Shown here piece by piece: positions 1 to 64,000 of a DNA stretch of 64,000 nucleotides. The notes under the pieces were generated by a model that saw nothing but the letters and a program-made list of their open reading frames with translations, had not been told where the DNA came from and ran no database searches. Position numbers and translations under genes: made by a program. Location: NCBI GenBank assembly GCA_022578605.1, contig MU394145.1, positions 1 through 64,000 of the forward strand, written 5' to 3'. This DNA comes from Camillea tinctor (taxonomy: Eukaryota > Ascomycota > Sordariomycetes > Xylariales > Xylariaceae). Position 1 is the first letter of the stretch. Every line of letters starts with the position of its first letter.

Positions 1-121
1 ATAAATAAAATAAATAAAATAAATAAAATAAATAAAATAAATAAAATAAATAAAATAAATAAAATAAATAAAATAAATAAAATAAATAAAATAAAATAAA
101 ATAAAATAAAATAAAATAAAA
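1..121. repeat. A/T microsatellite at the window edge
   Basis: Ten head-to-tail copies of the 9-mer ATAAATAAA (about 1-90) run into about six copies of the 5-mer ATAAA (91-121). It is the left end of a much longer A+T-only block and probably continues beyond the window. Confidence 0.9.
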
Positions 122-3100
122 TTTATAAAATAAAATTTATAATATTATTAAATATATTTTATATATAATTTATATATATATATTTATTTTTAATTATTAT
201 TAAATTAATATAAAACTTATTTAATTTAAAATTAATATATTTAAAAATTAAAATTAAAAATATTTATTAATTATATATTAATTATAATAAAAAAAAATTT
301 ATATTTTTTTATATTTAAATTTAAAAAACTTAAATATAATTAATAATATAAAATTTTATTTTATTTAAAAATATAAATAAAAATATAAAAATAATTATAA
401 TTATATATAAATTTTATATATATATAAATTATTTTTATTATTAATTTAATATAATAAACATTTTATATATTTAATAATATAATAATTAAAATAAATTAAA
501 AAAATTAACATAATTATATATTACATATTATAATAAATTATAATATATTTTATAATAATTTTATATAAATAATATTTAAAAGTTAAAAAAAAATTAAAAC
601 AACATAAAATTTAAATTAAAATAATATATTATTAATAATATAATTAACGAAAAAAAGCTTTATTACTATATAATTATTATAATAATTATCATTAACGCTT
701 CCCTATTAATAATTTAAACGTAACTTTAAACTAAAATATAAAATATAACAATTTTAATATAAAACAATGTTAGTTAAATATAAAAAAAATAACAATTTAA
801 CCTCAATAAAAATATATATATACTTAATTTATAACTTTACTATAATTACTAAAGCTATTAAAACAAAGTTTCGTTTTTTTAAATTAAGTTTTAAATTTAT
901 GCTAACAATAACTTAACAAAATCTTATATAAGTATAAATAAAACCTTAACTTACAATAAAAATAACGTGGCTATTAGTGTAAATAAAAAAGGTCTTAAGC
1001 AAAAATAAAAGTTTATATTAAGCCATTAAGCTGCAATAAAAATCTTCTTTTTGCGTGTACTTAATAATATAAACAATTTTATATAATAATCGTTATCGTT
1101 AAAGTTAGCTACTATAACTGGCTATTTTTGGCAATAGTTAAGTGTAGAGGTAAACATAATAAGGGCTAAAAAGAGGTTAATAATTAAATTATTTAAATGT
1201 AAAAAAAATTATACTTAAAGTTTAATTGCCGTTTTTATAAGCGCAAAAACAACTTTACTTAACTATTACAAAATAAAATTTTTTAATTATATTTTAAACT
1301 TTATAACTATTAATATAGTTAACTTTATATTTAACGTGGAATTGAAAATAATGTCAGTTTAAAACTATACTTTTAAAAAAAAAATTAATAAACTTATTTA
1401 TATATAAAAAAAGCAAGTTATATACTTACAATAAAAAAGCTTTAAATAAAATTAACTTTCGGTTAAAAAAGTTATTTATATTATACAAAGATTTTACTGC
1501 ATTAAAATAAAGATTAATTAACTTTTAAGTTTTTATAAACACTTTTAAAAAATAAAAGTTTAACATAAAAACAATAATAAGGTTTTTTTTATAAAAAGCA
1601 AAGTTCTTAATTTTATTTAATACTTTTAAATACATTAAAAAATAAATAAGTTAAATAAATTATATAATAACAGTTTATATATAAATTTACTTATTTATAA
1701 TTAAGTTAATAACAATTTAATATTCTTACATAAATTTGCATTATAACAATGCTATTAATTCTTTATAAAAAAAATGGTTTTAATTATAAATGCGTTTAAT
1801 GCCGCATTAATAATAAACCTTATAGCTTATAACGTAACAATAAATATGCTTTTTTTAAAAAAGGCTTATAACATTAAATATATTTGCTAAATACATACTT
1901 AAGCTTAAAAATAATGTTAAAAAAATAAAAAAAATAAAATAAAAACGAAAATTACATACTTACAATTTGTTTTTAATTTATATTAAAAATGTATACTTTA
2001 TACTTTATACCGTAAATATATTACTAACAGTTAAATATAATAAATCAATTGTTAAAAAGTTAAAAAAAGGTTTTAAAAACTTAATAATAAGTTTTTTAAG
2101 TTTTAAAGTTTATATAAACTTTAACAAACATAATAACTATAATAATATAAATAAAAATTAATAATAATATAAATAAAAATTTATAATAAAGTTAATAAAA
2201 GTTAATATATAAACTTTAACAAAGTAAAAATAGCAATATAGCAAAGTAAACTATAATAAAAAAAAAAATAATATAAATATAAACGTTATATTAAATAAAA
2301 ATTAAATAAATAATATATAAACCTACTTACTACAATTAATATAAAAAAATATTATTATAAAAACAATCTTTTTAATGTTAAAATTAGCTATATGCTTAAA
2401 ACTTATATCGACTTAAAAAGTTTACTATTTAATAAATAAACAGATTTATTTTTTATAAAAACAAATAATTATAAAGTTAACATTATTTTAATAAAAATAT
2501 TAAATATATTAAAAATAAAATTAATATAAGTGCTATATAAATATTACATAAAAATTAATAAAAATACTAACTTAGTTAAAATTATACTTATAATTTATGT
2601 AATAATAGTGCTAAATAACATTAATGCTTATCTTTTTAAAGTAATTAAAAGCTTTAAACTTGCAGATAATATAATAAAAGCGGTTTATATTATTAAGTAT
2701 TATATGCATATTACTTAAAGTTTGTTTTTTAAGTAATTAAAAACATAAGCAAAAGTAAAGGTTATTTAATAACTAACTTAAAAAAATATAAGTATAAGTT
2801 TTTTTTTAAATAAAAAAAAACTTACTGCTAATAGCCTAAAAATTATTTACAACCATTATAGCTTAATATACCTAATAAAAATAAATATTAAGTATTTTAA
2901 TAAATACACTAAAGTAATAATAATAAGTACCAATAAAATATAAAATAATATATTAATAATTAAAAAAAGTAAAAAAAAAAAATAGCATAGCACATTTTTT
3001 GCAAACTAAAAACCTTTAACTTTAAAAGTAATTAATATTTAATAACGTTATTAATAATTAAAAATAAGTTTATATAAAGCTTGCAAAAAAAATAAAAAAA

Positions 3101-4940
3101 AGCTAGGGAAATACTGCAATAAATCTTTTTTATGCTTACTAAAAAAATATAAAAGTACTTTTTTTAATATAAAGTACAATTGGCATTGTTAAAATAATCT
3201 TTAATTATTAAGTAAACCCTAGCTTAAAAAAGCTTTAAAGTTTAAAAAAAATGCTACTTTAAAGCATTAAAAAATTAGTTAATATAGTAAACAATAAAAA
3301 CTATATAAATAAAGAATGTTTATATAATAAAGTTAACATTTATTTTATAAGTTAAGTTAAAAAATGTAGTATTATTTATAATAATAATTCTTTTTTTATA
3401 TATTAAATAATAAAAATTAGTTTAGTTAGCATAAAAACAGCTTTATAAAAAACAACGATTAACTACATAAATAAAGCTATAAATATATTAATAAAGTGTT
3501 AATAAATAATAAAATTTTGCTTATACATAAGCTTTCTACTCTAAAAAGTTACTTTTATTTTTAATCAATAAAGACTTAATTTTAATTAAAACTTTATTAT
3601 TTACAACGATAATATCTAACAAACAAAGCTTTAAATTTAACTATTTATAATGCTTTACTCTATTACATTTATATACTATACACATATAAAAAATAAAGTT
3701 AAAAAATAGTACAATAACCTGCTAAAAGCATAAAACTTAAGTTTTTACATATTAAATTTAACATTATATAAGCTTAACACTTATAAAATAAAAATAAAAT
3801 AAACGTATTATAATATGCTTAACTTTAATTTTTTTAAGTAACTTTTTTTAATTGTTAATAATATAAATAGTACTATTAGTTAATATATTTAAAAGCTTAA
3901 AAATAATTTCAATAAACTTCAAATTTTTAATAATTACTTATAAAGTCTACTATATACTTAAAAAAACTAAATATAATAATGCTAACTTCTTTATAACATC
4001 TTTAATTAAATTGCAACTAAAAAGCTATATAAAGTAAATAAATATTTATATTATTATAAAGTAATTTATACTTACAGCAAGCTTTAATTTTTAATTAATT
4101 TAATAATTTAGTATTAAATGTTAAGCTTTAAAGTTATTTTTAAATTCATTTCTTTAAAATTTAAAAAGCTTAAATAATAATAATACATGAAAAATAAAAT
4201 TAAATAAAATAAAAAATAGCAAAACGCCTTTTTAAACACAATTTATACTTAAAATTAAGTTATAATAATGTAAAAAAAAATAAGTAATAAAGTAATATAG
4301 TATTAATTAAAAAATAGTTATAAAAAGTAAATTATAATATAATAAAAAAAAAAAAAGATAAATATAACGTAAAAAAAAATGTAAACCAGTATTAATAATA
4401 ATTTAAAAAAATATAGTGTAAATATCGTTAATAAAAAAAAAAAAACTTATTATTAAAATAAAAAGGTTTTATAAAAATATATACTTTATTATACAGCACC
4501 TTTACCAATGCAACGTTTTTAATATGAATATAAATTATAAAAAACCAACAATAACAATAAACTAATAACAATAAAAACTTAATAACAGTTAACAACTTAA
4601 CAATATAATATTTGTTAGCATATTGCGTTAATATTAACTTAATACTACATAAAAGCTAACTATATTTTATGTAAAAGTTATTAACGCATAAAATGTATAT
4701 TAAATTAATGTTAGTTAAGTGTTATATAAAAGCTGTAATTAGGTTAAAGTTTAGTTTAATAAGTAGTTAATTAGCTTATGCAATCAATAATATAACAATA
4801 ATTAAAGTCATCTTAAACGTTTTTTTTGCTACACCGCTATTAAAAAAAAGTAATTATACAAAGCGTTAATAAGTAGCTACAAAAATTATAAAGTAATAAA
4901 TTACAAAGCGGTAATTACAAAGTAGTGGTGTATTTAGCAC
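122..4940. repeat. Extremely AT-rich, non-coding block (probable RIP-degraded repeat island)
   Basis: Almost all bases are A or T, with stop codons in every frame, scattered GCTT/AAGC words and no open frame worth calling; the few short frames encode only Lys/Asn/Ile/Tyr-rich strings. The composition switches within some tens of bases near 4.93-4.95 kb to ordinary mixed sequence. In filamentous ascomycetes such blocks are typically old transposons mutated by repeat-induced point mutation (C to T), often heterochromatic, and can be centromeric or subtelomeric. That interpretation is inference: no transposon protein or terminal repeat survives that I can recognise. Confidence 0.75.
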
Positions 4941-5497
4941 GAGCCAGGTACATAGCTAAATATAAAAAAAAAAATAAAGCCAGATTTCATTGGCTAAATG
5001 CATCTCCACGTACAGCCAAGCCATTAGCGCACTACTAGCCATCTACTTACCGCTCTCACTAAAACATCGCGTAGGTCAACGTCAATTGAAGGTCAGCTGT
5101 GGAATGCCCTGGCATGCATTTAAATACACCATCATCACCGTCTTCTCAGCTTCTCTCCTATGTTTTTTACACCTCTAGATTCCCCTTTCAACCCTTCTTC
5201 TCTATCTTCCTATTTCACCCAACCTAGTTAATTATATTCACCTTCGTTCTCTCTATCTACCTATACCTGCATCTGGCTAGTCGCTTATACAGAGCATAGA
5301 CCGCTGCAAGACAGACAGAACACTTATAAAGATCGTGCACGTCACAGCTTGTTTCTAGTTATTTAAGTCAGCCCTATAGAAATATATACCCCTCCTAGAA
5401 ATCCTTTCCGCCTCTTCCGCCTCCTACCTGCATCTCTTGCTGCTACCAGAATCTCGAGTTCGAAGCCCCTCCCCCCCTTCGACGAGACACGTTCGCC
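4941..5497 (+). promoter_or_regulatory. Upstream region of the GH5 gene
   Basis: This is the first ordinary-composition sequence after the AT block. It becomes strongly pyrimidine-rich (runs of CCTCTTCC and CCCCCCC) over the last 150 bases before the ATG at 5498, as is usual for fungal core promoters and leaders. No coding frame is supported. The AT-block boundary lies only about 550 bases from the start codon, so the gene may sit at a heterochromatin edge. Confidence 0.5.
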
Positions 5498-7926
5498 ATG
5501 GCCCCTCTTCGTCTAGTTATCGAGGATGGCCAGTTTCGTGATGCTAATGGCAAACATGTCTTGCTCAGGGGTATAAATGTCGCTGGCGATGCCAAGTTCC
5601 CTAGCCAACCCGATGTGCCCTCCCACGTCGCCGACGATTTCTTCGACGGGGATAATGTCAAGTTCCACGGCCGACCGTTCCGTAAAGAAGATGCCCATAT
5701 CCATTTTTCTCGCTTGAAGCGCTTTGGTTATAATACGATCCGTTATATTTTCACCTGGGAGGCTATCGAAGCTGCTGGGCCTGGCTTGTACGATGAAGAG
5801 TGGATACAGCATACCATTGATGTCTTGAGGATAGCCAAAGAATATGGCTTCTACATTTTCATGGATCCGCATCAGGATGTGGTAGGTGATTCCCATGCTT
5901 GCCTATGTACCCGCCCCTGGTCACACCTTACTGACGCTCTCCAACAGTGGTCACGGTATTGCGGCGGATCTGGCGCTCCCATGTGGACGGTCTACGCTTG
6001 TGGGCTAAACCCCCAGAGCTTCGCTGCTACCGAGGCGGCCATCGTACACAACACCTACCCCGAGCCCGAGAAGTTCCCTAAAATGATTTGGTCTACCAAT
6101 TACTACCGATTAGCGGCTGCGACTATATTCACCTTCTTTTTCGGCGGCCGAGACTTCGCCCCTAAGTGTATAATTAACGGCATGAACATTCAGGATTACC
6201 TTCAAGGCCATTTTATGGGTGCGTGTGGGCACCTGGCCAAACGTATACATGAGGCTGGGGATATAGAAAACGACATTGTGTTTGGATGGGAGAGTTTGAA
6301 TGAGCCTAATAGAGGAATGATTGGACACGTTGACTTGAGCGTGATTCCGAATGAGCAGAAGCTAAAGAAAGGCACTTGTCCGACTCTCTGGCAGAGTATG
6401 CTGACAGGGTCTGGCCGAGCGTGTGAGGTTGACTCGTGGGATATGGGTGGCCTAGGCCCTTACAAGGTCGGTCGCGTACTGATCGACCCACACGGGGAGA
6501 TGGCTTGGTTACCGAGCGATTACGACGACTCAAGATACGGATGGAAACGCGATCCCGGGTGGAAGCTGGGTGAATGTGTTTGGGCCCAGCATGGTGTATG
6601 GGATCCGTCCAAGGACGTGCTCTTGAAGAAAAACTACTTCGAGAAGCATCCAAAAACCGGCGAGACCCTAGAATACCACAAATTCACTAACACATACTTC
6701 ATGGAGTTTTACCGTTATTACAGGGATACTATCAGGTCGGTTCATAAGGATGCCATTATGCTATGCCAACCCCCTGTGCTAGAAATCCCCCCAAGTATCA
6801 AGGGCACCGAAGACGACGATCCCAAAATGGTATACGCACCGCATTATTACGATGGAATCACGCTTATGACGAAGAAATGGAACCGGACGTGGAATGTTGA
6901 TGTCTTTGGTGTTCTTCGCGGGCGGTATCTTCACCCTGCTTTTGCTATCAAGATTGGCGAGACGGCAATTCGGAACTCGTTCAAGGAGCAGTTAGCCGCT
7001 ATAAAGAAAGAGGGCAAGGACTACATGGGAAATCACCCCTGTGTACTGACCGAGTTTGGCATTCCCTATGATATGGACGACAAATATGCTTACAAGACGG
7101 GCGATTACTCAAGCCAGTCTGCTGCCATGGATGCGAATCACTTTGCTGTAGAAGGCTCCATGATGGAGGGTTATTCATTGTGGCTGTACGCTGCAACGGT
7201 AAGAAGACATATCTTGTTTATAACCGATTAAGCTGTTACTGACTTTTGTACTAGAACGACCATGAAAGGGGCGATCTATGGAACGGTGAAGATCTGTCCA
7301 TATATTCCGGGGATGACCAATCTCTACCTATTTCTGCCCTTCCCCGGGATCAATCCACATCAAGCCTCTTAAAAACAGCTACGTCTGCATCTGCTTCCAG
7401 ACAAGAAGTTGAGGATGAGACTACTGTTACCCCGGGCAATCTGAAGCGTACTCTCACGAACCCCTCCATTTCCTCGACGCAGTCAAGTCGCAACCCCGAA
7501 CTAACAAATGCCCCCGGTTACCGCGCGGCGGAGGCATACGTCCGGCCTGCACCTATATCTACAAATGGAACCGTCATCAATTATGGGTTCGATCTCAAAA
7601 CATGCACATTCACCTTGAACATCGAAGGAGCCAATGCGCAATCTGACGATACGGCCACCATCATTTTCCTGCCGGAGTACCATTTCCCGAAAGAGCAATG
7701 TACAGTGGTAGTTAGCTCTGGTAAATGGGAGATAAGTACCGATGACGAGGAACAAGCGTGGGTACAGAAGCTCCGATGGTGGCATGGTGAGGGAAAACAA
7801 AACGTCAGGGTCACCGGTATAGTACGACCGCATAATGCTTTGCCCGGGACAGCTGAAGAGGCTGGGTATCTGGAGCAATGCCAACAGTCGTACGGATTAG
7901 ACTTGAACAGCTGTAACATAATGTAG
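5498..7926 (+). CDS. EGH1: GH5 steryl-beta-glucosidase / endoglycoceramidase-related hydrolase
   Basis: Predicted to hydrolyse ergosteryl-beta-glucoside (and possibly glucosylceramide), like yeast Egh1/YIR007W and Cryptococcus EGCrP2; no signal peptide, so probably intracellular. Exons are 5498-5881, 5948-7198 and 7255-7926, giving 768 aa, close to the yeast protein. The spliced junction reads DPHQDVWSR, a family hallmark. The general acid/base Glu is in ESLNEPN (E247) and the nucleophile in LTEFGIP (E497). The TIM barrel is followed by a Ser/Thr-rich linker (about 560-640) and a C-terminal beta domain ending in NSCNIM. Intron 1 is 66 nt, a multiple of three and free of stops, so it can be misread as coding; splicing is preferred because it restores the motif. 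Substrate preference is inferred from family. Confidence 0.9.
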
Positions 7927-9567
7927 ATAGACTTTAGGGTATCGTTGCCGCGGACTGGTCATGGGGTTAGTGCAATACGGGTGATACACGAGCTCAACCG
8001 ACGATAGGTTCGGAAACGCATGTTCATGATTTTGGAGGTTACGAAGCACTACATACATAGGATAACTAATGATATGATGTTGATGAGGAGTCGAGTATTA
8101 CGACTGGCAATGCTAGCAAAGCCAGGCTATAGCCGCCTGTTACTATCCTATCAACCTGCAAGGCACATGGCGTAGGCCGCATCCCGACCAATCAGGGGTG
8201 ACCAGGATACTAAACGAGAAGGCAAGTCAATAATAAGATGCAGTGAGACATGAGCAAGCAGTTAGTACCCATTGCGCGGCACAGTCGTCAAATGGGAGGA
8301 CAATTTTACCAACCAGCAAATCATATTGACGATAAGCATGTTTAGTATGCAGCGATGTCACGAACTCAATCAGGAGAAACCAGACTCTTTTCCTTTTTCT
8401 TTTCTTTCTTTGGGGTTGGGAAGATAGACTAAAGCGACCAAGCTGGCCTGCTCTGAACCCCCAACCCCACCCCCTTTTATCTTTCCCCTGACTTACACCT
8501 GGGGCTGCATGCGTTGTTGGTCTGCAACGCTTCAAGTATGTTTAAAACCCCGCTTTGTATGTACCGTAGACGACAGGGAAGATAGCATACCCTACCTAGT
8601 TATAGTTACCTATAGCTGCGTGTCTGGGATATTGCTTCAACACGCTACAACGGAGAATTTCAAGGGATCGTGCATGCACCGTCAGCCAGCCACGCGACAC
8701 ACTTATCTGAACCCAGGCCAGAATATACCCAGAGGAGAGGAAAGACGTACAGGCTAAGGTTAGAAGCGCGCCTAAGCCTGCCATACGCTAATCCGGGTCT
8801 CAAACTAAAAACTAAAAACTGCAAGCTGGGAGCTGGGGGCCATGCGGTGCGCTGCGGTGTGGTGTCTTAGACACCTTACATATACGACTTAACCTAGGAG
8901 TTACCCTACGATATAGGAGGCCCTGTCTGGTTATAGGTGTGGTATGTAGGTAGTCAGCGAGACACACACACACTGCAGGAGAGAGTTGGTGTAGATTGCG
9001 CAAAGGCACGAATCGGATTCGAGGGAGCAGACGCCAGCCTAAGTACAACCCCCCTTCCTGGTTTATTGTTACCTGGTAATGGGGTTGGTTACCTCATCTG
9101 TCGAGTTTGCGATGTTGCATTCGTAGATACAACTTTTTTTTTTTCAATGTTTATTGCTTTCTGTCATTATTTCCCTCTTCTATTCAACTCACCATACGAG
9201 AGATCACCATTGCATAAGGTGTTTATTGATATCAATTCGCGCACTATATATGCACTCATAAGGTGCATTCTAGAACTATATGATAGGCAGGATAATACCT
9301 ATCAGACATATAACGTATACCACTAAATAATGGGGTAGGTTGCCAATAAGGCAGGTATTTTGCGAAACTCGGGTACACTAGTTCACCGGATGTATACAAC
9401 AGGTTAGCTGCCGAGGAGCTACAATCTGGATCCTATCATGTTGTCAATCCGTTTGGTTCCCCACTTGCGACATACGGGTGTAACTATGTGCGTAAGTTGT
9501 ACCTATGCATGTACAAGTATGTCAACATGTATAAGACAAAGACGTATACCTCCTAATCCACCAAGGT

Positions 9568-9590
9568 TTAACTTACATCATGTAAGTTAA
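9568..9590. repeat. Perfect 11-bp inverted repeat with a 1-base centre
   Basis: The left arm TTAACTTACAT and right arm ATGTAAGTTAA flank a single C. It lies in non-coding DNA, about 1.3 kb before the kinase start. It could be a dimeric factor-binding site or cruciform; nothing next to it suggests a terminator. Confidence 0.7.
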
Positions 9591-9774
9591 GTGTGCATCA
9601 AGTTTCAAAGTGATTGAATTAGCGGTTTGATTAGTGCAATGTTATGTTGGTGCATTTCCTTCAACGATGCTTAAAGGTAATGTATTGTACATACGAGTAC
9701 TCCGTAGTTAATCTTCTATAACCTACCTAGGTATGTACGTAATTCAAGACCCTGTTTTGGTACTTCAACTTTCC

Positions 9775-9842
9775 AGTTAGGTTAGGTTTTAGGTTAGGTC
9801 AGGTCAGGTTAGGTTAGGTTAGGTGAGGTTAGGTTAGGCAGG
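9775..9842 (+). repeat. Degenerate TTAGG/AGGTT short tandem repeat
   Basis: A run of AGGTT pentamers with occasional AGGTC or AGGTG variants. It resembles, but does not equal, the fungal telomere unit TTAGGG. No telomere-associated feature is nearby, so it is best called an interstitial simple repeat. Confidence 0.7.
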
Positions 9843-10084
9843 TCTGGCAGGTACGGTAGGTTAAGGACGGATACGTTCATAATTAGCAAGGTGGGACGAG
9901 TTCGACTTACGTGCGTGCGTTGTATCAATTGGGGGGAAGGAGAGGGAGAGAGGAAGGAGGGGGGAAGATGTCGTTTCAACCCGCTCCGCCTTCTTGGCTT
10001 TTACACGTTTTACAGCATCTCATTCGTCAGCTTCCTTGGAGTAGAAAAAGTTTATGGGCAAAGACAAGTTTAGTTTGATGCAAT

Positions 10085-10143
10085 TAAAAAAAAAAAAAGA
10101 GAGAAAGAAACAAAAGAGGAGAAAAAAGAAAAAGAAAAAGAAG
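10085..10143 (+). repeat. Poly-purine (A/G) tract
   Basis: About 60 bases of almost only A and G (runs such as AAAAAAAAAAAAGAG and AAAGAAAAAG). It lies some 800 bases upstream of the BCK1 start codon in non-coding DNA. Confidence 0.8.
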
Positions 10144-10394
10144 CACAACCCAACTGCCACTAAATCCTACCAACTTACACCACTATTATGTACCTTATTC
10201 CTTTTTCATCCTTTGTCCCATCACATCCACAAACCATCGACTAAGACAGATACACACCACACATACTCACATACACACATACACACATTTATATACACAT
10301 ATACATATACACATACATACATAACCTACATACATGACAAAAACTCTTGGCGAACTATTACTTGAAGCCATATCATTAAGCGCGTAGCCGCTCA

Positions 10395-10447
10395 AGCTCA
10401 CGCTCACGCTCACGCCCGCATCCACATCCACATCCACATCCACACAC
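10395..10447 (+). repeat. Hexamer repeats (GCTCAC then ATCCAC)
   Basis: About four copies of GCTCAC-type units (10395-10420) are followed by four copies of ATCCAC (about 10421-10445). Together with the adjacent CA-rich stretch at 10255-10330 they form a low-complexity block in the presumed kinase leader or promoter. Confidence 0.7.
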
Positions 10448-10941
10448 CACAACCTCTTCGAATCGAACGGGCGCTAAATCCCACCCCCCAACCAACTTCA
10501 AACACAACTTCTCCAGCACAACGGTACAACCGCCTTAGCCTGTTCCTTCATTCAACAACATCCCGCATTTCTACTGATGCTGGTCATGGTCCCCCGCCAT
10601 TGTCATCGTTGTGCCATGATCGGGATTGGCCACGAGAATCCAAGAGATTAGAGGGTGGATAGGCTCGAGTTCGTTCAACTCGACCCGAATCTCACCTACC
10701 GCTCGTTATTTTTACCCTTCTCTCTGCTCGTCTTGAGGCGAGACGCAGATATACCATCGAGCCCCGTTAGTAGGGGTTCTCTCCATACCTTTGGCTGCCG
10801 AGACCGTTGTCCGAGTCCTACAGAGGGTAGGACTTCAATCCCGTCTCCACGCAGTTGCTGCTGCGACTCAACTCGATTCCTCCCGACCCGACCCGACCCG
10901 ATCACGAAAGACGAGAACTCGCTCCGTCTTTGCTGCCCAAA

Positions 10942-13900
10942 ATGTACCCGAACACGCAGAGAGATCCCAGTCGGCCGTTCCAGGTCCCACCGCCGCCTCC
11001 CATGTCTCCCCCTGTACAAGGCCAGATCAACATGATAAACATGAATATCCCGCCTCCGCCTCCACGGTACCCGAGTGCGCCAACTGCTGCCAACGGCGTG
11101 CTTCTTCCCCCGCCACCGGGACCTCCTCCTAACAGCGCACTCGGTCCGCAGCCCCCATGGCAAGGAAGCTGGGGACGTACATACGATGGGCGCACTGGTT
11201 TTCACATTCCGCCTCCGCCTGCTGGTGGTCCAGTGGCAGCTTATAATCCAAAGCTGCATCACCAAGCTTCGAGCAATACTCTATCAATACCTCCTCCCCC
11301 GCCCCCGACCAACGATCATAGCTCGAACACATATAGACCTGGAAATGATAACGAAGCTATGGTATCTGCGACATACATACCGGGGAGTGACACCTATGGG
11401 GAGGGCGTGGGTATCCCCGGCTTCTTTCCCGAGGACTCGACGTATTCGGTAACCACTCAGGGATCCTGGCCGAGCCAGACAGGTTCCGCGAGCACTACGA
11501 ACATGACCCCAGCCGACGATGCGAGCCGAAGCGGTTTATATGCTAACGCGTTCAAAAATAGGATGGCATCGACGACTTCGAATGCCACCAGCGCACACTC
11601 CGAAATACCTCCTGAGATGGCCGCGAAATGGCCACTGGACCACGTGCTACTATGGCTGGCCGCAAACCACTTCTCCAAAGACTGGCAAGAGACGTTTAAG
11701 GCACTGAACATCCACGGAGCCCGTTTCCTTGAATTAGGTAGCCAACGAGGCGGGCGGGGGAATTTTGGCATGATGCACCAGCAGGTCTATCCACGATTAG
11801 CGCAGGAATGCACGAACAGTGGCACCGGGTGGGATCCAGGGCGAGAGAGGGAGGAGGGCAAGAGAATGCGTCGCCATATTCGCAGCATGGTTACAGGAAA
11901 GCCCCTGGAAGAGTCCAAGGCACAACCTTCTCATATGAGGAAAGAGTCTGTTAGTGGCTCACATGCACCAAGCGCAGGAACCGATCTAGACTCTCCCAAT
12001 ACCCCCATCAAAACCAATGGGCCAGGGGCCACCGCCCGGAGATTCTCGCAAACCAGATCGACGACGATGCCAAGTCTGAGTGGGACGATAGGTACTGAGT
12101 CGAACCACCGGGCCATGTTGAAGAATATCGACATCGAAAGTAGTCGCAAACAGAGCCCTAGCAATAGTGAGTTCGGTGATTCGAGCTTTCGAAAACAAAG
12201 CCCTGCCGGTAGCCCTAAATTAGCATCTGCCTTGTTCCCTCCCTCCTCTTCGCCATCGACTAGATTCGTCAGCCATAAATCTAGAGGTAGCACGGACTCG
12301 GTGTCTTCGAGCGCGGCGATATACGGCTCAGGAGTGCCACCCGAGGCTAGTCAGATCCTTCGGAATGCTCAGAGCGGTAGCGCGATTGGAGACATGATCT
12401 ATGCTAGCCGGGGCGACGGTCGCCGGCTAGGCGGTGAAACTAATCGGCTTTCGCCCCTAGATCCTAACGACCGGCTAGTTGAACCCACTTCGGCGAAGGA
12501 CCACAAGAGCTTCTTAGGATTTCTGAAGCGAAAGCACAAGCCGAGGGATGATTCCGATGGAGATTCGCCTACTAGCCCGAATCTCCGACGATATGGTGAC
12601 GGCCCGTTAGATCGGCTACCAGAACCTATACAGGATTCAGCACCGACTTTCAGGCAAAAGACATCACAGATTACAAGGGCATTCATTCTGGTGACAATGG
12701 ACGGTTGGAACTATCGGATGTGCGACGTCACCAATTGTGATTCGGCCGCTGAATTGCGTGCCAACATCTGCATGAATCTAGGTCTTCCTGACCCAGATGT
12801 TCTCCAGATTTACTTGACCGAGTTAGGGCGCGCGACACACGACGAGGCACTAGAAGATCAGAGCTTATGGATTCATAAGCGGAACAAGGGCGATTCCAAT
12901 GGATCATTAAAACTTTTCATTAAACTTGGTGGAGTTGGAAACGAGAGCACGAGTATTCCGTCCTTGTTACTGCCCAGTAGTCTGGATGAAGATCGCTACA
13001 ATGGGCAGCGACTTAGATCGAGTTCCTCGCCACCTACCTCAAGAACGAATACCATCATAGGTGAATCACAACTGGACGAAGAACGACGAGTTGCGAAAGC
13101 CAACGAATATCGAGCCGAGATGGAGAGTAAACAAGCAGCGTACCTAGCCAAGAGAAGACAGGCAATCAAGGAAGCTTCACCACAGGAGGGACCTGCTTCT
13201 ATCGCCATCATTGGTAAGAGGAACGTGGACTTTGATCAGCCGCGTACTTCTCCTTTTGAGGATAAGAAGCAAGATAGCCTCTTCCCGCAAAGACGCGCCC
13301 CTGCTCCCCCTGGTGTTGAGACTGCTACACTGATTAAAGCAAACTCTCTCAGCAAGAAGACAGGTCACAACATGAAACCATCCCAAGGAAGCCTTGACGG
13401 AACGCCCAGCCCCAGGAGACCAGCGACGTCGACGGGCCCAAGTGAAGCAGCGAATCAGGATACAGCGCAGAAGCGACCAGGTACTGCTTCCCCTCCAGCC
13501 GGATCTGCACTTGGTGCTTTAGTGAATATGGGAAGTGCATGGGGAAGACTTGGCCGGCCGTCACCTGCTGCTGCTGCCGCTGCTGCTTCTGCTGCATCTC
13601 AGCCACGCCCCGTATCACCTAATCGAGCTAATTCTGGACCTGCTGGCGGAGCGGAATACATGGAACAACGAGGTAAGGGAGCAATGGCAACCGTTGATTT
13701 TGGATACACTGCTTCGGGGCGTAGTAGTCCACGATCGACGTCTGGATCGCCCGGTTCCCTAACGTGGAGCCGTGGCGATATACCATTCATCGTGCCGGAC
13801 TACTCACCCGGTGGCACCCCAATCCTTGGCAACCGGAATATACCCCAACTTGAGTCAAGTACTAAATTGCGTCAAATAGCACAACGAGCACCATCTCCTG

Positions 13901-15935
13901 GCGATCTGAGTCCAAGCAGTGCTCATCCACCAGGCGCCAACCCTGGATCTGAGCAAACCACGGCCAATAAGCGGAAGTCTTATGGTCCCGACGTAGATTT
14001 CACGGACACGGATGTCCAATTCTCAAGGCTTACAGAATCCGCGGATCGGGATAACGATGACTCTGATGATGACTCGGACGACGGCCTGTTTGCTATTCCT
14101 ATGCGGGGTAGACAACCATCGAAGGCGATACGGAAGCAGAAGAGTGTCCAGGATACCGATTCGGAATCTGGTAGCAAGAAGTCAAGCTTGAAACATAAAT
14201 CCTCGAAAGCGAAGAAGACCGTGTCTATCGCCCTCGGTTCCTCGAAGACGCCCGATCTTGAAGACGACGAAGAAAGTGTCAGAAGCGGTCGCCACCGGAG
14301 GACGCCGGTAACTCCCGGTTCTGAGCAGTGGCAATCAGACGACAGCAAGATCAACCGTCGAAAGTCATTTATCGAGAGAGATGTGTGGGCCAACCGTCCC
14401 CCTCCTGAGGCCCTGTTGAGCAACCTCGATGCCTTCTTCCCTGAGCTCGATCTAGATCAGCCAGTGCTAGACGAGAGCCAGTTGCAGGAGCCCACCTCAC
14501 CCGTTTCTCCTATATCCGAGCAGGAAGAAGTTGCAGGAAATTCCGATGTTAAGGTAGAAATCCAAACCCCACCTGATAACAGCTCTGAAGGAAAAACCTT
14601 CTACAATGAAAGCGACACCCTGGGTTCAGACGAGTCAACACTTAAGGCCTTGGAGCGACCTATGTCTATTGTTTCCACTGCGCGACGTAGCGTACGAAAG
14701 TCTGGTGGACTGGGTCGCATGAAATCCATTCGAGAGGTAGCGCGCGGTGCCCATGAGGCGAACAAACGTTTTACTACCTCTTCAGCTGGCGGTGCCGGCG
14801 GCCGAGCGTCATCTCTAGTACAGCGCCGCAAGAGTACCAAAATGTTTGGCGCAAATGTAGTCCAGATTCGCCCTGAAAGAGGATCCATGATCATGCCCCA
14901 GATCCCACAAGATGTACTACCGAAGCGACAGACCACATTCCGATGGTTCAAGGGTGAACTGATCGGCAAGGGAACGTACGGCCGTGTGTACCTTGGTATG
15001 AATGCCACAACAGGTGAATTCTTGGCGGTAAAGGAAGTTGAAGTCAACCAAAAGGCAGCGAATGGTGACAAGAACAAGATGAAGGAACTCCTCGCCGCAC
15101 TCGATCAGGAGATCGACACTATGCAAAACCTTGACCATGTCAACATTGTGCAGTATCTTGGCTGTGAACGAAAAGAGACAAGCATCAGCATCTTCCTAGA
15201 GTATATTTCTGGTGGTAGTATTGGGTCCTGCCTGCGTAAGCATGGCAAATTCGAAGAGCCTGTTGTCAGCTCCCTCACGAGACAAACACTTTCGGGTCTG
15301 GCGTATCTCCACCGAGAAGGCATCTTGCACCGTGACCTTAAGGCCGACAATATCCTCCTCGATCTCGATGGCACATGCAAGATTTCAGACTTTGGTATCT
15401 CTAAAAAGACAGATGATATCTACGGTAATGATAAGACAAACTCCATGCAAGGCTCGGTCTTCTGGATGGCGCCCGAAGTCATCCGCTCGCAGGGTGAGGG
15501 TTACAGCGCCAAAGTCGACATCTGGAGTTTGGGTTGCGTAGTGTTGGAGATGTTTGCCGGGCGCAGACCCTGGAGCAAGGAGGAAGCCGTCGGCGCTATC
15601 TACAAGATCGCAAACGGAGAGATACCGCCCATCGCCGACGACGTCGCTGACTCCATCAGCCCGTACGCGCTGGGCTTCATGCTGGATTGCTTCACTGTGT
15701 AAGTTTACAAAACCTCCTAAACCAAAATCTCCGTAGAGGGACAAGTGGGGAAAGAAGAAAAAGTAATACGGTGAATAAAGATGCTAATCGAGAAATCTAT
15801 AGCGACCCGGCAGATCGGCCCACGGCCGAACGCTTACTCAGGCGACATGAATTCTGCGCGCTCGACGACGACTACAATTTCTTTGATACGAAACTTTATG
15901 CCAAGATTCGGGGCACATTCCGAGTAGAGGAATGA
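10942..15935 (+). CDS. BCK1: MAP kinase kinase kinase of the cell-wall-integrity pathway (Bck1 type)
   Basis: Ser/Thr kinase expected to relay protein kinase C signals to the MKK-Slt2/Mps1 module controlling cell-wall integrity. Exons are 10942-15698 and 15803-15935; the phase-2 intron restores CFTVDPADRPT in the C-lobe, giving 1629 aa. Seen: proline-rich N-terminus (PPPPP stretches, residues 15-130), a SAM-like segment (about 228-315), an RA/ubiquitin-like segment (about 575-665), long Ser-rich disordered regions with a poly-Ala run (AAAAAAASAAS), and the C-terminal kinase domain from about 1335. Kinase motifs are GKGTYGRVYLG, Lys in AVKEVEV (K1364), HRDLKADN (D1465), DFG and GSVFWMAPEV. The ATG at 10942 is preferred over the in-frame 10855 ATG, whose extra 29 residues derive from low-complexity CCGACC leader sequence. 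Length and layout fit Bck1 better than Ste11. Confidence 0.93.
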
Positions 15936-16890
15936 ATCAACTATTAGACACACATATATTAAACTTTGCCAATTGGGCATGGGTGAGAGAAGGGGGTTAC
16001 GTTATAGCTGTTTTGTCTATACCCCACATATAAATCTCAAAAAAGGATTGATTGGAATTTTCTTTCTCTCCTAACGTTGAAGGAAAGAAAAATCAAAGAG
16101 CGCCTTATTGTGTTAAAGGAAAGAGAGAGAGTGATTGGTAAATATCTTTTCCCCTTTTCAGCATGGAGTAGTAGGATCCCGGAATTCTTTTCTGATATTT
16201 GAATATTGTCTTGTTTGGTTTTATTGGACTACAGAAGATGGGGATGGGGGAATAGGGGGGGTGTAAAACCGAGACAAAGACGGGGGGTTTTTTTTTTTCA
16301 AATAAATTTTCGGAAAAGAAAAAGAGACAACCCGATAGCATTTTTTTATCATTCTTCATTACCATTACTACTATTTTTCGGTCACCGTCAAACTCTCCTT
16401 TAGCATGGCGTTTTCTAGCGGGAGTTTTGAAGATGAGGATTAGGAAATGGGGGAGAAGGGGAAAGGGGGAGAACTTAGCTTCTTAGATTAGCTACTTGCT
16501 TACTAACCTGGTTAGCTGGTTATGTATTCCATTCGAGTAACTTTACTTCGGTTTTTTTATCATTGTATTCTTCGTTTGATTCATCGATGGGTAGGAATGG
16601 GAAATTGGGGAGGGGCATGGGGAAATCTAGAAAATGTGAAGAGAAGGGAAAGATATAAATACATTAGGTAAATAGATCAAATCAAGTACAAAGCCCACGT
16701 CGAAAAAGTACCGAGGAAAGAAAGGAACTTGTGATTGCTATTATATTGTATCGCGGTACTAACAATCTTCTACCGGGTACGCGGCCAGCGGTCTCTTTTT
16801 CTCTCCCCTGCCTTCTTGCCTCCTTCTTTCACCTGCAAAAGCTCGCACATCTGCGGTCATACCCAGGAATAAGCGATATCGGCGCGCATC
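15936..16890. other. 3' region of BCK1; no gene seen
   Basis: A/T-rich trailer sequence with several poly-T, poly-G and AAAGAGAGA runs (around 16250-16330 and 16430-16470). The short open frames cover only these low-complexity runs. I see no supported gene. Confidence 0.5.
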
Positions 16891-17130
16891 CTAGGACCGG
16901 GCGAGCATGCGTCGGCTCGCGGCCAGCAGCACCAGCGACGCTAGCGCTACGAGCCGGAAGGTCGCGCCGCTGACGCGTAGCACGCCGAGGACCACCAGCA
17001 GCGCGTACGGCCGCAGCCAGCCCTTGTCGCCGCGCCGCAGGAGAGTGGCTGCGTCGAGCACGGTGATCAGGATGCAGAGCGACCAGAAGACGAGCTCCAT
17101 GATGGCGAGGGTGTCGCGGTCGGAGAGCAT
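16891..17130 (-). pseudogene. DUF7702-like membrane protein, short or truncated
   Basis: A 79-residue frame starts MLSDRDTLAIMELVFW, followed by hydrophobic segments at about residues 7-26, 36-55 and 58-72. The N-terminal pattern (MLxxRDxxAxxELVF, then a charged loop and GWL) resembles the fungal multi-pass DUF7702 family, which is usually several times longer. Here the frame stops after RRMLARS, as if the middle and C-terminal helices had been lost. Local GC content is much higher than in the flanks, which supports coding origin. Upstream (17131 onward) there is only non-coding sequence. It may be a remnant or a very short gene; the family match is from memory and moderate. Confidence 0.4.
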
Positions 17131-18066
17131 GGTGGGTGGTTGTTTTTCTTTGGTCTTTTGTTTTTTCTCTGCTGCTTTTATAAGAGGGGAGGGAGAGTGT
17201 TGGGGCAGAAGCTGGAAACAATAGGTATGTTGACGACTGCTAAGAAAACGATCGGATCTCGATGGGGTCTGCTATACGGGTATGGGTTGGGTAGCTTGGA
17301 GCGGTTATTGACGAGCTTGGAAAACCAGCTCGTGGGACCAACCTGGTGGCGAGAAAGGGGATGCTCTGTTAAGGGATGCACAGATAGACACCTCGGGTGA
17401 GAGGGGATGCTGGCATGGCGGTGAGCGTCGCCTGATATATTTGTATGCGTATGGAGATAGTATATATAGTCCAGGAATACTCGCTCGATGTTTCGTTGGG
17501 TAGTCTTTCAAGGTGTCTTAGGTGGTGTAGGTATTAAATGAAAAGGGGTACAGAGTCAAGGCTTCAGGGGGTTCCAAGACGGAACTGAATAGATGTTCAT
17601 CTTATCGAGAACTGGAGATTACCCACGTATTTTGTAAGGAACCATATAACCTAGTTGTGACATACTTTTCGAAGACGCTGCTAGGAAGTGACGTGATAGG
17701 AAATGGAAATATAGAACCAGTATCGTTAGTGTAGCGGTTGCCCACTAAATAGTATGAATACTAAATTAGAAAGTAGATGGCTGATGTCAAGGTTATTAGA
17801 ATGTCAGGCGCATTGTGTGTGTATTTTGGTTTAGGGGGCTTGACTTACATCTTTGCTTTGTTTCAAGGTTTCTATCCCTCACATATATTCTAGTGTATTC
17901 TGCCACTATCCCTCCCTCTACCACCATCTTCACCAAGTTCCATCATCGTATATGTTCAGATCAGCATTAGTCATTTCAAAAAGCCACAATATACGTCAAG
18001 CTACGTGCTGTTGCTTATTAGGTGAAAGCCCCGTATTTTTCTTGAGCTTTCTTTCAGCAAACCACG
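17131..18066. other. Intergenic; no gene seen
   Basis: Mixed sequence without a convincing frame. It becomes pyrimidine-rich at about 17880-17940 (CTATCCCTCCCTCTACC), consistent with the core promoter of the downstream interrupted gene. An ATG at 17952 opens a frame that does not join cleanly to it. Confidence 0.45.
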
Positions 18067-18823
18067 ATGCGGATATACGATTCACCCTACATTCATCCAG
18101 ATGTGTATCAGAAATTGACAACACTTCGGGGTATGTTCTACAGCACGCAGTTTCTGCGATACGATGTGCCAATAAGCGCCTGGAATGTCATTATCCTAAA
18201 GAGTCGCGCCAGCTCTATCATAGACTCGTGTACTCTAGAAATCCAAGCGGGTATCTGGGATCTTTTCAAGACATGCATGCGTATCTACTACCGACATGAC
18301 CTAGGCTGTATTGAAACAGAAGCCTTCTAGAAAGAGGTACGTTTACTAGTACCTCCTAGGTTAGAAGATTCCGTTTGCTAACACGAGCTATATGGAATAG
18401 GTCTGGAGCAACTTGATCCCAGAGACTTTGGACGAGGTCAGCGCCCATAAATACCTTCCCGACGTGGTCCACTTCTACTCCAAATCGAGAGAGACGATGG
18501 TGATGTTGGATCGTGTGAAATCGAACAAAGCCGATCACCCGATACAAAACTTGATCGACTTTTGGAACAGAAAGACGTATGCACAAAACTATTGGGATCC
18601 GAGGAGGAAGTCCTTTCCCAAACGGCAACTTTTAAGCTCGAGCTCTGGGTCAGGAGACAGCCATGATAACTCGAGCATGACGGGGCTGCGCACTCTCAGT
18701 CCCAAAAAGAGACAGAAATCAAACATTTTGGACTTGGCCAAGTACGTGATGGATATGCCCCTTAGCGAGATCTTTGACGTAGCATATACGTCGCTGGATA
18801 AGGTAGTAGGGAATGATTCTTAG
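18067..18823 (+). pseudogene. Unknown protein gene interrupted by an in-frame TAG
   Basis: Two good coding blocks flank a textbook intron at 18337-18400 (GTACGT...TAG, 64 nt, phase 0). Exon 1 (18067-18336) encodes MRIYDSPYIHPDVYQ onward; exon 2 (18401-18823) encodes VWSNLIPETLDEV onward and ends KVVGNDS. Spliced, they would give about 230 residues. The third-from-last codon of exon 1 is TAG (18328-18330), so translation stops eight nucleotides before the donor. No alternative donor in the right phase avoids it. The second half has a Ser-rich, basic stretch (SPKKRQK). I do not recognise the family. It is either a recent pseudogene, a sequencing error, or a gene with a different 5' structure. 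Confidence 0.5.
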
Positions 18824-19989
18824 GCAAGTAGTGAACTAAGGGTCAAGAGCCCCGTCGAGACAGACCTGACAGACACAAGCTAGGGTATTCTAGTATATAG
18901 ATATATAGGTAGTTTAAGTAGAAGTTTTATGGATAGGGGGGAGAATAAGAGGGGGGAAGGAGAGAAAGGGGATAAGGAGGATTCAAGGTTCAGGGGCAAG
19001 GGTTAGCGAGCAGGTAGAGGTACTACATATATAAAATTGGGATGAGTAAATCAAACTACCTACCTAGGTACCTAGGTACATGCACTGAATAGGTTACTGA
19101 CCGACTTCCAATAGGCGACACTGTTAAGCTTAGGTAACTAAAGTTAATAGAGAGAGGTCCTTCCAGTAAATTAGGTCTACACGGCTATTCGCGGATCTTC
19201 TATTGGACCTTGACCGGAAAGGGACGGGACCTGCCTCTTCAAACGCCTAATAATGTAGAGTGACGTTGATTGGAGGAAGACGTGCCTTCATCCTGAGAAG
19301 GTACGGTTCGATAACCTGTGTCTGTGTGTACCTACATAGAGGGAGATATTAGCAACCTCATGTGGGGATATACAGAAATAGAAGTATTAGGCGTGCCTTC
19401 TCTTGAATGTAAATAACTAAGGTTATCTTAGACCAGGTACGTACCTCTTTCTCTACCTACTATGTAGGTAGGTATATTTCATTCACCCAGATCATTTTCC
19501 CCCTTCACTGCTACTACTACCACTTACACTACTACTTAAATAACTATCATCATCACCACCACCATCTCTACCACTACCATCAAGGAAAAAGTGCATATCC
19601 ACAGTCCTCCATCCTTCTTTCTTTCCTCTCATTCATCTAAGGTTACTTATCAGGATATACCTAGCCTAAAAGGCTTCACCTACATTGGAACTTTAGTGCA
19701 CATACTCTCTCTTTGTATGTCTCTCCCTCTCTTTTCCCATCCTTCTAGATAACTCGATTTTCTGCGTTATCTCATCCACCTTCATCCTGTTGGTTTCAGC
19801 AACACCCAACAACCAAACGACCTCATCAATCTCTAGACTAGATCTAGTACCTACTATTTGATTGACCTTTTAGTTGGTTTGACCACAGTATGTCCTCTTC
19901 ACTTAGAAAAGCCTACGCATAATGATTCTTTATTAATGCTAGGTAGGAAATCACCAATAAATACCTAGCCCATCCAGGTCGCCATCATC
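18824..19989. other. Intergenic region with TACCTAGGTA words and CT-rich promoter
   Basis: Contains overlapping TACCTAGGTA palindromes (19057-19080) and a CTACCTAC/GTAGGTAG hairpin (19453-19471). A pyrimidine-rich stretch with ACTACTACC/CATCACCACC repeats (19490-19590) precedes the downstream gene. No coding frame is supported. Confidence 0.5.
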
Positions 19990-21123
19990 ATGGGTTCCCT
20001 AGCCCCCAGAACCCCTCCCACTGAAAGCTTCGCTGTCAGAAGGGGCCGAGCTCAGGATGCAATATCCAGCGCTATCGCCCAAGAGAAAATCAACCGTGGT
20101 GTCCTCACCGGGATCAGAGTGTGTGATTTGACTGACATGGAGCATCTCACTAAGGATGACATCAAATCCTTTGGTGAAATAATTTCCCATTACAGCAAGA
20201 ATGACAATCTGACTCCCGATGGTGTTCTCGTATCTCTCCGTGCCATCCTTAGCAAGGCAAACAAGAGTTGGGGAGAATACACACGCGAGAATGGCCAAGC
20301 AAACTACGACGAGAACAAGGCTGTGTTCTGGTACATGTACTGGGAGAAACACTGCTCTAAGAAGAACTTTACCTTTGCAGATCACAGTTCTCTGATGAAA
20401 CTAGTTGAGTACTACCTCACGGGATTTCATAATCTCTTGAAAAAGGGAAAGATACGCTGGAACCCGAACTCCAAGGAATGCGCTTGCGTTTGTCGTATGA
20501 CCCAATGGCTCCAAGCCACCCAAGGCATACATGTCATTTTATCAGCCAGCATAAATTGCGTAGATTATCCTAGAAAGCGCCAGAGGACCAATAGTGAAGG
20601 TGAACAAGTCCCCCAGCACGACACAGTCCGCCCCCAGACCCAAGGCCTGGAGCATGAACTGGAAAAGATGACCGCAGCGCGCGACGAAGCCATCGAGAAG
20701 TATGGCGACATTTCTCACGAGTTAGATCATGTCAAATCTGAACTGCAGCTTGAGAAGGAGAAATACCAAAAGTCGGAACTGAGATGCTCGATACTTTGTG
20801 ATCAACTGAGCGAGTTGAGAAACGAGAAAGAGCCCATCGAGCTGGACATGGACGAGATACTGCAGGATGATCTATCGGATAGTTCAGGCTCAGAGGATGA
20901 ATCGGAACTCACAAAAGCAGCCCTAAAAGTCGTCCTTCACTCAACCACAGGGGAAAACCAGACAGCCTATCTCGCCCAGATTAAGCGTTTCAAAGACGTA
21001 GGCAGCCTTGACGCCAGCATGATGGACCACTACAAGCATTGTCTTGAAGAGATGGTCGCTTGTGACACTCTTTCCGACGATGCGAAAGCCCGCTGTGCTG
21101 CATTACTGGAAGATTGGAACTAG
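19990..21123 (+). CDS. Hypothetical coiled-coil protein, possibly nuclear
   Basis: An intron-less frame of 377 aa with strong coding character; the start MGSLAPRTPP sits just after a CT-rich promoter. Residues 25-190 form a compact, mostly helical region with an aromatic block (VFWYMYWEKHC, about 112-122) and a Cys cluster (ECACVC, 163-168). A basic PRKRQR motif (194-199) could be a nuclear localisation signal. A heptad-like coiled coil spans about 218-282 and is followed by an acidic patch (283-306, DSSGSEDESE). A C-terminal helical segment ends LLEDWN. No enzymatic motif is visible and I do not recognise the family. It is convergent with the next gene, another orphan with a nuclear signal. 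Confidence 0.75.
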   Translation: MGSLAPRTPPTESFAVRRGRAQDAISSAIAQEKINRGVLTGIRVCDLTDMEHLTKDDIKSFGEIISHYSKNDNLTPDGVLVSLRAILSKANKSWGEYTRENGQANYDENKAVFWYMYWEKHCSKKNFTFADHSSLMKLVEYYLTGFHNLLKKGKIRWNPNSKECACVCRMTQWLQATQGIHVILSASINCVDYPRKRQRTNSEGEQVPQHDTVRPQTQGLEHELEKMTAARDEAIEKYGDISHELDHVKSELQLEKEKYQKSELRCSILCDQLSELRNEKEPIELDMDEILQDDLSDSSGSEDESELTKAALKVVLHSTTGENQTAYLAQIKRFKDVGSLDASMMDHYKHCLEEMVACDTLSDDAKARCAALLEDWN

Positions 21124-22205
21124 ACTTGTATGATGATATAGCCGCTGAGCTGGTTCTGGAGGTCAAGGTCATCCGCAGAAGAATTTTCGAGGCGTTTCTA
21201 GTAGAGGATGTCGCAGCATGTGGGCAGGGATCAACCATTTTGCTTGATTATTTCGCTATAATACTGACGATCTGCGGAGAGAGCTGACGCCGAAAAGCTT
21301 TTATTTGATGTGGTATTCGGGGAGGGTTTCGTACTAGGTACCTAGTTATATACACTCCCGGATTAGTGAGGAACAAAAATGGTGAGAGGAATAGCAGAAA
21401 CAAGAATGCAAACGATGATACACTACCGCTGTGCTTCTTCTCGTATATTCGTAGATCTCATACCATTCAAAGTGACCCCCCACCCCCACAGGACTATGCC
21501 TGTCCCCCCAGAGTGTAAAAGTTAAGAACGTTTACCAAGAGGACATAGCAAAAGAATCGCCGAGCTCAGAATCCAAGTAATAGGGACGTCCGGCCGCGAA
21601 CCAGCTTGGGAGAGGGCTGGACAGGATATTTATGTATTCGCAATTGTCTTTCATCAAGGGACGCTCGTCAACACAGCTGGTCTTATTATCTTTTCGTATT
21701 CGGCAAGTGATTCGCGGTGACTATTAACTATTAAACAATTACAGGACGGGGTATGCAACTTGTGTTGCGATTTTCTTTTTTTTTTTTCCTTTTTCTTTTC
21801 CCTTTTCCTTTTCCCTTTCCCTCTCTTTTCCCTCTTTCTTTCTATTTGGTGGGGGGACTAGAGGGAGAGAAAACCGTGAAGCAAATCGAATAGAACGGAA
21901 CTCCTCGTGTACGAACAATACAAATATATAAACACAACCCCATCATGTCCCCCCTCTAGGTCTTATTCCTCCTTTCGTTCGTTGTGGTTCCTTGGTATTT
22001 CGGCGAGGATGGAGTTGGGGTTGGGGTTGGATATTTACCAGGCGGTATTACGAGGACGGAGACGGAACGCGCCAGGGCCCGGGTAGTCGAATTGGTCTAT
22101 ACTCGATGTTTGTTAGCGGCAGTGGTTTATGGGGCGGAGGGAGGAGGATTGGGTAAAGGGAAGGCTTCCTCCCTCCACGGGAGTTGCTGTTCACTTACCT
22201 ACTCA
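21124..22205. other. Intergenic between convergent genes; no gene seen
   Basis: Holds a T/C tract (about 21770-21850, TTTTTTTTTCC then TTTTCCC repeats) and a TAGGTACCTAG word near 21337. It serves as 3' sequence for both flanking genes. The frame over 21984-22238 is low complexity (GVGVGV) and unsupported. Confidence 0.5.
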
Positions 22206-23183
22206 TTACTGCCAGTCCGGGAATCCTGCGTCTGGTGATTGGAGTTGGTTCTGGGCCAGGAACTGGTCTCCTGGTTGGGGTTGAGGTTGAGGCTGAACTT
22301 GGCCTTGGCCTAAACCTTGAGGCTGGGATGTGGTTTGGGCTTGGTTATTCTGGGCGACGACCTGAAGAGCATCGGCTTGTGGCATGGAGAATGTAGTCCG
22401 AGCTCCAGAGGCAGTGAGAGTGATGTTGAGAGATATTTGTGTGCTAGGCTCGTCCTCCTCGCCGTTATCTACCCGAGCTCTCTTGCGGCTGTTCCTGTTT
22501 CCCTGGTCAGAGGCGGCATTGCGGCGGCGAGCTTCATTTAGCTGATAGATCATTGTCGCGGTCGGAAGTTGAGCTATGAGTGGCTGTCTGTTGCCGACCG
22601 CAGGGGCATCATTGTTTTGTTCATGGACAACCGGTGCTCCTTGGATACAAATAACATGGTTCTCCCCGTCTAACCACCAGATCCACCGACTGATGGCTCG
22701 AAGCAAGTTCAGTTCCGGTTCCTCAAGGGCGGTAAGTCCATATTGCCCACTAGCCATTCCCTGCTTGAAAGCTTTCACCATAAAGTCCGCAACTTCCTGC
22801 ATAGTATGAAAGTTTGCACCTGAGTGGATTGGTTTCCTTGACGCCAGTCTGTCGTACACGATAGACCAGAGATTGCTCATAGATTGGCGCACGTCTGGTC
22901 TTGTGGTATAGACAGTAACTGCATCTCGGAAGATCACAGTTAGGCTATGGGTTATATAATCATGTCGAGGATTGTCAATCCACGATGGTGGAGCTAGCAG
23001 TCCAATCCAACGCTTGACGACCAACCCGTGAGGCATCTGCAACTGTGGATAGACAAGAATTGGTACGGAGTAGAGGTATCCCGTCAGAGAAGTTTCATGC
23101 TTTGCAAGATCTTCATCCACGTGTTGTTGCTGTGCAGTAGGTTGCAATCCCACACCAAGGTCAGGTGAATCAGGTAGATCCAT
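22206..23183 (-). CDS. Hypothetical protein with Gln/Pro-rich tail
   Basis: A 325-aa uninterrupted frame beginning MDLPDSPDLGVG. The N-terminal two thirds look globular (Trp-rich segment RAISRWIWWLDGENHV, about 164-179). Next comes a basic RKRARVDNGEEDE segment likely to be a nuclear localisation signal, then a low-complexity Gln/Pro/Gly tail (QGLGQGQVQPQPQPQPGDQF) ending FPDWQ. Such tails are common in transcription-related proteins, but no DNA-binding domain is visible. I do not recognise the family. The ATG at 23183 is the first in frame. The opposite strand also carries open frames, caused by the repetitive tail, which I regard as shadows. Confidence 0.7.
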   Translation of the reverse strand: MDLPDSPDLGVGLQPTAQQQHVDEDLAKHETSLTGYLYSVPILVYPQLQMPHGLVVKRWIGLLAPPSWIDNPRHDYITHSLTVIFRDAVTVYTTRPDVRQSMSNLWSIVYDRLASRKPIHSGANFHTMQEVADFMVKAFKQGMASGQYGLTALEEPELNLLRAISRWIWWLDGENHVICIQGAPVVHEQNNDAPAVGNRQPLIAQLPTATMIYQLNEARRRNAASDQGNRNSRKRARVDNGEEDEPSTQISLNITLTASGARTTFSMPQADALQVVAQNNQAQTTSQPQGLGQGQVQPQPQPQPGDQFLAQNQLQSPDAGFPDWQ

Positions 23184-24715
23184 TTTCAGCGGTGAGTTGA
23201 AGAGCTGGCACGATGGTAGGTGTTGTCAATATTGTTCGTTGTCAGATAGGGACTCTCGTTCTATAGAGCAAACTCAGGAATGCGTAGGAATCGGATACTA
23301 CAAGGGATCGAAGGGGTGGCGTTAGTATCGAGAATATTTTCAAGAATTTGAGTGTGTAGGAAAAGAAGGCAAAAATGAGTAGCCTAGCACCTGTGCTTGA
23401 TGAAAATACTCAACGGCTGCGGTGCTAAGGATTAAAGAAGTACCATAGAAGCAAAGTACAGAAAAGTGAGATCATACATACCTCTAGAGTGAAATCACTA
23501 CTGAAGAATTGCAATGCTCCAAGCACAAGGTTGTAGTTGGTAATGGTTGTGGGAAAGGGACTTGGAGATGGATGCAAAGTGCGCATGTATTTGTAGGGGA
23601 AAATAATGTCAGTGTGGGGAATTTTATTTTGTTTTCTCCCTCATTTCTCGGCAGGGCTCGACAGGATGCTATTGTTCTATTGTCTATTTGTTTTGCGTTT
23701 GGGTTCACCGTGGGCAACAGGGCATTCAGATTTCGTCTCATGCCTCGGCGTCTTTTCACGTATATTCAACTCGAAATGTGCAGGGTGTCGAGAAATATCA
23801 AGAAACCACAAGACAGATTGCTACCTTTGTGTAAGATTTTGTTAGGATATGTTATTGTTGTAATATACACACGTATTTCAGTAATTGATAGCCACTTATG
23901 TTCTAAATCTTCACCTTTTCACCTCCCAGTATAATATAAGCTAGAATATAAAGACTGTATATGAAACCCTGAAGATTACCAATAGCAAAAGGTTTTGTTT
24001 TGCTACGGTTTGGTCGATACGCTATCTAATAAATTTGTTATAATGTGATAAGACCTAGTATAGAAAAGCATCAATATCCTGTTTTGTAATAATGTCACAA
24101 AAGATAGGTGATTGATATAAATCAGAGTTATATATGTGCTTTGGATAACCTGGACTTTGAGCCCCTATTATACGAGTATGCAGCTAAAAGGGGGTGTGAT
24201 AAGGGTCTGATCTATCAACCCTGTTGCTGATATTTCAGATATTACCAAATTTATATCATGATAAATACTCTCTCGTATATATGGGTGTGTATACTGAAAC
24301 AGAAAAACTTGTGAAGCCAGGAAGCATAATTCAGCTACATGCCGCAACGTAGCTGGATGTACATCCGATGTTTTTTCGTGGTACAAGAAATCTTCTTACA
24401 ACCATTCTCTCAACACGATTTTATGCGTACGTCCTAATAAGAAAGTCTTTAAGGGACTCAAAGAATAAAGGTAATTTATGTACGTCTAAGATAAGCGCCA
24501 GAAGTCTCCAGTTCTAAGGGCAGCCATTACACGACGATTGCCCCCGAGATCACATCACATAGTGAAGCGAAACCCTTCAATTACGCGAACCACGACATCC
24601 CACCGCAGAGTTTTTCAAGCTCAGTGTGAGCGCTCCTCAGCTCTGTCTAAGCACTTGTACGGTGTAGCTTATATTCGTTGAGAAGGATAGTCATCTGCTC
24701 ACTAGTCTGGTCTCG
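23184..24715. other. Intergenic; no gene seen
   Basis: Upstream region of the orphan gene, then A/T-rich DNA. The longest frame here (23509-23934) has no family resemblance and no codon bias, and opposing frames overlap it. Nothing is supported. Confidence 0.45.
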
Positions 24716-25540
24716 CTAATAGATAAAATGTTGTTCCAGCTTTTCTATCTTTCCAGCAGTTTCGAGCTTGACATTGGCTTTGTCCTTGGCATAAGATTCC
24801 TTGACGAACTGCTTTCTCTCGCTCCCCGGGGGACTGATGGGTATCCGGCCGCTGGTGCCGGCCCGGAAGACGAGTGTGTATGACGGGCCCCCTATCTTCC
24901 GGATCCATTCGGCAAGGAGGACCATGTTGACAAAATAATTAGCACATCAGAGAATTGAAAGGTTCGGGACAAAACAAACCAACACAAATTACATTTAAAG
25001 TGGGAATATATAAAGCATCACAGAGAAAAAAGGCTCCTAGACACTGGTCACATATGCGGACCCCTAAACCCACTATTCACTCACCATAAATTTTGCGCCC
25101 TCAGCAGAAATCCCTCCCTCCCTCTCAATCCCCTTCCTAAACGCCGCGGTATAGCACCCCACCGCACATAATATAACCCTAACATCGATTCCACTCACAG
25201 CGGGCGGAATAACCACCCATAATCTCCTCCTTAACGCGGCTCCAAAACCGGAGGTTCTTGAGCTCGGTATGTGTATCCCGGACGCCAGCTTGCTTACCAC
25301 TCCTCCTCCTCCTCCTTCTCCGGACCCCCGTCCAGGAGAACGCGGCGAAAGCCGTGTCCTGGTAGGCCGGTGTAGGACGAGGGGTCCGAGGAAGGCCATC
25401 CATGCGACATCAGTGTTGGTCCGTCGCTTTGGTTGTTCGGGGTGATGGTGGAGGGGGGGTTGTTCGCGGATTGACTGGGCTGGGCTAGAAGTCGAGGACT
25501 TCCTTCGCATTAGAATGCTAGGCGACCTAGGCGTGTCCAA
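24716..25540 (-). other. Possible small split gene or gene remnant
   Basis: Two short minus-strand frames look protein-like. The upstream one (25540-25073) ends with AALRRRLWVVIPPAVSG and then CAVGCYTAAFRKG...GAKFM; right after that ATG comes a consensus donor GTGAGT. The downstream one (24925-24716) begins MVLLAEWIRKIGG and ends KLEQHFIY in a clearly charged, helical tail. A branch-like TGCTAAT lies 13-19 bases before the downstream ATG, but no AG acceptor follows it in the right place. Joining the two therefore needs a non-canonical site. It may be two exons, two small genes or a decayed gene. I do not recognise the family. Confidence 0.25.
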
Positions 25541-27343
25541 GGCAAGTAAAAAACATTCCCCGCCGAAATCTGAGGTAAATCGGTTTCTCCAGAACTTCTA
25601 CGCTTGGGCGCGTTGGCTTTACGATCAAGGTGGCAGCAGGCCCCCCCTTTTTCTGTTTCGCAGCAATTCGCCCACCGTCACCTAAGGAAACATTTGAAGG
25701 CGAACCAAGAGGTCATGGTATAAGAGCTGTTTTAGGTTGATATGCTAAATATACGTCCAGGATGCTAGGAATGATTTCTTGAGCAGGAAACTAGAAGTTG
25801 CGGTGGATGACAGCGAGGCCAACCTCAAAAGCTAACTGAGAAGTAATATGTACCTACGCCTTATATCTTATGGAAGGGACAAAGATAAAGTATATGAATG
25901 ACTATACCTATAATAACCAAAAAAAACCACCCAGGTTGACCAAAGGGGATATTTTCTTGTGCATGTAGAATCATCTGTCCTGCCCGCACGCAACTGACTA
26001 CCTCAGCTGAGTGTTCCCCCTTTTCGTATCTTAGACCTCCTACCCCACCAAAACAGTGTCTCCAAAGTGTACACACAAATCAGAAAAGACAATTAATATA
26101 TTCTTGTTTATTTTATTTTTATTTTATTTATTTATATATGTATTTATATGGTATGTGTGTATGTATGTATGTGAATAATTTCCTATCATCAAATTCATGC
26201 AAATGGTTATGCAACAACTAGTTAGTAAAAAGAGGAAAAAAATATCGAGAAAGAGGCGACAGCAAGGTGATGGTATCATGTTTCCCCCCTTTTCCCCCCT
26301 ACTGTTCCTTTTCCGTAAAGCAAACAGAAAACGGAAAGGGGAAAAGAGGAATTTTCGAGATAGGCAGTAATAATGACGACGATAGAAAAAAAAAAGACAA
26401 ACAAGACAAACAGGAAAAATGAAGAAGGCCACCCAACAGGCCAAACCCTACCATCCATCCCATCCAACCGACAAAAAATAAAAAGGCAGTCAAGTCAAGA
26501 AGTAGCTAACAGCGAAAGACAACAACATTGACATAGGAGAGAACGAAACCCCGAAAAAAAATAGTATGGAGCGTTGAGCAGAGGTTATGTAATGGTATGG
26601 CAGTAAGTAGAGGACAGACAAGGGAGAGGAGAAGGAAAGGGGGAAGAATATTACGCTCTTCCCCTTTCATGCTTTTTTTAACACCGTCAAGAAATAGAAT
26701 GGATGCGAACGAGTTGAAGATAAGAGGTAGGAAATCTTAATAACTTCCTTTACCCTCTATCCCTCTTGACTCCCCTCCTCCTTCTCCTTTAATCCATTCA
26801 CCCAACTCAGCCACAAAAGGACCATCTTCCCTCTTGCTTCCCCATTTCTTATCCTTTCCCTCCTTCTCTTCCAATCCCCACTATAAACAAACAAAAAAAT
26901 TGGCCACTTCTTGGTAAGTTTTTTTTTATAAGAAAAGAGAAAAGAGAACCATGAGGTATATATAAAAAACCCTCCTTCCCCCTTTTGCTCCTCTTCGCTG
27001 TAGTGTATACATGCAACTGTGTCCCTCTCGAGGGGCATTTTCTATAATCTCTGCGCCTCGGTATATCGGTTTATTGTCCAAATGATTTTTTTCCGTGTTT
27101 CTGGTTTTGGAGACTCGATGTTGCTTGGTAGTGGCCCCATTCTATGATTCATTAGGTATTCTACCCTTAAAAAAGTTCGACTCCCTTCCCCTCTCCAAAA
27201 TATTATATCAGTGCTAGTCTCTTTGCTGAACTGAGACTATTTTCTCTTCGAAAAAAAAAAAAGGAAACAAGAAGTAGAAAAAGCAGTCGCCCTTGATGCC
27301 CTAGCGCCTAACTTTGAAATATCAAGAAAAAGGACTATAGTAT
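25541..27343. other. Intergenic, low-complexity rich; no gene seen
   Basis: Contains a TTTATTTTATTT/GTATGTATGT repeat (26100-26175) and several A/G and C/T tracts (26280-26450, 26620-26660, 26750-26880). The minus-strand frames here are hydrophobic Phe/Leu/Ser strings produced by those tracts. The right end is the 3' trailer of the PIP5-kinase gene. Confidence 0.5.
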
Positions 27344-30185
27344 TTATCGAGGAACTGGCGGTAATGACTTGTCTAGGCTTTCACGACTGGGATTATCACG
27401 GTTGAGGCTTTCACGGCTGAGTCTGTGCCGCAACATCCTACCAAAATTTGCGAGGCTTCCACCTTTCTTCTGATCAGGGTAGCTGTTGACCGGCTCCAGA
27501 TAACTAGATTTGGGCGGCGTCGGTGGCCCCCTACCTCCAATTCCGTGAGGTCCCAGCTCAGTGAACCCATCTTGCCGATCGTGAAGTGATGGGGTGTAAG
27601 GGCGTGTCTCGCTTGCGTTGTCGTCACGACCTCGTCCTTCAACGGATGACCCTTCCGCCGCTGTCTCCTCAACTACTGGTAGAACGGCATGCGAGTTATT
27701 TCTTCCGCCAGGGGGGGATATAGTCGTGATAATGCGGCCAGGTACCTGGTCCTCAGTAGCAGCTTTCTTGTCTTTCTTAGCCTTTTTAGAGGCCTTCTCT
27801 ACCGTTGAGTTGGATTCCGGAGTTGTCGGCGGAAGAAAGGTCGATCCATCTTCGGGCTGCAACATTCCCTGCGATTCTGTTGCCGCAGCAGCTGCAGCAG
27901 CTTCTCGATCACGTGCGTCTCTTTCGGCCTCATCCGCAGACATAGTTATCCCTGACATAAATTTGATGAATCGCTCCCCATACTCATCCGGCGGGAGGGC
28001 AGAGATCTGGGAGCGGTCATTGGAAAGGCCTTTCCAGAAGTGCTCTATCTTCTTGATCATGCCGTACTATAAATTCATTAGCATACGATACAGGGCTCAA
28101 TACATCTTCCATGAGCAAAATGGAAATTAAACTCACGTGTGTCAGACAGTCGATAACGCCCAGATAGTAGACTTCTTCGCCGGGCTCATCATCATCGTGA
28201 GTTGCACGGAGACCACCATCGTCATTGTAAAATACGCCACCCCGGCCTTGACCCTCGGCCAATTCGTCCGGCATCCTGTCACTAGTTTGTTCCATCGGTA
28301 TTGGCCGCTCGGCCTTGATCATTTGTCTCAGCTCCCTTGCCTTGCGTGCGCTTTCCAGTTTAGACGGTGTCCTCATGAGGACGGAGCTGGGATCAAAACC
28401 TTCTTCCGACGGCCCAGCACCGCCAGGGTTAAATACCTGGAGTGTCTTGTCCCTCAAGTTTTCCTCGTTCCCTTTGCGTAGATCGTGGATGCCAATCAGA
28501 AGGGAGTAATCCATAATCTTCAACTTCTGCAACAGCCGAACATCACGCTGAAGCTGCTGAAGGAATAGTTGCTTCTTCTGGAGCCCTAGCTCAAGATGCC
28601 TCTGCCGGCGCAGCCAATTCAGGTCCTTCAAGGTAGCTCGTGGATTCTTCTCGAGGTTCTCCTCTTGGTAGTTCCGGCCGACGGTAGAGCCCTTCAGGTC
28701 GAAAGTAGTGTGAATATCACGGTGGGGCGGGAAGAGGTTGTTCATGACAACGAAGTGAATCTTCTTTCCGTACGGCATCTTCACACGATGGAGACCATAG
28801 AATTGGGAGAGGAGGGTGTTCGGGTTATCGGTAACGTGGTTATAGTAATCTTTCAAGATCTTCCGGAGAAACTTATGCTCGGCGTGATGGATCGTCTTAA
28901 TGATGTACTTGTAGTCTCGGGAGAAGTAGAAGAAGCTACCACTCTTCCCCGGAGATCCAAGCTCAGATAGAATATACTTCCCGGTGAGCGACATCAGGTA
29001 GTCGGCCGGATCCAACCTAAAGAGAGCGCGAAGATGCCGGAAAACCCAGGGCGCATAATCCTTGAACTTGAAATCATACTTGGCCGAAGGCACCAGCTCG
29101 TTTCCAGCGCTACATCATGTTAGTAGAAAACCGATGATAGGGGAGAGGGGGGAGGAAACGTACATGTCAAACGTCGATTTCTGCTTAGCGTCGAAGTCTG
29201 CATCGGTCAAGGGACGATCGAGTTTGGCATTGGTACGAGAAACGGATACGCGAATACCCGTCAACATATTGTACGCGGTGGTCCAGTTGGCATGGTTCTC
29301 GTCGACCTTGGTTCCGACCAGGACCCGATCATCATCCTCCTCTTCCCGCTTCTTCTTCTTAGCCCGCTTTTGCCGGTATGCCTCAGCCCACCTAAGCGCA
29401 TCGTCATCGGGGAGAACCTCATCGCGAGGCATGTCGGCGTTCTGCGGTCGCGTGTTTCTCCGACCAAGGCTCAGAGACCCTCGGCGCCCGGTCGGTCCAG
29501 CTGCAGTGGGGGAAAAGCGGCCGCTGGCATATGCTGTGTCATTACTATCCTTGGAACCACGGCCAGCCTGTGCCCTCGGAACCTCCAAGGTATGGCGGTG
29601 CTTCAATCCGGTCGCCGGCGGTTGGGCAGCGGGGTTCGATGTCGAGGCGGCGGCGTTGGCGTTGGCGTTGGCGGAGGAAGTACTGGGCAGATTCGCGGGA
29701 GAAGAAAACCTTTGGGGTTGTGTCGAGTCACCTTGGACGATATCAGGCACAGGAGGCATGGGCTTGGACGAATGGTTGGGCGGTTGACCGTCTGCAGGCG
29801 TGGCGTCAGAAGATGTGTCGCCATTAGGTAGTTTGTAGTTAGATGCGCTGTGATAGGACTGCTGTGCAGGCCAGCGGTAGGTCGAATCCATCTCAGACAT
29901 CACACCATTCGGAGCTCTGCTCAACCTGCCATTTGCCAGGGGGGTCATACTCGAAGGATGTGGCCCGTCCCCATTCATACGCAATCTTGGGTCCGAACTA
30001 TTGGAGGAATGCGAGGACGAGTTGTCGTCGAAGGTCTCATTCGTGGGAGTGATGGCGGCGTGCAGACGGTCCTTACCCTTGGAGAGCTTGTCAAATGCAA
30101 GATCGTGGTGACTATCGTCGAGGTGGACTATGCCAGCGTTCGAGGAATAGATGGGAGAGTTCTCGTTGTTTACGAAGGAGGGCAT
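27344..30185 (-). CDS. MSS4: Phosphatidylinositol-4-phosphate 5-kinase
   Basis: Makes PI(4,5)P2 from PI4P at the plasma membrane, controlling actin, polarity and signalling. Exons (minus strand) are 30185-29164, 29109-28137 and 28066-27344, giving 905 aa. The junctions restore STFDIAGNELVPSAKYDF and GVIDCLTHYGMIKKIEHFWKG. Residues 1-270 are Ser/Pro/Asn-rich and disordered. The PIPK catalytic core runs from about 325 to 690, with FDLKGSTVGR (about 477-486), MDYSLLIGIHD (about 540-550), the usual low-complexity insert, then YYLGVIDCLT. The C-terminal 200 residues are disordered with Lys- and Ser-rich stretches and an RLSRESLNRDNPSRESLDKS repeat. Both introns are short (54 and 70 nt) GT-AG. Identification is firm. 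Confidence 0.95.
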
Positions 30186-31681
30186 TATTTCGCTATTCGG
30201 AGTTCATTCGTGGCCAATTCCCGACACTTTGGCACTTTGGTTCTGGTTGATATTTTTCTTGGGTTTCTCTTTTTTTGGCTGACTCTGGGTTCTGGGCTCA
30301 GACTCAGATTCAGCTTCCTCCGCCTCTCCTGTTGCTGACTCCTGAATTAGAGAAGAAGAAAAATACGTTATGTTCTTTTTTTTCTTTTCTTTTTCTCTCT
30401 CTCCCTCTGTTATTCACTTGGGTCGGAAACAGATACAAGATTGTCGAGGGGAAACAATAATCGTGTTTGCTGCAATCGACCCGAAGAGAAGGGGAGGCAG
30501 GGAGGAAATGAAAATACGAAAATAGGAGATTGAGATTTGTAGAAGAGAAAGTTGGTAACGGGGGGAATGAAATGCGTGGATACGCTAAAAAAAATAAAAG
30601 ATACCAGTAAACTCTCGAACCAATAACGTATTGTTATTTGCATAAAACAGGTACAAGGATTTTTTTTGTACAACAAATACGGAGTTGGTAGAACGGGTAT
30701 AGCTTTAGAACGGATAGAACGGGGAAAGCAAACGAAGGGGGGAAAAGAACATGTAAAGTAACTAAGTACCTACCTTAACACTAGCGTAGGTTAGCAATAA
30801 GTAGCTCTCTAAACAAGTACCTATCTAACCCTCTATTCCCCTTTCTTCTTTTTTATTTCATTTCTCTCCCTTTTTTTTTTCTTGGCGACAACGACTAGTC
30901 AGTTGGTATTGTAAAATATCGAATGAATGTAATTGAATTAGAAGAAGAAGAAAAAAAAAGAAGGAAACACGGAATTATCTGGATAAGGAAAAGAGAGAGA
31001 GGGAGAGAAAATAACCCAAAACCCAAAAACAAAAGGGATGGAAAAGAATAGAATGGAAATTTGTTTTTAATGGTGTTGAAGAGTTGGGCATGCACCTAGG
31101 TTAGGTGGGTTGAAGAGGACAATTATTGTTATTATTGTTTTATTTATCGGGGTTGCTTTAAGATTTCAAATTACTACGATTTCAAAACTTGAATAAGCAA
31201 AAACGAGTTGAAAGGTTCAGTTCCATTTTAGCTACTCTCACTAATTAGTGGATCAAATACGCTGCACTGCATACTGCATAGAGAAGGACTGCGAGGCCTA
31301 CTTATCTCAGCTATCTGATGTACGACCAATAAATAACGACCCGTCCTGCAAAAAGATCACACGCGTACCAGAGACAACAGAGAACTGTTATTTTTCAACT
31401 TTTTTCAAGATACTATAATACTCCGTAACCACTCCGATAACTACCTGCCCATTTGTCGCTAGCTATCTCTTGGGGTTGTTTCGTCCCCAGTATGCGACCT
31501 GGTCTACCTTACGTAATTTACGGAATTACTTTGCTAGCATAGCGTGCATCGGTATATCGGAGACAATACATCAGCGTGGCGCAGTCTTAAAAAAATAAAG
31601 GAGAAAGGACAAGAGAAAATTGAATGTCCACTGCATTAGCGATTGGTGAGCTGCAACAAGAAAAATATAAAAATAGATGGT
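30186..31681. other. MSS4 promoter and intergenic DNA; no protein gene seen
   Basis: The MSS4 leader includes CT-rich tracts (30380-30420) and A/G tracts (30940-31060). ACTCCGTA-type words occur near 31421. No supported coding frame. The tRNA gene begins immediately to the right, in the same orientation as MSS4. Confidence 0.5.
31661..31673 (-). terminator. Pol III terminator of the tRNA-Met gene
   Basis: On the minus strand TTTTT (31673-31669) lies eight bases after the discriminator A, and a second TTTTT follows at 31665-31661. This is the expected spacing for RNA polymerase III termination and indicates that the displaced 3' end belongs to a tRNA transcription unit. Confidence 0.75.
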
Positions 31682-31852
31682 TGTCCTGGGTGAGGCTGAT
31701 TATTTGTTAGTTTTAGGTATATATTCCAGAGTAGGTATGTGTTGAACGCCTATGGCTACTTACCTCGAACTCACGACCTTTGGATAGCCCAATCTGAGAA
31801 TTGAGTCATTTTCATATGAGACCAACGCTCTAGCCAACTGAGCCACCAAGAC
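31682..31852 (-). tRNA. tRNA-Met(CAU), elongator type, with two introns
   Basis: Mature parts on the minus strand are 31852-31815, 31785-31764 and 31695-31682. Acceptor stem GTCTTGG pairs with CCAGGAC (one G-U), D-arm is GCTC/GAGC, anticodon loop is CTCATAA with anticodon CAT at 31818-31816, T-stem GTGAG/CTCAC, T-loop TTCGAGC, discriminator A. The T-T mismatch closing the anticodon loop also occurs in the yeast elongator tRNA-Met. A 29-nt intron (31814-31786) sits one base 3' of the anticodon, the canonical tRNA-intron site. A second, 68-nt insertion (31763-31696) splits the T-loop and therefore the B box; without removing it there is no T-arm or acceptor stem. A T5 Pol III terminator follows. 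Whether the gene is functional depends on how that insertion is handled. Confidence 0.85.
31696..31763 (-). other. Spliceosomal-type intron inside the tRNA-Met T-loop
   Basis: A 68-nt segment starting GTAAGT and ending AATAATCAG, with a CTAAC branch site (31710-31706) whose branch A lies 11 nt before the acceptor end. Length, donor, branch and spacing equal those of ordinary mRNA introns in this window, for example the first NoxA intron with GGCTAACATAG. Exact GT-to-AG removal gives a 7-nt T-loop and closes all tRNA stems. It interrupts the internal B box promoter after TTCGAG. Confidence 0.75.
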
Positions 31853-33600
31853 AATCTGTGATGGAGGAACGAGGGTTGTTTTTGCTTGTCATAAAGGAAT
31901 TTGCCGTGTTCACGATAGTTCCCTGCTTGCTTGCATTGGCGTAAGTAAGGTATATGCTACTAGAATATTCCTAAAAGGTAACTAACCTAGCATCGATCTC
32001 TCTGTAAGTAGAATGCGTGCCGTTTCGCCGACACCACTTACATGGAAATATAAACTAGCGACCACACTAGTAGCTAATTAAGTTAGTCCCCTGAATTCAT
32101 CGGTTCAATGTTCACTCAGACCGTAATGTAACTGTATATCATGTCAGTCCGTTTTTATGCTCCGTCTGTCGTGCATAAAATTGTTAACTCAAAGTCCGAC
32201 AGGCCGTGCTCCAGGTACATCCGCTTACAAAAAAAGCTCCCAAAAAGCTTGGCTACATCTCCAAATAGATGGTACCGCAACTCCATGCTTTTAGCGACTT
32301 TATGATTGCTTACCACTTTTCATCACCTTATAACCAAGCCACAATCTGATATTTGATTCATCACCTTTCCCATTATCTCTTTATATGAATTCCAGGTTCA
32401 TGACTTAAGGTATTAATTTATACTCACACTTACACTACGGGCTGAAGGGATGTTCAAGTCCACGTCAACAGTGTAAGAGAAGAATTACAAGAGACGAGTT
32501 GTAAAACCTACCTGAACTTACCTGTGTAATGCTAATGCTAATTTCGGGGATGTTCGTACTTCTTCATGCACGCTGTCATACACAGTTTACCTAACTGTCC
32601 GTCCTTGGCTCCGTTACAGGTCGTAAAACATGCCATGCCGTCTTTGCCGTCACCAGCCACAGATTCCCCCCCAAAACCATCCATTAACAACGATCCCTTG
32701 GCAAACGCAGGTAAATCTTGGTCCCCTAATCTTTTTCACTTGTTGTTTTTCAGCTTGTCAAGGGGTTGCCGAAGGACTCCACGAGTACATACATACACTA
32801 GATGCGACCCAAAACCATCGTCTAGATGGCCCGGCCTAGCCCCTCTCGTTTTCTCCCTCTATGTATGTACCGTCATCCCTTTTATGTATTATGAGGTCAC
32901 AGCAACCAACTATCTGTAGTGCAGTATTACCTGTCTCCTCTCAAGATTGACGACATAACCATATTAGCCATTACACTATGTGGTTGTGATCGTCTACTAC
33001 TCTAACAACAATGCAAAGTTACTTCGTCCACCTGCCCTACATATGCTGTGTTGGCCGGAAATCTCAATGAATGAACAGCCCACCGTTCCTCGCCCCCCTC
33101 CTTCTCCTCTCCCCATTATTAGGAGCACTGACGTGTCGCGTTTAGTCTCCTCTTTTCGTCAGAATAAAGGGTATAACGCCATCATAGAGCGAGACACACA
33201 TAAAGTGAGAATGAGAAGGGAAAACTCAAAATTGAACGCGAACGTAACTATGAAGATCTAATGTAGCGTTGGTAGCTACTAATGAGTAAAGTAATGTTAA
33301 GTACAGGTTAACCGGAGTGGCTGTGCCGACTCACTAGAAAACTCGCGAGATTGCTATGGATCCCAACTGCATCACTATGTTAATGCAGGCGGGAAAGACG
33401 GCGTGCTCGGGGGTAAATTGGAATACATATTCTTTATCACAACGACATCCATCGTTTCTTAAAGTCCTAGCTACTGCTATTTATTTATACGTATTGTGAT
33501 CGTGATTAGCTTCAACTACATGGGATGAAAGAAGGATCGGATCTATCCGCTCTGTCTTCTCGAACACTAGTGTAAAGGGGGTGGAATAGAATGAATACTA
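31853..33600. other. Intergenic; no gene seen
   Basis: Upstream of the tRNA gene. Contains scattered short frames with no family resemblance. The 32566-32919 and 32980-33261 frames on the plus strand are compositionally ordinary and unsupported. Confidence 0.45.
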
Positions 33601-33914
33601 CGGAGGTCCCTACCAAAAAACGTTGCCACCCCCCCTTGTCCACCTGAAGTCTTGCCGTTTTTGCAACAGGTGTCGCACAGCTGTTCGACAGGTGTAAGAT
33701 ATAGCCAAACTAAAGCCGCTGTATATGGTGCTGTCTCCATAATAATAACGCGCTAAAAAACTTTATCGATAATAGCTGTTACTAGCTATAAGCACTAAAA
33801 ATTATAGTGAGCTGCTGTTGGCAGCCGTATACAGCTGTGTGGCACCTGTCGCAAAAACGCCAAGACTTCAGGTGGACAAGGGGGGGTGGCAACGTTTTTT
33901 GGTAGGGACCTCCG
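33601..33914. mobile_element. 314-bp MITE with about 85-bp terminal inverted repeats and TA target duplication
   Basis: The ends are CGGAGGTCCCTACC... and its reverse complement, flanked by TA on both sides (33599-33600 and 33915-33916). The inverted repeats (33601-33686 and 33829-33914) are identical for the first 54 bases, including a run of seven C, and then differ at only about four positions over the next 30. The interior is A/T-rich with no open frame. TA duplication and long inverted repeats suggest a non-autonomous Tc1/mariner- or pogo-type element; the superfamily is inference. The near-identity of the arms suggests recent activity. Confidence 0.85.
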
Positions 33915-36809
33915 TACAATATACTTTCCAGGCGCTCATCTAAAAAATAAAAATAAAAACCGCATATACAGTCCCCCCTAGGGCTACCTAGTGGTAGCTT
34001 TGCCGCTCAGCCCACCCGCCCTGTAGATCTGTTTAACCTTAGTGAATTTACCTCATATCAATTCCCCCCCAGGTAACCGTTCGGGAAGCGGAGGGTAAAG
34101 CATGCGGCCCCGAGTTCCCACGGAGCTGGTCCCCGGTAGCCCAGCACGGGTGGGAGAGCAAATAGCGCCCGTACATACAAGCCATACATGAGCTCTCTAT
34201 GGTCTCGACTTAGATTGCCCCCTAGCCACGAGGGCATGCTACAGCTCATTCGCAATACCACCCTTTATGGCTCACACAAGGGAAGAAAATAAAAGTTTAA
34301 AAAAAAATTTACTACTCTCCCAAAAATCAGATTCGGTATCCACTGGCCACGCGAGAAACCCTGATCTCCACGCCCGATGAAAGGAAGCGTGGAAGCCTTC
34401 CATGGGGCTTCTTTCATGACTCTCTAGCGCGACGAGCAATGATGCGGGAATCGCAGATCGAGATAGAAACGCAATAAGCAGAAGTGGCCCACGAAGCTCC
34501 TTGGTTATTTCGTTTCAGCGCCGTTGTGATAAACGGCTATTCTCGCGCCTCCACAACCATATAGGTTTACCTACCTTCATAGTATCCGGGCGGCGTGAAG
34601 CAATTAGGATGGCATTAGGCGTTATCACACCTGCAGGCTATGTTCGCAAGGCCGAATTCTATTGCGTCTGGAAGCTGGTGTCGCTCGGGGCGTTCTACTA
34701 CTCGGCGTGGCTTGGACTAATGTAAGTATGTAAGTGCCTAATCTTGGGTACACAGCAGCAGTCCAGCCCGCTACAGGGTGACATTCTCTTAGCCGTGAGG
34801 CCTCCCCGTAGGCCATCCTGTGGTAGAATAAAGTGGCTCATGTCACTCACTATACCTTTGCTTCTTTTTCAGATAGCCTTTCCCCAAGCCAATAGCCCTC
34901 GCGTATAATACAATACTTAACTAATAGTCAGGACATCAGTTCTTTTTATGAGACGGATATTAGAGTGGCAGTGCCGCCGGCATCAGGACAAACTAGATTT
35001 CATAAGTGCATTTTTTGTCTCTTCCCTATAATATCTGTAAATGAGGCTGAATACATTTCTATTCATCCTACATGGATGTATCGGGTGAATAGCGCAACCA
35101 AGGAGAGTTGCACGTATCTAAACCGTTTTTTCTTAGTAGAACTATGATACTGGTCAAACGTAGTAAAAATAAGCATTTCCTACTTAGAACAATGAGCGTT
35201 ATAGAAGAAGGAAAAACCACATGGCTATGTTAATAAAATTTCATGTATCTAGGAGAGAAAGTGACGTGTTCAGATAAAGTTGATTATTTTTTCTTCTTCT
35301 CTTTCTAACTAGATCACCAATACCAAGTCGATAACCAAACTCCCTAAAAACTAGTATGTATATCGAATCTCCTAGATATAATTGTAGAAACGACTCGCCC
35401 TCGTGTTAAATGTAAGATATTCTATTTACTAGCCATGTTGTCATTTCAATTTGTATATATAGCAATCAGTTTTAGGAAGTGTAATAAAATATACAATTAA
35501 GTCGGAAGGACGAGTAGTAAAAGAAAGAGAAGGATGAGCTAGATATCAAATTATTTACTTTAACATGTAAATGCCAATTTAATATTGATATGAAAACGGA
35601 ATAATATCCTAGTATCTCTAAGACCAACGAATTGCTAGTATGCTTCGAGGACAAGTTAACAACACTAGAAGGCATATAGGACTTACCATGTATTCTATAT
35701 TGACAAAGGTAAATCAACTACACCTAGAAAAGATTATACAAAAGCGTATTGCCGACACAAGGACTGACACATGATATTTGAGAATAGGGGAGGGGATAGG
35801 AATATACAAATTTGCAGACAGCAAAATGGACACTATACATAAGTTAGGACCTTCAACTGGTCACGGATTCTTACACAGCTCTATCGAAAATCACTACCAA
35901 CGTCCTATTGAAGGACATTCAAAATGCCAAGTGCATACTAAGTAGTTCTAAGTTACCCCGTCAACCCGCGTATATCGGCAACCTCGTTCTCGTTTTCGGG
36001 CTCGGGATTTGCTATTCCCGTCTCGCTCCCGGCTCAATAAAATACTACTTAGCGAGGAGTAGCCTACACCAATAAGCTATTTGGTGTGCATAACTAGCTT
36101 TCCAGTAGAATACGAGATATACGAGATCAAGACCGTGGTGTCTAGACAGACACATTGCATCTCCACTTGTGAGTCTTAGGAGAGGGGGGTTTTCCCTACA
36201 AGACGTAGCATATAGATTTTTCTCTTATTGATATGGGGCAAGCAAGAACTTGGTTATATATCACGTGTTGGAATAACGCATTGCTATTTACTAGATGGTC
36301 TCTGAGATATAAGACCCGGGACTATGTAAGCTACGAGTATGCTAGGCGCGATGCTCCCCGTAAGGTTAATAGGTATTGACGGTTTCTTTCCCTCTACTAA
36401 ACAGTCGGCAACAGCAACGTAGAGCAGCTTATCGATTGAAAATCGAGTAGTGTAGATTCGTCAATGCCAACTAATAAGCCACATATCTAACCAACTAGGA
36501 AGTATACATATCTCTTCCCCTTATACCCCAACCAGTATATATATATATGCGTTCAGAATAAGACATCAAAAACTGTCTCCTGAAAATATTTATAAACATA
36601 GGCGAGCATCTTAGCTGCGTCTAAGAGATGACCTTAAAAAGAGCAGAGTTCTACCTATCCCCCCCTTTTTCCTTCATGTGCCCCCCCTTTTTTTATCACC
36701 CCTTCTTTCTGCTATCCAGAACTCCATTTCATAATATATTTTTAATCCATATTATCGTACAGCCCCCTCACACAGCTCTTACTCTCCCCCATAGTCTAGT
36801 TCTCGAATA
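33915..36809. other. Intergenic; no gene seen
   Basis: Nearly 2.9 kb without a supported gene. A somewhat GC-richer patch (33970-34830) has short frames on both strands; one (34501-34725) ends LVSLGAFYYSAWLGLM before a GTAAGT, but I cannot connect it to anything. The patch may be a degraded repeat. The rest is A/T-rich. Confidence 0.4.
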
Positions 36810-37249
36810 TCACCTCGTGGCCGCGGGTGCATCGCCGGGTCCCCGGACGGCGACTTTACCCGCCTGCTCCCTCTCGATGCGCTGCAGGGTAGCCTTCTTC
36901 TTGAACTCGGCGACGCGGGATTTCTTGAAATACGTGACCTGTATGCCCCAGAGTTGCGGTTAAAACCAAGTCTTTCTCTCTCTCTCGCATAGTTTTTATA
37001 TGTTCTTACCCAAGCAGCAGCGCAGTTCTGGTCAAAGGCGCGCCCCTCGGCGGCGCAGTGCTTCTCGGCCTGCTTCCGCCCCGTGGGCCCCAGGGCGTCG
37101 ATGACGTTCTGGCTGTCGAGGCAGCGGAAGTAGCTGTCGCGGGCGTCCCAGCACTGCTTGCGCTCGGTGCGGTCGGGGGCGCGGGCGCCGGTGCGCACTT
37201 CTTCCTTGCGCTTCTCGTCGTCCGAGGTGTAGAAGCCGAAGAAGCCCAT
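36810..37249 (-). CDS. COA6: Cytochrome c oxidase assembly factor 6
   Basis: Small twin-cysteine protein of the mitochondrial intermembrane space, needed for copper delivery to COX2 and complex IV assembly. Exons (minus strand) are 37249-37010 and 36938-36810 (intron GTAAGA...CAG, 71 nt), giving 122 aa. The CHCH fold has the COA6 spacing: CX9C (C33...C43, in CWDARDSYFRC) and CX10C (C65...C76, in CAAEGRAFDQNC). Splicing restores AAAWVTYFKKSRVAEFKK, the conserved post-motif segment, which falls apart if the intron is read through. No signal sequence, as expected for Mia40 import substrates. Divergent from SYS1, sharing a region of about 1.1 kb. Confidence 0.92.
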
Positions 37250-38345
37250 AGTATTCGGTAGTAGTTGTAGGTATATTCTGGTCCGTGTTTTCCTCCTCTG
37301 TTCTTTTTTTTTTCCTTTGCTTTTTTTTTTGTTCTGGTTCTGTCTTGTTTTCTTGTCTGGCTGTCTAGATATCCGGTTTATGTCGAATACGAGGGGAGTT
37401 GATAAGGCGGGTGAGGTCAATTCGAGTGTTTTGTCTCTTTTGTTATCTTCACCTGGGTATATACTAGTAGATAGGTATATGAATTGGTGTTTAGTTGGTA
37501 ATGAAGACTGTAGGCTATTCTGTAAGTAGGTGTTAAAAAGAGGGAGGGGTCTGCTTGCTTCCTACTGATAAACTAACCTACAGTTCAGTTCTAGGTTAGA
37601 TTATAGAAGCTAAGGTTCTTCTAGCGCCCCTCAACACGCCTGCAAGCTTCTGTCAATTGGAGTGATTACATAATTCAATTCTCGGCACGTGGGCGAGGGG
37701 TACGTACATACGCGCTGTCGCGGTACTTAACTTAGATAGAGGGCTAATCCCTACTGAGGTTAGGGTGACCCGAGATTAGTTATTCTCCCGGGGGTTGATC
37801 TACATCGTTGTAGGTTGTCCCCAACCTTGAAACTCCACCACTTTTGCATCCTCGTTCTATTCCTATTCATCCTATTCACCCAATTCCATCCCTTTAAACT
37901 CCTTTAGCGAAGGCCGCCACGATACCCGATTCATAGCTAAACCCAAATCCTATTATGGTACTTTTTTCTTTTAAGATTTACATTATTCTTTTCTTCTTTT
38001 GACTTGAAATACCCTTCTAGTTTTAATACTCCTTTAGTAACGCTTCTTACGATCCCTGCTTTTCCGATAGCCACGACAACGACAACGACAACGACGATCA
38101 CTGTTTTGTTCAACGCATAGCTCTTGCATCAACTCGTTTAGACAGATTTTGCTGGGAAGAAGCAGTCTATTATTGTCTCAGAATATTCTACGAACGCATC
38201 TACACATACACACTACTATTTATCTTGGGATATGACCACGCCATAGCGAGACTCGGAAAACAACAAAAAGAAAGCAAGATATAATACCGCGCGCCTTTTC
38301 TACAGCACCTACCTACCTACCTACTTTGATCTCCAAGTCACTTCG
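37250..38345. promoter_or_regulatory. Bidirectional promoter region between COA6 and SYS1
   Basis: Non-coding. T-rich tracts lie just upstream of the COA6 ATG (37300-37335). An ACGACAACGACAACGACAACGACGA repeat near 38071 and a CTACCTACCTACCTAC run (about 38308-38325) precede the SYS1 ATG. No gene is seen. Confidence 0.5.
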
Positions 38346-39100
38346 ATGCCTCGACGGCGGAGACCTCCACGGTCCGGCGCCATCGCCGAACTCCCGCCCC
38401 TGCGCATCCTCGGCCAGATCGCCGCGCTGCAGGGCATATACTACGCCGTCGCGCTGGTCCTGATGGTCTTCACCTCGCTGGTCGCCGGCCTGAAATTCAA
38501 GCTCGACCTAGTCTTCGGCTGGGCGAGTCTGCGCGGTGACACCACCCAGGGGTGGTTGATAGGGTTCGTCTGGCTGTGCTGCGCCGGTGCTACGTTCGTC
38601 TCCCCCCCCTCCTCCCCCCCTTTCCCCCACGCGCGTCCGGATATCCCGCTCGCGCGCGCATGACCCAAAACCAAAACTCCTTTTTTACTGACTCGAGTCC
38701 ATGAAATAGCGTCGTGGCCCTAGTTGCCCTGGTACACCGGTCCAAGCTCGTCCTCGACTTCGCCCTGACCATGCACTTCATCCACCTCGTCATCGTCTTC
38801 CTCTACACCGGCTTCCTGCCGCGGCACGTCGCTTGGTGGGCCACCATGGTAGCCTCGAGTGCTATCACCGTTGTGGGCGGCACCTACGGGTGTCGGTGGA
38901 GAGAGCTGCAGCCCATCAGCTTCGGCGGCAGCGCCAGGAATGCCGAGGCCCACTCGGATGGTGCCGCACGACACGGGGATGTGAGTGGGGATATGGGGGA
39001 TGAGGAGATGGGCTTCGGCCGGGGTCGAGGTCGGGGCAGGGGAAGGGACGGAGCGGGCGAATACGAGATGGTGGGCATGAAAGGGGATGGTGGCAAATGA
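38346..39100 (+). CDS. SYS1: Golgi membrane trafficking protein Sys1
   Basis: Multi-pass trans-Golgi protein that recruits the Arl3 GTPase and thereby Arl1 and GRIP golgins. Exons are 38346-38593 and 38710-39100, giving 212 aa; the intron (donor GTTCGT, acceptor ATAG, 116 nt) restores CCAGATVVALVALVHRSK. The start MPRRRRPPRSGAIAELPPL is the typical basic N-terminus. Membrane spans lie at about 29-48, 70-93, 107-127 and 133-150, and the conserved stretches FALTMHFIHLV and CRWRELQPISFGG are present. The C-terminal 50 residues are a Gly/Arg/Asp-rich tail with a GRGRGRGRGRD repeat. The C-rich intron can be misread as coding. Confidence 0.93.
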
Positions 39101-41350
39101 TGATTTCCCTTCTTGCCCCTGCCCCTTTGCTTTTTTTTTTTCATTGTTTCTGCGCTGTGTACATCTTTTGGCATTAGACGTCTTGAGGTAGCATCGCATC
39201 GGCGTTTTGAGGGTTCTGTATGAATGGATTTTCCAGGCCCGGGGAGCTTCCTCGTATTGAGCGACTGGGAAATAATTTTTGTAATATTGAGCTGTATCCT
39301 ATATACACTCAATTCATTAGAGACATAGCGGCTGTATTATGGATCCCGCCAGGCACGCCAGAGCCGTGGTATAGGATATCGAGGCCCTTGTGGTGCCAGA
39401 AGCGGTAGTGCACTCGAGTGTAACATTATAGTAGAGATAATACGACACCGTACCCTTTGAAGGGTTGACCTAGGGTCATGTAACCATAAGTAGTGCAACG
39501 AACCCCCTTATCCCTTATTGAACACAATCCATGGAGCCCATGTATCTCGGTACATTTTATGAATATGAAGGGACTGAGATACTGGCCTCATACCAGGCTC
39601 CCAAGGACTTGAAGCAATTGCTGTCGTCAGCAGCGACATCGCTACATACTGTGTTATGAGTAATGTGATATATATAAATGATCTGCGAATGTGATGGATG
39701 GGACGATCTTCACCAACTAAATTCCCATGATGACTTGCTTCAACTTTTTGACTTCTTCTATAGATAGGCTAGAGTTGGCTGGAATTATATATTCTACTAA
39801 ATCAGTTACTATTGATAGTTTAGACCACGTTAGGTATTATGCGACGAACTTTTACGCTGCTTTATCGAAACGAATGTGCTGTTGGGAAATATACGTTGTT
39901 TCTAACGCAAGAATTACGGTTGTGACGTGAGGCCTTTTAATATACCCACGCCAATTAGAGAGAGCTTGTCTATGATATACTCTCTATACGCCTGATTATC
40001 TTAACTCTATGCTCGTTTCTGAATCTACCTACTGACTGGTATTGAGCATAGTAACGATCTGATAAGCAAGATAAGTATTCCTTTAGTTTACCCTGTATTC
40101 TTATTTCGTAGCCTAGTTGTTTACTTGCTGACTAGAATGTCTTTGAAGAACTGGGATCAGGATTATTTTCACTAGCAAAATCACATCTAGGGATAAAGGT
40201 ATATGAAAAACATGATACACTAGAATTTCTATTTAGGTACCTAGTCTAGAGAAAACAATTAGGTAGCTGGAGATACCAACAACTAAGCGGTTAAAGGTAG
40301 TTCAGAAGATAGCTCTTAGTCGCGTCAGAAATCAACGTTTCATATTTCAGTCCTGCACATACAGCCTTATATAATCCGCGTAGGATCAGATCCAGGAACT
40401 CCGGGGGCAAGCCGCTCTTTATATTGCTGAGCTCGCGCCATCATGCTGGAAAGGGCGGGAAGCTGTGTTTCTCACCTAAGACCCAACCCCTGATCTCCAA
40501 AGCATTTTACTTCATTGAGGTTAATCCTTTGCCCATACTAACGATCATAACCTTTCTACCGACTCACGTAATTGCGATTCTGGGTATAAACTAAGCAACT
40601 AAAGTCAACTATTGAATAATATGCAAGAGGGCCAATATATACAGATAATAAACCTAAGTTTGAGCATGGAAGGTCTTTGTATGGTGGTATATTTTGCTTC
40701 GTTGTATTTGCCTTATTGCAAAGTTCGCATACGTTCAATAAAGGCTATTAATGAATAGGTTCCTAAGTAATGATTTCTCTACATGCATTGTGTCTTTATT
40801 CGTACATTTACATCGCCATACCAGTTTTGAGGGAGATATAAAATATCGAACATGATGATCTTAAAGGGGTTAAGGGACTGAAAGAACTGGCAAATAAGAC
40901 TTATGAATTGCTATTTTTGGAGAAGAAGGGCTTCTTTCGGTGATTTTTGTTCCCTTATAGATCTCTAAGGGCCATCTCTACATGAGCTTACTTCCCTGAA
41001 AGGGTAGTTGGTAAAGGTGTGTTGCACCGCAGCTCATATATTGATAGGCCCACACTTACAACCTCAAAGGGTATCTGACATCACTCAGATACATGTGATA
41101 TTCTTAAAGATGAATGGGATTGTAGTCTCAGAAAGAAATCATCTTGCGAAGTGAGGCCTAGGGGAAGTAGTAAGACATTAGGGGAGGAATGACGGGCTTG
41201 TCTAACATATATGATCGGCTTAGTAGAGTTGAATATAAAAACTACGACCAGCTCTCATCAAAAACAGACAATAAAATTCGTGACCAACACGCTCCGGAAA
41301 GTTATACAGCAACCTGATATAACAAAGTCAACAAAAAGAGTATATCGAAC
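39101..41350. other. Intergenic and chitosanase upstream region
   Basis: A/T-rich, with no supported protein gene; the short frames have no recognisable features. TAGGTACCTAG occurs at about 40235. A TATAAAA box at 41234-41240 lies roughly 110 bases before the chitosanase ATG and is the best core-promoter candidate. Confidence 0.5.
41234..41240 (+). promoter_or_regulatory. Candidate TATA box of the chitosanase gene
   Basis: TATAAAA about 110 bases upstream of the ATG at 41351, with an A-rich leader (CAACAAAGTCAACAAAAAG-type sequence nearby) before the start codon. Secreted-enzyme genes of fungi often have TATA promoters; its use is inferred. Confidence 0.4.
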
Positions 41351-42508
41351 ATGGTTGTCAAAGGAAACCTCCTGGGCCTTGCCCTATTGGCCGGATCTGC
41401 TCTCGCTATCGACGTGCCCTCCAACATCAAATCCCTCTACAAAAGCATCAAGAGCCAAGGCCAATGCAAAAACTTCCTCGCCAAGGGTTTCTACAGTGCT
41501 TACAACGACGACAACAGTATGTCCTGCCTCCTCCTCTCCCAACCCAACCTATCCCATCCCATTACCGGCGCTCGTAATATCTAACCCCCCCCCTAGGCTT
41601 CGGCTACTGCGGCGATCACCTCGACAGCGACGGCATCATCTACCTGACGGGCAAGGGGGGCCAGTTCGCCAATATGGACATCGACTGCGATGGGGTGCAG
41701 GGCAGCGCCGCGGACGACGGGCGCTGCGGCAGCTCGGGCGACACGCAGTCGCAGACGTCGTTCCAGTACGAGGTGTCGCGGTACGGGCCCCAGGACCTCG
41801 ACGCCAACGTGCACAGCTACGTGGTGTTCGGCAACGTCGGCGACAAGAAGGGGTACACGTCGTTCGACCCGCAGGAGTACGGCGTCGAGCCGCTGAGCGT
41901 GATGGCGGCTGTGTGCGGGGATAAGCTGGTGCGTTTTCTTTTCTTCTTCACTACCTATACTCTGCCTTATTATCCTGAAATAGTGGATGCTAATGTCGTG
42001 GGTTTATAAGGTCTTCGGCGTCTGGGGCGACGAGAACGGCAACGATGGCGAGAAGTCGGTCGTGGGCGAGGCGTCGATTGCGCTGGCGACGCTGTGCTAT
42101 GGCGAGGGCATCAACGGCAATGCGGGGCATGACGAGGCGGACGTGCTGTACCTCGCGTTCACGGGCAAGGATGCGGTTCCCGGCAAGGACGGCATCAACT
42201 GGGCGGCGAAAGACCGCGATGAGTTCCAGGACAGCCTCGCCAAGTTCGGGAACAAGCTGGTCAAGGGCCTCGGGAGCAAGAAAAAGCAGGCATCTAAGGC
42301 GATGATGGCCGCCGCTCCCCTCTCTACGGGATCAGCTGCTGCCGGGAACTCATCGACTCTGACGCGCAGGTCCGTCGAGGGTGAGGGTATGGCTTGGAAG
42401 AATGTCACGAAGGAGACTGGGCATATGCAGGGCTTGCAACAATCGTGGAACTCCTCCGAGAGAGCGGTGGGTTTCAGGGGCTTGAGAAATGGCATTAGGA
42501 CTCTTTAA
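41351..42508 (+). CDS. Secreted GH75 endo-chitosanase with C-terminal extension
   Basis: Hydrolyses beta-1,4-glucosamine linkages in chitosan. Exons are 41351-41516, 41597-41928 and 42011-42508, giving 331 aa; introns are 80 and 82 nt, GT-AG. Signal peptide is about residues 1-19 (cleavage after SALA). The GH75 blocks are all present: FGYCGDHLDSDGIIYLTG, ANMDIDCDGVQG, DDGRCGSSGDTQSQTSF, SYVVFGNVGD, YGVEPLSVMAAVCG, VFGVWGDENG and GHDEADVLYLAFTG. The catalytic core ends near residue 250. A further tail of about 77 residues, Ala/Ser/Lys-rich and then hydrophilic, has no counterpart I recall in characterised GH75 enzymes. The ATG at 41351 gives the signal peptide directly. Possible roles are nutrition, wall remodelling or attack on other fungi. 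Confidence 0.92.
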
Positions 42509-43546
42509 GGTGAGACGCAAGTGCGCGAGGTCACGAGATGGGAGGAGTGATGGAATGTTCACTGTATATACGGCTCCAAAATGTTGTTCTGTATAAAAGC
42601 CGCTTAGACTGCCCAATTGTGTTACAGTAACTATATAGTACTTATAGGGAAATGATGGTTGGTTGACATAGTGTTTGTCGCTCTTTATTTATATTTCATC
42701 ACCCATGTTCTGTCATCGTATGGTTATATATAGAGGATATACTTTACTAACCTAACCTTTATGCTGTGTATGTATTATGCGGTAGGGATTTTGCCAACTT
42801 AATGAATATGGCATGGCAAACGTAATGACAAAAGATTATCCATTGACGGTAATATCTCTTACCATCCAAACAACTTGGGTGGAGAAACGCCGAAAGCAGA
42901 ATAATTAGGAATCCAGCATGCAGTTGGTTTGAACCAAAGATAAAGAGGTCAAGTCACGTATTAAGATATCCCAAGATAGTTGGTCCTATACTATCGTAAG
43001 TATAAAGAAATAATTTAAAATAGGAGGTCTTAGTCTGCTTTTTGGAAATCATAGCAAGAACATTTAACTGAAACTTCTTTGACGAGCATATATTGAAGAT
43101 ATGGTGAATCTATCTAGAATCAATCTTATTCTTAAAGTCAAGGAACCCTAGTATAGAATCTACCTAGAAGTCAATTATTGGTGACAACCAGAAAATTTTA
43201 TCACAATATCCTAGCAATAGATGGGATCCAACCTTCAATAACAAGAGGATATGTACACTAACTCCTGGTGATTCTTGTATACCTACGTAGTTATTCATAG
43301 CGACATGTCTGTCAAAGTAGTCATTTAATTCACCTTGTGCTTCTGCTTTCCCGTCGAGTTCTTATATATTTGGTGCCACCATCCCCTTGATGTCCATCTA
43401 GTCTCTCTACCTCTCTTCCCTAACTTGTCTGGTAGATATTAAATTACCTAAATCATATTCGTAGTCAAGAGTACTTACCAATACCAGCTTCTTCCATCCA
43501 ATCACTACAAATCTCGTCAACCCACATACAAAGTTCCTTACTCTTC
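42509..43546. other. Intergenic; no gene seen
   Basis: A/T-rich DNA between the two secreted-protein genes. A TATATA stretch near 43362 and a C/A-rich leader (43490-43545) precede the next ATG. No other feature is supported. Confidence 0.5.
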
Positions 43547-44252
43547 ATGGCGAGATGCCTCTCCTTCTGGGCCCTTATCGGCCTCGTTCCCGGCCTACAC
43601 GCCACATACCTTCCACAACTCCGCGATGATCACGCCAGCAGCAGTCAGCCGATCGTGAAGCGTGATCCTTGCAATGGATTCGGAGCAGACTTTGAGATTG
43701 GCAAGACCTACACGCAAGCCGATTGTCCTGCTCTCCAAGAGTTCGATATCAACGGTGACTGCGACTACACCAAGAATCAGGCGTACGGCACGGAGTGTAC
43801 TTTCTTCTGCCAGAAGAGTATGTGAACATCCCCAGCTACATAACTATAAAAGACCGATTAATTCCGTCTCTTCTTTCTCTTCTCTTCCATGATCCTCGTA
43901 ATTAACCACACGAAAAAAAAACTTTTAGCCACGGAATTCCTGTATATGGTCGAGAAGCCGCTAGACCACACATACTGCCGTGGGCCACGTACGTGTATGA
44001 TCAAGCAGGACAAGCCTGTGGACACCGGGTTCCAGTATACCGGGTCCAAGGAGTGGAACTGGGCGCTCCAGAATGGCATCTCGGGCGGGTTCGACGGGAA
44101 CACCCATTCGATCATGGGCGGGCCGGGGGAGATCCCCATCGCGGTCGACGAGTGCGGGTATTTCACTTACATCGGCGTGCAGAAGTCGGTCTGGTAAGTT
44201 ATATCAGCGCATCCCCTCCCCTCCCTCTCCAGCCTCATTTATTATTATCATT

Positions 44253-44344
<92 letters not shown>

Positions 44345-45067
44345 TCTCTCGCCTTCCTTATTCCTAAATAGCTAACTCGCCCGCCTACCCACCACAGCGG
44401 CACCCTAACCGCGGCGGTAAAAACCATCGACGAGAACAACACGGCCCACTGCATCGGGCCCGTCACCACCACCTCCCCCGTCTGCGTGACCGACGTCCGG
44501 AAGCCGAGCGACTACCCCAACTCCCCGCTGACGGGGCAGACCGTATTCGTGCGCATCGACTGCGGGACGCGGATGCCGCTGTCGGACCGGCAGGTGAGTA
44601 CCTACCTTCTCGACCAACTTCGGGAGTTCCCACCCTAAGCCACCCCGGCAAACCCCTTTCCCCCTCTCCCCAAAAAAAAAAATCTCACCTCCTAACTCCT
44701 CCAGGACCCTTCCTACGCGCCCAACAGCGGCGCCCGCCTCGACGGGCCCACCCTCGACGCCGCGCTGCAAAGCTGGGTACGCACGCGCTGCCGCGTGGAC
44801 TACAAGTTCCTGTTCAACAGCTTCGACGTGCGGGGGCGGGGGTACAAGGACGCGCTCCTAGGCGGGGGCTCGGACCCCGGGAGCGGCCTGCGCGCGGCGA
44901 TAAGCGGCTGCGGTGACGTGACGGGCTGGGGCTTCGAGTACACGCCTAACGACCCGGACTACGACTGGCACGCGTGGGGCCGCACGCCGATCGGTACGAA
45001 GAGCTGTGTTGGCAGCGCGGTGAAGAAGGTTGGGGGCGAGGCGGATGGGTGTGTGGGGGCGGGTTAA
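43547..45067 (+). CDS. Secreted cysteine-rich protein with pro-peptide, function unknown
   Basis: Exons are 43547-43817, 43929-44193, 44398-44593 and 44705-45067, giving 364 aa, all GT-AG. Residues 1-19 form a signal peptide (LIGLVPGLHA). A short pro-region ends in KR (38-39), a Kex2 site, leaving a mature protein of about 325 aa beginning DPCNGFG. The mature part has 16 cysteines, an even number consistent with eight disulfides. Recognisable blocks are GTECTFFCQ, YCRGPRTC, DECGYFTYIGVQKSVCGTL, VFVRIDCG and GWGFEYTPNDPDYDWHAWG. I see no catalytic motif and do not recognise the family. Intron 2 is expanded by a 100-bp microsatellite. It follows the chitosanase gene in the same orientation, so both encode extracellular proteins. 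It could be an effector-like or adhesive protein, but that is only a guess. Confidence 0.8.
44251..44350 (+). repeat. 12-bp minisatellite (TTTCTCTCTCTC)n within an intron
   Basis: About eight copies of a 12-bp unit form a 100-bp pyrimidine tract that makes up half of the 204-bp second intron of the Cys-rich secreted gene. Because 12 is a multiple of three, reading frames through it give a Phe-Leu-Ser-Leu repeat that is not a protein. Confidence 0.9.
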
Positions 45068-45677
45068 GGGGGTTGGATAGAGGGAGGAGGGGAGAACTGG
45101 GAGGGAGGGGTTGGTGGGATGGGTTGGGATTATTTTCTTATTGCTTTTGTAATAATATTGTTAAATTTACTGAATTGAAATTGTTTTCTGAAATTCCTCG
45201 TAAAACACGGTGCTGTGATGAGAAGAAAGCTTGATTGTGCCTCACTAAGTGGTTCTTAACCACAATGGCCTAGAAATCGGCTTTGAATTTCTGAGTATAA
45301 TGATAATTCCTATAATGATATGGGATTAGGTGCATGTCAATTCTAGGTCTATCTTTCTTAAGCTTATCTCTCCAAAAGTTGTAGCAGACTTCTTTTGTCA
45401 GAGACCCCTTTTCAACGTGTCTGTCGCATTCTCCTCCCTCTTTGTTTCCCACCTCAGACTAATGGTATTTACCCATAACGTCAATAAGCTTCCACCATCT
45501 ACCTTTGGATAGCCTAGGCTGTCGCGATTGCTTGTCCTGCTTGCTATGTGTCGTATCTAGACACTTTTAAGAGCAGAGTGACTGAAAGCCCGCCGGCTCG
45601 CCTAGCGATTCTGTCTGTGTTTGGATGGCATGAATCCGAGTGACTACCACATAATGTCGCATCGCCAGCATCCTTAC
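45068..45677. other. Intergenic between convergent genes
   Basis: 3' sequences of the Cys-rich secreted gene and the Ser-rich orphan. No gene or clear structure is seen. Confidence 0.5.
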
Positions 45678-47692
45678 CTACATGCCGACTAGATCTCTGC
45701 TAGACCGATGAGAAATTGATCGCGATCCCTTATCAGCACTCTCTGTTCCATCAGATTCATTCCGTGCATGTATCGAATTCCGTGTTTTGCCTATCGACGA
45801 TGTTCTTGGAGGCGTCAACACGGAATCTATCGCTTGAAAGAGTGATTCATCATCCACAGATTTGATACTCTTGTGATCTGATCCCGATACTGTTATGCCA
45901 GGGGTAGAATATTTCGAATCGTCTCTCATATCCTCAAGCGGAGTTTCTACCCTGCTTGGGCTACTTCGGCTAGTGGACAGAGGTTTGGGATACAAGGTAG
46001 CAACACTCTCATTTGAAGAACCCGCTAGAGCTGGTAGTCTCTCAAGAGTAGATGGGTAGAAAGCGGCTTGAAAATACCCTCGGTTATCAATAGAATCCGC
46101 CGGTGATATAATCTCTTCTGGAGTGGTGACCTCCGATAGACGGCTGCGTTGGGCTCTGCGCCTAGGTCCTGCTCTCTGGGATGGTCTAGTACTAGGGCTA
46201 GATACCCCTGATTGAGACATAGACGACGGTGAATTAAATGGGACCTTGGGAGGCACATAGGCAGCAGTAGATCCGGATACAGAGGTACCTGATGATGGAC
46301 TTGTGATACCGCTGGAAATCGGAGTTTGTGACAACGATGATTCTGACACTTTTGATTTCTTATCTCGATTTACTGTACCAGATAATCGATCGAGCTCCGC
46401 TGCAGCTATCATCATACCAGCCATGGCTAATGGGTTGATGTGACTTCCACCAGGTTGAAATAGCGAAGCATTCGACTCAGGAGTATTGTAAACCGGCTCC
46501 TCATCATCAGAAGAAGGCCAGATTTCTGCCGAGTCACGAGCTAGGAAACGACGCTCTTTCCTATCTGGAGGAGCTGGGAATTCAGAGCGGACTGAGTATG
46601 ACGAAGAGCTCGACCCCCGAAACCGTCGACCAAATGACCGGAATCGTCGCGTGATAGCGCGTTGGGAACGTTGACGGTAACGAAGTCGATATCGATCGAA
46701 TTCCGAATAGTCGGGTTGGGCCACCGGACGGCTACTTTCAGTCTAAACCGAGTTAATACAGAAATAACAGTGTTTAGATACGCTGTGCTTACAACTTGTC
46801 GCGATGCCCCAAGCCCGTCTAGTTGACGATGAAGATCGGGGCATGACTTCAGGGCATATTGACATTGGCTGATTGCACGAAGCCTATTATCTTGTGGCAC
46901 GATATCAGAACAGGACAAGTCGTCGCGGCTACAATCATCGATAGACTCCGATTGTGTCATCGCCGAAAAGGAGTCTACTATACGAGTATGGCGAGATAGG
47001 TCGGGTTGTGAAACTTCAGACACGTTGTGGATGCGACGAGGCTTTCTCTTGGGCCAACTCTTTTCCCAGTCGATAGATCCGGAAAGGTCTGACCTAAACT
47101 TCCGCGGGCGATTCGTTGATGAGCGTGACGGACTACCTAGTGCATCCGATAGCAAGAGTAGGGTCGTATCATCGTTAGAGCTATAGGGGCCATCAAAGCC
47201 ACTTCCTCGGTACCTAGATCTGTGTCGCTCCATATCTACTAGTCTGACTTGGGCGTTTCCAGGATCTAATTTATCTTGATGCATGCTGAGGGGCTGCTTT
47301 TGAAAGGTATCACATCCACCATCTTCTGTGGTAGCCGCCACATGATTCAGCCAAGTTGTTATCACGTTGTAGTCGAGGCTCTGTTTCTTGCAGGCCTCAG
47401 AACTCTCGGGGCAGTACAGCGATGGCTTGTTTTCTGCAAGGGCCCTATTTGACAGATCTTGGGGGGGCCTATGCGAGTGGCAATAGGTATATGCCCCATG
47501 GATTTCTGAGAGACTATCTTCGGAATCTCGACTATTTTCCTTTTGACGTTCTCGCGGGTCACGTAGCTTGATTCCAGGAGTGTAGCATCTATGAGAACTA
47601 TATTTTTCGGTGTTGCTGTATCCTTGGGGCTCGAAGTATAGGTTGGGGTCCTCGAGGATGGCAACAGAGCCTCCATAGCCCGAAAAAGGCAT
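45678..47692 (-). CDS. Large Ser-rich hypothetical protein
   Basis: Exons (minus strand) are 47692-46793 and 46742-45678, joined by a 50-nt phase-0 intron (GTAAGC...TTTAG), giving 654 aa. The start is MPFSGYGGS at 47692, the first ATG in a frame that stays open further upstream. The first half is hydrophilic with basic KRKPRR and Ser/Asp-rich stretches. The second half begins with a strongly basic YRLRYRQRSQRAITRRFRSFGRRFRGSSSSS-type region, a possible membrane-surface or nuclear signal, and continues with SP/TP-rich low complexity. A short helix, INPLAMAGMMIAAAELDRL, is the only hydrophobic patch. Probably mostly disordered and phosphorylated; family unknown. Divergent from the glutaryl-CoA dehydrogenase gene. 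Confidence 0.75.
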
Positions 47693-48532
47693 CAAGAAGT
47701 CTAAGGCAGAAAAAGAGAGCGGAACGGGCACGGTGGGAACTGGAAAAGAAAGAAATAAAGATACGCTTCCATTAGGTGATGATGGAGAACATAGATATGT
47801 CTTTAGGAGGAGAGGAGCGGTAGGAAGAAATACGAGGGGGGCGGCAGGAGGCCGGAGTATGTTTAGGAAAAGAATATCAATCAATTGATACTTTGAAGGT
47901 TCAAAGAACCGGCTTATAACGCCAACCTAGGTGACATAATACTAACCAGCTTGGGCTCATTGAAGAAGTTGAAACCTCCCTGTGAACCAGTACTAGGTAA
48001 TCACACACCGGACCTATCCTCGCCTAATGTGAGTTTATACTATGAATGCAGTTGCAACCATTGATACCTGACAGTAATGAATCATTTTCTTTACTATGCA
48101 TAGAAGAAGGAACTAGGTTATATACGTTGACCACTTCTCTTATAGTTGACCTAGAAGCCTATTATTTTAATTCATTTTGATTTCCTATCTTGGACGAGAC
48201 TTATATAAGGAAAGCTGCAGGTAACACTAATGGCGACTAACCGCTATATACATATACGCTTTATGGGATTACTTAGGTGGGCTGAACTGGCTAAGATGTC
48301 TCTATAGATCGACCTCATGGTTGGATAGCGTCAACTTACCTAATACATCTCAAAAGTCCCACCTTTGAACTAACTAACCCACCTCTTATAATTGACAAGC
48401 GTCACAATGGAGTCTTAGTCCGAGGCCAACTCCAACTCTCTTATTAGTCCTTCTTCTTTCTCTCCACCCCACGTACTCACTCTGAGTCGGACTTAATCAT
48501 ATTCAATTAAGAAAGCGTATATGTGAAAAGAC
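47693..48532. promoter_or_regulatory. Bidirectional promoter region (Ser-rich gene / glutaryl-CoA dehydrogenase)
   Basis: Non-coding sequence of 840 bases between divergent starts. The last 100 bases before the dehydrogenase ATG are CT-rich (TTCTTCTTTCTCTCC), typical of a fungal core promoter. Confidence 0.45.
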
Positions 48533-50146
48533 ATGCTCTCACCATCAATGGCAATCTCACGGCTTGCACCGTGTCTGCGGCCGGCCTGGCGTGCTACTAC
48601 TCAGCTGAAGTTCCACCCGAAACAGACCTCGGTTAATGTTATTAGGAGTTATGCTTCTTCTACATCTGCCCCTGTCTTCAACTGGGAAGACCCCCTATTA
48701 AGCTCAAGCCTTCTGACAGAAGACGAGCTTGCTATCTCAGATGCAGCAGAGAAATACTGCCAAGATCAACTGTTACCGCGGGTCCTGCGTGAGTTGTTGA
48801 TTTCATCCTACTCCCTAGTCTAAATCCTAACTGTACTCCCCTTTAAACGTAGCGTGTTATAACTAATATGCTACCGTTGGCCGACTACCTAACAACTTTC
48901 CGTCTATAAGCCAGTATTCTGAATATCATTTCCTTGACTCGTGCAAGTGTTAACCAAGACTAAACTAGAGGCTTACCGTGATGAAACCTATGATCCTACC
49001 ATCCTCCATGAGATGGGAACGCTAGGCCTCCTCGGTGCAAACCTTACTGGGTATGGCTGCGCCGGCGTCTCAACCGTGGCCGCGGGTTTGATCACCCGCG
49101 CCGTCGAGCGAGTTGATAGCGGCTACCGCTCGGGAATGTCCGTGCAGTCGTCGCTTGTGATGGGCGGCATCTACGAGTTCGGCACCGCCGAGCAGAAAGA
49201 CAAATTCCTACCTGGTATGGCGAAGGGCAAGATTCTCGGCGCCTTCGGTCTCACCGAGCCAAACCACGGCAGCGACCCCGGGTCCCTCGAGACCACCGCA
49301 CGCGCTCATCCGACTAAGAAGGGTTACCTGCTGCTTAGCGGCTCTAAGACCTGGATCACCAACTCGCCTATTGCCGACGTGCTCCTCGTGTGGGCGCGAC
49401 TGCGCGAAACCGGCAAGATCCGCGGGTTCTTGGTCGAGCGGTCTGTCTGCCCGCCGGGCACCCTCGCCACGCCCCCGATCAAGAACAAGAACGGCCTGCG
49501 CGCAAGCATCACCGGTATGATCCAACTAGACGACTGTCCCGTACCCGAGGCCAACATGTTCCCGGACGTCGAAGGTCTCCGGGGCCCCTTTTCGTGCCTG
49601 AACAGCGCGCGGTACGGCATCGCGCTGGGCACGATGGGCGCGCTGGAGGACTGCATCGCGAGAGCGCGCACGTACGCCCTCGAGCGCCGTCAGTTCCGCG
49701 ACAACCCCCTCGCCCGGTACCAGCTCGTCCAGAAGAAGCTCGCCGACGCCGCCACCGACGCCGCGTACGGCACCCTGGCCGCGATCCAGGTCGGCCGGCT
49801 CAAGGATGCCGGGCAGGCGACGCCCGAGATGATCAGCATGATCAAGCGGCAGAACTGCGACCGCGCGCTGGTGAACGCGCGGGTTTTGCAGGAGATATTC
49901 GGCGGCAATGCGGTGAGCGATGAGTACGGCATCGGGAGGCATGTGGCGAACCTGTTTGTGACGCAGACCTATGAGGGGCAAAGTGATATCCACAGTAAGT
50001 TCACATTCTGCCAGCCAGCAGTTCCACGCATCTTTGATACACTCATAGCATATTTTGATTTTCTTTTTTTTCTTTATGATGCTAACGGTAATGCGATAGG
50101 TCTTATCCTCGGGAGGGCCATAACCGGGATCCAAGCTTTTGTATGA
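48533..50146 (+). CDS. gcdh: Glutaryl-CoA dehydrogenase, mitochondrial
   Basis: FAD enzyme converting glutaryl-CoA to crotonyl-CoA in lysine and tryptophan breakdown. Exons are 48533-48788, 48969-49994 and 50100-50146, giving 442 aa. Splicing restores [15 protein letters not shown] and [20 protein letters not shown], the family C-terminus. The first 45 residues are Arg/Ser-rich and amphipathic, a mitochondrial presequence. Seen: [15 protein letters not shown] (flavin region), [33 protein letters not shown], and the catalytic base Glu in TYEG (E421). Length and motifs match human GCDH. Intron 1 is unusually long for this window (180 nt) but contains no open exon. Local GC content rises steeply within exon 2. 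Confidence 0.93.
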
Positions 50147-50427
50147 GTCTTTCCCTCCTCCACCGCAAGTTAGCTTTCCTTTGAAAATTTGGACACACTC
50201 CAGAAGCGCTTTGAATCCGTGCTCAACATTGGCCAATGCTCAGTATTTACATGGTTGGAAACATGCGAGATGTTATGATTGATGCTCCTCGGTAAAGTAT
50301 TTCAAAAAAAAAAAAAAAAAACAATAAGCACCTATTTACAGTAATGATATAGGTCTTGACTGATGGTAGAAAAAAAAACAAGGGTATTCTTTAATTATAT
50401 ATTATCGTGGTCTCGTATTTGTCCTGT

Positions 50428-51435
50428 TCAGCTCTCAAGCTCGCGCATTATCGGCTCGTTCGAAAGCTCGCGAGGATCACCTTTATTGATCGGCGGCTGG
50501 TGTAATGCTGAATTATGGTACATGTTATGCTGTGAATCGTCTGCGTACCAACTCTGTGATTGGTATTGGTCTGGTGTCAGGCTTATATAATTCGGAGACG
50601 ATGAAGCGTAGTTGCTTCCGTCCGGCAGTGCTGCTGCCCCTGTTGCTTTCCCCGTCGAAGCCATGGCTGCCTCCGCTGCTGCCTTCTTTCTGACCTGGAA
50701 TCCGAGGAAACTCATTGCTGCTATAAGAGCCAAACCTAGGGGCAAGCCTACTCCCAGGCCGATGGCAAGTTGTCGCGTGCTGTCATCTGATGAAGTGGCG
50801 GGGCAATCCGAAGCGGTTGCGCTGGCGGCTGACTGGCCCGTGGACGTGGAACCGGATGAACTTGAACTTGAACTTGTCGAAGCCGTATATCTCGCCACGG
50901 GAGGTTGGATTCCGGTTATTTCAGCAATAGGGAAGAAGTAGTCTGAAGTATCGCAGCAGGTCTCGTCCTTCGTTCCACAGCACCATGAACGATCAGAACA
51001 CTGCCAAGGAAACATATAACCGTTGGGATCGTCTAAGAAATGAGGTTAACATCATTGGTTCTCACTCTACGAATTAGTTCTCAGGATCTGCTTAATAGTA
51101 CCTGACTTGTCAGTGCAATAGTTGTTGCAAGGCCCCGACCAGTTTGGATCTGTGCACCCTTCCTGGCTGATTATAAGTCGATTACCATCACCACCATTCT
51201 GTATCATGCAAAGCCCATTCGACAGACAGTAGTCATCCTGGCTACAGCAAGCCGAGACCTCAGCGTTTGCATCGCACGGTACCCAAGGGGCTACGGGGGA
51301 TGACGAGTTTGCCTCCCAGAGCTGCCCATTGTTTTTATAGCAACTCTTGGCGGCGGTGACAGTGCCAATGAACGGAGTGCTCACCAGCATAAGCAGGATG
51401 GCAATATCACGGATACCCGCGTGATCGATCATCAT
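50428..51435 (-). CDS. Cys-rich type I membrane protein, surface sensor-like
   Basis: Exons (minus strand) are 51435-51102 and 51032-50428, giving 312 aa. The start MMIDHAGIRD is chosen because it places a signal peptide at about 1-29 (IAILLMLVSTPFIGTVTAA). The ectodomain has 14 cysteines in the common fungal pattern SACCSQDDYCLSNGLC ... EGCTDPNW...C..YC ... WQCSDRSWCCG...CC. A Ser/Thr-rich stalk (STSSSSSSSGSTSTG) follows, then one transmembrane helix (QLAIGLGVGLPLGLALIAAMSFLGF) and a cytoplasmic tail of about 90 residues rich in Tyr/Ser/Asn. The layout resembles Mid2/Wsc-type wall sensors, but this family is uncharacterised. If a wall sensor, it would feed the pathway of BCK1 in the same window; that link is speculative. 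Confidence 0.85.
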
Positions 51436-54362
51436 CGTTGCAAGATCGACCCGCGCGACATCCAAACAGCGAGAGGAGAAGGAAAAGAATGATCAGGCAA
51501 AAAGTGTGAGAAGATAGAGAAAAGGAGAAAGAGGGAAAAAAAACAAGAGCAGAACGGAGCGAAACTATCGTCTGCTTAGATAATGGGAATATCTCTTGCT
51601 ATATACGACTTAGTCCGGCAGTTCATACGCATCTCAGCGCTGACAAAAAGGGAAATTTGATGACCGTAACCTAGATGATGCCCAGTCCTTTTCCTTGCCC
51701 GCCTCATAAGTTCACTTGCACTCCTCGCTGTTTTGAGACACCTGTGCCGTAGCTGTGCCGCAGCCGCTAGATAGACTGCGCGATCCCACGCCCCAAGAAT
51801 CACATTTAGCGGATGTGAAAAGCCTACCGCCCATCCCTGCGGGTATTGGTGGAGTCTCCCTGGCCTGTGCGAGACAGAATAAGACAAAAGAGAGAGGTCA
51901 CAACCTCCTAAGACCAGGTTTTCTTTGAGATTGTGAACCTGGTAGGAGGTAACTAGTAAGTAGTATTGAGATGCTTTTGAAGTGTCGTTCTTGCCGTAGG
52001 GCTATGTTAGAGTCGTCTAGATGATTATAGAATTATATTATGTAGGTAACCTACCTATCTTAGTCTTTTCTGTTTGGGGTTACTTGAGCCGCGCAGCCGC
52101 GTTCCCCCTTTCTTGTCTTAACGGCTTGTTTTAGTCTAATTAGGTACCTATACCGGGGAATTTCAACTGTTTGACAAGGGCGAGAGCTGATATGTGAAAG
52201 CTGGGAAAGATACACCAGATGCAACTAGATAGTATTGTTTCTCTCTTGCCTTCTCCATCTAGGTGGATGTTCCTAACTTATAGGTGTATTGTCAGTGTAG
52301 GAAGTAGTGGATGTTGATACTGCTTAGGGGGGAAGTCTCATCGGGTTATGAACAAGAAGAATGCCTTGCCGCCTTGGTATTAATTCAACGGTTGACCGCT
52401 AGGTGGGCAAACAGATTAGGTACGCTACATACCGCAATCGTCAGTCCTCTTTGGAGAACAAAGACGGTAAAGAGATATTGACGGTATTGTCGGTAGATGG
52501 GTGAGTGGGCGGGTGAAGCTTTTTATTATTTGTTCTTTGTAGTTGGTGCGGATGTTGTAGTAAAGCCCACATCGTTCAGAAGATCGTTTCCTCGGCAGGG
52601 AAAGAGAGAGTATACCGTAGGCCCTCCTCCCCGACTTGGCGATCGTCATCTTTGGTTACATAGGGCGGCCCCGTAGACCAAGCTGTCAAAGGCGGGTTGA
52701 TCTATGGGTACGGGAAGACTTGGCTTCGTGATATACGGCCTATGGCATGTTGATAGAACCAAGTAACCTTAGCAGCTTAAGTATATTTATAATAGGAGGT
52801 GGAAGTCAATGTACTGGGTCATTACCTATCAGAAGAATGCATTATTTTAGTAGACTAGAAAAAAGGAAGCTGCTTTTATACAAAGAGGGTAACTAGTCAA
52901 ATTATCGAGGTTTACAAGTTACTTAATTTCATCTAATTTATAGAACTTGTTTGTATAAGTCTGGTCTTGATATTCGATATATGTACTACCTAATGTAGTT
53001 ATGTTGTAACCTCACGGATTCGATAGTGATGAGGTAATCGGGAAAAGAATTAGATGAATTGTCTAAAAATATCTATCCATCTTATGTACTCAATTTAAGA
53101 AGATGATGGTTTATTGCTAATGCATGACTCGTGTGGGAATCCTCGTTGAGGTCATTCCCTACGGGTGGCAGATTGACCTGTCAAAACCGGCTACAGCTGC
53201 CCAAACTAGGTATGATGCATTGCATAAAAACTGCAAAAGAGTTAGCAGTTGGGTTGTAGATAGGAAATATCCATAGATGAATGGATGGATATTTATGTTG
53301 TGGTTGGTGACTCCTAACGTCTTATTGGATCAAACTATTTTCAGGTCGTGAATCAGGCGCTTGTTGATCCAGCACCAGTCTGAGCCTGAGAGCAACGGAG
53401 CCCTATTGGCCGAACTACTCATCACGTAGGCCAAGCTTTTTTTAGTGATTATGCAGCTGTGTTACACTACCAAATGTACATAGTACTATGCACATTCTAA
53501 GGTATGGGTTATGTACCTATGTATCTAGCCATATCCCGGCTTTGTTATCATGGAAGATACTATCTCATGGTACCTCAGCATCCCCTAGCAGCCTAGAAAG
53601 GCATGTACCTTACCAGGATGTAGCTCAGTAAAATAGGCACTATCCAAAACTACTATGTATGGAATACCTAGGTATACTTCGATACCTGATATTCATGTTG
53701 GAAGACTAAGAACGGGTAAGGTACCTGCTGATATGCGATGTAGCCACAATTACGGGGTTTCTATCTGTGGCTGTGACTATACATGCACTACCAAACTCAA
53801 AAGCCAGGCCTAACCCAACGGCTGTTGTTTTTTTTTTAGCCCTAGTGTAACTTTGTACACTGCCTGGCCTAGAGTAAAAACCTGACAGTGCCAGAGTGGG
53901 TCCACTCGTCTTCCCGACCTGGCCCGTGCTCAAGGTTTTCTTCCGCTTCCCCCCTGGTTCTATTTTCCATCCATTCCGTCACCCAAAGAAAACCAACACT
54001 TTCATTCTCTGCCTGACTCTCTTTCTCCCCACTAACGCATTTATTTCACCATCAGGAATCATCCAAAAAACAACGTTCACCCAACATCATCAGTTGTCTA
54101 CTCCCGCCAAAACAAAACCACACTATCTTGCCTAATAAACCCATCCACTCCTACCAAGGTATGTGTAATCTACTTCATTTTTATTGCCCGCCCTTACCAA
54201 TCCTTCCTCTCCCTTGCCTCCAGATACCATCTTTTTCTGTTGCATTCTATTGCTGACCGCCGATATAAATAGCCGCGTTCTCCTCATCGACACGAGAGAC
54301 ACCCAGCCTCATACCCAGACTACCTCATCACCACTTTCCCATCGCATTCCTCACCACATACC
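51436..54362. other. Long intergenic; no gene seen
   Basis: About 2.9 kb, A/T-rich, containing TACCTAGGTA words (for example 53665-53674) and no supported frame. A lone TGTAGCTCAGT near 53619 recalls a tRNA A box, but no stems form around it. From 53890 on it is C-rich promoter and leader sequence of the ubiquitin-conjugating enzyme gene. Confidence 0.5.
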
Positions 54363-55439
<1,077 letters not shown>

Positions 55440-58400
55440 GATACGAAACGGACTTGCAGGATAGGCAAGGGATGCACGGGTGATTAGACAGTAGTGCTTG
55501 GGAAGGGTAGCGCACGTTCTCTTCCCATGTAGACAATATGACCTGAATTTGCTGGGCGTCTTCGTCGTTGATTCACCATCATTACGGTTAGGGGTTCTCG
55601 TTCCATCACCAAAAAAATTATTACAAAGAAGCCCGCCTATGATAATAAAAGGCTGGGTAAAGAATGGCCAAAGGACAGTGAGAACGGGATTGCGAGAGAA
55701 ATACACACAAGGGGGGTTTGGCGATGAATGGTCTGGAAAGGGTTTAGGGGCTTTGCCTTGAACCCATCGTCGACATCAGCTCGTCATGCCCCTACAGCTG
55801 TTCTCCTGGATCTACTTAATATACACTTGTTCCCTTAACGTTATTATCGTTGAATTCATATTAATATGAGGTTGCTACTGCTATTGCGGGTGATATTCAA
55901 TGTACATGATGAATGTGAAAATACCGTTTTATAAAAAGTGACACATTTTGTATTTTCTTCGTGTTCACGTAAACCTTAGGGATAAGGTTCACCGAATGCT
56001 AATTTAGAGAGACATTTCCCACTCAACCATTTAGGTTATGGGCGTGTTTTTCCTCTTCTCGTATCTAAGGGTTAGGTAATCAGATATTGCGGTATCATGA
56101 TATGTAGTAGCAGAGTATATGCTGAAGAAATTGCGCGAAACGTGGATGGGAACAGGATCGACCTAGCTGAGTGGTCCTCGTGGAAATAAATCGACCCTTA
56201 TCAAAGCACGTAAAGCCATGAACATACCTAGGTAGCGAGTCGGAACAAATATGAGAATCTTCGATAGAACGTTTAAATAATGAAACAGGCAACTCTCTCA
56301 TGGATATATACTCCAGTGTACAAACCTACATTTCACCTAGGCTGGTTAGACCCGGGCCGTTTTCAACGGCACAACCCGGCATATCTACTCCATCTTCGCA
56401 ATCTAGTATAGTATGGGCATGGTACTCGATACTGTTTGGTCATGACCGGCAACTTGAGACGAGTAGGAACACAACTTTTTGAAGTTTCGCATAGGATTAC
56501 GAATTCACATGTTTTAGCTTAAAGATAAGGCGTCATATGTCTTCCTTGAGTATGTAGTGTTTGGTTGGTATGCAGTCCCTGGCTCGTGTGAAGGGAGAAG
56601 GCCCAAGGGGGGGTCACTTTTTATGTCTCTATATTGCTAACCTAGTAGATAGAATCGACCGTTAAACATCCTAAACATTCTTTAAAAATATTAAAAGGTA
56701 CGATTCCTTCTAGAAACCTTACGATAAACGTGTGGTATAATATAGTGAACTTACACACACTTAGATACATAGGTACCTGAGTACTAGGTAAACTAACACT
56801 TTTATACCTAAGAAAGAGGAGGAGGGGGAAGCATCGTTAGTAATCCATACATATGGATGGCGCTTATCATCCCGCGACAAGGCCTTAAGTGTGTCAAGAG
56901 AGACCCCAGGCGAAACAGGCTGTAACAATGGGCGCCAGGGATTGGCTGGGCTAAGATTGAAAGAAACCAATGAGAGCCCGTATAAGCCAGACTAAACTTT
57001 AGGGACCCCTTCAGACCCCACTTACGCCTCAAACACGCCTGAACCAGAAACCATCTAACACCATTCAATTTTCTTCTTCTCGTTGTTTTCTCTCTCTCTC
57101 TCTCCCACTTCATCTTACAAACCCAGACCTCAGACCCAAGCCCGCACTGGTACGCGCGCGCGCACGTCAGCCTCTTTTGTCTAGTGATATTGGGGATTGA
57201 AACTCCTCACAAGCTGCGGGCCGCACGATCTTTAATATACGATGCTGTTTAACACTACAACATGAAGAATCGAGTGGTGCCATAACCCACATTTCTATCC
57301 TTGCATCGATCTGAGCCTCAGACAGGAATAGCCCCAGGACTGTTACCAAAAAAGCCGAAATACCTAGTCTAGTGTAGCATGCCATCTCGTCTTTTTCGTA
57401 AATGAAGCCAAGAAAGGAAAAAGAAGAAAAGAAAACTGAACGGAAAACCGAACAGAAAGACATTATCTCAGATGCCCAGTCTGGCGTCCACCGGTTTCAT
57501 GAGCAACAAAATCAGCTAGGTTAAGAAGTCAAGTGACCGTCTAGGTGAGGTATCTCAAGTTACTGGAAATCCGGATGGCCGTATAGCCCACATCGCTTCC
57601 CGCTTTACGAAGTGGGAGGTGGATGTCATAACATGGGCGTCCAATATAACATTACCTTACACCAGGACCAGTGTCTTGGCCATCTGTTGAGCCTCCAATG
57701 AGCCCACGCTGCCTATGTGAGGCTATTACCGCCTTGGGACCAGATCAAGCATTCTTATTTGTTTCGAGACATGCCGAAATCCTTACTGCTGTTCTCGCGC
57801 AGGCTCTCGCGCCGAATTGTCCACGAGCTGTGACCCCGGTAGCATCGAATATGGATGCAGCATGTCCCTGGGCATGCAAAGCTCTGACGTCGCAATCCCC
57901 CTGGAGGCCCCCCTGGCTCCTTCGCGACACCACCCTTGTCTAATGTCCCGTCTACTCAACTAGAATTCTCGCATTGGTATCAAGCATCAGCATATCCAAT
58001 CTCCGTCGCAGGTCACTGGTACCAAGGCACATCCTTTTTCGGTGCCGTAGCCCGGTTGTCCTGACCATTCCGGCTGGGCTTCATAGTTTTCTAGCCCATA
58101 TCTGTCTATACCTCCTCCTTTCCCCCCTTCCCATCCTACCTATTCACATACAACAATAGCTTCCAGGGCACGCAAGCCTTCCCCCCTAAATAATTGACGT
58201 GCTTTTTGTAGCCACCCGGCGCAGGCGCTATACCCAGGTATGATCTTCCAGAAAATGGCCTGATGTTTCTTGACCTTGGCGTTCATCAATATCATCTATC
58301 CCCTTCCCGCCTCTTGCATGAGATCTTCGGTACCCATCCCTTCCGTCTTTCCTCCTCCCTCTATACTACAGACTTGTGCAGGTCCTCTCATTCTCTCCCT

Positions 58401-58798
58401 CCCCTTTCACTCCGTCGTTAGTGCGCTGTGCGATTCGTGCGTTGGCTAACCGGCCGTAGTTGCTTTGTTGCGTTTTGTTGCGCTTCACTCCAACGTTTTC
58501 GTTCTTTGAATCATCATCAACCTTTTCGGGGGGAGAAGTGGGAGTTTCCTGTTCTATTCGTTTCTGCAACTCTCATTTGATGGCTACACGCCCATTCAGC
58601 AGGCTCTGAATCGATTTTTATTTCTACTTTTAAAGCAAAATAGTCCGGGAGACAACATTTCAAGATCATAATCGGTATAAGAAAAAAATTAATTACAGGG
58701 TGGAATCGACGCCATTCGGCTTGGACTATTCGGGGTGGGCGGTCTAAAAGATATTTCGAACCCATCGTCTACGAGGACGCGAAGAGTCAATTAACAGG
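55440..58798. other. Long intergenic and NoxA upstream region; no gene seen
   Basis: About 3.4 kb. A minus-strand frame at 57167-57463 could encode a small hydrophobic-start peptide but lacks other support. Holds TACCTAGGTA words (56225-56234), a CTCTCTCTCT tract (57088-57105) and GCGCGCGC near 57155. The last 800 bases, pyrimidine-rich in places, probably include a long NoxA leader. Confidence 0.45.
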
Positions 58799-60655
58799 AT
58801 GTCGTATTATGGGGATAGCCAGTATGGCGGCGAGAAGCCGTCGGAGCGGTCGAGATGGACGCCTTTAACGAGAATGCTTCTTTCCGGAGAGATGACGCAG
58901 GAACGGCAGAAAGAGCTCACGATGAGAGAAAAATTCGACAAGTGGATGGTTAATGAAGGATATCGGAGATTGTTAGTGGCTGCTCGTGAGTCAGATTAGT
59001 AGAGATGTGTCGGCTAACATAGTTGGTATAGCTTCGTCTTCGTCTTCATGTTCCTACATGCTTTGGTCTTCGCCTTCGGCTTCGTCAACTACGCGGTCAA
59101 GGACAACTTGCAAGTAGCAAGAGACACATTTGGGCCAACGTATATGATAGCCAGATCTGCGGCTCTCGTGCTGCATTTGGATGTCGCTCTCGTCCTCCTG
59201 CCCGTTTGCAGGACATTCATCTCGATTGCGAGACAAACGCCTCTGAATGGCATCATCCAGTTTGACAAGAACATCACCTTCCACATCACGACAGCTTGGT
59301 CGATTTTCTTTTTCTCGTGGGTCCATACGATTGCTCACTGGAACAACTTCGCGCAGATTGCTGCCAAGAATAATCTCGGCATCTACGGATGGCTAGTCGC
59401 GAATCTCGTGACAGGCCCTGGATGGACGGGATATATCATGTTGATAGCACTAACAGGAATGGTGGTCACTTCGTACGAGAAGCCGCGACGAGCGAATTAC
59501 GAGCGATTCTGGTACACGCACCACATGTTCATCGTATTCTTTATGTTCTGGTCCATTCACGGAGCCTTCTGCATGATTCAGCCCGACTTCGCGCCGTTCT
59601 GTGTCTCGATTGGTACTTCCGCCGTCGGAGTCTTCTGGCAATACTGGATGTACGGAGGATTTATCTATCTAGCTGAACGGATAGCTCGCGAGGTCCGTGG
59701 CCGACACAAGACATACATCTCGAAGGTCATTCAGCATCCCAGCAATGTGTGTGAGATTCAGATCAAGAAGGAGAACACAAAGACGAAAGCGGGTCAATAC
59801 ATTTTCTTGTGCTGCCCGGAGGTTTCGCTTTGGCAGTACCACCCATTTACCCTAACTAGCGCACCTGAGGAGGACTATATTTCGATCCATGTGAGACTAG
59901 TTGGTGACTTTACGAGAGCACTCGCTCAGAGTCTCGGATGTGAGTTCGGTAAGAAGGAGGGCGGCAAGGACTCCTCTAAGGTTATAGGAGTTGATGACCA
60001 GAATGGCGATGTTGATCCCGCTCTCCGAAGAGTGCTTCCTCGCGTCTACGTCGACGGCCCATTCGGATCCGCCTCCGAAGACGTCTTCAAATATGAGGTT
60101 TCCGTCCTTTGCGGTGCTGGTATCGGTGTCACGCCGTTTGCCTCAATTTTGAAGTCGATCTGGTACCGAATGAACTACCCGCAGAAGAAGACGCGGCTTT
60201 CCAAGGTGTACTTCTTCTGGATTTGCAGAGATTTCGGGTCGTTCGAGTGGTTCCGATCGCTGCTACTGGCCATCGAGGCCCAGGACGTGGACAACCGCAT
60301 CGAGATTCACACGTACCTAACGGCCAAGATCAAGGCTGACGACGCGACCAACATCATGATCAACGACGCCAACGCCGACAAGGACACCATTACTGGTCTG
60401 CGCAGCCCGACTAACTTCGGTCGTCCCAACTGGGACATGATCTTCCGCGGTATCCGTAAGCTCCACGCCCCTGCCGAGGCTGGTGTTTTCTTCTGTGGTC
60501 CCAAGGGTCTTGGTAGCGCGCTTCACGTCTTCTGTAATAAGTACAGCGAACCTGGGTAAGTTTTTCTACCAATTCCTATAACCACGTCTAGGTAAATGCT
60601 AATCAATATTTCTTCGTTTAGGTTCTCATTCGTCTGGGGCAAAGAAAACTTCTAA
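58799..60655 (+). CDS. noxA: NADPH oxidase A (superoxide-generating, gp91phox type)
   Basis: Transfers electrons from NADPH through FAD and two hemes across the membrane to oxygen, making superoxide for sexual development, hyphal fusion and infection structures. Exons are 58799-58971, 59032-60555 and 60622-60655, giving 576 aa. The N-terminus has NoxA's REKFDKWMVNEGYRR. Transmembrane helices carry heme-ligand His pairs (FHITTAWSIFFFSWVHTIAHW and YTHHMFIVFFMFWSIHG). FAD motif HPFTLTSAP (from 328), NADPH motif GAGIGVTPF (from 419), C-terminus PGFSFVWGKENF. There is no EF-hand, which excludes NoxC, and no long N-terminal extension, which argues against NoxB. Activity needs NoxR and Rac, not seen here. 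The last exon is only 34 nt; without it the SFVWGKENF end is lost. Confidence 0.95.
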
Positions 60656-63089
60656 GCGCGAGAGATATATATCCTATCTTTCATGTGTACATCTATATCT
60701 ACTACTATCTAAACCTATCTATCTTATAACGTTTTCTTAACCAACCCCTTTTCTTTTCTCTTACACGTGTTATGTCATCACCGGGCGGATATTATCCAAT
60801 CTATTTACAACCCCCTCAGATAGAATTTATATACATATGAATATCCGATCCCCCCCGCCGCCCACATATACACATACGCTAAAGAATATATCATACCCCC
60901 CATGTATTGAGTGAGAGGCGCCGGACGCAGGATGAAAAATATTGAGCAATGATTTACTACTGAATTAGGCGATTTTTTTTTTAACTCTACAATATTTTTA
61001 TTGGAAATATCAACCACTTGTTTTTTTCTGGGAAGTAGAAATATTGTGTACATGTATAGCATCGACTGCTTCATAGATGATAGCTTGACTTGTTGTAAGA
61101 ACGGGTTCGTTTTTGTTTTAGGTTTTTAGATAACTTTTATTCTGCTCTTGATCAAAGCACTATAATAACATGAGGTTCCATTAGCAATTATTCTGACCAT
61201 GTGAAAATTGCTATTTCAAAGTAAGACCTACCTAGGGATACTAGACGATCATGACGGCAAAATTGCGAGTAAATATATAGCTTTGCAAATTTTGATAAGT
61301 TGACCATACTTGTAGAAACTGGCGACTCTTAGTTCTTCAGATAGGAGACTACGGTTATTTAGCTACGGTTATTTAGCTACGGCTATTTAGTTGAATCAAC
61401 TCACTGACTTAAGATAATTGGTAGTACTGAATGTTAGAAACAGGCACGATATATATTTCATGTAACGACCGGGTCTCGCTAATCATTATGAACCCAGGGG
61501 GTGTATCTTATAGATATATGTGGGAGAGCAAATACGTGTGATTATACACATCTGAAATCTGCAAGTCGTGATGGATCGATGGGTTGACCACATGGGATAT
61601 TTGCGAGATCGCCCGTTGGGATGTGATTATATGACCGTTATGACCTGGCTAATTAGGGATTCTAGTTGTGAACTGTGGACCGTGACGTTTATATTGTGTT
61701 GCGCCTTGCTCGCGGCTTGAAACCCAACGGTTCTGGTGTTAAACGGGAATAACGGCGTGGCTTTGGTGGATTCGCATCGGAGCGTTAATACATTCACTTT
61801 TTGGCTGAGCGTCTTATTTTTGGAAACCTAAAGCCCCTTTTCCCTTACAAGTTGTGATTCTCGCTTATTTAATAACCTCGTCTAACCATCTAAAGCTACT
61901 ATAGAAGCGAACATACAGCAGGAGAGTTTGGGTGTTTGCTGACGGAAAACGAGTATATTGGTTGTGAGGATGGTGGTGAGCTGAGGTATCTGAACTGTGC
62001 GCTGACCCCTATTTATGCCCTTAGGGTACTTATAAACCTTCCCTAGCACACCTAGTAGCTCTGACTTGTTGCGGTACAGCACTAGGGTTTCGTACCTGTT
62101 AGCAGTGCTGGTCCCGACTAGTTAGTCGTGCTCCGCCTCGCAGCCGGGGATTGGGGAACCGTTTTCTCTTGAACGGACCTCGGCCGTCGATGATCATGGG
62201 GGATTTGCTTATCCCTGCTTCGCACAATGCTGGGCATTACACACTTAGGTTCAAGAAAATAGATTGATCAAGCCTAGGTAGGTATTGAAAAGTTAATGTG
62301 ATGGCTATCTTAAAGTTCAACTAATCTCGCCTTTCAACTTTGGGGGGGGAAAAAAGGTATCTAAGGTACATAAGTGGTGGCCGTGGGTACGTGTGGGAGA
62401 TACAAAGTTTAATATCGTGAATTGGGGCGGATTATGAAAACACAAGTTTATCATAGTTTATTGCTGTTAAGGTAAATATATGCAGAAACATAGCAAAGAT
62501 TGCCATTGCTAGTCCTAAATTAATGTTACAACTGAGTGTTGAGCAACCCGGTTGTACCATGAGATAAAAGGTTCTCACAATGACCGAGTGGTCATTGTGG
62601 CTCAATTCTGTTTATATAGTTTAACAGGTACTCTCCAATCAATCCCTGGCTGGGACGTAATAATTAAATGCCATCAAAAGTAGTGATGAGGATGTCCAAT
62701 TACACTGGACGAACTTAGAAAAAGAACTTTGGATGAACTGTGAGCAACAAGGTCTGAAATAATGTAACATAGGTTAAGCTATGGGTTCTCTATTGACTTT
62801 TATTATAGTAGAAGGAGTAACAAGGGGTCTACCTATATACGATACCAGTGACCAAGTATTCGCTTAAGTTATGTTGGATAATTTATTATGTCTATAGAAA
62901 GATAAGATGTTTAATTTCGGGACGAATGAATGTAAAGATATGGCCTATCTAACATAAAGAAATGTTTTTGTAAATTTTAATATAAGGTGTACAGTGATGA
63001 TTCCCCCTTTTAGTTGCTTGACTAGTAACGTACATAGGTAGTCAGTCATACTACCAGCTCATAACCCCACATCATATAGCATCCCTTTT
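60656..63089. other. Intergenic; no gene seen
   Basis: A/T-rich 2.4 kb. Contains a three-copy 14-bp tandem (61349-61390) and a TAGGTAGGTA word near 62275. A short GC-rich patch lies at 62110-62210 with no stems or frame I can assign. Confidence 0.45.
61349..61390 (+). repeat. Three copies of a 14-bp direct repeat
   Basis: CTACGGTTATTTAG occurs three times head-to-tail, the last copy with one change (GGCTATTTAG). It lies in non-coding DNA downstream of NoxA. Function unknown. Confidence 0.85.
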
Positions 63090-64000
63090 CTACTGAGGTA
63101 ACCCCCTTTTCTTAAACTGAATGAAAGGACCACTCTTCCAGCCAGCAATCGAATAATGACTTTCAAATCTCAGCTCAGACTCTGCTCCAAGTTCGATTGG
63201 GTCAGAATCAGACCAAAGTTTAGGGTAAGACTTTTCTTGCTCTGCGCCAAAGCGAAAGTCGTAGTTTACCAGAGTGTAAGCATATGATATGCTTGCAATC
63301 ATGATCGCCACATGGCTACCGGCGCAGTTCCTGGGGCCGATTGAAAAGGGCGTAAACATAGTTTTAGCATGGGCTAACTCTGCTTCCGGCAGGGTGCCTG
63401 GAAGCCATCGTTCTGGCCAGAATCGAACAGGGTCGCGAAATACCCTACCGTCGCGGAACAGTGAAAAGAGACTGATGCCGACATCTTTACCTACAGGCAT
63501 GGGGAGGTTGTCTGGGCCGATCGTGACTCCGGGACGCTCACACTCTCGCCAGTGGACCCCACATGCTGGCGGAAGGAGACGCATAACCTCATCGATTACT
63601 GCGCGGAGGTAGGCGCTGGATTCAAGCTCAGGGCCCCAGATGATCTCATCACCGGGCTGAAACTTGGCCCGCATTTCCGTCGCGAGCTTGTTGTATACGT
63701 CGGGGTAATGGGAAAGGTAGTGCAGGAACCCGGACAACATCATACCGTACCCGTCAGCAGAAGAGAAGGTGCTGAAGGCGCCCTCTCCAATCATCTGGGA
63801 CCAATTATGTCCCGGCTTCTCTAGTTTGCCCTGGCCACTCTGTATAACGGGCCCAAAGATGCCACGGCTCTCGCGGGTGTTGCTGGCGATGGCTTCGTTT
63901 AAGAAACGCTGATACCACCCCGCGAACGTCCTGGCTTTTGGAGAGGCAAGGAGGAAAAGGCAGCTGACAAGATACCCCAGTCCAATGTTATCCAAGGCGG
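63090..64000 (-). CDS. Cytochrome P450, C-terminal part (continues beyond window)
   Basis: Heme-thiolate monooxygenase; only the last roughly 303 residues are in view, and the frame is open to the window edge, so the N-terminus lies beyond 64000. Seen in order: I-helix region (FSSADGYGMMLSG), K-helix ExxR (EVMR in VIDEVMRLLPPACGVHW), PERF-like FWPERW, heme-binding FSIGPRNCAGS with the Cys ligand, and a conserved tail. The I-helix lacks the usual (A/G)GxDT(T/S); Gly-Tyr replaces the Thr pair, which is uncommon. No intron is needed in the visible part. Substrate unknown. It might belong to a gene cluster extending outside the window. Confidence 0.88.
   Translation of the reverse strand, partial: ALDNIGLGYLVSCLFLLASPKARTFAGWYQRFLNEAIASNTRESRGIFGPVIQSGQGKLEKPGHNWSQMIGEGAFSTFSSADGYGMMLSGFLHYLSHYPDVYNKLATEMRAKFQPGDEIIWGPELESSAYLRAVIDEVMRLLPPACGVHWRECERPGVTIGPDNLPMPVGKDVGISLFSLFRDGRVFRDPVRFWPERWLPGTLPEAELAHAKTMFTPFSIGPRNCAGSHVAIMIASISYAYTLVNYDFRFGAEQEKSYPKLWSDSDPIELGAESELRFESHYSIAGWKSGPFIQFKKRGLPQ

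What the first reader, a model, noticed from the sequence alone, without database searches (positions are those of the whole stretch)
31682..31852. tRNA-Met gene interrupted in the T-loop by a canonical spliceosomal-type intron
On the minus strand a tRNA-Met(CAU) gene has its usual 29-nt intron after the anticodon plus a 68-nt insertion (31763-31696) within the T-loop. The insertion begins GTAAGT, has CTAAC with its A 11 nt before the end, and ends CAG. Removing exactly GT...AG gives T-loop TTCGAGC, T-stem GTGAG/CTCAC and acceptor stem GTCTTGG/CCAGGAC; a T5 terminator follows. All three splicing signals plus perfect restoration are hard to get by chance. Nuclear tRNA introns are normally removed by the tRNA splicing endonuclease at 37/38, and I know of no spliceosomal intron in a nuclear tRNA. 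The nearest precedent is the mRNA-type intron in the Pol III-made U6 snRNA gene of fission yeast. It also splits the B box. Possible readings: a spliceosome-processed Pol III transcript, a Pol II host transcript, an introner-like insertion into a tRNA gene, or a recent pseudogene.
Basis: partly seen in the sequence, partly recalled or inferred. Interest (0 to 1): 0.92.

Follow-up and report, generated by a model that had tools for sequence, protein, structure and literature searches.

The report
Spliceosomal introns inside fungal tRNA genes
A fungus carries a tRNA-Met gene, and at least three tRNA-Lys genes, interrupted by short introns of the kind found in messenger RNAs, which suggests that some of its tRNAs are finished by the messenger-RNA splicing machine.

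Summary
On the minus strand, 31852-31682 is an elongator tRNA-Met(CAU) gene with a 29-nt anticodon-loop intron and a 68-nt GTAAGT...CTAAC...CAG insertion (31763-31696) in the T-loop. The same genome (44.7 Mb, a Xylariales-like ascomycete) has two elongator tRNA-Met paralogs without the insertion; removing exactly GT..AG restores their T-arm. The copy's exons differ from theirs by a compensated acceptor pair (C6-G67 to G6-C67) and one D-loop base.

It is not alone. Three tRNA-Lys(CUU) genes at other loci are interrupted in the T-stem (52/53) by 61-66-nt GT...AG insertions with branch-point-like motifs. Removing them gives 74/74, 74/74 and 73/74 identity to four uninterrupted tRNA-Lys(CUU) genes, while the introns have diverged almost beyond recognition. 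The only U6 gene found over the cut-off also carries a 60-nt intron of this type, so this fungus very probably splices a Pol III transcript. No strict bulge-helix-bulge motif fits the junctions.

Best reading: functional tRNA genes with spliceosomal introns. No RNA evidence exists here. The Met copy is weaker than the Lys copies: its B box is damaged, and intact copies exist. I found no report of spliceosomal introns in nuclear tRNA genes in the searches I could run.

The parts
31682..31852 (-). elongator tRNA-Met(CAU) gene with two intervening sequences
   Evidence: paralogs L002 and L003
31815..31852 (-). exon 1, acceptor 5' strand to base 37, anticodon CAT
31834..31845 (-). A box (TGGCTCAGTTGG)
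   Evidence: sequence; position by the usual tRNA numbering (recalled)
31786..31814 (-). 29-nt conventional anticodon-loop (37/38) intron; 28 nt in the paralogs
   Evidence: exact register is mine, ARAGORN shifts it by two bases
31764..31785 (-). exon 2, base 38 to base 59, with B-box core GTTCGA at 31770-31765
31696..31763 (-). 68-nt spliceosomal-type intron in the T-loop (59/60), GTAAGT...CTAAC...CAG
   Evidence: absent from both paralogs
31739..31747 (-). B-box-like GTTCAACAC inside the intron; weak
   Evidence: (consensus match in 0.145% of shuffles) against (2.1 bits by a B-box weight matrix; 12.6% of 68-mers reach it)
31706..31710 (-). branch-point motif CTAAC, A at 31707, 11 nt before the last intron base
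31682..31695 (-). exon 3, base 60 to discriminator A73
31661..31673 (-). two T5 runs, likely Pol III terminator
   Evidence: sequence

Best explanation
The 68 nt are a spliceosomal (U2-type) intron in a Pol III tRNA gene. The window gene is one of at least four tRNA genes in this fungus, of two isotypes (elongator Met(CAU), T-loop 59/60; Lys(CUU), T-stem 52/53), whose T-arm is restored only when a GT..AG intron is removed. Proposed order: Pol III transcribes the whole gene to the T-run; the spliceosome removes the T-arm intron, as it must in this fungus's U6 precursor if that is its only U6 gene; in tRNA-Met the splicing endonuclease also removes the 37/38 intron; end processing then gives an ordinary tRNA. 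Shown here: sequence anatomy, exact restoration, absence from paralogs, unchanged Lys exons beside diverged introns, an intron-bearing U6. Inferred: transcription by Pol III, splicing, its timing, and use of the tRNA in translation.
For: Exact 5' splice site, branch site and 3' splice site, expectation about 2.6e-7. Removal gives an ARAGORN tRNA-Met. Exon differences to the paralogs are 3 of 74, two of them a compensated acceptor pair (P 0.010 for three random changes). Three of the 7 tRNA-Lys(CUU) genes found carry T-arm introns of 61, 63 and 66 nt with GTAAGT/GTGAGT/GTTAGT, TTAAC/CTGAC/CTAAC and TAG/TAG/CAG; spliced, they are 74/74, 73/74 and 74/74 identical to the 4 uninterrupted genes, while the introns are barely more alike than shuffles (P 0.003, 0.02, 0.16). 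Diverged introns that keep all three signals between unchanged exons are the mark of spliced introns. A trailer hairpin is kept by compensatory changes across the 7 Lys genes (5 of 7 pairs; 0 of 500 shuffles reach the covariation score). U6, the only match over the cut-off of four listed, has a 60-nt GTAAGT..CTAAC..CAG intron with the same 11-nt branch distance as the Met intron. None of the 5 introns holds TTTT. No strict BHB fits any of the 4 junction pairs.
Against: No RNA data. Uninterrupted genes of both isotypes exist (2 Met, 4 Lys), so the interrupted ones need not be used. In the Met copy the insertion replaces B-box bases 60-62, and the score drops from 12.4 to 0.2 bits against 7.5-18.3 for 33 distinct B boxes; the intronic substitute scores only 2.1 bits, reached by 890 of 7052 window 68-mers and 4 of 37 candidate mRNA introns. 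Exon versus anticodon-intron divergence is not significant (3 of 74 against 3 of 28 to L002, P 0.34; against 4 of 28 to L003, P 0.088). The compensated pair may predate the insertion. Gene conversion among tRNA copies could keep Lys exons alike without function. One of the five trailer measures, further pair types, is unremarkable (84 of 500 shuffles), and I drew that hairpin from these same sequences. Lack of TTTT in 5 of 5 is unremarkable (P 0.14). No relative's locus could be compared.
Confidence: 0.75

Rival explanations
1. The window copy is a dispensable or decaying tRNA gene: an intron landed in it, transcription is weakened because the B box is broken, and the two intact paralogs supply the cell. 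Splicing may or may not happen and does not matter.
For: Two uninterrupted paralogs. B-box score falls to 0.2 bits. A review says that short insertions in D or T arms mostly occur in one of many synonymous genes and are supposed pseudogenes (PMC4090602, section 5 read).
Against: Only 3 exon changes, two of them compensatory. Splice signals are intact. It does not account for three Lys genes with diverged introns and unchanged exons.
Confidence: 0.13
2. The intron is removed only from a Pol II transcript that runs through the gene, for example a long leader of the downstream minus-strand MSS4-like gene (ORF start at 30185); the tRNA itself is not made.
For: Same strand as the MSS4-like ORF, 1.5 kb upstream of it; the stretch from 30185 to 36779 holds no ORF of 150 aa or more other than overlaps at its ends.
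Against: T5 runs follow directly. It explains neither the compensated pair nor three unrelated Lys loci with the same architecture.
Confidence: 0.06
3. The T-arm insertions are cut out by the tRNA splicing endonuclease, as proposed for non-canonical introns of red algae and nucleomorphs.
For: Such introns in T arms are reported in nucleomorphs, and similar non-canonical introns in Cyanidioschyzon (PMC4090602 section 5).
Against: No strict bulge-helix-bulge at the junctions of any of the 4 genes, though that scan also missed the conventional anticodon intron of tRNA-Met, which eukaryotic enzymes are thought to find by a ruler. GT..AG and branch motifs would be unexplained. The introns are 61-68 nt, against 3-24 nt in the Guillardia nucleomorph.
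Confidence: 0.03
4. Chance or artefact: a random insertion or misassembly that looks like an intron.
For: None beyond the lack of reads to check the assembly.
Against: Expectation 2.6e-7 for this gene and 2.5e-5 to 1.0e-4 per locus by a looser rule for lengths 61-68; four loci on four contigs.
Confidence: 0.02

Closest known systems
mRNA-type introns in U6 snRNA genes (fission yeast and other fungi)
   Same: Short GT..AG intron with branch point in a Pol III gene that encodes a structured RNA; found in this same genome's U6 gene.
   Different: The host here is tRNA, whose nuclear introns are otherwise handled by the tRNA endonuclease and ligase; the intron breaks the T-arm and, in tRNA-Met, coexists with a conventional intron.
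mRNA-type introns in fungal U3 snoRNA genes
   Same: Spliceosomal intron in a small structured RNA. A survey calls U3 and U6 the only small structured RNAs known to be often interrupted by an intron (PMC5832005, passages).
   Different: Different RNA class.
Spliceosomal introns in fungal nuclear rDNA
   Same: mRNA-type intron in a non-coding RNA not made by Pol II (one 18S rDNA title seen in the reference list of PMC11782384; wider occurrence is recalled).
   Different: Pol I host.
Canonical eukaryotic tRNA introns at 37/38
   Same: Intron in a nuclear tRNA gene; the window gene has one too.
   Different: Position, length, GT..AG and branch signals.
Non-canonical T-arm tRNA introns of nucleomorphs, and the like in Cyanidioschyzon
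   Same: T-arm position in a nuclear-type tRNA gene.
   Different: Those of Cyanidioschyzon are linked to BHB motifs and the tRNA endonuclease; those of Guillardia are 3-24 nt and how they are spliced is called unknown (PMC4090602, section 5).

Membership tests
Spliceosomal (U2-type) intron | GT..AG ends with an extended 5' splice site | tested here: met
   GTAAGT..CAG in Met; GTGAGT, GTAAGT, GTTAGT with TAG, TAG, CAG in the three Lys genes
Spliceosomal (U2-type) intron | Branch-point motif at a usual distance | tested here: met
   CTAAC, A 11 nt before the last base, same as U6; 13-15 nt in the Lys introns; middle half of 37 candidate mRNA introns 12-17 nt (decoy scans gave 8-15 hits, and the candidates were pre-filtered for such motifs)
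Spliceosomal (U2-type) intron | Length within the host's introns | tested here: met
   61-68 nt against 5th-95th percentile 54-116 and quartiles 65-100 in the 37 candidates, part of which are false, and 60 nt in U6
Spliceosomal (U2-type) intron | Removed by the spliceosome | not testable with these tools
   no RNA data
Pol III gene with mRNA-type intron (U6 type) | Host transcribed by Pol III | tested here: inconclusive
   A box and T-runs present; B box intact in the three Lys genes but 105-110 nt from the A box against 52 in one normal gene, L026; B box damaged in the Met gene
Functional nuclear tRNA gene | Spliced product folds as a tRNA with a plausible anticodon | tested here: met
   ARAGORN calls on spliced Met and on the three spliced Lys genes
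Functional nuclear tRNA gene | Exons under constraint after the insertion: Lys genes | tested here: met
   0, 0 and 1 of 74 changes beside diverged introns; gene conversion not excluded
Functional nuclear tRNA gene | Exons under constraint after the insertion: Met gene | tested here: inconclusive
   Compensated pair, P 0.010, but its timing relative to the insertion is unknown; exon against anticodon-intron divergence not significant
Canonical or BHB tRNA intron (tRNA endonuclease) | Position 37/38, or BHB at the junctions | tested here: not met
   59/60 and 52/53; no strict BHB within 2 nt at any of 4 junction pairs
Introner-like element | Several similar copies in the genome | tested here: not met
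   68-nt query finds only itself; the L060 gene query finds only Lys genes. The search skips simple repeats and very common words

The most novel reading that the evidence does not exclude
Nuclear tRNA genes of a fungal lineage hold long-standing spliceosomal introns, so part of its tRNA-Lys(CUU) and elongator tRNA-Met supply is matured by the spliceosome: a second, parallel route of nuclear tRNA splicing that couples tRNA supply to splicing capacity.
Probability: 0.6. Interest if true: 0.95.

Novelty: new variant of a known kind. Interest (0 to 1): 0.91.

Why it matters
Introns in nuclear tRNA genes are taught as one kind, at 37/38, removed by a dedicated endonuclease and ligase; mRNA introns as another, removed by the spliceosome from Pol II transcripts. 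A tRNA gene with both kinds crosses that line. If confirmed, it shows that Pol III tRNA precursors can enter the spliceosome, that ordinary tRNA finders miss such genes (ARAGORN found none of the four; the Rfam tRNA model missed the Met gene), and that intron gain can be watched in a host without a reading frame. It also makes a simple question testable: can a tRNA precursor be spliced by the spliceosome before it folds or leaves the nucleus?

Tried and rejected
Replacement B box in the intron: first looked striking (GTTCAACAC fits GTTCRANNC, 0.145% of shuffles; 0 of 37 candidate mRNA introns; the U6 intron has one too), but a weight matrix from this genome's own tRNAs gives only 2.1 bits, common by chance; kept as weak. 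Common origin of U6 and Met introns: alignment P 0.075 and 0.04, no claim. L046 and L107 introns against U6 gave P 0.02 each among ten comparisons, as good as two of the three Lys-Lys comparisons, so common descent of the Lys introns is not proved either. Introner: no second copy. BHB: none. Other Pol III genes: 26 matches to 5S rRNA, 25 over the cut-off and each of these 120 nt long; one SRP RNA of 278 nt and one RNase P RNA of 322 nt, neither read. Other isotypes: DNA queries of this genome's tRNAs gave 43 and 22 matches, judged by match ends only, with no clear further T-arm interruption; three Val loci seemed cut at the T-arm, one was read and is intact, two were not read. The tRNA search of the genome (63 matches, 62 over the cut-off) is a lower bound and several isotypes are absent from it, so more interrupted genes may exist. 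De novo finding of mRNA introns was poor; one search gave 37 candidates with 8-15 in decoy scans. Candidates were pre-filtered for GT[AG] donors, CTRAY branch motifs and YAG ends, so their splice-site counts are not an unbiased sample. In the first tRNA alignment 6 of 25 rows were misaligned and dropped before the second, to which L003 was added. Passages of four further papers (PMC6461891, PMC4494063, PMC3978253, PMC8393795) held no spliceosomal intron in a tRNA gene.

Full report
What is there. Minus strand 31852-31682 holds an elongator tRNA-Met(CAU) gene with two intervening sequences. The first, 31814-31786, is the usual anticodon-loop intron. The second, 31763-31696, is 68 nt long, begins GTAAGT, has CTAAC with the A 11 nt before the last base, and ends CAG. 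It sits between T-loop bases 59 and 60. ARAGORN sees no tRNA in the window, nor in the unspliced gene with introns allowed, and a proper tRNA-Met(cat) once the 68 nt are out. Rfam's tRNA model finds nothing in the window at its gathering score, and the gene is not among the 63 matches to that model in the genome.

Paralogs. The genome that holds the window (44,688,122 bases, 154 contigs) has two further copies, L002 and L003, with 28-nt anticodon introns and no T-loop insertion. Taking out exactly GT..AG gives the paralogs' T-arm; the AG on both sides makes three placements equivalent. Exon differences between the window copy and each paralog are three of 74: C6 to G and G67 to C, which restore each other as a pair, and one D-loop base. 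Three random changes would include a compensated pair in 1.0% of cases. Whether this change came before or after the insertion is unknown. Anticodon-intron differences are 3 of 28 to L002 and 4 of 28 to L003, indel included; the contrast with exons is not significant (P 0.34 and 0.088).

Not alone. Reading the Rfam alignments of weak or odd tRNA loci (7 loci) showed three tRNA-Lys(CUU) genes with an interrupted T-arm: L046 (contig C60), L060/L107 (C18) and L062/L108 (C66). Each reads ...GGTTGCGG, then GT...AG, then GTTCGACCCCCGC..., so the break lies in the T-stem at 52/53 (numbering is mine). The inserts are 63, 61 and 66 nt with GTGAGT/CTGAC/TAG, GTAAGT/TTAAC/TAG and GTTAGT/CTAAC/CAG. A DNA search finds seven Lys(CUU) genes: these three, without an anticodon intron, and four with an 8-nt anticodon intron and a whole T-arm. 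Spliced, L107 and L108 equal the four normal genes in 74 of 74 bases and L046 in 73. The introns are nearly unrelated to each other (interior alignment against shuffles: L046-L107 P 0.02, L046-L108 P 0.16, L107-L108 P 0.003), which fits one old insertion, gene duplication and long divergence, with exons and splice signals held; but L046 and L107 are as much like the U6 intron (P 0.02 each), so descent from one insertion is not proved. By trailer sequence the three are not one group: L107 is 87% like three of the four normal copies, 55% like the fourth (L028), and 55-61% like the other two interrupted ones, while L046 and L108 are 87% alike. So the intron may be old and lost from some copies, or may have been gained more than once at this site.

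A precedent in the same cell. The only U6 match over the cut-off in the genome (four listed) has a 60-nt intron, GTAAGT...CTAAC...CAG, between GAGAAGAU and UAGCAUGG, with the same 11-nt branch distance, and with a B box inside it. If this is the sole U6 gene, the spliceosome of this fungus must handle a Pol III transcript. Introns in fungal U6 genes are known; the survey by Canzler and colleagues is cited by papers of which I saw passages (PMC5832005; PMC7827515; PMC9518982) but is itself not held.

Transcription. In the Lys genes the B box GGTTCGACCCC is whole, 105-110 nt from the A box instead of 52 as in L026. In the Met gene the core GTTCGA stays but bases 60-62 change, and the score falls from 12.4 to 0.2 bits. 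The intron offers GTTCAACAC, but the evidence for it is mixed. None of the five introns contains TTTT, which would be expected to stop Pol III; with TTTT in 12 of 37 candidate mRNA introns that has P 0.14. T-runs follow all four tRNA genes.

Trailers. Each of the seven Lys genes is followed by a hairpin that I drew from these sequences; 95.9% of 49 cells pair, 5 of 7 pairs change on both sides, and 0 of 500 shuffles reach the covariation score, while the number of further pair types is unremarkable (84 of 500). The interrupted genes take part in this, which argues that they are kept.

Other ways of removal. A scan for strict bulge-helix-bulge motifs finds none at the four T-arm junction pairs. 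That scan also missed the conventional anticodon intron of tRNA-Met, so it speaks only against the archaeal type of recognition.

Organism. The window's GH5 protein is 91% identical to one of Biscogniauxia marginata and next closest to other Xylariales, so the source is a Xylariales-like ascomycete; I did not name it further. No relative's DNA was reachable (one search says the genome has no relatives held).

Novelty. Ten searches of the held library (listings seen, few papers opened) gave no report of spliceosomal introns in nuclear tRNA genes that I could see; four exact phrases gave 0 papers. A 2014 review describes 37/38 introns, non-canonical introns of nucleomorphs and a red alga, permuted genes, and supposed pseudogenes with arm insertions (PMC4090602, section 5); the string spliceosom does not occur in it. 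A 2017 survey calls U3 and U6 the only small structured RNAs known to be often interrupted by introns (PMC5832005, passages). The library lacks most subscription papers, so absence is not proof. I file the find as a new variant of a known kind: an mRNA-type intron in a Pol III gene, in a new class of host RNA.

Verdict. The sequence claim is sound. The class claim (functional tRNA genes with spliceosomal introns) rests mainly on the Lys genes and U6; the Met gene is a likely but weaker member. RNA evidence is missing and would settle it.

Noticed in passing
L070:1501-1660 (contig C10): The only U6 snRNA match over the cut-off has a 60-nt mRNA-type intron that also contains a good B box (GTTCGAATC, 12.7 bits).
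   Followed up: yes
L026, L027, L028, L029, L046, L107, L108, downstream of tRNA-Lys(CUU): The seven tRNA-Lys(CUU) genes found share a trailer (AATTCCCGATGC...) with a hairpin kept by compensatory changes in 5 of 7 pairs, followed by T-runs; perhaps a longer Pol III transcript with its own function.
   Followed up: partly
L055, L058, L059, L064 and perhaps L061, L063 (contigs C3, C44, C147, C101, C140, C109): Similar tRNA-like sequences with an odd anticodon arm, several on small contigs; perhaps a tRNA-derived SINE or pseudogene family.
   Followed up: no
window 1-4000: Stretch of 11-14% G+C beside a normal region, as in RIP-mutated repeat islands of filamentous fungi (recalled).
   Followed up: no
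window 27344-30185, minus strand: MSS4-like PIP5-kinase gene in several exons (named by recall from its sequence), 1.5 kb downstream of the tRNA gene on the same strand.
   Followed up: partly
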